Program-made: the position numbers and the translations under genes | The notes under the pieces: model-generated | What the model was told of the DNA's origin: nothing | The model's input: only the letters and a program-made list of their open reading frames with translations | The model's database searches: none | In this document: positions 1 through 41,962 of the stretch, one piece after another | How positions within the stretch are numbered: position 1 is the first letter of the stretch | Layout: every line of letters begins with the position of its first letter | DNA from: Candidatus Cloacimonadota bacterium | GTDB lineage: Bacteria; Hydrothermota; E44-bin80 | Assembly (NCBI GenBank): GCA_004375965.1 | Contig: SOIS01000231.1 | Coordinates: forward strand, 1 to 41,962 | Direction: 5' to 3' | DNA: 41,962 nucleotides

Positions 1-160
1 CTACTAAAAAATGTTTTCTTATATTAAATTCCTTGCTTAGAGGGCTGGGTTCACGATATTTTGGCAGGCTCGCAATGACAGGAAGGAGATTTTGAGCTTT
101 TATGCCTTGTACCTTATGTTCTGATATTCTGATACTCTGATATTCTGATACTCTTATGCT

Positions 161-1453
161 CTATCCCAGAACTTTCTTATATATGTACTCTATATTCTTC
201 AGATAATAATTAATATCGAAACATGATTCCAGTTCATTCCTTGTTAACAACTTTTTTATCTTCTTATCACCTAAGAGAACTGTTAGAAAATCTTTTTCAT
301 CCTTCCATACCTTCATTGCATCTGACTGAACAATCTTATAAGCATCCTCCCTTGACATTCCCTTTTCAATAAGTTTCAGGAGAATACTCTGTGAAAATAT
401 TAACCCCTTTGTCATATCAATATTTCTTTTCAGACGCTTTTCATCGACAGTTAGATTTTTAAGAATGAATAATAGTTTTTCGAGACTATAATCGATTAAT
501 GTTGTAGAATCAGGGAATATAATCCTTTCACAGGAAGAATGACTGATGTCCCGTTCATGCCAGAGTGCAATATTCTCAAGTGCAACAATAACATGAGAGC
601 GAACAAGACGTGACATGCCACACAGTCTTTCACAGAGAATGGGATTTCTCTTATGGGGCATTGCAGATGACCCTTTCTGACCTTTGGTAAAAGGTTCCAT
701 AACCTCACCTACCTCTGTCCTCTGTAGATGCCGAATCTCCAGGGCAATCTTTTCTATTAGTGATGCAATAAACGCAAGTGCAAAGAGATATTGAGCATGA
801 TGATCACGAGAAATAATCTGGCTTGTTGCATAGCAGGGTTTCAGTTTAAGCTTACGAGCTGCATATTCGAAAACATCTGGAGGCATGGTCGAAAACGTTC
901 CTACTGATCCAGATATTTTTGCATACGAAATATTTTCAATTGCATCGCTCAATCTTCCTATGTTTCTTCCTACTTCATCATACCACAAGAGAAACTTCAA
1001 ACCAAGGGTTATTGGTTCTGCATGAACACCATGTGTACGTCCCATCATTACGGTCTTCTTATACCTTTTCGATAGTTGTCTAAGTATCCGCTTAAGGTTT
1101 TTTAATTTCTTGAGTATGTGTTCGCCAGCCTCCTTGAGTAGAAGAGCAAATGCTGTATCGAGAATATCTGAGGAGGTCATCCCCATATGGATGAATCGAG
1201 CATCTTCACCAATATTCTCTGAAAGATTCGTTAGGAAAGCAATTACATCATGTTTTACTCTTTTTTCTATCTTCTCTATCCTTTTAACATTAAACGCAGC
1301 CTTTTTCTTTACTCTTTCAAGAACATCCTTTTTCACATCACCTCTTTTCACCCATCCCTCAAGTACGGCAAGTTCCACACTGAGCCATTTATTAAACTTT
1401 GTCTCATAGCTCCATATCTCCTTCATTGCCTCTGTAGTATACCTCTCTATCAT
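161..1453 (-). CDS. purB: Adenylosuccinate lyase
   Basis: 430 aa ORF; fumarase/aspartase superfamily signature GSSAMPHKRNPI, plus TSSDILDTA and GRTHGVHAEP motifs. Confidence 0.96.
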   Translation of the reverse strand: MIERYTTEAMKEIWSYETKFNKWLSVELAVLEGWVKRGDVKKDVLERVKKKAAFNVKRIEKIEKRVKHDVIAFLTNLSENIGEDARFIHMGMTSSDILDTAFALLLKEAGEHILKKLKNLKRILRQLSKRYKKTVMMGRTHGVHAEPITLGLKFLLWYDEVGRNIGRLSDAIENISYAKISGSVGTFSTMPPDVFEYAARKLKLKPCYATSQIISRDHHAQYLFALAFIASLIEKIALEIRHLQRTEVGEVMEPFTKGQKGSSAMPHKRNPILCERLCGMSRLVRSHVIVALENIALWHERDISHSSCERIIFPDSTTLIDYSLEKLLFILKNLTVDEKRLKRNIDMTKGLIFSQSILLKLIEKGMSREDAYKIVQSDAMKVWKDEKDFLTVLLGDKKIKKLLTRNELESCFDINYYLKNIEYIYKKVLG

Positions 1454-1557
1454 TTCACCTCCTCTTAAACTTTTAACACTCCTGAACTCTTGAACCTTTT
1501 AACCTTTGAACTTTTTTAACTTCTGAACTCTTACATTTTCTTATCATATATAAACTT

Positions 1558-1586
1558 ATTTTACTTAATAATACTATAGAAGTCAA
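1558..1586 (-). promoter_or_regulatory. Predicted sigma70-type promoter of purB (TTGACT-N17-TAAAAT)
   Basis: Reverse complement shows TTGACT (1586-1581), 17 nt, TAAAAT (1563-1558), upstream of purB. Confidence 0.6.
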
Positions 1587-1798
1587 GAAAATTTCTTAAG
1601 GTCAATGTGCGCCTACCTACTTCCTGCTCCATGTTCCTTCATCCTTCTCTTTTCCATACCCTGTTTAAAGTCTTGCAATGACTTCTTTTCAATTTTTCTT
1701 GACAAAGACTTCTTTATCTGTTATTTATATCCTATCATTTATTAGTATAATCAAACAAGACGAATTATGTTTAGAAATTTCGAGATTTAGGAGGTAGC

Positions 1799-2560
1799 CT
1801 GTCAAGAGTAATTGCAGTAGCAAATCAAAAAGGTGGAGTAGGAAAAACTACAACAGCAATAAATCTATCTACAAGTCTTGCGATTGCAGAAAAGAGCGTG
1901 CTGCTTGTCGATATTGACCCACAGGCGAATGCAACGAGCGGTCTTGGATTCAACAGTAATGGAATTAACCATACGGTATATGATTTATTTGTTTCGAATA
2001 TTGATATTCGCGAAGTAATCCTGCAGACAGAACTTCCTCGTTTCAAGCTAATCCCATCAGAAGTCGGACTAGTTGGTGCAGAGATAGAGCTTGCAGATAG
2101 CGAAAACAGGCAATACAGACTAAAGGACTCAATACAGAAAATAAGTAATAACTATGATTTTACCATAATAGACTGTCCGCCTTCCCTTGGACTTTTAACT
2201 ATAAATGGTTTGGTTGCATCAGATTCTGTTCTTATTCCTATACAGAGCGAATTTTATGCAATTGAAGGGCTTGGAAAACTACTAAACACAATTAACCTTG
2301 TTCAGAGAAGTTACAACCAAAATTTGACAATTGAAGGTATACTTGTTACAATGTATGATTCAAGGTTAAATCTTTCAAAGCAGGTATATGAAGAGTTAAA
2401 AAAATATTTTGGAGATAAGGTTTACAGAACCATTATCCCAAGAAATGTAAATCTTGCTGAAGCTCCGAGTTTTGGAAAACCTATTGCCCTCTATAATATA
2501 CGCTCCACAGGTGCAAGAAGTTACATTACGCTGGCAGAGGAGATACTAAAGAATGCCTAA
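1799..2560 (+). CDS. parA: ParA/Soj family chromosome partitioning ATPase (start extended upstream of the ORF track to a CTG)
   Basis: In-frame upstream reading gives (L/M)SRVIAVANQKGGVGKTTTAINLSTSLAIAEKSVLLVDIDPQ, i.e. Walker A KGGVGKTT; AGGAGG at 1789-1794; no in-frame ATG/GTG/TTG between the stop at 1772 and the Walker A. Confidence 0.93.
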   Translation: MSRVIAVANQKGGVGKTTTAINLSTSLAIAEKSVLLVDIDPQANATSGLGFNSNGINHTVYDLFVSNIDIREVILQTELPRFKLIPSEVGLVGAEIELADSENRQYRLKDSIQKISNNYDFTIIDCPPSLGLLTINGLVASDSVLIPIQSEFYAIEGLGKLLNTINLVQRSYNQNLTIEGILVTMYDSRLNLSKQVYEELKKYFGDKVYRTIIPRNVNLAEAPSFGKPIALYNIRSTGARSYITLAEEILKNA

Positions 2561-3386
2561 AAAAGCGTTGGGAAAAGGTCTTGGTGCTCTCTTCCCCGAG
2601 CAAGACCTTAAAAAGGATATTGTTTCTCTTGAAATTTCCTCTATTCGTCCCAATCCTTATCAACCGAGGGAGGATTACCCCGATGAGGAGATTGCTGGTC
2701 TTGTAGATTCAATAAAAAATAAAGGTGTTATTCAGCCTATCGTAGTGAGAAGGAGAGGAAAAGTTTTTGAACTTGTCTGTGGAGAGAGAAGATATAGAGC
2801 TGCAAGGAATGCAGGACTGAGAAAAATACCTGTGGTAATCAAAGATTTGCAGGAAAGGGAAGTTCTTGAATTAGCACTGATTGAAAACCTTCAGAGGAAA
2901 GACCTTAACCCAATCGAAGAAGCTAAGGCATATAACCGACTTATAAAAGAATTTGGATTAACCCAGTCAGAGGTTGCAAAGGTTGTTTGCAAAGAAAGGT
3001 CAACAGTAACAAATAGGCTCAGACTTTTAAAATTATCCCACACCATTCAAACTATGGTTCTGAGAAATAAAATTTCTGAGGGTCATGCAAGAGCTCTCCT
3101 TTCACTCAAGGATGAAACATCTATGCTCTCTATAGCAAAAGAGATTAATAGAAAAGGGTTAAGTGTCAGGGATGTGGAGAGGTTAATTCAAAAAAAGGTA
3201 AAGGTTGTTAGAAAATCCAAAGGAAAGGATTTCTTCACGCAGGAAGCAGAGCGTATTCTCAGGGAGAAATTTGGTACGAGATGTAGCATTCAAAAAAGAG
3301 GAAAGACCGGAAGGATTATTATTGAGTTCTATTCCAAAGAGGACCTTGAAAGGATATTTGATATTCTATCTATAAGCATCGATTGA
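2553..3386 (+). CDS. parB: ParB/Spo0J family partition protein
   Basis: 277 aa; PNPYQPR, GERRYRAARNAGL, ENLQRKDLNPIEEA motifs; overlaps parA by 8 nt. Confidence 0.96.
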   Translation: MPKKALGKGLGALFPEQDLKKDIVSLEISSIRPNPYQPREDYPDEEIAGLVDSIKNKGVIQPIVVRRRGKVFELVCGERRYRAARNAGLRKIPVVIKDLQEREVLELALIENLQRKDLNPIEEAKAYNRLIKEFGLTQSEVAKVVCKERSTVTNRLRLLKLSHTIQTMVLRNKISEGHARALLSLKDETSMLSIAKEINRKGLSVRDVERLIQKKVKVVRKSKGKDFFTQEAERILREKFGTRCSIQKRGKTGRIIIEFYSKEDLERIFDILSISID

Positions 3387-3425
3387 AGAATAAACTAAGA
3401 AGATATCTTAATAACAGGAGATGGC

Positions 3426-4478
3426 ATGGATGAGTTAAAGGGATTATTAAAGAAACTTTCAGAAACAGAGGGGGTTTCAGCAAGCGAAAAAAATCCGAAG
3501 GATATCGTAAAGGAAGAACTTAAGAAACTTGCTATTTCATTTAAAGAAGATAGGGTCGGAAACCTTATAGCATTCAAGAGGGGAAGAAAAAGTAATAGAA
3601 AGGTTATGTTAGCATCCCACATAGATGAAATCGGTTTAATAGTCACTTCCTTTGATGAAAATGTTCTCAGGTTCTCAACAATCGGTGGTTTTGATGAGCG
3701 GATTCTGTTGGGTCTGGAGGTAATTGTGCACGGGAAAGGACCTTTGAAAGGAATTATAGGAAGTATCCCACCACATTTTCTTCCGAAGGAGAAGCAGAAA
3801 AAGGTGCTATCAATTGAAGACCTCTTTATAGATGTGGGACTATCAGGAAAAGAACTCAAGAAAAATGTTGAAGTGGGAAATTTTGTAAGTTTGAAGAAAA
3901 ACCTGGAAGAACTATTAAATGAGAGACATAGTGGAAAATCACTTGATAATAGGGCAAGTGTTACAGCTCTCATTTCTATTTTTGAAGAACTCAATAGAGT
4001 AAATCATAACTGGGATGTTTACGGAGTTTTTACTGTCCAGGAAGAAATCACAGGACTTGGTGCTCTCAGTTCATCATATAATATCTTTCCAGATGCTGGA
4101 ATCGCTATTGATGTTGGGTTTGGAAAACAATCCGGTTTTCCATCTGAACATCATGTAGAACTCGACAAGGGACCTACTATTACAATTGGACCAAACATTC
4201 ACCCTGGACTACAAAATGGGATAGTGAAAATTGCAAAGGATTATGAGATTCCCTATCAGATAGAAGCAGAACCAGGACCTACAGGAACGGACGCAAGTGA
4301 TATCCAGATTTCTCGTTCGGGGATTCCGACAATTCTCGTCTCTATTCCCATTCTCTATATGCATACCCCCTGTGAAGTGGTTTCGTTAAAGGATATTGGT
4401 AGAACAACACGATTGATTTCTTTATTTATTAGTCACTTAAATGTGGATATGCTTAAAGGAGACAAATATGCTACTTAG
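3426..4478 (+). CDS. M42 family metallopeptidase, paralog 1
   Basis: ASHIDEIG, SLDNRAS, VQEEITGLGAL, GTDASDIQ, YMHTPCE motifs. Confidence 0.9.
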   Translation: MDELKGLLKKLSETEGVSASEKNPKDIVKEELKKLAISFKEDRVGNLIAFKRGRKSNRKVMLASHIDEIGLIVTSFDENVLRFSTIGGFDERILLGLEVIVHGKGPLKGIIGSIPPHFLPKEKQKKVLSIEDLFIDVGLSGKELKKNVEVGNFVSLKKNLEELLNERHSGKSLDNRASVTALISIFEELNRVNHNWDVYGVFTVQEEITGLGALSSSYNIFPDAGIAIDVGFGKQSGFPSEHHVELDKGPTITIGPNIHPGLQNGIVKIAKDYEIPYQIEAEPGPTGTDASDIQISRSGIPTILVSIPILYMHTPCEVVSLKDIGRTTRLISLFISHLNVDMLKGDKYAT

Positions 4479-5472
4479 CAAATTATCAAACCTTGACGGT
4501 GCATCTGGGGACGAAGGCGAAGTCAGGAAATTTATTCATGAAAGAATCAAAGAATATGTAAATACGATAGAGGTTGACCCCCTTGGGAATTTAATCTGTT
4601 TCAAAAAAGGCAGGAAGAAAGGACCTCTTATTCTGATTTTAGCACATATGGATGAAGTAGGTTTTATGATAATAGGTAAGAGGCAGGATGGAACACTGAA
4701 ATTCTCAAAAGTGGGCGGAATAGATACAAGAGTAATCCTTGCTAAAACTCTCAGGATTGGAAGAAAAAAAATAAAGGGTGTTATTGGTGTGAAACCAATT
4801 CACCTGTTGGATGAGGAAGAAACCAATAAAATACCTAAAATTGAAGATTTGTATATTGACATCGGAGCAAAATCGGATAAGGAGGTTAAGGATATCGATA
4901 TTGGAGATTTCGCCTATTTTGATACCAACTTTGAAAAAACTTCAACTGGGATAGTAAAAGGCAAGGCTTTTGATGATCGGATCGGATGCTCTCTTATACT
5001 TGATATTGTGAAGGGAAAATTTAATTTCCCTTTCTATGCTGTTTTTACCACACAGGAGGAGATTGGTTTAAGAGGGGCGAGAGTGATAGGTAATCGGATA
5101 AAACCGGATTATGCTATTGTCCTTGAGGGAACGGCAGCAGGAGATTTTCCAAGTAAAAAAGATATCGCAAGGACTCCACTTCTTGGAAAAGGTCCTGCAC
5201 TTACTGTAATTGATAAGAGTATGATTGCAGATAGAGATCTCTTACAGAGAATAATAGGAATTGCTAAGAGGGAATCTATCCCTTACCAAATTAAACAAGC
5301 AGGGATAGGTGGAACAGACGCTGGAAGAATCCAAATTTCACAGAGGGGAGTAAAGTGTGGAGTAATAGCGGTACCAGCGAGATATATACATTCTCCTGCA
5401 TCCCTTATGAGTGTTAATGATTATAATAATACACTGAAATTGGCAGTATCGGTTCTTAAAGATTTAGGCTAA
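4468..5472 (+). CDS. M42 family metallopeptidase, paralog 2 (start moved to ATG 4468 behind AAAGGAGA)
   Basis: AHMDEVGF, AFDDRIGC, TQEEIGLRGA, GGTDAGRIQ, RYIHSPAS; start has a good RBS and overlaps paralog 1 by 11 nt. Confidence 0.9.
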   Translation: MLLSKLSNLDGASGDEGEVRKFIHERIKEYVNTIEVDPLGNLICFKKGRKKGPLILILAHMDEVGFMIIGKRQDGTLKFSKVGGIDTRVILAKTLRIGRKKIKGVIGVKPIHLLDEEETNKIPKIEDLYIDIGAKSDKEVKDIDIGDFAYFDTNFEKTSTGIVKGKAFDDRIGCSLILDIVKGKFNFPFYAVFTTQEEIGLRGARVIGNRIKPDYAIVLEGTAAGDFPSKKDIARTPLLGKGPALTVIDKSMIADRDLLQRIIGIAKRESIPYQIKQAGIGGTDAGRIQISQRGVKCGVIAVPARYIHSPASLMSVNDYNNTLKLAVSVLKDLG

Positions 5473-5483
5473 ACGGAGGGATA

Positions 5484-6494
5484 ATGAAGAGCATAATTAA
5501 GAAACTAACAGAGACATTTGGACCATCCGGATTTGAGAAGAGTGTAAGGAATGTTATCAGGAAAGAGATAAGAGACCATGTAGATAGTATAAAGAGTGAT
5601 AAACTCGGAAATCTAATAGCACATATCAAAGGGAAGGGAACAAAGGTAATGCTCGCTTCACATATGGACGAGATAGGTGTTGTAACAAGCTATATAGATA
5701 AGAACGGATTTATTAGATTCTCGAATGTTGGTGGATTCTTTCCTGTACACTCATTAACCTCAAGGATTATTTTTGAAAATGGAAGAATTGGTGTAATCGG
5801 TGAGGAGCGGAGGAAGAGTATGAGCGACCCTGTTGAGATGACAAAACTCTATATAGATATTGGTGCGAGAGACAGAAAGGAGGCAGAAAAACTTGTTCCT
5901 ATTGGAACATTTGGTTGTTATGAAAGAGGGTTTGAAGATATCGGTAAAAGGATTGTTGCAAAAGCACTCGATGATAGGATAGGATGTGCTGTTCTCATTG
6001 AGGTTGCTAAAAGACTAAAAAGAAAAGTGAAGAATGACACCTATCTTGTTTTCACTGTTCAGGAAGAGGTAGGATTGAAGGGTGCGAGAACATCTGCTTT
6101 TGGAATAGACCCGGATATTGCTTTAGCTGTAGATGTTACAGCCACAGGCGATACACCTGAGGCAAAGAAAATGGCAGTAAAACTTGGGGCAGGTGCAGCT
6201 ATAAAGATAAAAGATTGGGGAATAGTCTGTGACCCAAAAATTGTTGAGACCTTGATAAGGATAGCTCGTAGAAATAAAATTCCTTATCAATTTGAAATAT
6301 TGGAAAGGGGAACAACAGGCGCAACAGTAATTCAATTAACAAAGGGTGGTATACCCTCAGCCGCAGTCTCCATCCCGAGCAGGTATATTCATAGTGCATC
6401 AGAAATAGTTGATATGGATGATGTCGAAGCAGCTGTAAAACTTATTGTTAAATTCCTTAAAACAGACCAAGGTGGATTAAAAAATAACAGATAA
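5484..6494 (+). CDS. M42 family metallopeptidase, paralog 3
   Basis: ASHMDEIG, ALDDRIGC, VQEEVGLKGA, GTTGATVIQ, RYIHSASE. Confidence 0.9.
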   Translation: MKSIIKKLTETFGPSGFEKSVRNVIRKEIRDHVDSIKSDKLGNLIAHIKGKGTKVMLASHMDEIGVVTSYIDKNGFIRFSNVGGFFPVHSLTSRIIFENGRIGVIGEERRKSMSDPVEMTKLYIDIGARDRKEAEKLVPIGTFGCYERGFEDIGKRIVAKALDDRIGCAVLIEVAKRLKRKVKNDTYLVFTVQEEVGLKGARTSAFGIDPDIALAVDVTATGDTPEAKKMAVKLGAGAAIKIKDWGIVCDPKIVETLIRIARRNKIPYQFEILERGTTGATVIQLTKGGIPSAAVSIPSRYIHSASEIVDMDDVEAAVKLIVKFLKTDQGGLKNNR

Positions 6495-6506
6495 CAAGAG
6501 GTTAAA

Positions 6507-7310
6507 ATGATAAATAAATATTACACCATACAGATTTTCTCCTCAGACGGACGAACTGCAATCACAGGAAGAATGTCAAAAGCACTTTTAATCCTTATTT
6601 GTACTATTTTCTTACTTATCGTGTTTGGAATTTTGACTCTTGTCTCTTTCTATGGAAATGTATATGTTAAGGCTATGCGAGTAAAAAATCTGGAGGAGAG
6701 GAATAAATATCTTGAGGAAGAATTTAAGAAGATTGAGACATTGCAAAAGGATATTGCGGAAATTACAAAGCAAAGAGAAAAGCTGGAGGTTGCCCTTGGT
6801 ATAAAAGATAAAACAGGGGATATAGTAATCAAAAAACCGATTGCAAAAAGGGAAAAAGAAACTCAGAAAGAGAAAATTGAAGATGTTGTTTTTGAGAATC
6901 CAGAAATGGAGAAATACCTTAAAGAATCAAAAATGATGAATAAGTCCATACCCAATTTCATCCCTGTAAATGGATGGATTACAAAAGGCTTTGATGTGGT
7001 TCATAAAGGTGTTGATATTGCTGCGCCGGTTGGAACTCCGATTTTTTCATCTATGGACGGAAAGGTTTCGTTCACTGGTTGGGACTCTATTTTAGGAAAT
7101 GTTATTAAGGTGGAAGGTATATCTGGATATACAACAGTTTATGGTCATTGTTCGAAGATTTTTGTAAAGAAAGGTGGTTTTGTTAGAAAGGGGGAAATCA
7201 TTGCAAGTGTAGGTAAAACTGGAAGGACAGATGCACCACATCTTCATTATGAGATCGAAATGAATGGTTTAAATATGAACCCTGAACTATTTTTTATAAA
7301 AAGATATTAA
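6507..7310 (+). CDS. M23 family (LytM-type) peptidase with N-terminal TM and coiled coil
   Basis: HKGVDIAAPVGTPI, VYGHCSKIFVKKG, HLHYEI active-site motifs. Confidence 0.93.
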   Translation: MINKYYTIQIFSSDGRTAITGRMSKALLILICTIFLLIVFGILTLVSFYGNVYVKAMRVKNLEERNKYLEEEFKKIETLQKDIAEITKQREKLEVALGIKDKTGDIVIKKPIAKREKETQKEKIEDVVFENPEMEKYLKESKMMNKSIPNFIPVNGWITKGFDVVHKGVDIAAPVGTPIFSSMDGKVSFTGWDSILGNVIKVEGISGYTTVYGHCSKIFVKKGGFVRKGEIIASVGKTGRTDAPHLHYEIEMNGLNMNPELFFIKRY

Positions 7311-7326
7311 AAGTAAAGGAGGCACA

Positions 7327-7719
7327 ATGCAAAAAGCAGAAACCATGATGAATATTCTTGGAAATGGCACAAGATTCAAGGGAAATATTAAAGTAGCAGG
7401 GAGTTTGAGGATTGACGGTGAGTTTGAAGGTGGTATGACAATTACAGAAACCCTGATCGTTGGCAAATCGGGGAAGATTAAAGGAGATCTTAAAACTAAA
7501 AATTGCATCATCGGAGGATACATTAACGGCAATCTCAAATCAGATGAAAAGGTAGAACTTCAGTCAGGCGCTAAGTTTGAAGGTGAGCTTATCTGTAAAA
7601 AATTGATAATTGAAGAAGGGGTCACCTTTGATGGTAATTGTATGATGTCTGAAACAAAGCATGGAGAGAGGGAACAGAAACTGAAGCCACTGGAAAAGCC
7701 TCAAAAAGTTGAGAGATGA
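7327..7719 (+). CDS. Bactofilin family protein (polymer-forming cytoskeletal)
   Basis: 130 aa glycine-spaced beta-helix repeat: GNGTRFKGNIKVAGSLRIDGEFEGGM...GKSGKIKGDLKTKNCIIGGYINGNLKS. Confidence 0.9.
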   Translation: MQKAETMMNILGNGTRFKGNIKVAGSLRIDGEFEGGMTITETLIVGKSGKIKGDLKTKNCIIGGYINGNLKSDEKVELQSGAKFEGELICKKLIIEEGVTFDGNCMMSETKHGEREQKLKPLEKPQKVER

Positions 7720-7759
7720 CAGTTAACAGCATTACAAATTGTTTCATTAGTTTGATCAG

Positions 7760-7791
7760 TCCCGAAAGAATATTCTTCGAATATCACGGGA
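7760..7791. other. Imperfect hairpin tCCCG..atattc-ttc-gaatat..CGGGa between the bactofilin gene and rph
   Basis: 6-bp inner stem atattc/gaatat plus outer TCCCG/CGGGA; no clear T-tract. Confidence 0.4.
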
Positions 7792-7945
7792 TAAATTTTA
7801 TTGGTTTGATTGGTTAAAAACGAATTTACTGCAGCTTTTGTAAAAATCATTATTGAAAAAAGTGAATAGAAGAGATCAATTACTCCAATAACTGTACATT
7901 AAATCCGTGGCTAAAAGATTTTAGGGAAAGGATGATAGTAAAGAA

Positions 7946-8662
7946 ATGAGAAGAAAGAGAACTAATGAGGAGTTAAGACCACAGGTTGTCACATTAGAAT
8001 ACATTAAAGGTGAGAAAACATCGGTGCTCTTTGAACTTGGACTCACGAAGGTTTTATGTGTTGCCACACTTCAGCAGAATGTTCCAAAATTCCTCGAAGG
8101 TAAATCTATGGGATGGATAACAGCAGAGTATGGTATGTTACCAAGATGCTCTCCCATTAGAATCCTAAGGGAAAGGGTGAAACTATCAGGAAGAAACCAG
8201 GAAATACAGAGATTTATCGGAAGGTCATTGAGAGCTGGTTGCGATCTTTCACTTCTTAATGGTTATACAGTAATCATTGATGTGGATGTAATCCAGGCGG
8301 ATGGTGGGACAAGAATTGCATCCATTGACGGAGGGATGATCGCACTCTATATCCTGCTCAGGGATATGGTAGTAAATGGTCGACTCGAAAAGATGCCTGT
8401 TGTTAGTTTAATTGGTGCAGTCAGCATAGGCAAGATGGAAGCAGAAATACTTCTTGACCCTGATTATGAAGAGGATTCGAAACTGGATGTTGATATGAAT
8501 GTAGTGATGAATGAAGATTTAAAACTTGTCGAAATTGACGCAATAACAGAGGGAAGTCCATTTTCTATGCACGATTTAAAAGCGATGCTCTCTCTTGCAA
8601 GAAAGGGGATAAAGGAAATTATCAGACTTGAAAAAGAATATCTATCATTAGCAATTGCATAA
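7946..8662 (+). CDS. rph: Ribonuclease PH
   Basis: MGWITAEYGMLPR, GRSLRA, DVDVIQADGGTR motifs. Confidence 0.96.
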   Translation: MRRKRTNEELRPQVVTLEYIKGEKTSVLFELGLTKVLCVATLQQNVPKFLEGKSMGWITAEYGMLPRCSPIRILRERVKLSGRNQEIQRFIGRSLRAGCDLSLLNGYTVIIDVDVIQADGGTRIASIDGGMIALYILLRDMVVNGRLEKMPVVSLIGAVSIGKMEAEILLDPDYEEDSKLDVDMNVVMNEDLKLVEIDAITEGSPFSMHDLKAMLSLARKGIKEIIRLEKEYLSLAIA

Positions 8663-8686
8663 TTTGGGGGAATTCTTTCTTTTAAT

Positions 8687-9670
8687 ATGGAAAAGAGGAT
8701 AGAGAAAAAAATCTCCGTAAGGCAGGGGAAGGAAGTCAGACTTGATAAATATCTTTTAGGGTTAGGTCTTGGGTTATCCCGTTCAAAGATTCAAAAGTTG
8801 ATATCTAATAATGGAGTATTAATAAATGGCAAACCTGCAAAACCTCATCATATTGTTCATTCAGGGGAGATTCTTTCTATCAAGTATGAACAAAAGAAGC
8901 CTGTTGAGATTGAACCCGAGAACATTCCTGTTGATATAGTATACGAAGATAATGAGCTTTTGGTTGTAAATAAGGCATCCGGTATGGTAGTTCATCCTGC
9001 AAGAGGTAATTTTCATGGTACCCTTGTAAATGCGCTTCTTTATCATACATCAAGAGGTCTTGCTGAGTCGGATGATTATACAAAACCTGGCGTTGTTCAC
9101 AGAATTGACAAGGAAACATCAGGACTTCTCGTATTTGCTAAAACAGAAAGAGTCCATTCAGAACTCGCAAGGCAGGTACAGGATAGGATAATGAAAAGGA
9201 TTTATCTACTTTTGGTCTGGGGAGTGCTTCCAACTGATAAAGGCATAATAGAAGCACCAATCGGAAGGAATACACTTGACCGTAAAAAGATGAAGGTAAC
9301 ACCATTTGCATCAAGAAAGGCGGTTACCCATTTCAGGGTAATAGAAAGGTTCAATATTGCTACATACATTCGGGCACAATTGGAAACAGGAAGAACGCAT
9401 CAGATTCGGGTTCACTTTTCACATATGGGTTATCCTGTTATCGGAGATCCCAATTACGATGGAAGAAGGCTGTCAGTACTTGTCGATATTGGCAAGCATC
9501 ACAAAGATAAATTTGATTTGATTCTTAAGAAACTCAAAAGGCAGGCACTTCACGCAACATCACTCTCATTCTATCACCCTCATAAGAAGAAAACGATGGC
9601 TTTCTATGCTCCTCTCCCGAATGACATAAAGGAAGTGCTGCAAATTTTACATAAAAACTGTATACAATGA
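8687..9670 (+). CDS. rluD: RluA/RluD-family pseudouridine synthase with S4 domain
   Basis: HRIDKETSGLLVFAKT catalytic motif, ETGRTHQIRVH, N-terminal S4 domain. Confidence 0.92.
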   Translation: MEKRIEKKISVRQGKEVRLDKYLLGLGLGLSRSKIQKLISNNGVLINGKPAKPHHIVHSGEILSIKYEQKKPVEIEPENIPVDIVYEDNELLVVNKASGMVVHPARGNFHGTLVNALLYHTSRGLAESDDYTKPGVVHRIDKETSGLLVFAKTERVHSELARQVQDRIMKRIYLLLVWGVLPTDKGIIEAPIGRNTLDRKKMKVTPFASRKAVTHFRVIERFNIATYIRAQLETGRTHQIRVHFSHMGYPVIGDPNYDGRRLSVLVDIGKHHKDKFDLILKKLKRQALHATSLSFYHPHKKKTMAFYAPLPNDIKEVLQILHKNCIQ

Positions 9671-9718
9671 TGTAAATCGTTTGAGCGTTTGTATCGTTTA
9701 GTTCGTTAATATCAAAAC

Positions 9719-11935
9719 ATGGAAAGAAGGGAAAAATTGAGCGATAAATTATTAATAGTCGAATCACCAACAAAAGCAAGAACATTGGAAAGGTATCTCC
9801 GTGGAAAGGGTTACGATATTCTCTCCTCAAACGGTCATATCATGGACCTACCCAAAAATAAACTTGGTGTTGATATAGAAAATGGCTTTAAGCCAACGTA
9901 TGATGTAATTAAGGGCAAGTTAAAAATTGTCAAAATAATAAAAAAGGCAGCAAAGAATGCTTCGAGTATCTTTTTAGCAACAGATCCTGATAGAGAAGGA
10001 GAGGCAATTGCGTATCACATTGCACAGAAGATAGATGAAAGAAAAGTACCTTTCAGGGTCCTTTTCTATGAAATTACAAAAGAGAACATAGAAAAGGCAC
10101 TGGAGGACCCTGGCTATATTAATCTAAATCTTGTAAAATCACAGCAAGCAAGAAGAATACTCGACCGTCTTGTTGGGTACAAAATTAGTCCATATCTCTG
10201 GAAGACAGTAAGGAGAGGGTTAAGTGCTGGAAGGGTTCAATCTGTGGCATTACGTTTGGTTTGTGAGAGAGAAAATGCAATAAAGGATTTTGTAAAAGAG
10301 GAGTACTGGACGATCGAACCAACCTTCAAGAATAAGGATAATGAAAATTTCAAAGCTTCTCTTGTCAAGATTGATGAAAAAAAACCAAAAATAGAGACGG
10401 AGAAAGATGCAGATGCACTTGTCTCTGAGATAAAAAAAGAAGAATATATTATATCGAAATATGAAAAAAAGAATGTAGAAAAATCACCGCCACCACCATT
10501 CATCACGAGTAATCTTCAACTTGAAGCATCTACAAAGTTCAACTTCTCTGCTAAACAAACAATGGCTATCGCACAGCAATTATATGAAGGTATCGAACTT
10601 GGTGAAGAAGGACCTGTTGGTTTAATTACATATATGAGAACAGATTCCTTCAGAGTCTCTGAAAAGGCACAGGAAGAAGCAATAAAATTTATCAAGAGTG
10701 AGTTTGGAGATAAATTCGTTCCAAAAACGAAAAGAATATATAAATCAAGAAAGGGTTCACAGGGTGCACATGAGGCTATAAGACCTACTTCTGTTTTAAG
10801 AAGACCAGAAAGTGCTGAACCTTATCTGGATAAAAATCAATTAAGAATCTATACCATTATCTGGAAGAGGTTTGTTGCATCACAGATGGCAAATGCTATT
10901 TATGAATCGGTAACTGCGGAGATAGAAGGCGGGAAGTTTCTTTTCAGGGCAACCGCAAGGAAGTTACTCTTCGAAGGCTACATCAAGTTACTGAAGCAAG
11001 AGAGTAAAGAAGAAGAATTAAGTATTCCACCCCTTGCTCCAGGAGAGAAAGTAGAACTTGTTTCCATTGAAAAGAGTCAACATTTTACAGAACCACCAAA
11101 GAGATATACAGAGGGTACCCTTGTAAAGGAACTTGAAGCAAAGGGTATTGGAAGACCAAGCACATATGCACCAATAATCAGCACCATCCAGGCAAGGGGA
11201 TATGTGAAAAAGATGAACAGGATATTCGTTCCTACAGAGCTCGGAATGATTGTGATTAAAATTCTTATTGATTACTTTGAAGCGATTTTTAATTATGATT
11301 TTACAAAGGACATGGAAGAGGAACTCGATGAGATTGAGGAGGGAAAGAAAGAGATACTGTCAGTCCTAAACGACTTCTATAATTCTTTTACAGGTATGCT
11401 AAGTAAGGTCAAGAAAGAGGTTGTTAAGATAAAAGAGGATCTTGAAGAGAAAACCGATACAATCTGTGAGGCTTGTGGAAAACCGATGGTAATTAGGTGG
11501 GGAAAATACGGGAGATTCCTTGCCTGTTCAGGTTATCCTGAATGCAAGAATACTAAACAACTTGACGTAGAAAAGGCCGAAGGTAAATGTCCCAAATGTG
11601 GAGCTCCTCTTGCTATAAGGAGAGGAAAATTTGGAAGGTTTATCTCATGTGAGAATTATCCAAAATGTGATTACTCCTCTTCAGTGAAAACAGGTGTTCA
11701 ATGCCCAAATAAGGATTGTAATGGCGAGATAGTTGAGAAGAAGACAAAGAAGGGAAAGGTCTTCTATGGCTGTAACAGGTATCCAAAATGTAAATTTGCT
11801 CTTTGGGATAAGCCAGTTCCTAAACAGTGTCCCCATTGTAAATACCCTCTCCTCGTTGAAAAATATGGAAGGGAGGGAGTCTACCTCTTCTGCTCAAAAT
11901 GCAAAGCAAAGATAACCCCGGATGAATCCGGATAA
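9719..11935 (+). CDS. topA: DNA topoisomerase I, type IA, with C-terminal zinc ribbons (start may be TTG 9737 behind AGAAGGG)
   Basis: LIVESPTKARTLERYL, DPDREGEAIAYH, GLITYMRTDS catalytic region, four Cys-rich C-terminal ribbons. Confidence 0.96.
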   Translation: MERREKLSDKLLIVESPTKARTLERYLRGKGYDILSSNGHIMDLPKNKLGVDIENGFKPTYDVIKGKLKIVKIIKKAAKNASSIFLATDPDREGEAIAYHIAQKIDERKVPFRVLFYEITKENIEKALEDPGYINLNLVKSQQARRILDRLVGYKISPYLWKTVRRGLSAGRVQSVALRLVCERENAIKDFVKEEYWTIEPTFKNKDNENFKASLVKIDEKKPKIETEKDADALVSEIKKEEYIISKYEKKNVEKSPPPPFITSNLQLEASTKFNFSAKQTMAIAQQLYEGIELGEEGPVGLITYMRTDSFRVSEKAQEEAIKFIKSEFGDKFVPKTKRIYKSRKGSQGAHEAIRPTSVLRRPESAEPYLDKNQLRIYTIIWKRFVASQMANAIYESVTAEIEGGKFLFRATARKLLFEGYIKLLKQESKEEELSIPPLAPGEKVELVSIEKSQHFTEPPKRYTEGTLVKELEAKGIGRPSTYAPIISTIQARGYVKKMNRIFVPTELGMIVIKILIDYFEAIFNYDFTKDMEEELDEIEEGKKEILSVLNDFYNSFTGMLSKVKKEVVKIKEDLEEKTDTICEACGKPMVIRWGKYGRFLACSGYPECKNTKQLDVEKAEGKCPKCGAPLAIRRGKFGRFISCENYPKCDYSSSVKTGVQCPNKDCNGEIVEKKTKKGKVFYGCNRYPKCKFALWDKPVPKQCPHCKYPLLVEKYGREGVYLFCSKCKAKITPDESG

Positions 11936-11949
11936 CTGAGAATTAGATT

Positions 11950-11980
11950 GTAGGGGCAACCCTTGCGGTTGCCTTTTTTT
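11950..11980 (+). terminator. Rho-independent terminator of topA; GTAGGGGC-headed hairpin
   Basis: GGCAACC-CTTGC-GGTTGCC then TTTTTTT, 15 nt after the topA stop. Confidence 0.88.
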
Positions 11981-12127
11981 CTGAAGTGAATCAACTTATG
12001 TGAGAAAATGCGTTGATGGGCAATAAGCAACTATGTATGAGAAGATTAAACCCGTTATATAAGTTATCAATCTAATGGTATAAAGGTGAGGGTGCACTTC
12101 TTCTCAAATAAAAAAATGGGCGCTGTT

Positions 12128-12721
12128 CTACTTTTTCCCTTTTTTTAACCTTAATAAACCTGCTTCGATTCTAATAAATGTTAAGCTTTTTCTTTCATAT
12201 TTGTTTAAGTTTATCCTATATTTTCTAGCAATTCTCTTTATAATCAGCAATGGTTCTGGATTACTCTTTCTCCAAAAAGGTCTTAATTCCCTCAAAAATA
12301 TATTCGTTGTTATAGGACCAATGCCATAAAATTGTATTAATTTGTTTTCTAAATCTTTACCGTCTTTGGCTTCTTTATGTAATTTTTTTAGACTTCCTTC
12401 ATACTCCTTTATCAGAGTATCACAATTTCTCAAAATCTGGGTGGATGTTTTCTCATCATACCGGACATAGCCACCCTCTCTCATAATTGGGTTTACTAAG
12501 AAATCCCAACCTGATTTTACTATCCTTCTTGGCGCTAAGAGATTATATCTTTCAAAGGTTTTGTATGTATTCCTTGCAATAGTTTGGGTTATTCTAGCTC
12601 CAAAAAGAATGCTGGCTAAAAACCACTTAAATAGTTCTTCATCACTGTTTTTCCTCAAGTTGATACCCAATTCTTCAGAATATAGTTTACTTCTTTTCAG
12701 TTTGTTTATATCCAGTTGCAT
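12128..12721 (-). CDS. HhH-GPD/endonuclease III-fold-like protein, catalytic residues apparently absent
   Basis: 197 aa; LFKWFLASILFGARIT resembles the Nth N-terminus; FYGIGPITTNIFLREL is HhH-like. Confidence 0.6.
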   Translation of the reverse strand: MQLDINKLKRSKLYSEELGINLRKNSDEELFKWFLASILFGARITQTIARNTYKTFERYNLLAPRRIVKSGWDFLVNPIMREGGYVRYDEKTSTQILRNCDTLIKEYEGSLKKLHKEAKDGKDLENKLIQFYGIGPITTNIFLRELRPFWRKSNPEPLLIIKRIARKYRINLNKYERKSLTFIRIEAGLLRLKKGKK

Positions 12722-12860
12722 TGGTATAATTCTTTCCCAAAATTGTTTTTAAAAAATTTGACGCTCTCCCCCTTTTTGTAAAAACCTTTAACATCGTTTA
12801 TAGTATAAAACAAAGATAATCAAAAATCAAGCTCTTTTCATGAGAATATACAATTTTGAA

Positions 12861-12889
12861 TTGACAATTGCAGCGAATGTTGTTATAAG
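12861..12889 (+). promoter_or_regulatory. Predicted promoter TTGACA-N17-TATAAG
   Basis: TTGACA 12861-12866, TATAAG 12884-12889, upstream of the DUF1015 gene. Confidence 0.6.
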
Positions 12890-12964
12890 ATACACTATGA
12901 GATTGCTTATCATAAGTATAGCAAGAAGAGGAACTCGTCCTGAAAAATTAACAAGGAGTTAAAA

Positions 12965-14212
12965 ATGGCAATTGTGAGATCATTTAAGGGGTTAAGGCCA
13001 AAACCTGAATTTGCAGAAAATGTTGCTTCCCCTCCTTATGATGTCTTAAGTTCGGATGAAGCACGGGAAAGGGTAAAAGGTAATCCCATTAGTTTTATTC
13101 ATGTTGTAAAACCGGAGGTTGATGTAGACCCATCTATTGACCTGTATGACGAAAAGGTTTACAATAAAGGAAAGGAGAACCTGAAAAGATTGATAGATGA
13201 AGGATTTCTGATTCAGGACAAAGATGATTGCTTTTACATTTACAGACAAAAGATGGACGATCATATACAAACAGGACTGGTCGCAGTAGCATCTGTTGAT
13301 GAGTATGAAAGGGGTAAAATTAAAAAACATGAGAATACAAGATTGGAAAAAGAGAAAGATAGAGCAAAGCATATAAATGTTCTAAATGCACAAGCAGGTC
13401 CTGTTTTTCTTACATACAGGGCTACTGAAGATATTGATAATCTGATTAAAAAAGTGATGGATGATGAACCTGTATATGATTTCACCGCTGAAGACGGAAT
13501 CAGACACACATTCTTTGTTGTAAACAAAAAGCATTTAATTGAAGAAATAAAGAATGCATTTGAGAAACTTGATTGTTTATATGTTGCCGATGGACATCAT
13601 CGTTCTGCTGCAGCAGCAAGGGTACGAAATGAAAGAAAGATAAAAGATGCAGCTTATACGGGAAACAAGGAGTATAATTATTTCCTGACTGTCATCTTTC
13701 CCCACAACCAGATGTATATTATGGACTATAACAGAGTAGTATCAGGGTTAAATGAACTTTCTAAGGAAGAATTTTTCGAAAAGATAAAAGAAAAATTCAA
13801 TGTAATGGAATCAGGAAAAAAGGGAAACCCATATAAGCCAGAAGAAAAACACAATTTTGGAATGTATCTACAAGGGAAATGGTTTCATCTAACTTCTAAG
13901 AGTGGAACATTTGATGAAAAAGACCCCGTTCTTAGCCTGGATGTGAGTATTCTTCAAGAAAACCTGCTCAACCCTGTGCTTGGCATAGAAGACCCAAGAA
14001 AGGATAAAAGAATATCATTTGTAGGTGGAAAAAGAGGCCTTGGTGAGCTTGAAAAGCTTGTTGATTCTGATGCTTTTACTGTTGCATTCTCAATGTTTCC
14101 CACTTCTATAGAAGAGTTAATGGCAATTGCTGATGCTGGAAAAGTGATGCCTCCGAAGTCCACCTGGTTCGAACCAAAACTTCGCAGTGGTCTCATCACC
14201 CACTTGCTGTAA
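12965..14212 (+). CDS. DUF1015 family protein
   Basis: RSFKGLRPKPEFAENVASPPYDVLSSDEAR N-terminus and YVADGHHRSAAAARV motif. Confidence 0.9.
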   Translation: MAIVRSFKGLRPKPEFAENVASPPYDVLSSDEARERVKGNPISFIHVVKPEVDVDPSIDLYDEKVYNKGKENLKRLIDEGFLIQDKDDCFYIYRQKMDDHIQTGLVAVASVDEYERGKIKKHENTRLEKEKDRAKHINVLNAQAGPVFLTYRATEDIDNLIKKVMDDEPVYDFTAEDGIRHTFFVVNKKHLIEEIKNAFEKLDCLYVADGHHRSAAAARVRNERKIKDAAYTGNKEYNYFLTVIFPHNQMYIMDYNRVVSGLNELSKEEFFEKIKEKFNVMESGKKGNPYKPEEKHNFGMYLQGKWFHLTSKSGTFDEKDPVLSLDVSILQENLLNPVLGIEDPRKDKRISFVGGKRGLGELEKLVDSDAFTVAFSMFPTSIEELMAIADAGKVMPPKSTWFEPKLRSGLITHLL

Positions 14213-14363
14213 CATCGGCCTAACTCAGGTAGTGATAAGATATTAAGTTACTGAGTTATTGAGTTATTATTACTTTCTCTCGCTATATCTTACGAAGCAA
14301 TCTTACCTAATTCTTTTGGTAACCGTACTTTTCACAATCATTCTGTCCTCTGCATTCTATTAA

Positions 14364-14777
14364 CTACTTCACCAGCAGGATGGAACATGGTGCGCAATGT
14401 ACTACACAATCACTGATACTACCAAGCGCCCGTTCATGTTTTTTGTGTAAACCTCTCGTTCCTATTATAACCAAATCGTATTTTTTTGCAAGTGCACAGA
14501 TACCTAAAGTGGGTTTCTTTCCTCTTATAAGTTTTGTCTTTACAGGGTAATCCGCCTTTTTGAAGATTTTCGCCGTATCTTTAAGGATTCTTCTTCCATC
14601 CTCAATAAAACTCTCTAAAAGCTCACTTGATAGGTCTCCTATGTATAGATTTGGAACATATGCAACATAAACAAGCGTTACTTCTGAATTGCAAAGTTTC
14701 GCAAGTTCCAACGCCTTTTTAGCACCACGAATTGCATTTGATGAACCGTCTGTTGCAACAAGAATCTTAGAAAACAT
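14364..14777 (-). CDS. Universal stress protein, UspA family (ATP-binding type)
   Basis: MFSKILVATDGSSNAIRGAKKALELA; G-2X-G-9X-G-S motif GTRGLHKKHERALGS. Confidence 0.93.
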   Translation of the reverse strand: MFSKILVATDGSSNAIRGAKKALELAKLCNSEVTLVYVAYVPNLYIGDLSSELLESFIEDGRRILKDTAKIFKKADYPVKTKLIRGKKPTLGICALAKKYDLVIIGTRGLHKKHERALGSISDCVVHCAPCSILLVK

Positions 14778-14873
14778 ATAACCTCCTTATAAGAATTATT
14801 TTTTTAACAGTGATTTTAAGAGATTTAATGAAGTATCTGTTTTCATATGTATTATTATCTCTTATATTCTCTT

Positions 14874-15779
14874 CTAATCCCTGTTGAATTTTCTAAGGGA
14901 TTTTCCATAAACATACCAGTCGGATCTTTCTACATCACACTTTTTGATGGCAGCTTGTGTTGCAATCGCACTAAAAAGTTGCGCGATTCCCCTCCCATCC
15001 GCTTTTCTCACACAGAAAATAATCCTTCCTTTTGACTTCTCAGGATACTCTTTATAGAGTTGAACGAGGAAATCCTCATATTCTGAAAGATTGTACTTTC
15101 CAAAAACATTGAAAACAATATTCTCACCCCATCGTTGAAGTGAAATAAGGTTTTTGTTGTATTGATAAAAGTTTTTACCAGAGAGAAGTTCGTTTAAGAC
15201 AGTATCGGTAATTCTTATCCAGGTAAAACCGGGGTCAATGACAAAAAGTAATCTTCTTATTTCCCTTTTTCTAAAGTATCTCTCTATTTCATCCTTTTTC
15301 TTGACTTCTATTAATTCAAATGTTCTTTTTTGTTTAAGTCTCTTCAACACAACAGGTCTAAATTCGTATATATTATATGCTTCGTACCTTTCAAATTTCA
15401 AACTTTTACATATGTTATGGACGGATCTATTTTTGAAAGAGGTGTTGAGTCCAATCCATGATAACCCTTTTTCCTCTGCAAAATCAATCATTTCCTTTGT
15501 AAAGATTTTTGCAATGCCTCTTTTCTGATACTCTTTTTTTACCCTCATCCCCATTAACCATCCGTCCTCTTCCGTTGATAAGTGAAAGAAACAAATTGCT
15601 TTTATAACCTTCCCCTCTTCAAAAACAAATGGGATTGTTCTTTCAGGATGGTCTTTATGATAATCCAGAAGATAAGGGATATACCCTGACTCATATAATC
15701 CCTTTGTGAAGGAAAGAATTTCTTCTAAGTTTTCCTCTTTATATACCCTTATTCTTTTATCCACATCTTCTCTTAACAT
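14874..15779 (-). CDS. GNAT-family acetyltransferase with additional C-terminal domain
   Basis: MGMRVKKEYQKRGIAKIFTKEMIDFAEEKGLSWIGLNT acetyl-CoA binding segment; 301 aa, twice a single GNAT domain. Confidence 0.75.
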   Translation of the reverse strand: MLREDVDKRIRVYKEENLEEILSFTKGLYESGYIPYLLDYHKDHPERTIPFVFEEGKVIKAICFFHLSTEEDGWLMGMRVKKEYQKRGIAKIFTKEMIDFAEEKGLSWIGLNTSFKNRSVHNICKSLKFERYEAYNIYEFRPVVLKRLKQKRTFELIEVKKKDEIERYFRKREIRRLLFVIDPGFTWIRITDTVLNELLSGKNFYQYNKNLISLQRWGENIVFNVFGKYNLSEYEDFLVQLYKEYPEKSKGRIIFCVRKADGRGIAQLFSAIATQAAIKKCDVERSDWYVYGKSLRKFNRD

Positions 15780-15901
15780 CTTTTTCTATAGTCGTCAATA
15801 AATTTTTTTCTTGCTAAATTCTTCTTTGTGCTTTATTATACTCAATTAATCATGGACAACCTACTCAAACAATTACCTAATTACTAATGCGTGGAGTGAT
15901 T

Positions 15902-18900
15902 ATGAAAGAAAAACTGAATAAAAAGGATTTTTTATTTATAGTTGTCTGTATTGTAATCTCTGTTATTACCTGTTTTGTTTCGCTTAAACTGTATAATCGT
16001 GCATTTCCAGAGGCATCTCTTGACTTCAGAGTAACAAAGGGAGAGGCAAAAATCATTGCAGAGGATTTTCTAAAAACAATGAATCTTGATGTCTCTGATT
16101 ATAGATATGCTTCAAGATTTCGTTACGATAATAATGCGAAGATTTTTCTTGAGAAGGAACTCGGGCTCGAAGAGACGAACAAACTTTTGAAAGAGAAAAT
16201 AAAGATATGGAAGTGGAGCAGTAGATGGTACAAACCTCTCCAAAAAGAGGAATTTACAGTTGACATAAGCCCAGAAGGAGAATTGATAGGATTTATGCAT
16301 CTTCTCCCAGAAGAGGAAGAAGGTGCATCTCTAACAGAAGATGAGGCTAAGAATATCGCTGTCAATTTCATTGAACATAGGTTGGGAAAATCAATCTCAG
16401 AACTTGAATTCGTAGAATCAAACAGCATCGAAAGACCAAAAAGGGTTGATTGGACATTTACCTGGAAGCAGAAAGACCTTGACATTAAGAATGCATCAAA
16501 TAGATACAGAATCTCCATTGGTGGAGACTTTGTAAAAGGTTATTCACAATATTTGAAAATTCCTGAAAAATGGAGGAGGGATTATTCAAGACTCAGATCT
16601 CTCAATGATGCAGCTGGTTCTGTGGATTCCTTCTTTTTGATCCTTCTTGCGCTTGCTATTCTTGTGATATTCATCCAAAAAATAAGGTTAAGAATCCTTG
16701 AGATTAGATTTTCTCTTCTTTTTGGTTCAGTTGCTTTTCTTCTTTCGTTGCTTGCATCATTAAATAGCCTTTCCGTCTACTTCTTTAACTATAATACAAC
16801 AGAATCGCTTGGCGGATTTATTCTCGAGCAAATCTTTTCAACAATAATGGTTTCGCTTTTTGCTGGCATCGTTATCTTTTTAATTACTGCTGTTGCAGAA
16901 TCACTTTACAGGGAACATTACAGAAAAAAGATCAGTGTCAAAAACATCTTTTCTTTAAAAGCACTATCAACCAAAAAATTCTTTATCTCCAATATTCTTG
17001 GTTTAACATTGGCATTTTTCTTTGTTTTTTACCAGATTATCTTCTATATAATAGCAAACAAGCTTGGAGCCTGGGCACCGACAGAAGTTCCATACAGCGA
17101 GATGTTAAATACAAAATTCCCCTGGATATTTGTTCTCCTTGTTGGTTTCTTCCCTGCAGTAAGCGAAGAGTTTATATTTAGGATGTTTGCGATCCCATTT
17201 TTGAAAAAAATCTTTAGATTTACATGGATTGCCCTCATTATTTCTGGCTTTATCTGGGGGTTCGGTCATGCAAGCTATCCAAACCAACCATTTTACATCA
17301 GGGGTATTGAGGTTGGTCTGGCGGGTATCCTTGTAGGCTATTTAATGATACGTTTCAATATCTTCGCAGTATTTATCTGGCATTACACAATAGATGCATT
17401 CTATACTGCTTTCTTGCTCTTCAGGTCGCACAATTCGTATTTTATTATTTCCGGTGCTATTACAGCATTTATAATGTTTATTCCTCTTATTCTTTCAATT
17501 GTTAGATACATAAAATCAAGGGGGTTCGAGCCTGATAAGAATCTGCTCAATGATCAGTACAAGACTCCAGCTGCAGTTGAGGAGCGAATGTTGGAAAGGC
17601 TCGAACCTGAAGCAATACCATACCAACCCCTACCGACAAAAAGAATATTTATTTCTCTTATAATAGTTATTGTGCTTTCAAGCCTTTTCTATGTCAAGAT
17701 AGAGAGGGTTGGAAATTCGTTTCGGTTCAAAACTGGTAAACGGGAAGCACTTGAAACATCTACCAAATTTTTAACAGAAAGAAATGTCGATACAGAATCC
17801 TTTATGAAATCCGTCTATCCTAAAAGGAATTTCAATGCAATTACTGTTAAGTATATTATGGAAAAAGAAGGAGTGAAAGGTGTAAACAGGATGTTCATGG
17901 AGAAATTTATTGGACCTTTATGGAAGTGTAGATATTTTAAGCCACTGGTTAAGGATGAATTCAATCTTTCTCTTGACCCATTAACAGGAGAGGTATCTCA
18001 ATTCATACATAAGATTGAAGAGGAGAAGGAGGGCGAATTTTTAGACGAGAATGTAGCAAAGGAAACTGTATTACATTTTCTTAACGAAAGAGGAATAGAC
18101 CCATCCCTCTATACAATAAAGGAATCGAGTTCTGAGGATAAGAAAAATAGAAGGGATTACTTCTTCGCCTTTGAAAAAAATGAGGGAAATATTGATGAAG
18201 CAAAACAGAGACTCGAGGTAGGTTTATCGGGCACAGAAGTAACTACTTTTTCAAAATATATAAAGATTCCGGAGAAATATAAACGTGAATTGGCGGAGAG
18301 GACCGCATTCTCTGTCATTCTTCTTGTCTTAAGAACTATCACATTAATTTTTTTTACAGCATTTGCAGTCTATTTCTTTATCACACAATTTAATGCACTA
18401 AAGGTGATACGAAAGAGATTAATCATTGCCTCCATTATCATTACCATTCTCTCACTTATAGATAGGTTGAATAGAATCCCCCAACTTCTTAGTACCTATG
18501 ATACTTCCATACCTTTCAAGGTCTATCTTGTAAGTATAGGCTTAGGAACCATAATATTACCCATTGGTATATTCATCATCACCTATTTCTCCCTTCAGGT
18601 TATATTTACAATTAAGAAGGAAACCCTCTCGCTATTTTCAGGATTCAATATAAAAAAGATGTTACGGGATGCTCTCTACATTACATTTTTCTCTATTTTC
18701 GTATTCTTTATCCTCAAGCAGGCACGGGACATTATGTTTTTCCGATTCCCTTCATTTGCAGTATTGGGTTCATTCGGCATACCGTATGCATTGAATGCCT
18801 ATTTACCCTTCTATTCAAATCTTTTTATGAACATCCTGAAAACTATTATTGTTGTTGCTGGCATTGCGGTTTTTATTGAGGTTTTAACAAAACATATTAA

Positions 18901-19243
18901 GAAACAGTACCAGAAACTCATAATAATAATACTTGTACTTATCTCTTTTATACCTGAATCACTGAAGGGAAGCGGTGAGTTCTTCTTTAATCTCTCCTTA
19001 ATTATTTTCTTTACAGCAGCCATTTTCCTTTTGTTGAAATATCTCTTCAGAGATAATCTGCTCGCCTATCCTCTCTGTATCTTCACAACCCTCACCTTTA
19101 TTGGTATTCTCAGATATATCACTCAACCCGCTTTCAGTATACGAATTAACGGGTATATCCTTATTCCCTTCCTCATCCTCCCCTACATCCTGCTCATCAT
19201 AAGAGCTTTCACGGTTAAAAACCGTACCTACATACAAATGTAA
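15902..19243 (+). CDS. CPBP-family intramembrane metalloprotease with duplicated ectodomain/TM module (~1113 aa)
   Basis: SEEFIFRMF (EExxxR), WGFGH, HYTID motifs; two homologous ectodomains. ORF opens at 15887; ATG 15902 chosen. Confidence 0.85.
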   Translation: MKEKLNKKDFLFIVVCIVISVITCFVSLKLYNRAFPEASLDFRVTKGEAKIIAEDFLKTMNLDVSDYRYASRFRYDNNAKIFLEKELGLEETNKLLKEKIKIWKWSSRWYKPLQKEEFTVDISPEGELIGFMHLLPEEEEGASLTEDEAKNIAVNFIEHRLGKSISELEFVESNSIERPKRVDWTFTWKQKDLDIKNASNRYRISIGGDFVKGYSQYLKIPEKWRRDYSRLRSLNDAAGSVDSFFLILLALAILVIFIQKIRLRILEIRFSLLFGSVAFLLSLLASLNSLSVYFFNYNTTESLGGFILEQIFSTIMVSLFAGIVIFLITAVAESLYREHYRKKISVKNIFSLKALSTKKFFISNILGLTLAFFFVFYQIIFYIIANKLGAWAPTEVPYSEMLNTKFPWIFVLLVGFFPAVSEEFIFRMFAIPFLKKIFRFTWIALIISGFIWGFGHASYPNQPFYIRGIEVGLAGILVGYLMIRFNIFAVFIWHYTIDAFYTAFLLFRSHNSYFIISGAITAFIMFIPLILSIVRYIKSRGFEPDKNLLNDQYKTPAAVEERMLERLEPEAIPYQPLPTKRIFISLIIVIVLSSLFYVKIERVGNSFRFKTGKREALETSTKFLTERNVDTESFMKSVYPKRNFNAITVKYIMEKEGVKGVNRMFMEKFIGPLWKCRYFKPLVKDEFNLSLDPLTGEVSQFIHKIEEEKEGEFLDENVAKETVLHFLNERGIDPSLYTIKESSSEDKKNRRDYFFAFEKNEGNIDEAKQRLEVGLSGTEVTTFSKYIKIPEKYKRELAERTAFSVILLVLRTITLIFFTAFAVYFFITQFNALKVIRKRLIIASIIITILSLIDRLNRIPQLLSTYDTSIPFKVYLVSIGLGTIILPIGIFIITYFSLQVIFTIKKETLSLFSGFNIKKMLRDALYITFFSIFVFFILKQARDIMFFRFPSFAVLGSFGIPYALNAYLPFYSNLFMNILKTIIVVAGIAVFIEVLTKHIKKQYQKLIIIILVLISFIPESLKGSGEFFFNLSLIIFFTAAIFLLLKYLFRDNLLAYPLCIFTTLTFIGILRYITQPAFSIRINGYILIPFLILPYILLIIRAFTVKNRTYIQM

Positions 19244-19279
19244 GTACGAATTCAATTCGTGCAATAAACTACCTACTGC

Positions 19280-20494
19280 CTATTCATACCGCAACGCTTC
19301 CACAGGGTCAAGTCGGGCTGCTTTATTCGCGGGATAGATACCAAAAAATATCCCCACTCCTGTTGAAAATCCAAAACCAAGAAACACTACCCAGAGTGGA
19401 ATTGCAGAGGGAATTTTTGATGCAACTGAAATAATCTTTGCTAAACTGAAACCTACAATAATACCTATTGTTCCACCAAAACCGCTTATTACAACTGCCT
19501 CTGTGAGAAACTGATAAAGAATATCCTTGTACCGTGCACCAATCGCTTTCCTTATACCGATCTCCCTCGTCCTTTCGGTAACGGAAACAAGCATAATATT
19601 CATAATGCCTATGCCTCCAATGAGGAGCGAGAGTGAAGCAACGCCAATCATTACTACAAATGCAGCGCCAGTAAACTTATTATACATATCCATAAGAACG
19701 TCCTGGGTATTAATGGAAAAATCATCTTCCTTCCCAGGTTTTACCTTTCGTATTCTTCTTAAAACTCCTCTGATTTCATCAATCGCCTCTTCCTTATCTT
19801 TAGCAAGAATAGCAATAGCAATAGCTTCCCTTCCTCTTCTTATAAAAAGTTTTCTGAATGTACTGAAAGGAATTATTACCTCATTATCCATACTTTGACC
19901 CAGCATTTTACCCTTTTTCTCAAGAACGCCTACGACTGTAAACTTTGACGCTCCAATCCTCACGATCTTATTCAAAGGGTCCTCGTTGGGGAATAATGTT
20001 TCAACTATATCCGTTCCAATAACACAAACCCTCTTTTTGTGAGCGTTGTCCAATGTTGTGATATACCTTCCTGATTCAAGATCCCTGCCAGTAATAGTCT
20101 GATATTCAGGAGTTGCACCATTAACAGAAACAGGGTTTGTTTTCTCATCTTTGTATTTCAATCTTAAATGACGGCCATCAAGGGGCGAAACAAGTTCCAC
20201 ATTACTGCACAGTTTCTTTATTGCATCTGCATGTTCAGGTGTAATATCCTTTCTACCCCTGTATTTCCACCACTCGCCTCCAGTCTGTACCCAGGGCCAC
20301 TTCTGCACATATATAACATTTGAACCAATGGATGAGAACATATCTGTAACCTTTTTGTTTAATCCAGAAATGAGCGAAACAACAGTTACAACGGTCATAA
20401 CACCAATGATAATTCCAAGAGTTGTTAAAATTGACCTGAGTTTATTTGCCCGAATTGCATCAATTGCTATCTTGAAACTTTCACCTATATGCAT
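19280..20494 (-). CDS. ABC transporter permease, FtsX/MacB type
   Basis: 404 aa; RSILTTLGIIIGVMTVV, SLLIGGIGIMNIMLVSVTERTREIGIRKAIGA, NKAARLDPVEALRYE. Confidence 0.95.
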   Translation of the reverse strand: MHIGESFKIAIDAIRANKLRSILTTLGIIIGVMTVVTVVSLISGLNKKVTDMFSSIGSNVIYVQKWPWVQTGGEWWKYRGRKDITPEHADAIKKLCSNVELVSPLDGRHLRLKYKDEKTNPVSVNGATPEYQTITGRDLESGRYITTLDNAHKKRVCVIGTDIVETLFPNEDPLNKIVRIGASKFTVVGVLEKKGKMLGQSMDNEVIIPFSTFRKLFIRRGREAIAIAILAKDKEEAIDEIRGVLRRIRKVKPGKEDDFSINTQDVLMDMYNKFTGAAFVVMIGVASLSLLIGGIGIMNIMLVSVTERTREIGIRKAIGARYKDILYQFLTEAVVISGFGGTIGIIVGFSLAKIISVASKIPSAIPLWVVFLGFGFSTGVGIFFGIYPANKAARLDPVEALRYE

Positions 20495-20502
20495 TCATTC
20501 TC

Positions 20503-20860
20503 CTTTTAGCCACGGATACATTAGTTTATTTTTTACCGCAAAGAGCTCAGAGATCATATCGTAATTGAGTAATTCAGTTATTAGGTAATTCGTTCTATAG
20601 CCATTCATCCATTAGTCATTCTCCACAATCCTGTTTCTTTGTCTCAGTCCTTATGTTTTTAAGTCAATTCCAGCCAAAGGCTAACTTCAAGTGCAAAGCA
20701 CTTTCTTCCAGCACGCAGAGCTCACTTCCAATGCGTAGCACTCATTCACTCTTTCCATTTCGCATTCTTTCCATTGTATGTTATCTGCCTACTCCATACT
20801 TCCTACTGTCTGCTCCATACTCCCTACTGTATTTTTTCTGTCCTCTGACCCATCTCCTCT
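20503..20860. repeat. Intergenic mosaic of degenerate short-word repeats
   Basis: CTTTTAGCCACGGA, ACCGCAAAGAGCTCAGAGA, GAGTAATTCAGTTATTAGGTAATT, TTCCA-(GCAAAGC) units and 21-bp CTCCATACTTCCTACTGT tandem units in one gap. Confidence 0.7.
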
Positions 20861-20861
20861 A

Positions 20862-22082
20862 TTATCCACCTATCTTTACCTTTTTCCGTCTCCCACCCGA
20901 GCTCTTTCCACTCTTCTCCTCCTCGTCCTTTCCCTTCTTCCCTTTTCCCTTCTTACGGGATGGTTTTTTTGTTTTTACATCGTCACCATCCTCAAGTTTT
21001 GAAAGTACAGAGTATGGTCCTGAAACCACCATTTCTTCCTCCTCTACTCCTTCCTTTATCTCTATCTCTGTTTCACTCGAGATACCTGTTTTCACCTCCC
21101 TGAAATGAGCTTTTCCATCGACTACAACGAAGATCCCTGTTTTCTTCTCCTCTTCCTCCCCTCTTTCTATAACACACTGGATTGGAACCTTAAGCACACT
21201 ATCCCTTCTGGAAGAAATAATATCAACAGAAGAACTCATACCAGGTCTTAATCGGCTATCTGTCTTATCAAATGCAACCTTGACCTTAAAATTTGTAACC
21301 TCCTCCTGTGTCCCCATACCAGAGGTCCTTCCCGCATTAGAAATCTCTACCACATGTCCTTCAAAAATAGTATCACCAAACGCATCCACATTTATCTCAG
21401 CAAACTGCTCTATTTCAAGATCTACAATATCACTCTCGTCCACCTCACATTCTATCTCCATCTGTGAAAGGTCTGACAAAACCATAAGCACTGTTCCTGG
21501 ATTGTTCATTGTTCCAGTTACTACGGTCTCGCCTTCCTCTACATTGAGCCTTGTAACAACACCATTAATCGGACTTTTTATAATTGTCTTATTCAGGTTT
21601 TCAAGTGCATTCTTAAGATTTGCCTGTCGCTCCTCAACGGTCAGTTCAGCCATCCTGAAATCTGTTTTACCTACTTCGAACTCCTCCTTCGATATTAGTA
21701 ATTTTTCATATAATTTTTTCGTCCTCTCAAAAGAAGTACTTTTCATTTCATAACTTGCTTTTGCTGAAAGCAATGAACTGCGTGCGACTTCAACTGCTGC
21801 CTCTTCACGTGTCCGATCAAGTTCTGAAATAACATCCCCTCGCTTTACTTTGTCACCCTCACGAACATTCAACTTAATCAGTTTACCCATAATATCTGAG
21901 CTTATATTGACATCGTTCTTCGGACTAACTCTACCCGGTGCAGAGACGATTGATTTAATTTCTCCCTTTTTCACCTTTTCTGCCTTCACCTCTATTGCCT
22001 TGCCCTTAAATTTTACATTCATTACAACTATAATAAGAATAACAACTAAAATACCAACACCAATAATTATCTTTTTCTTCAT
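20862..22082 (-). CDS. Periplasmic adaptor (HlyD/MacA-like membrane fusion protein)
   Basis: VKKGEIKSIVSAPGRVSPKNDVNISSDIMGKLIKLNVREGDKVKRGDVI; KSPINGVVTRLNVEEGETV; basic C-terminal tail. Confidence 0.92.
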   Translation of the reverse strand: MKKKIIIGVGILVVILIIVVMNVKFKGKAIEVKAEKVKKGEIKSIVSAPGRVSPKNDVNISSDIMGKLIKLNVREGDKVKRGDVISELDRTREEAAVEVARSSLLSAKASYEMKSTSFERTKKLYEKLLISKEEFEVGKTDFRMAELTVEERQANLKNALENLNKTIIKSPINGVVTRLNVEEGETVVTGTMNNPGTVLMVLSDLSQMEIECEVDESDIVDLEIEQFAEINVDAFGDTIFEGHVVEISNAGRTSGMGTQEEVTNFKVKVAFDKTDSRLRPGMSSSVDIISSRRDSVLKVPIQCVIERGEEEEKKTGIFVVVDGKAHFREVKTGISSETEIEIKEGVEEEEMVVSGPYSVLSKLEDGDDVKTKKPSRKKGKGKKGKDEEEKSGKSSGGRRKKVKIGG

Positions 22083-22141
22083 TTCCTCTTCTCCTAATTT
22101 TATAATCTATCTAATCATATTTATTCCCTTTTTATCATTTA

Positions 22142-22173
22142 TCCTACATCTTACATCGTACATCTTACATCCC
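22142..22173. repeat. TACATCTTACATC degenerate array, left of lepB
   Basis: tcctacatcttacatcgtacatcttacatccc. Confidence 0.75.
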
Positions 22174-22191
22174 TTTACTCTCCCTTATATA

Positions 22192-22959
22192 TCAGAATAC
22201 GAAATTGAGAATTCTTCTCCACCTAATTTTTTCCCAGATTCTATATAAAGGAACACCCTTATCCCAGGAGAAGTATAGGATTAACGGTTTACCAAGCGCA
22301 TCCCTCTTGTCAAGCGGTCCCCAGAATCTTGAGTCACCAGAGTTGTCCCTGTTGTCTCCCATAACAAAGATACTCCCTTCTGGCACAATAATAGGACCAA
22401 AGTTATCCCTGCAATATCCTCCAACAAAACGAAATTCTCCCCCCTCCCAATCCCGCTGGTAGGTAAACGGGTTAATATTAGGTATTGGGGGAAACTCCCG
22501 TAGGTCCCTGTGCACGACGTTTTCCTCAAGAAGACTTTTACTGTTAATATAAACTATCTTATGTTTTACTTCTACAGTGTCTCCGGAAAGGCCGACACAT
22601 CTTTTGACAAAATATTTTTTAGTATATGGGGAAATAAAAATAACAATTTCACCCCGCTCAGGTTCTCTAAATTTAAGTATACTCTTCTTTGTAAAAGGTA
22701 TATGGATTCCGTAAACCATTTTATTAACAAGAAGAAAATCGCCAATAAGAAGTGTATCCTCCATTGAACCGGTAGGAATCATAAACGACTGTATAAAGAA
22801 TGTTCTTATAAACATTGCAATAAAAAATGCCCAAATAATAGATTCGACCCATTCCCTTAGTTTCGACTTTTTCTTATCTTTTTTATTATCTACTCTACCT
22901 CTCCTTTGTTTTTTCATTTTATTCTGTTTTGGCGTCAACGGCTGTTTCATTACATACAC
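22192..22959 (-). CDS. lepB: Signal peptidase I (alternative ATG at 22950)
   Basis: SFMIPTGSMEDTLLIGDFLLVNK (Ser), YFVKRCVGLSGDTV (Lys), MGDNRDNSGDSRFWG. Confidence 0.95.
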   Translation of the reverse strand: MYVMKQPLTPKQNKMKKQRRGRVDNKKDKKKSKLREWVESIIWAFFIAMFIRTFFIQSFMIPTGSMEDTLLIGDFLLVNKMVYGIHIPFTKKSILKFREPERGEIVIFISPYTKKYFVKRCVGLSGDTVEVKHKIVYINSKSLLEENVVHRDLREFPPIPNINPFTYQRDWEGGEFRFVGGYCRDNFGPIIVPEGSIFVMGDNRDNSGDSRFWGPLDKRDALGKPLILYFSWDKGVPLYRIWEKIRWRRILNFVF

Positions 22960-22990
22960 CTTACATCCTGCATCTTACATCCTACATCCC
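22951..22990. repeat. TACATCTTACATC degenerate array, right of lepB
   Basis: tacatacaccttacatcctgcatcttacatcctacatccc. Confidence 0.75.
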
Positions 22991-23026
22991 ATATTCTCAT
23001 CTTAGTTACCTCCTACACCATCACCT

Positions 23027-24316
23027 TTAATCAACAATTCTCTCCCCAAGAAGATTTGTTACATAAAAAGTAGCAAGCAATAAATCGAAATATGAGGAAA
23101 TCTTTGTCACCTGAGCCTGTTCATAATCCTGTTCCGCATCAATGAGTTCAAGAATTGTTGCAGCGCCCAAATTGTATTTCTCCTGCGTCATCCTGTAACC
23201 TAATTCTGCCTTTTCGAGATTCTTCTCAGCAAGGGTAAAGGTCTTTTCTGCCTCATCTATTGCAAGCAGTGCCTTTTTCAGTTCTATTCCTTTTATTGCA
23301 ATAGCATCGCTAAGTTCAAGTTCTTTCATTTTTAACAATGCTTTACTCTGTTTAATGGATGCTGATCTTGAGAAACCCGTAAAAAGAGGTAAAGTTACAC
23401 TTGCACCAACACTCCAAGAATCATTTTCATCCCATTCCTCCTTTGCGAAGGTGAATTTATCTCCAGAGTAACCATAACTCCCAGACAACGATAGTTTCGG
23501 GAGAAACTTACAGTATGTGGATGAGAGTTGTGCTTTACCACTGGAGACCGACAATCGTTCAGCCAAAACTTCTGGATTCTCCTCCTTCACTCTCTCAAGT
23601 AATGCATCATAATCATTGATACTGTAATCCTTGACTTCAATACTTTCCTCCTTTACATCAAATTCTAAAGCAGGCTCAAGTCCTATTATGTAAGCAAGAT
23701 TTGCTTTTGAAAGCTCTATATCCTTCTCAGCCATTAGCAAATCGAGTTCTGATTGATTTTTCACTACCTCAGACCTTAAAAGGTCAACCTTCGAAACCGT
23801 TCCAATGTCATACATAAGTCTTGTTTTCCTCAGATTCTCCTCACTCTCCCTGAAACCTAATTCCTTTACCGATAGAAGTCTCTTCTTTTTAAGAAGGTCG
23901 TAAAAGAATCCAGCAACCGAGTATTCTATCTCATTAACTGCTGCTTCGTATAATGCATTGCTTTCTTTAACGTCTATTCTCGAACTCTTTATATCAAATA
24001 TACTGGAAAGGTCAAAGACTGTCTGGTTCAGGGAAATATCTGATGAGTATGTATCCGTATACGGTTCAGTACCAAAAATTGATGAACTTCTATTCACAGA
24101 ACTCCTCGCGCTGATATAGGGAAGCATCTCAGAGTAACTCAAAAGCTTCTGTGCTTGAGACAGTGAAATACTCTCCCTGGTTTTTCTTAGCGAAAGATTA
24201 TTTCTTACCGCCATATCAATACAATCATTCAGCGTATAAATCCTTCCAGAAAGCAAAGTTGGAAAAAAAACAAAAATTAAAATACGACAAATAATTGTAT
24301 GTTTATAGTTATTCAT
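23027..24316 (-). CDS. TolC family outer membrane efflux protein
   Basis: 429 aa; signal peptide, YTLNDCIDMAVRNN, heptad-rich helices, EKYNLGAATILELIDAEQDYEQAQ. Confidence 0.93.
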   Translation of the reverse strand: MNNYKHTIICRILIFVFFPTLLSGRIYTLNDCIDMAVRNNLSLRKTRESISLSQAQKLLSYSEMLPYISARSSVNRSSSIFGTEPYTDTYSSDISLNQTVFDLSSIFDIKSSRIDVKESNALYEAAVNEIEYSVAGFFYDLLKKKRLLSVKELGFRESEENLRKTRLMYDIGTVSKVDLLRSEVVKNQSELDLLMAEKDIELSKANLAYIIGLEPALEFDVKEESIEVKDYSINDYDALLERVKEENPEVLAERLSVSSGKAQLSSTYCKFLPKLSLSGSYGYSGDKFTFAKEEWDENDSWSVGASVTLPLFTGFSRSASIKQSKALLKMKELELSDAIAIKGIELKKALLAIDEAEKTFTLAEKNLEKAELGYRMTQEKYNLGAATILELIDAEQDYEQAQVTKISSYFDLLLATFYVTNLLGERIVD

Positions 24317-24395
24317 AGTTATTTGTCTCGTTTTGACATGATTTTTTCTATTGTTTCTACCCTTTGTCGTCGGTTTTCATTATCCTTTCCAATTG

Positions 24396-24444
24396 TCATT
24401 GCGAGCTCCTCTTCTTGCGCGACTTTTGCAAAGCAATCTCATTT
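24396..24444. repeat. Dispersed repeat-like GTCATTGCGAGCTCC...GCAAAGCAATCTC overlapping the 3' end of the ABC ATPase gene
   Basis: GTCATTGCGAG...AGCAATCTC layout; related short copy GGCTCGCAATGACAGG near 66-82. Confidence 0.6.
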
Positions 24445-25121
24445 TTCCCATTATCCTCATCTTTCACAATCAATCCATCCCTTATATGTACAATCCTTTC
24501 TGTGAAATCAGCAACCTCCCGCTCGTGCGTCACAACAATTACTGTTTTTCCCTTCTTATTAAGAGCTGTAAACAGTTTCATTATCTCAACTCCTGTCTTG
24601 GTATCAATATTTCCAGTAGGTTCATCGGCAAGAATAACCATTGGATAATTAACCAATGCCCTGGCTATTGCAACCCTCTGTCTTTCACCGCCGGAGAGTT
24701 CGCTCGGTCTATGCTTTATCCTATCGCTGAGATCAACCTCAGATAAAACCTCAATAACCCTTTTCCTCCTCTCTTTTGAATGCATACCTGCATAGACCAG
24801 AGGAAGTTCAACATTGTATAAGCAGGTCTCTCTTGGAATAAGATTAAATGTCTGAAAGACGAATCCCATACATTTACTCCTTATCCTTGAAAGTTCATCA
24901 TCATCCAGTGTTGTAACATCCTTACCATCAAGGAAATACTCACCTTCTGTAGGTTTATCGAGACATCCTATTATATGCATAAGAGTGGATTTACCGCTGC
25001 CGGATGGTCCCATTATGGAGAGAAATTCACCTTCTTTTATGGAAATGGTGATACCATTGAGTGCCCTTACTTCAACTTTGCCCATCTGATAAATCTTCTT
25101 CACATTGGTAAGTTCTATCAT
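24396..25121 (-). CDS. ABC transporter ATP-binding protein, LolD/MacB type
   Basis: Walker A GPSGSGKST, signature LSGGERQRVAIARAL, Walker B VILADEPTGNID. Confidence 0.96.
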   Translation of the reverse strand: MIELTNVKKIYQMGKVEVRALNGITISIKEGEFLSIMGPSGSGKSTLMHIIGCLDKPTEGEYFLDGKDVTTLDDDELSRIRSKCMGFVFQTFNLIPRETCLYNVELPLVYAGMHSKERRKRVIEVLSEVDLSDRIKHRPSELSGGERQRVAIARALVNYPMVILADEPTGNIDTKTGVEIMKLFTALNKKGKTVIVVTHEREVADFTERIVHIRDGLIVKDEDNGKNEIALQKSRKKRSSQ

Positions 25122-25183
25122 ATTTATCTCATTATGTTAACGTAATATATGTTAAAAAGGTTTCAAAAAATCTAACAGAAAAA

Positions 25184-25867
25184 TTAACCAAAAAATAAAC
25201 CTTTTGGAAGTATAAATCTAATACCAAACTGTATCAAGAGCCAAAGTATCCAGCAACCAAAAACAACACCAAAAGATTTTTTCTTTCCTATTCCGTATAT
25301 CACTGTAAAACCAAGAGAAATGAGTATTAAATTCCATATTGTAAAGATATCTATCCTTGAAAGCAATCCGAAGAGAGGAGACTTGAAACCAAGATTGGAA
25401 GCAAACAGCGCAAGGCTTGTGTAAACCCTTGTGCTTCCTTTCATAAGCATCATAGCAGTTTTCAGAATAGATTCAGGTATGCTAATAAGGAAAGAATAAC
25501 TGACAACTGCAAGCACCTTTTTGAAAACCGTTCTGCTCCCAAAAAGGGAAAAAATCAGAAAAAAGATACCTGCTTTTGCAAAAATGAGCAAAAAAGTAAA
25601 AATGATAACAGAAATCGGTGTTTGTATATATGGTCTTATACCTTCGAGGGAAGCAAGGGCTCTCTCCTTCTGTGCTTCTTGTAACTGCTCCATCTCCATT
25701 ATTCTCTTTGACTGCTCAGGTATTATGACCTTCGGTAACGCAACCATCGTTAAGATAAGAATTATCACAAGTGTGATAATCACAGGTATTACCCAGTCTG
25801 GTTTTTCACTAAGTTGCTTAAACACTTCTACCGGACTGAAATATAGGTTCAAAAACTTCTTCATCAT
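25184..25867 (-). CDS. YIP1 family membrane protein
   Basis: 227 aa, FLNLYFSPVEVFKQLSEKPDWVIPVIITL N-terminus and about five TM segments. Confidence 0.75.
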   Translation of the reverse strand: MMKKFLNLYFSPVEVFKQLSEKPDWVIPVIITLVIILILTMVALPKVIIPEQSKRIMEMEQLQEAQKERALASLEGIRPYIQTPISVIIFTFLLIFAKAGIFFLIFSLFGSRTVFKKVLAVVSYSFLISIPESILKTAMMLMKGSTRVYTSLALFASNLGFKSPLFGLLSRIDIFTIWNLILISLGFTVIYGIGKKKSFGVVFGCWILWLLIQFGIRFILPKGLFFG

Positions 25868-25984
25868 ACCCCCATATAATTAATAAATGAATTACCTCAG
25901 TGTTTGCGGAACTTTGTTGTTTTTCACTATCTTTCCTATCACATACCACCACTAATGTCAAGAAAAATCATGATTTTAGACCTT

Positions 25985-26299
25985 CTACTCTATTACAACA
26001 GCAGTTCCATAAGCCAAAAGCTCAGCTGCTCCTCCCATTATAGAGGATGTAGTAAATCTTAAGGTAACAATTGCATTTGCACCCATCTCTTCAGCATTTT
26101 CCACCATCCTATCAATCGACTGTTCCCTTGATTCGGCAAGCATTTTTGTATATTCTACGATTTCTCCACCCACTATATTTCTTAATCCTGCCATTAAATC
26201 TTTCCCTACATGCCTTGCTCTAATTGTGTTACCTTTGACAAGTCCAATAGTTTTTGAAATTTTCTTCCCCGGTATTTCATCACTTGTTGTTATAATCAC
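25985..26299 (-). CDS. YbjQ/DUF74 family protein
   Basis: 104 aa; TTSDEIPGKKI, GNTIRARHVGKDLMAGLRNIVGGEI, EMGANAIV. Confidence 0.9.
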   Translation of the reverse strand: MIITTSDEIPGKKISKTIGLVKGNTIRARHVGKDLMAGLRNIVGGEIVEYTKMLAESREQSIDRMVENAEEMGANAIVTLRFTTSSIMGGAAELLAYGTAVVIE

Positions 26300-26748
26300 T
26301 TCTCCACCTCCTTACTATATTTATCCGTCTTTGAGATAAAAATCCTCTCTCTTAAGACCGAGACAAAAAGAATAGCCAAACCTGCAATACCTGCTAATAT
26401 GCCAATTTTTGCTATAAGTGCAACACCTGGATCTTTAATTAAGCTTTCGACCACTTTAAATCCTCCATAAGATATTAGAATGATCGCACTTATGGAGGTA
26501 AAAATCCATCCCAAACCCCGCTCTATCCGATTATAAACCCTCGTCCAGTATGTCTTCCAGATATCGTCAGATGGTTTTTTATATCTCATACCTTTCATCA
26601 CCTCCTTCAGATTTCTAAACTTTTCTATTTCTTCTTGACATTCTTTACAAGTCTTAATGTGCTCTTCGAATTCATACTTTTCATTTTTCGTAATTTCCCC
26701 TTCCAGATATTTCATCATCAATATCTTATGTTTCTCGTGCGAATCCAT
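26296..26748 (-). CDS. Anti-sigma factor with zf-HC2 domain
   Basis: HIKTCKECQEE (HxxxCxxC), one TM helix; ATG overlaps the sigma-factor stop (TAATG). Confidence 0.85.
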   Translation of the reverse strand: MDSHEKHKILMMKYLEGEITKNEKYEFEEHIKTCKECQEEIEKFRNLKEVMKGMRYKKPSDDIWKTYWTRVYNRIERGLGWIFTSISAIILISYGGFKVVESLIKDPGVALIAKIGILAGIAGLAILFVSVLRERIFISKTDKYSKEVEK

Positions 26749-27275
26749 TATATTATTCTCTTTAATTTTTCCTTTAATTGCTTTCTCGCGTAGTAAAGTC
26801 TTGACATTACTGTACCAATAGGACAATCCAATGCTTTTGCAATCTCCTTACATGAAAGTCTCTGGAAATATTTTAGCAAGATTATTTCCTTTTCATTGAC
26901 TCCGAGCTGTGAAATAGCATTCCAAACCTCACGACTAAGTGATTCCTTTTCTAAAGATTGGCTTTCGTTGCATTGAACTGTTTCAATAGGAACCTCCTGT
27001 AATCTTCTTTTCTTTCTTTTATAATTTAAGCAAACATTTCTTAAAATCCTATAGAACCACGGGAAAAAGGGTTTCTTGATATCAAATTTAGAGATTGCTC
27101 TATAAGCTCTCACAAATGCCTCCTGTGATAAATCTGCAGCATCATCAAAATTTCCTGCAAACCCAAGAGCCGTGTAAAATGCCTTTTTCATATATCTATT
27201 GACAATAATTTTATAAGCTTCTTTGTCTCCGCTTCTAATTTCTATGATAGCTTCTCTATCACTTTCATTATCCAT
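26748..27275 (-). CDS. ECF RNA polymerase sigma factor
   Basis: Region 2 DDAADLSQEAFVRAYRAISKFD; region 4 RLSCKEIAKALDCPIGTVMSRLYYARKQLKEKL; ORF opens at 27311, start set at MDNESDRE. Confidence 0.92.
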   Translation of the reverse strand: MDNESDREAIIEIRSGDKEAYKIIVNRYMKKAFYTALGFAGNFDDAADLSQEAFVRAYRAISKFDIKKPFFPWFYRILRNVCLNYKRKKRRLQEVPIETVQCNESQSLEKESLSREVWNAISQLGVNEKEIILLKYFQRLSCKEIAKALDCPIGTVMSRLYYARKQLKEKLKRII

Positions 27276-27474
27276 TTTACTCTCTATATTAAATACACAT
27301 CTAAGTAACATTTTATTGAATTTTTTTATATTTGTTTATAAGTGGGGACAGGAGTAACTCAATTTAAGAAAAAAGAGAAAAAGATAGTCGAGGATATGCT
27401 AAACGGTATCAAAGATACTGAATTAAAAAATAGTTTTCTCAAAAATAGAAAAATAAAAAAACTTATTTAAGGAG

Positions 27475-27936
27475 TTATTCTTTCTCAGTTATTGGAGAGA
27501 GAGCCTTTTCTACCTCTTTTTGAATAACAGTATTAATGCTATCTGTTAAAGCTCCACCTATCCAGTTGAATTCCTCTTCTGTGATATCAGCGATCTTATA
27601 AGCCTCATTTTGCATTATATTCCATTCCTCGTTCAGTTCATCCCACGCCTTTTTAATAACAGGATGACTATTCATGAACGCGGTATCAGACATTTGACTG
27701 AGATCCGGATTTACCTTGTGCTTTTCAACAAAATCTTTTATTTTTAGTGAATACTTGCCCATTGCTTCTTCGAGAGCAGTTGATGCTTTTATATAGGCAT
27801 CCTTCTGTTCTGCTCTGATTTTGCCATCAGAAGGAGGGACGAAAGGCTTTACCTCTTCAGGCTTCTCTGCTTTTTCTCCACAACCAAAACTGAACATTAC
27901 TGCAATAACTAACAAAAAAATACATGCTTCCCTCAT
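27475..27936 (-). CDS. Putative lipoprotein of unknown function
   Basis: 153 aa; signal peptide with lipobox-like FSFGC. Confidence 0.65.
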   Translation of the reverse strand: MREACIFLLVIAVMFSFGCGEKAEKPEEVKPFVPPSDGKIRAEQKDAYIKASTALEEAMGKYSLKIKDFVEKHKVNPDLSQMSDTAFMNSHPVIKKAWDELNEEWNIMQNEAYKIADITEEEFNWIGGALTDSINTVIQKEVEKALSPITEKE

Positions 27937-27939
27937 AAT

Positions 27940-28224
27940 TTACTCCTTCTTGCTTGCTAAATTTTTTTCCTCTTTCACAACATCCATCTTCTTTTTATCT
28001 TCCACTTCTTCTTTTTTCTCTTTACTTTCTCCATTCCCATCTGAATTTCTTTTGTAATCTGTTTGATAGAACCCTGAACCCTTGAAGATTAATCCCGCAT
28101 TAGGAGTTATAAGTTTCTCTAACCTACCTCCGCAATGGGGACATTTACGTATTGAAGAAAAGACATTATGAAATATCTCGAAAATCCTCTTGCATTTCAA
28201 ACACCTATATTCGTATGTTGGCAT
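27940..28224 (-). CDS. FmdB-family zinc ribbon protein
   Basis: MPTYEYRCLKCKRIFE...CPHCGGRLEKLI...KGSGFYQTDY. Confidence 0.92.
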   Translation of the reverse strand: MPTYEYRCLKCKRIFEIFHNVFSSIRKCPHCGGRLEKLITPNAGLIFKGSGFYQTDYKRNSDGNGESKEKKEEVEDKKKMDVVKEEKNLASKKE

Positions 28225-28245
28225 AATTATTTTATCAAAGATTTT

Positions 28246-28273
28246 GTTGCCGACGCATTAAGGCGTCGGCAAC
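28246..28273 (-). terminator. Perfect 11-bp hairpin in the groEL-fmdB gap (terminator, attenuator or processing element)
   Basis: GTTGCCGACGC-ATTAAG-GCGTCGGCAAC; no clean T-tract on the transcribed strand. Confidence 0.5.
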
Positions 28274-28287
28274 AATTATTATTATTA

Positions 28288-29946
<1,659 letters not shown>

Positions 29947-29953
29947 CTATATA

Positions 29954-30235
29954 TTATTTCTCAATTATTGCAAGGATATCTTCTTCTGACAATATAAGAT
30001 ATTCTTCATCACCAATCTCTATCTCTGTTCCTGCATATTTACCAAAAAGTACCTTATCTCCCTTTTTCACCTGCATGGGGTCATCATCCTTTTTTACCTT
30101 TGCGACCTCTATTACTGTTCCCTTCTGGGGTTTTTCCTTTGCAGTATCGGGAATTATAATGCCACTCTTTTTTACCTCCTCTTCCTCCTCTATTCTCTTC
30201 ACTAAAACCTTACGATTTATAGGTCTCACTTTCAT
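29954..30235 (-). CDS. groES: Co-chaperonin GroES
   Basis: 93 aa; MKVRPINRKVLVKRIEEEE...KKGDKVLFGKYAGTEIEI. Confidence 0.98.
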   Translation of the reverse strand: MKVRPINRKVLVKRIEEEEEVKKSGIIIPDTAKEKPQKGTVIEVAKVKKDDDPMQVKKGDKVLFGKYAGTEIEIGDEEYLILSEEDILAIIEK

Positions 30236-30264
30236 ATGTACATCCTCCTTTCTTTAATATATAT

Positions 30265-30293
30265 TTTTAGATTTTATCAAAAAAAATCTAAAA
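30265..30293. promoter_or_regulatory. Perfect inverted repeat in the groES 5' UTR, candidate operator (not CIRCE)
   Basis: TTTTAGATTTT-N7-AAAATCTAAAA, between predicted TSS and RBS. Confidence 0.5.
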
Positions 30294-30309
30294 GTTTAAA
30301 TTGTGTCAT

Positions 30310-30338
30310 AATATAATCATAAAAATGAAATTTGTCAA
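30310..30338 (-). promoter_or_regulatory. groESL promoter TTGACA-N17-TATATT
   Basis: Reverse complement TTGACA (30338-30333), 17 nt, TATATT (30315-30310). Confidence 0.75.
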
Positions 30339-30608
30339 GACTTTTTTGAGATTTTCTAAGAATTCATACACCAATGATTTTTCACCCTGTTAGATATGAA
30401 ATTTTCTAACCCGACAAGCTCCGCGAAATGGTTTTATACTTACAGCATTTCCTATATGTTCCTTTTCTCCGATTCCCAAGCCTCAACTGTCGCCTATCAG
30501 CTTTCTTCCTTTCCATTCAAGCCAAAGGTTCAATTCCAGTTGTGTAGCAGCTAATTCATCCCTCATCTCCTGTCATTCATCGCCTATTTTCTACTTATCA
30601 GAAAAAAA

Positions 30609-30685
30609 TGGTGGGCGGAACCAGACTTGAACTGGTGACTTCCTGCTTGTAAGGCAGGCACTCTCACCAACTGAGCTATCCGCCC
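30609..30685 (-). tRNA. tRNA-Val (anticodon TAC), CCA encoded
   Basis: GGGCGGATAGCTCAGTTGGTGAGAGTGCCTGCCTTACAAGCAGGAAGTCACCAGTTCAAGTCTGGTTCCGCCCACCA folds as a cloverleaf with loop CTTACAA. Confidence 0.96.
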
Positions 30686-30694
30686 TTACTGCAT

Positions 30695-30723
30695 ATCATA
30701 ATAGGATTTTATCACAATGTCAA
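30695..30723 (-). promoter_or_regulatory. tRNA-Val promoter TTGACA-N17-TATGAT
   Basis: Reverse complement TTGACA (30723-30718), 17 nt, TATGAT (30700-30695). Confidence 0.7.
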
Positions 30724-30814
30724 GAAAAATTTAACCACTCAAAAATAATGGAAATTAAACAAAAGTAGCTAAATTTTCCTTGACTTTGATTTGTTTTTAT
30801 TATAAAGGAACTAT

Positions 30815-32203
30815 ATGGAATATAATAAAATTATAGAAAAATTTGAGGATATAATCGGTAAAAAGTGGGTATTGACAGGGAAGGATGAGCTCATTCCCTA
30901 TTCAAAGGATGAGACATCTGATGCAAGTGCAATACCGGATATTGTTCTAATACCGGAAAATGCAATGCAGGTTTCTCAGATTATGAAGATTGCAAATAAA
31001 TATCTCATTCCAGTAACCCCACGTGGTCTTGGAACAGGTGTAAGCGGAGGTGCTTTACCAGTAAAGGGTGGTATAGTTCTAAGTCTTGAGCGATTTACAA
31101 GTATTCTTGAGATCGATAAAGGGAATATGGTTGCAGTTGTTGAACCTGGTGTAATCACAGGCAAACTTCACGCAGAGGTAGAAAAACAGGGGCTGTTTTA
31201 TCCTCCTGACCCTGCAAGTCTTGACAGCTGCAGTATTGGTGGTAATATTGCGGAAAATGCAGGAGGTCCAAGGGCTGTTAAGTATGGAACAACAAAAGAC
31301 TACGTCAGGGGACTGGAGATAGTGCTCCCGACAGGAGAAATGCTCACTCCCGGTGGCAAGATTCATAAAAATGCCACTGGTTATAACCTTATAGGTATAA
31401 TTATTGGCTCTGAGGGTACGCTCGCAATTATCACAAAGATTATTCTCAAACTCATCCCACTACCAAAATACAGGGTAGACCTTCTTATCCCATTTCAAGA
31501 TTTTAGAAAAGCAAGTTCAGCCATCAATAAGATATTTGAAACTTCTATCATCCCTGTGAATATTGAATTTATCGAACAGAAAGCTATAGATGCCCTTAAG
31601 GCATACATTGAAGAAGACTTCCCATTTTCCGAAGCAGGTGCGCATCTTTTAGTTGGAATAGATGGAAACACAAAAGAGAATGTAGAGAAGGAATATGAAA
31701 CCATTGGAGAGGTCTGCCTTAATGCGGGAGCCACTGATGTCTTCGTTGCAGATACGCCTCAAACAAAGGAAAGATTGTGGAAGGCGAGAAGGTCTCTTCA
31801 TGATGCCTTAGAGAAAAAAAGCCGTGTGATGGAGAGAGAGGATGTCGTCGTGCCGGTATCAAGGATACCAGAACTCCTTAACTTTGTTTATAAACTTTCA
31901 GAAGAATCAGGGTTTGAGATCGTTCCGTTTGGTCATGCAGGAGATGGAAATGTTCATATAAATATCCTGAAAATGAATACTCCTGAAGGTGAGTGGGTTA
32001 AAAAAAAGGAAAAGGTAGTTGAAAAACTTCTTAGGAAGGTTGTCCGACTTGGCGGAACGCTCTCCGGTGAGCACGGCATAGGCATAGCAAAAAAGAGATT
32101 CATTCATATCTCACTAAGTAAGGAAGAGATTGAGCTTGCTAAGAGGATCAAGAAGGCTTTCGATCCAAACAATATATTAAATCCAGGGAAAATCTTCGAA
32201 TAG
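30815..32203 (+). CDS. FAD-binding oxidoreductase, GlcD-like (glycolate/D-lactate dehydrogenase family)
   Basis: TPRGLGTGVSGGALPVKGGIVLSLERF; GHAGDGNVHINIL; GTLSGEHGIGIAKKRF. Confidence 0.93.
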   Translation: MEYNKIIEKFEDIIGKKWVLTGKDELIPYSKDETSDASAIPDIVLIPENAMQVSQIMKIANKYLIPVTPRGLGTGVSGGALPVKGGIVLSLERFTSILEIDKGNMVAVVEPGVITGKLHAEVEKQGLFYPPDPASLDSCSIGGNIAENAGGPRAVKYGTTKDYVRGLEIVLPTGEMLTPGGKIHKNATGYNLIGIIIGSEGTLAIITKIILKLIPLPKYRVDLLIPFQDFRKASSAINKIFETSIIPVNIEFIEQKAIDALKAYIEEDFPFSEAGAHLLVGIDGNTKENVEKEYETIGEVCLNAGATDVFVADTPQTKERLWKARRSLHDALEKKSRVMEREDVVVPVSRIPELLNFVYKLSEESGFEIVPFGHAGDGNVHINILKMNTPEGEWVKKKEKVVEKLLRKVVRLGGTLSGEHGIGIAKKRFIHISLSKEEIELAKRIKKAFDPNNILNPGKIFE

Positions 32204-32265
32204 GAAAAGATACAACCACAGAAGACTCAAAGAAATAACAATCATAGATGTACATATGAATTTCA

Positions 32266-32294
32266 TTGACATCGTTTTATACTTATGCTATAAA
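32266..32294 (+). promoter_or_regulatory. glnA promoter TTGACA-N17-TATAAA
   Basis: TTGACA 32266-32271, TATAAA 32289-32294. Confidence 0.7.
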
Positions 32295-32378
32295 AAAATG
32301 TTTAGGAAAATATCATATAAGTTATTAAAAACCGCAATTTCTCCGTTCGATTTATAAACTCATTGAAAGGATGTAGTT

Positions 32379-33698
32379 ATGAAAATATTAGAGCAGGTAA
32401 AAAAAGATGGTGTAAAATTTGTAAGCTTACAAATTACTGATCTACTTGGTGTTGTAAAGGAAATCGTCATACCAGTTGAAGAATTAGAAAACACATTAAA
32501 GAATGGTGTTTGGTTTGATGGTTCTTCAGTTGAAGGTTTTGCAAGGATACAGGAAAGTGACCTATTTTTGAAACCAGACCCTGCAACGTATTCTATCGTT
32601 CCATGGCTAAAAGAAAACGGTAAAACGGCACGGTTCATATGTGATATTTACGGAGCAGATGGAAAACCTTTTGCAGGAGATCCCAGATTTGTTCTTAAGA
32701 AAGCAATAGAAGAAGCAGCTAAAATGGGATTTGAGTATAATATTGGACCTGAAATGGAATTTTATTTATTCAGGAAGGATGAAAAAGCAAGAACAATTCC
32801 TATGGATTACGGAAGTTACTTTGACTTATCTTCACATGAAGGATACAGAGTTATAAAAGAAATTATAACTGCACTTAAGAACTTTGGAATTACTGTTGAG
32901 GCATCTCATCATGAGGTAGGTCAGGGTCAGTATGAAATAGATTTCAATTACGGACCTGCTCTCCAAATTGCCGACAAGTTACTTACATTGAAATACACAG
33001 TGAAGAAAATCGCACAAATGCATGGTTTGCATGCAACGTTTATGCCAAAACCAATAAAAGGTGCTGCCGGCTCTGGAATGCATATCCACCAGAGTTTATT
33101 TGATATTAAAACAGCAAGAAATCTTTTTCATGATGAAACTGATAAATATAAGTTATCAAAGATTGCCTATAACTTTATTGCAGCACAAATGAAATTTATA
33201 AAAGCGATGTGCGCAATTCTTTGTCCGACTGTAAACTCTTACAAAAGGTTAATTTCTGGTTTTGAAGCACCTGTATACATTACCTGGGCAAGCATGAATC
33301 GGTCATCACTCATAAGAGTGCCCAAGTGGTTTAAGCAAAAACCAAAATCTGCAAGAATCGAATTACGGTGTGCTGATCCAACGTGCAACCCATATCTGGC
33401 GTTTGCTATTATGCTTAAAGCAGGTTTGGATGGAATTAAAAATAATCTAAAACCACCTAAACCTTTAGAAGACAATGTATTTCAATTTGATGATAAAGGT
33501 TTAGCAAGCGTAAATATCGATATGTTACCTACATCACTTTGGGAAGCGTTGCATGAACTGAAAAAGAATAAACTTCTTCAAGAAGCTCTTGGAGACCATT
33601 TATTTAAGAAATATATTGATATAAAAACAAGAGAATGGGATGAGTTTAAAACCCAGGTCACTTCCTGGGAAATAGACAAGTACTTAGACATTTTTTAA
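32379..33698 (+). CDS. glnA: Type I glutamine synthetase
   Basis: WFDGSSVEGFARIQESDLFLKPD; GPEMEFYLF; GSGMHIHQSL; NRSSLIRVP; RIELRCADPTCNPYLAFA. Confidence 0.96.
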   Translation: MKILEQVKKDGVKFVSLQITDLLGVVKEIVIPVEELENTLKNGVWFDGSSVEGFARIQESDLFLKPDPATYSIVPWLKENGKTARFICDIYGADGKPFAGDPRFVLKKAIEEAAKMGFEYNIGPEMEFYLFRKDEKARTIPMDYGSYFDLSSHEGYRVIKEIITALKNFGITVEASHHEVGQGQYEIDFNYGPALQIADKLLTLKYTVKKIAQMHGLHATFMPKPIKGAAGSGMHIHQSLFDIKTARNLFHDETDKYKLSKIAYNFIAAQMKFIKAMCAILCPTVNSYKRLISGFEAPVYITWASMNRSSLIRVPKWFKQKPKSARIELRCADPTCNPYLAFAIMLKAGLDGIKNNLKPPKPLEDNVFQFDDKGLASVNIDMLPTSLWEALHELKKNKLLQEALGDHLFKKYIDIKTREWDEFKTQVTSWEIDKYLDIF

Positions 33699-33752
33699 CA
33701 TTCCTTCAAAATCAAACCCTCATTCACACCAAAATTTCGACGAGTAAAGAAT

Positions 33753-34208
33753 ATGATATACGATAGTGGGTATGAAAAATGTGCTCATCTATACGATCTG
33801 TTCGACAAGAAGGAAAACGTTGAGTTTTTCCTCCATTATGGCTTAGAAGCAGGGGAAATTCTCGACATAGGTGCAGGAACAGGTCGTATCGCGATCCCAC
33901 TTGCTGAAAAAGGGATTAAGGTTTTCTGTATTGAACCTTCCCCTGCTATTAGAAGAGAATTCCTGAAGAAACTTTCTCAACGACCTGACAAGCAAGAGAC
34001 CCACCTCGTTTTTGAGATATATGAATCAGGTAAGTTAATAAAACAAATTGAAGAAAGATCACTAGTAGGGATTATCGACAGGAAGAAGGTCCATCGTCTC
34101 CTGAGTGAAACTGGCTTCGAGGTGAAACAGGAGTTTAACAATTACGATCTTACAAAATATCAAGAGGGAGACTCACTCTTAATAGTAGAAGCTGCTAAAA
34201 GGCATTAG
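33753..34208 (+). CDS. SAM-dependent methyltransferase, apparently with internal deletion
   Basis: Motif I ILDIGAGTGRIAIPLAEKG followed almost directly by a C-terminal-type segment ETHLVFEIYESGKLIKQIEERS; only 151 aa. Confidence 0.7.
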   Translation: MIYDSGYEKCAHLYDLFDKKENVEFFLHYGLEAGEILDIGAGTGRIAIPLAEKGIKVFCIEPSPAIRREFLKKLSQRPDKQETHLVFEIYESGKLIKQIEERSLVGIIDRKKVHRLLSETGFEVKQEFNNYDLTKYQEGDSLLIVEAAKRH

Positions 34209-34280
34209 GTAAGCCATTTCTCTAGCTATTAACTTTGAGAAAGTGCTCTAGCCTTTAAGTAGCAGATTAAGAGAAAATAC

Positions 34281-34309
34281 TTGACAAAACTGATAATGAA
34301 GAGTAAAAT
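34281..34309 (+). promoter_or_regulatory. Promoter TTGACA-N17-TAAAAT for the permease gene
   Basis: TTGACA 34281-34286, TAAAAT 34304-34309. Confidence 0.65.
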
Positions 34310-34360
34310 CATATATGCAAAAGATTTATAAGCACTTGGAAGCAATGTTAGGTAAAAATA

Positions 34361-36232
34361 ATGAACAGCAATCAAGATAAACGCTTAACCCGTCAACTGG
34401 GTGGTATTGCTGTATTTAGTATTTCAGCAGGTGCAATGATCAGTTCAGGCCTGTTTATTCTACCTGGACTGGTTTACGCTAAGGTTGGGCCAGCAGTGAT
34501 CTTAGTCTATATTATTGCAGGGATATTAGTTCTGCCCGCGCTCTTTGCTAAAGCTGAACTGGCCACTGCAATGCCAAAAGCGGGTGGAAGTTACTTTTTC
34601 ATCGAGCGCAGCATGGGGTCTGCAGCTGGAACAATAGGCGGATTCGCAAGCTGGTTTTCGCTCAGTCTCAAAAGTGCATTTGCATTGGTTGGGATCGGTG
34701 CGTTTGCAACATTGATCAATCCAAGCATTTCAGTACTGGAGATTAAACTCATTGCTTCTGGGTTCTGCCTATTTTTTATAATAATTAATTTAATAAGTGT
34801 CAAACTAACGAGTAAGATTCAAATTTTTCTTGTAATGATGCTTATCGGACTAACCATGATTTATATCTTACGCGGATCTATGTCGCTCGATGTTCACCGT
34901 TATAAGCAATCCATTCCGGTCAACTTTCACATGCTATTTGCTGCAGCAGGTTTGGTTTTTATATCATTTGGAGGATTAACAAAAATAACAAGTGTCGCAG
35001 AAGAGGTCAGGAATCCTTCAAAGAATATTCCGTATGGAATGATAATAGCATTTTGTGTAGTACTGTTTCTTTACGGATTAGCCATATTTGTAACCGTGGG
35101 TCTGCTTGATGGACACGAATTTGCACGTTCACTTACCCCTATATCAACTGGTGGATATAAAATCCTTGGTACATTTGGCAGTGTCGTAATGGCATTTGCA
35201 GCAATACTTGCCTTTGTCTCCACTGCAAATGCAGGTATACTGTCTGCCTCCCGGTTCCTAATGGCAATGAGCCGAGATAATCTCTTACCCGATTTCTTTT
35301 CAGGGGTAAATAAACGATTCAAAACACCTCACTTCTCAATAATTTTTACGGGTATTTTTATGCTAACGGCTATACTCTCTCTGAACCTCGTAACGCTTGT
35401 AAAAGTTGCATCAACAATGAAAATCCTGCTCTTTATATTTGTGATACTGGCATCCATCATTATGCGTCAGAGCAAAATTCTGAACTACAAGCCAGTGTTT
35501 GTTTCACCGTTATATCCATGGCTTCCGATAACGGGAATTATTTGTTACGTTCTTCTCCTCTTTGAGATGGGTATAGTATCACTTCTGGTAACAGGCGGAT
35601 TCATCCTTGCCAGCATTGTATGGTATAATATTTACACTCATGGAAAGACAATGCGTAAGTCTGCTTTAATTCATATTGTCGAACGTGTTACTGCTAAAGA
35701 GATAGCAGGCAATTCATTAGGCGGCGAGTTACGAGAAATCTTAAAAGAGCGTGATAACATAATTGAGGATAGATTCGATAAATTAGTAAACGGCTGTGAG
35801 ATTATTGATTTAGATGAGGAATTTTCCCTTGAAGAATTCTTTACATTTGCTGCAAAAAGACTTGCAAAACGATTACACATCGATTCAAGGCAACTACGCG
35901 ATTCATTCATCACCCGTGAGAAGGAATCAACAACGGAGATACGACCGGGTCTTGCAATCCCTCATATTATAATCGAAGGAGAGCATAGATTCGAGTTACT
36001 TGTGGCACGATGCAGAACCGGTGTTGATTTCACAGAAACATTACCGCCTGTCTATGCCGCGTTCGTATTGGTTGGTTCGCGTGACGAAAGGAACTTTCAC
36101 TTACGAGCACTCTCTGCAATTGCGCAAATTGTGCAGGATGAAAATTTTGACAAGAACTGGTTGAACGCTAAAAGCATTGAAGAATTACGTGATATTCTAC
36201 TGCTCGCAAAAAGACACCGTGAAGGAAAGTAG
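34361..36232 (+). CDS. APC-superfamily amino acid permease fused to C-terminal PTS EIIA (PtsN/fructose-type)-like domain
   Basis: N-terminal GAMISSGLFILPG and PKAGGSYFFIERSMG (APC); C-terminal TREKESTTEIRPGLAIPHIIIEG...PVYAAFVLVGSRDERNFHLRALSAIAQIVQD (EIIA-type with AIPH). Confidence 0.85.
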   Translation: MNSNQDKRLTRQLGGIAVFSISAGAMISSGLFILPGLVYAKVGPAVILVYIIAGILVLPALFAKAELATAMPKAGGSYFFIERSMGSAAGTIGGFASWFSLSLKSAFALVGIGAFATLINPSISVLEIKLIASGFCLFFIIINLISVKLTSKIQIFLVMMLIGLTMIYILRGSMSLDVHRYKQSIPVNFHMLFAAAGLVFISFGGLTKITSVAEEVRNPSKNIPYGMIIAFCVVLFLYGLAIFVTVGLLDGHEFARSLTPISTGGYKILGTFGSVVMAFAAILAFVSTANAGILSASRFLMAMSRDNLLPDFFSGVNKRFKTPHFSIIFTGIFMLTAILSLNLVTLVKVASTMKILLFIFVILASIIMRQSKILNYKPVFVSPLYPWLPITGIICYVLLLFEMGIVSLLVTGGFILASIVWYNIYTHGKTMRKSALIHIVERVTAKEIAGNSLGGELREILKERDNIIEDRFDKLVNGCEIIDLDEEFSLEEFFTFAAKRLAKRLHIDSRQLRDSFITREKESTTEIRPGLAIPHIIIEGEHRFELLVARCRTGVDFTETLPPVYAAFVLVGSRDERNFHLRALSAIAQIVQDENFDKNWLNAKSIEELRDILLLAKRHREGK

Positions 36233-36257
36233 GGGCACGGTGCACCGTGCCCCCTAC
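36229..36257. terminator. GTAGGGGC-headed palindrome, possible bidirectional terminator between convergent genes
   Basis: GTAGGGGCACGGTGCACCGTGCCCCCTAC with perfect 22-bp core; overlaps the permease stop codon. Confidence 0.6.
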
Positions 36258-36264
36258 CTTATTA

Positions 36265-37245
36265 TTAAAAGATTATTACATTCTTCAAGATGTTCTCGAT
36301 CGATTTTGCTGTTATTATTGCACTATCTTTTGAATAACCTCCGCCTAAAACCATCAATATTGGAATTTTATTTTTAACCGCATTTCTGAAAACTAATTCA
36401 TCACGCTCGATAATTCCCCCTTCAGAAATATTCATACACCCCAGAGTATCTTCTTTAAATATATCTGTCCCAGCAATATAGATAATGATGTCGGGTTTTG
36501 ACTTACGAATAGCATCAGGTATTTCTCTCTCTAATAATGAAAGATAATCCAGATCTTTAATGTGAGACATAACTGGATAGCCAAATTCAATATATTTTTT
36601 CGCTTCAAAGTCACCAGGATAAATGCGCTCATTATAAACATCGAAGATGTGAATCCTGTTATCATTCTTAAAAATGGATGCATTTCCATTACCTTGATGT
36701 GCATCCAGATCTATAATCATAATTGAGAGAGTATTATTATTATTAAACAATTTATACACTGCAATCGGAATATCGGCAAAAAAACAAAATCCGCCTCCAG
36801 AATCAGCCTTTGCATGATGATAACCACCGGACAAATTTATTGCCCAACCATATTCAAATGCCAGTACGCAACCCTTTATTGTTCCTCCAGTAGCATACTT
36901 TACGGATTTCAGAAGACAATTCTGTAGAATATCATTTGGTACTGATGATAGAACCTTTAATTCAGCTATCCTGGCAATAGTTTCCGAATGATTCAAAGCA
37001 GATAGATATTCCTTTGAGTGGATGAACAGAAGATCCTCTTTAGAAGCCATTTCTGGTGTATAAAATCTTTTTTTGTCAATCCCTACTTTTTTAACAAGAT
37101 AGTTATAAATTTTACCATATTTTTCTGAATCAAACGGATGAATCTCTTCTAATCCTCCAAATGTATGATCATACTGTTTTGTAAAAATAATGGGTACTTT
37201 GTTGAGCATTCTTTTGAATAGTGAGTTTCCTTTATTGAATTTCAT
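36265..37245 (-). CDS. Histone deacetylase-superfamily protein, class IV (HDAC11)-like
   Basis: GYHHAKADSGGGFCFFADIP, IIDLDAHQGNGN, FDVYNERIYPGD, AGTDIFKEDTLGCMNIS, LGGGYS. Confidence 0.92.
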   Translation of the reverse strand: MKFNKGNSLFKRMLNKVPIIFTKQYDHTFGGLEEIHPFDSEKYGKIYNYLVKKVGIDKKRFYTPEMASKEDLLFIHSKEYLSALNHSETIARIAELKVLSSVPNDILQNCLLKSVKYATGGTIKGCVLAFEYGWAINLSGGYHHAKADSGGGFCFFADIPIAVYKLFNNNNTLSIMIIDLDAHQGNGNASIFKNDNRIHIFDVYNERIYPGDFEAKKYIEFGYPVMSHIKDLDYLSLLEREIPDAIRKSKPDIIIYIAGTDIFKEDTLGCMNISEGGIIERDELVFRNAVKNKIPILMVLGGGYSKDSAIITAKSIENILKNVIIF

Positions 37246-37541
37246 CTATTGTAGATAACAAAATCCATCTTGTTATTCCCCTTCTCCATGCTCCCTTTAT
37301 ACCATATTCCGTTGTAATGTCAAGATAATACAATTTAGGTTTTCTATTTACGACTGTTAAAAAATTGTGGAGGGCGGGGCTCACAATGATAATTTGATGA
37401 GTGCTTTTGTAAATATTTACTCGCACAGGAGTTTTTAAACACTTAGCTTTGGCACAAAGAGGTTTTTCAGATTCAACAAAGCAAATTGTTTAGTTTTAAA
37501 GATCAGGGTGCACGATGTTGTACTATTTGTCACCCAATAAT

Positions 37542-38003
37542 TTAATAACTAAATGTATTATCAGTGGTTATGCTGATAATTTCTGGATGGAACGCTTTAT
37601 TTTTTACGAGTCTATTATTAACAATTCTTAAAATTAAAAAACTCACGGCAAGTAGGATAATGCCTGTTATGAGTCCGAGGAATTCCTTAGGTATCAACGT
37701 TATATATCTTGATAAAAAGGCAAAACCAAACGCCACGCCTATTAAGAAAAAAAGAGCAGGAACAAAGTATGCCCAGAAGGAAGCCACAAGAAGAGCTCCT
37801 CGTGCCAAACCAATCTCAACTATATCACCCTCTTTTGCACCAATAGGATTTTCTACCTCAACCGAAAACAACTTTCCTTCTTCTGGAGGTTTGCAGATTT
37901 CTTTTGATGGACAGTGATTGCACATCTTCTTTCGTTGGATAAGTACCTTTGCTGTTCCTTTATTAGTTATCTCAACAACCTTACCTGTTTCCCTGTTTTC
38001 CAT
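37542..38003 (-). CDS. rseC: RseC/MucC family protein linked to Rnf
   Basis: GTAKVLIQRKKMCNHCPSKEICKPP, GDIVEIGL, two TM helices; start set at MENRETGK, overlapping the rnfB stop. Confidence 0.85.
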   Translation of the reverse strand: MENRETGKVVEITNKGTAKVLIQRKKMCNHCPSKEICKPPEEGKLFSVEVENPIGAKEGDIVEIGLARGALLVASFWAYFVPALFFLIGVAFGFAFLSRYITLIPKEFLGLITGIILLAVSFLILRIVNNRLVKNKAFHPEIISITTDNTFSY

Positions 38004-38836
38004 CACACAAGTACCTTCTCTTCCTTGACGAGTCTTTTTATTGTATTTGTTGGACATTTCTCCATGACGACATCCCAGTGTTCACAGTTATAGATCTTGC
38101 TGTAGTCAATCTTAGCAAGCATCTCATCCATATAGAAAGAACCATCCCCACAATTCTTTTCACAGAGACTGCAACCGATACATCCAACTTCACATATCTT
38201 TCTCACGACCGCACCTTTATCGGGATTGTTACAGGCAATTGTGATAGTAGCTGTAAGTTTTGTCTTATCAAATAATTCAATGGAGATAATATTCCTTGGA
38301 CAGGCAACCACACATTGACCACAGCCTGTGCATTTCACCAAATCAACAACAGGTAAACCTTCTTCCATCTCGATAGCATCAAAAAGACAGACATCAACGC
38401 AATCCCCATATCCAAAGCAGCCATAGGAACATGCAATTTCACCACCGACAATGTCTGCAACCTTACAGGTCTGTCCACCAATATAAATGGCTTTTTTCTT
38501 TCTTATCTCTTCGCTTGCACCACAGTGAACAATGGCAATCTTTGTAATTACCTCCTTACTCTCTATGCCGAGGATATTAGCAATATTCTCTGCAACTTCA
38601 CTATCTCCAACAGGACAATCATTAGGTTCTGCTTCGCCTTTAACAATTTTTTGGGCAAGATCATGGCAGCTTGCATTCCCACAGGCACCACAATTTGCAC
38701 CTGGCAACGCCTCAAGCACATGTTCTATCCTCGGATCTTCTTTCACATAAAGTTTCCTATTTGATATGGCAAGAATTACTGAAAAGAATAGACCAAGTCC
38801 TCCCATAGCTATTGTTGAAATTACTATAATGTTCAT
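38003..38836 (-). CDS. rnfB: Rnf complex subunit RnfB
   Basis: CGACGNASCHDLAQKI...CPVG, ferredoxin clusters CTGCGQCVVACP and CIGCSLCEKNC. Confidence 0.95.
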   Translation of the reverse strand: MNIIVISTIAMGGLGLFFSVILAISNRKLYVKEDPRIEHVLEALPGANCGACGNASCHDLAQKIVKGEAEPNDCPVGDSEVAENIANILGIESKEVITKIAIVHCGASEEIRKKKAIYIGGQTCKVADIVGGEIACSYGCFGYGDCVDVCLFDAIEMEEGLPVVDLVKCTGCGQCVVACPRNIISIELFDKTKLTATITIACNNPDKGAVVRKICEVGCIGCSLCEKNCGDGSFYMDEMLAKIDYSKIYNCEHWDVVMEKCPTNTIKRLVKEEKVLV

Positions 38837-38864
38837 CTTTTCAACTCCTTAAGCTTTTTAACTT

Positions 38865-39446
38865 TTATGAGGTGCTGATAATTCCTGAGAACCCCATAAA
38901 TGCAAGGGCAAGAAGTCCTGATATGATTAGTGTTAGTGGAGCACCTTTAAATGCCTCAGGTACATCTGCAAATTCCAGCTCTTCTCTTATACCTGCCATA
39001 ATGAGAAGAACAAGTGTGAAACCAACTCCAGAACCAAAACCGAAGACTATACTTTCAAGGAAGTTATATTCACGAAGCACCATAAATAGAGTTAATCCAA
39101 GAATTGCACAATTGGTTGTAATAAGAGGCAAATAGATGCCAAGCGCTCTGTACAAATCAGGACTGAATTTTCTGATAAACATCTCAACTATCTGAACAAG
39201 GGAGGCAATTACAAGGATAAAAGAAACATACTCAAGAAAAGGCACATTAAATCTCACCAGGATATAATGGTATATGAGCCATGTAACTGTTGCTGCAAGT
39301 GTCATCACAAATGTTGCTGCAAGTCCCATTCCAACTGCAGATTCAATCTTTGAGGACACACCAAGAAATGGACAGATACCGAGAAAGTATGTTAATACTA
39401 TATTATTTACTATTGTAGCAGCAATAAAGATTAGGATTATGTTCAT
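38865..39446 (-). CDS. rnfA: Rnf complex subunit RnfA
   Basis: NNIVLTYFLGICPFLGVSSKIESAVGMGLA; TTNCAILGLTLF. Confidence 0.95.
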   Translation of the reverse strand: MNIILIFIAATIVNNIVLTYFLGICPFLGVSSKIESAVGMGLAATFVMTLAATVTWLIYHYILVRFNVPFLEYVSFILVIASLVQIVEMFIRKFSPDLYRALGIYLPLITTNCAILGLTLFMVLREYNFLESIVFGFGSGVGFTLVLLIMAGIREELEFADVPEAFKGAPLTLIISGLLALAFMGFSGIISTS

Positions 39447-39455
39447 TTTGCCTCC

Positions 39456-40067
39456 TTACGCAGTTCTTTTTAACCTCTGATCAATTACATTCATTAATGC
39501 AATGAGAAATCCGAGTGTAATAAAAGCACCTGCAGGCAGAATCATTATCACCCAGGGCTCAAACCATGTTCCGAGTATTTGAATACCAAGGATGCTTCCT
39601 GAGCCAAGTAATTCCCTGATTGCTCCGAGAAGTAAAAGAGCAAGCGTGAAACCCAAACCCATGCCAAGTGCATCGAGGAAAGACCTATACAGTGGGTTCT
39701 TCTTTGCAAAAGCCTCTTGTCTTCCAAGAATTATACAGTTTACAACAATGAGAGGAACATAGGGTCCTAATTCCTTACTGATAGGAGGGAATTTTGCCCT
39801 TAAGTAAAGGTCTGCTATAGTAACAAACGTTGCTATGATTATTGTAAAGGTTGCAATCCTCACTTGATTTGGTACTATCTTTCTTATCAGTGAAACAACT
39901 ATACTTGTCGAGATAAGAACAAATGTCATTGCAATTCCCATTGATACACCGTTTATAACTGAAGTGGTAACTGCAAGCAAGGGGCACATCCCGAGCAGCT
40001 GTCTGAAAGCAGGATTTTCCTTCCAGAAACCCTTGAAGAATTCCATATAGAGTCTTACACTACTCAT
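39456..40067 (-). CDS. rnfE: Rnf complex subunit RnfE
   Basis: NPAFRQLLGMCPLLAVTTSVINGVSMG; PLIVVNCIILGRQEAFA. Confidence 0.95.
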   Translation of the reverse strand: MSSVRLYMEFFKGFWKENPAFRQLLGMCPLLAVTTSVINGVSMGIAMTFVLISTSIVVSLIRKIVPNQVRIATFTIIIATFVTIADLYLRAKFPPISKELGPYVPLIVVNCIILGRQEAFAKKNPLYRSFLDALGMGLGFTLALLLLGAIRELLGSGSILGIQILGTWFEPWVIMILPAGAFITLGFLIALMNVIDQRLKRTA

Positions 40068-40644
40068 TTTCACCCTCCCCACTTGGCCCTATCTCCTTAA
40101 CAATCTCCTTAACCTCTTTTATAGTTGCATTAAGTATATTTACAACCGACCTTGAAGAGACTGTTGCACCAGTTATAGCTTGAATTTCATTCGGGTTTTC
40201 GGGTTTCTTACCCTTAACATAGTCTATTGCTGGTAAAACAGACACACCACTAAACTGTCCCTTGAAATTATCCTCTGTAATCTTTGCACCCAGTCCCGGT
40301 GTTTCAACGGACTCAAGAATATCTATACCCGTAAGCTTCCCAAGTTCAGAATCAATGCCTACCATTATCTTTATGATACCCTGGTATCCGCTTCCTTTTG
40401 CAACAAATGCGTATCCAACAAGCTCTCCCTCCTCGTTTAACCCTTTGAAAATAACTTTTTCACCACGTTCTATTATTTCCACATTTTTTACATCTGGAAG
40501 AACCTTAAATATTGCTTCTTGTGTTGCTTTTTCTGCATTTATCTTTATCAAGGGTTCAGCATACTGGTTCATGTAGACGAGGGATAAACCTGAAAAGAGA
40601 CAAACAACAGTCAGGACAATTATCATATGTGCTGATATATTCAT
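40060..40644 (-). CDS. rnfG: Rnf complex subunit RnfG (FMN-binding)
   Basis: ESVETPGLGAKI, ITGATVSSRSVV flavinylation-type motif; start set at MNISAHM. Confidence 0.94.
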   Translation of the reverse strand: MNISAHMIIVLTVVCLFSGLSLVYMNQYAEPLIKINAEKATQEAIFKVLPDVKNVEIIERGEKVIFKGLNEEGELVGYAFVAKGSGYQGIIKIMVGIDSELGKLTGIDILESVETPGLGAKITEDNFKGQFSGVSVLPAIDYVKGKKPENPNEIQAITGATVSSRSVVNILNATIKEVKEIVKEIGPSGEGENE

Positions 40645-41585
40645 TTTTTCCTCCCTCCAAACTGAACAGGAACCGTGTAACGATTTATTAAGGGTGTGAA
40701 TGCATTCATTAATAGTATGGAATACATTACACCTTCTGGTAATCCTCCCCATGTCCTTATTATTATAACAAGAATGCCGCATCCTACCCCAAAGATATAC
40801 CTTCCTTTCTTTGTGACAGGGCTGGTAACAGGATCAGTTGCCATAAACAGTGCTCCAATCATTAAACCACCAGCAAAGAGATGAAACCAGGGTGTTGCGT
40901 ATTGAGCAGGTTTTATAAGATAGAGGACAGAGCTAAGGATAAGAACCGTTCCTATATAACTCAGGGGTATCCTCCAATCCATATATTTTTTTATAAGTAA
41001 GAATATTGCACCAATAATAAGTGCAATGGCACAGGTTTCACCAAGAGAACCGCCTGTGTTTCCAAGAAAAAGGTACAGTGTTGAAGTAATATTTTTGTCA
41101 AATTTCATTATAGATAGAGGAGTTGCAGTACTTACAGCATCAAATAGACCAGGTTTTATCCAGGTTGTAAGCATAACAGGAAATGTAGCCATCAGGAAAG
41201 CACGTCCAATGAGTGCAGGATTAAATATATTTTGCCCAAGTCCTCCAAAAATCTGTTTTCCTATAACAATCGCCATTACTGCACCAAGAAACCCAACCCA
41301 GAGTGGCAGGGATGGAGGAAGAACAAGCGCGAGCAAAAGCCCTGTGAGAAGTGCACTTCCATCGTTTATTGTTATGGTTTTTCTTCTTAATTTCTGAAAC
41401 ATCGCTTCTGTTAAGATTGTCCCTGCAATGCATACGATAATAAGAAGGAATGCCCTCAGTTTAAAGTAGTATATACTTGCAATTACAGCAGGAATGAGTG
41501 CATAGATAACACCTCTCATTACCATCGGTGTCGTAGGTTTCTCCTTCTGATGGGGCGAAACAGAAATAATAAGGTTTTCTTTCAT
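40641..41585 (-). CDS. rnfD: Rnf complex subunit RnfD
   Basis: NDGSALLTGLLLALVLPPSLPLW; GQNIFNPALIGRAFLM; STATPLSIMK. Confidence 0.95.
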   Translation of the reverse strand: MKENLIISVSPHQKEKPTTPMVMRGVIYALIPAVIASIYYFKLRAFLLIIVCIAGTILTEAMFQKLRRKTITINDGSALLTGLLLALVLPPSLPLWVGFLGAVMAIVIGKQIFGGLGQNIFNPALIGRAFLMATFPVMLTTWIKPGLFDAVSTATPLSIMKFDKNITSTLYLFLGNTGGSLGETCAIALIIGAIFLLIKKYMDWRIPLSYIGTVLILSSVLYLIKPAQYATPWFHLFAGGLMIGALFMATDPVTSPVTKKGRYIFGVGCGILVIIIRTWGGLPEGVMYSILLMNAFTPLINRYTVPVQFGGRKK

Positions 41586-41589
41586 CGTA

Positions 41590-41962
41590 TTATCCTTTCT
41601 TGCTCTCTAAGTTCCTTAATGCCAGTTTTCCAAGCTTTATGTATTGAACAATCGGAATCTTTGAGGGACATACGAATGCACAACTTCCACACTCTATGCA
41701 ATCCATTATATGACAACTATCCAATCTTTCCCACGCCTCACCTTTTGCAAATCTTACGTATTCTGTTGGTATAAGGTACATTGGACAGTGGTCAACGCAT
41801 CGTGCACATCTTATGCAATTAACCTCTTCCTCAATATCAATCTCATCTGCTGTTAGGACAAGAATTCCTGATGTTCCTTTAATAACAGGAACACCCATAT
41901 CAGATTGAGCAATTCCCATAAGAGGACCACCCATAATTACCTTCGCTGCATTATCTTTCAAC
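41590..41962 (-). CDS. rnfC: Rnf complex subunit RnfC, C-terminal part (continues beyond window)
   Basis: VIMGGPLMGIAQSDMGVPVIKGTSGILVL, CIRCARCVDHCP, CIECGSCAFVCPSKIPIVQYIK. Confidence 0.93.
   Translation of the reverse strand, partial: LKDNAAKVIMGGPLMGIAQSDMGVPVIKGTSGILVLTADEIDIEEEVNCIRCARCVDHCPMYLIPTEYVRFAKGEAWERLDSCHIMDCIECGSCAFVCPSKIPIVQYIKLGKLALRNLESKKG

Follow-up and report, generated by a model that had tools for sequence, protein, structure and literature searches.

One gene of the window (the whole 41,962-nucleotide stretch of DNA analysed here) appears to encode an intramembrane protease with its own inactive twin attached: a protein of 1113 amino acids made of two collinear modules of ~550 residues, the first with a complete set of CPBP-type catalytic residues, the second with none and yet conserved. 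Our best explanation, held with modest confidence, is that a CPBP glutamic protease was duplicated and fused, and that the dead half and the PepSY-like domains act on the live half in cis. CPBP proteases are widespread, but to our knowledge a function has been established for few of the bacterial members, and their regulation is mostly unknown.

The gene and its surroundings

The longest-ATG version of the open reading frame is 15887-19243, with an upstream ATG five codons before position 15902. The start is placed at 15902 because it is there that the homologous protein of L004 (80% identical; it begins MKEKLNKKDF) has its initiating methionine. The gene stands alone: upstream of it is a GNAT gene in divergent orientation, and downstream a MacB-type export cluster converges on it. 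That cluster (19280-25121, minus strand) specifies a MacB-type permease, an HlyD-family adaptor, an OEP outer-membrane factor and an ABC ATPase, and a signal peptidase S26 gene (22192-22959) sits inside it. The genome of the window encodes three PF02517 proteins; the open frames that contain the other two are 251 and 281 amino acids long.

Neighbors vary across the relatives examined, close kin excepted: no conserved operon partner or neighbor was found, nor did the comparison of neighborhoods among relatives yield a substrate or partner for the two-module protein. Two separate observations can be recorded. Beside one two-module homologue lies a gene (L057:4568-6067) for a protein with a C-terminal Por_Secre_tail sorting domain, and three related genomes have in common the gene directly 3' of their single-module gene (L068:3518-4384, L065:4209-5039, L066:4979-5797); the product of the first of these matches DUF3108.

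Architecture: a duplication of the entire module

The two modules are built alike: one TM helix, an ectodomain of ~200 amino acids that is predicted to be periplasmic, and then nine more TM helices (Table 1). The original prediction was of a repeated ectodomain joined to TM helices; the repetition is real, and it extends over the whole module, the TM bundle included, as judged by end-to-end profile alignment and helix pattern. The two ectodomains align over their full length with a Smith-Waterman score of 253 (500 shuffles gave a mean of 36, a standard deviation of 6 and a maximum of 75), and their profiles match at E 4e-45. Family profiles of residues 1-565 and 566-1113 are collinear over 515-534 columns (E 4e-56 to 7e-61), TM2-4 taken alone match between modules at E 5e-12, and the ten peaks of family-averaged hydropathy correspond one to one. 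Hydropathy of the core correlates at 0.70, maximally at a shift of -1 (69 shifts tried; the reversed maximum is 0.52). (A technical note: hhalign with reversed and permuted profiles returned a near-constant score of 12.8 and was not used as a null.)

Table 1. Features of the two-module protein and its gene (plus strand; positions in the window)
Feature	Residues	Positions	Strand	Basis or remark
Whole gene: two-module CPBP protease/pseudoprotease (predicted)	1113 aa	15902..19243	+	ORF; start by homology to L004; nine two-module homologues
Module 1, TM1	10-28	15929..15985	+	Hydropathy
Ectodomain 1, tandem PepSY-like	38-235	16013..16606	+	AF2 pLDDT 88.6; Foldseek top match 5boi YpeB; PF16244
Module 1, TM2-TM4	240-332	16619..16897	+	Hydropathy; homologous to module 2, E 5e-12
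Active CPBP core (predicted), TM5-TM10	346-540	16937..17521	+	PF02517; dN/dS 0.04
EExxxR	E422-R427	17165..17182	+	Invariant in module 1 (A1) and single-module relatives
GH	H456	17264..17269	+	H invariant
RxxE	R467-E470	17300..17311	+	Invariant in module 1 (A1); one RxxQ among singles
HxxxD	H494-D498	17381..17395	+	H invariant; final position D or N
Inter-module linker, predicted cytoplasmic	541-580	17522..17641	+	Positive-inside pattern
Module 2, first TM helix	582-600	17645..17701	+	Hydropathy
Ectodomain 2, PepSY-like	605-799	17714..18298	+	Homology to ectodomain 1, E 4e-45; PF16244 weak
Module 2, TM helices 2-4	800-909	18299..18628	+	Homology to module 1 TM2-4
Module 2, putative pseudo-CPBP core without catalytic residues	910-1105	18629..19216	+	Six matching helices, r 0.70; no motif; dN/dS 0.13; not recognised by sequence alone

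The PepSY-like character of the ectodomain, originally a guess, is supported by structure prediction. The AF2 model (five alignment rows; pLDDT 88.6) consists of two helix-plus-sheet repeats, a helix being followed by four antiparallel strands, and its best PDB match by Foldseek is 5boi, the C-terminal domain and PepSY region of YpeB (probability 1.00, E 2.4e-3; the TM score of 0.47 makes the match a moderate one); BLIP and DUF2874 proteins come lower in the list, among weaker, mixed matches. Pfam finds PF16244 (DUF4901, the YcdB/YcdC-repeat family) in both ectodomains, weakly in the second; DUF4901 passes its cut-off, and the PepSY model stays below its own (YPEB_PepSY1-2, 13.3 bits against 31.7). 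A tandem PepSY-like fold is thus a supported, model-based assignment. PepSY was first described as an intramolecular inhibitor of proteases, and other, non-inhibitory roles are known (PMC10653890). Because of those other roles, inhibition by the ectodomain is something that we infer.

Module 1 as the predicted live half

Module 1 is best read, from its sequence, as a predicted intramembrane glutamic protease of the CPBP/Rce1 superfamily. PF02517 (Rce1-like) matches the protein once, at residues 406-499 (43.9 bits against a cut-off of 22.4), and Pfam yields no second match in the protein even at E 10. EExxxR and two histidines are carried by separate TM helices, with a D or N four residues past the last histidine, and the order of motifs matches that of MmRce1: E422, E423, H456, H494 and D498 correspond to E140, E141, H173, H227 and N231, and R427 to R145 (MmRce1 residues from PMC12067869). 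E422, E423, R427, H456, R467, E470, H494 and D498 are invariant in eight aligned two-module proteins, that of the window included. As originally proposed, the CPBP motifs are confined to the first half. All complete copies of module 1 have EExxxR, [GA]H and Hxxx[DN], and in addition RxxE, at the positions expected from the alignment; 0/9 module 2s do. A match to a curated, myxosortase-like sorting-enzyme model was also sought: NCBIfam gave no relevant hit up to E 10.

The positive-inside pattern, which is the same in both modules and in single-module relatives, places N-termini, linker and C-terminus inside, and the ectodomains and the GH loop outside. Both termini of MmRce1 are lumenal, and its cavity opens to the cytosol (PMC12067869). 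If the hydropathy-based count of helices is right, the family would be inverted relative to MmRce1, and the active site would consequently open towards the PepSY domains.

Relatives, and a second dead-live pair

Of the 147 genomes analysed from the window's phylum, 9 carry a two-module protein, in one case divided between two contigs; a complete single-module form was seen in none of the 147. The nearest named record, L004, is assigned to Cloacimonadota; it is the same 3989-base contig as L007, which belongs to a genome in the window's family. The one-module version is represented by L005, an Omnitrophota record, and occurs in ~75 of 384 genomes of that phylum, mostly as proteins of 530-630 amino acids. 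The full catalytic set is present in 76 of the 78 complete single-module ORFs; one of the remaining two has RxxQ and one is dead. The members of a second single-module group (L041-L055) have a C-terminal extension of ~65 residues, in which an HQxxN stretch is often found. A PDB sequence search with the family profile gave no match, and a search of plasmid proteins gave one weak match, to the CPBP region only.

The one dead single-module gene, L064:2-1708, overlaps the intact gene that follows it (L064:1708-3357; together the G345 pair) by one base, so that dead modules in this sample are found only fused or adjacent to an active one. The module 2s cluster without exception in a single group of the tree (93/75), modules 1 and 2 together make up one side of a branch (93/81), and the G345 pair is placed among the singles. 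The pairing of protease with pseudoprotease therefore likely arose again, as adjacent genes, in another phylum, to judge by this tree. Common origin of the dead G345 gene with the module 2 clade is disfavored by the tree and not rejected (AU p 0.10).

What has become of module 2?

The second half ends, as originally noted, in TM helices that bear no catalytic motif: nine of them follow its ectodomain, and the catalytic set is absent from 9/9 module 2s. The loss has not released the sequence from selection. When the window is compared with L004, dN/dS comes to 0.13 for the dead core, 0.09-0.11 for the ectodomains and 0.04 for the live core; module 2 is accordingly constrained, though less so than module 1. 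Values for module 2 range over 0.11-0.14 for this pair of sequences and over 0.11-0.23 for L009 and L010. That a duplicate should have lost every catalytic residue and yet stay conserved points to a role of the dead half in controlling or supporting the live one. The earlier notion of a pseudo-protease partner in one chain is well supported by motif loss across the family, matching helices, purifying selection and the two-gene dead/active pair elsewhere; the PepSY-like ectodomain likewise has support, and a sensor or inhibitor role is a plausible proposal.

Is the second bundle a CPBP bundle at all? Very probably it is a decayed one, on the strength of collinearity and helix registry, although sequence alone no longer detects it. 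It could instead be an unrelated TM domain that has taken the place of the CPBP core behind a duplicated PepSY ectodomain and TM2-4, as the weak direct comparisons would allow: the C-terminal cores of the two modules, aligned by themselves, reach hhalign probabilities of 2-9%, and the active-core HMM scores module 2 cores near zero (hmmsearch) while the dead single-module L064 gene still attains 145 bits. Equal length, six helices in register, HMM alignments of module 2 that run end to end in L008, L009 and L010, and the same positive-inside pattern make such a replacement improbable. (The AF2 model of module 2, from an alignment of two rows, has a pLDDT of 37.)

The main rival, which we consider rather unlikely, grants module 2 its ancestry and assigns it a purely structural role: a putative homodimeric single-module ancestor would have been fused, with module 2 serving folding, stability or substrate docking instead of acting as a switch, and the second copy would have been free to lose catalysis since one active site suffices. 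Module 2 indeed evolves faster (core identity of 76% vs 93% for module 1), and no polar position of its TM bundle is invariant. The CPBP homologue APH-1 is one of the subunits of gamma-secretase (PMC6588880), and it has been suggested to play a chaperone-like role (PMC7387801). Both PepSY-like ectodomains are retained, however, and a pure TM scaffold would not need them. A more radical proposal, and one with distinctly poorer prospects, is that proteolysis is not the main function and that the whole protein is a membrane regulator or chaperone in the manner of Abx1 or SpdC. There are precedents: Abx1, whose CPBP motifs are intact, does not need its catalytic residues and still regulates CovS when all of them are mutated (PMC3578759), and SpdC and LnsB do without key catalytic residues (PMC7387801). 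The catalytic positions are nevertheless strictly kept in module 1 and in distant single-module relatives, with a dN/dS of 0.04 in the active core; such strict conservation favors proteolysis over a non-catalytic role.

A dead twin proposed to act in cis

How might the dead half act on the live one? The ancestor would have been a single module, a PepSY-like periplasmic domain with a CPBP bundle, whose gene was duplicated and fused, the second module then turning into a pseudoprotease. Both ectodomains would face the periplasm, as would the mouth of the active site, and modules 1 and 2 would associate within the chain into an asymmetric pseudo-dimer. Together, the dead module and PepSY domains may then control substrate entry, or they may keep the live module switched off until it is released by the binding of a periplasmic signal or substrate, a form of in-cis control that can be likened to that exerted by a pseudokinase on an adjoining kinase. 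Module 1 would cleave membrane-anchored substrates, possibly their C-terminal tails. The placement of the GH loop on the same face as the ectodomains, and the dead single-module gene directly before an active one, are counted for the general interpretation. Counted against it are the absence of a conserved neighbor among the relatives examined, the failure of sequence alone to recognise the module 2 core as CPBP, the non-inhibitory roles of PepSY domains and the example of Abx1. Its more specific version, in which PepSY ectodomains and pseudo-module of a covalently attached dead twin gate the live active site, and in which the pairing recurred as adjacent genes in another phylum, is possible and is put forward tentatively.

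Comparison with known systems

CPBP/Rce1-like glutamic intramembrane proteases (PF02517; MmRce1, 4CAD, and the myxosortase MrtX) share with the two-module protein the set of EExxxR, H and HxxxD/N in four TM helices; they differ from it in that the latter has ten helices per module, a PepSY-like ectodomain, a predicted inverted topology and a second, dead module. Dead or diverged CPBP partners have precedents. APH-1 is a CPBP homologue recruited as the partner of an intramembrane protease (PMC6588880), but it is eukaryotic, forms a subunit of its own, and has presenilin as its protease partner rather than a CPBP protein. SpdC (LyrA) and LnsB of Staphylococcus aureus are bacterial proteins of CPBP fold that lack key catalytic residues (PMC7387801), but they are single-module, stand-alone and unfused to an active copy. 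YpeB and other PepSY-domain proteins, and YcdB/YcdC (PF16244), resemble the ectodomain in fold (5boi) and Pfam family respectively; they are not fused to a protease, and the partner of YpeB is a lytic transglycosylase. The iRhom pseudoproteases, dead intramembrane proteases that act as regulators (PMC6451368), are similar by analogy only: they belong to the rhomboid family, which has no relation to CPBP, and their genes are separate from those of active rhomboids. In the literature searched, no description of a fused active-dead CPBP pair was found.

In this family a single chain unites a predicted active protease with its dead copy and a domain that may be inhibitory, and both single-module relatives and an unfused pair are available for comparison. 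Such a family would allow direct tests of how a glutamic intramembrane protease is regulated. One can think of it as a bacterial parallel to the way in which dead CPBP folds such as APH-1 have been recruited and, if the proposed interpretation is true, as the membrane counterpart of kinase-pseudokinase fusions.
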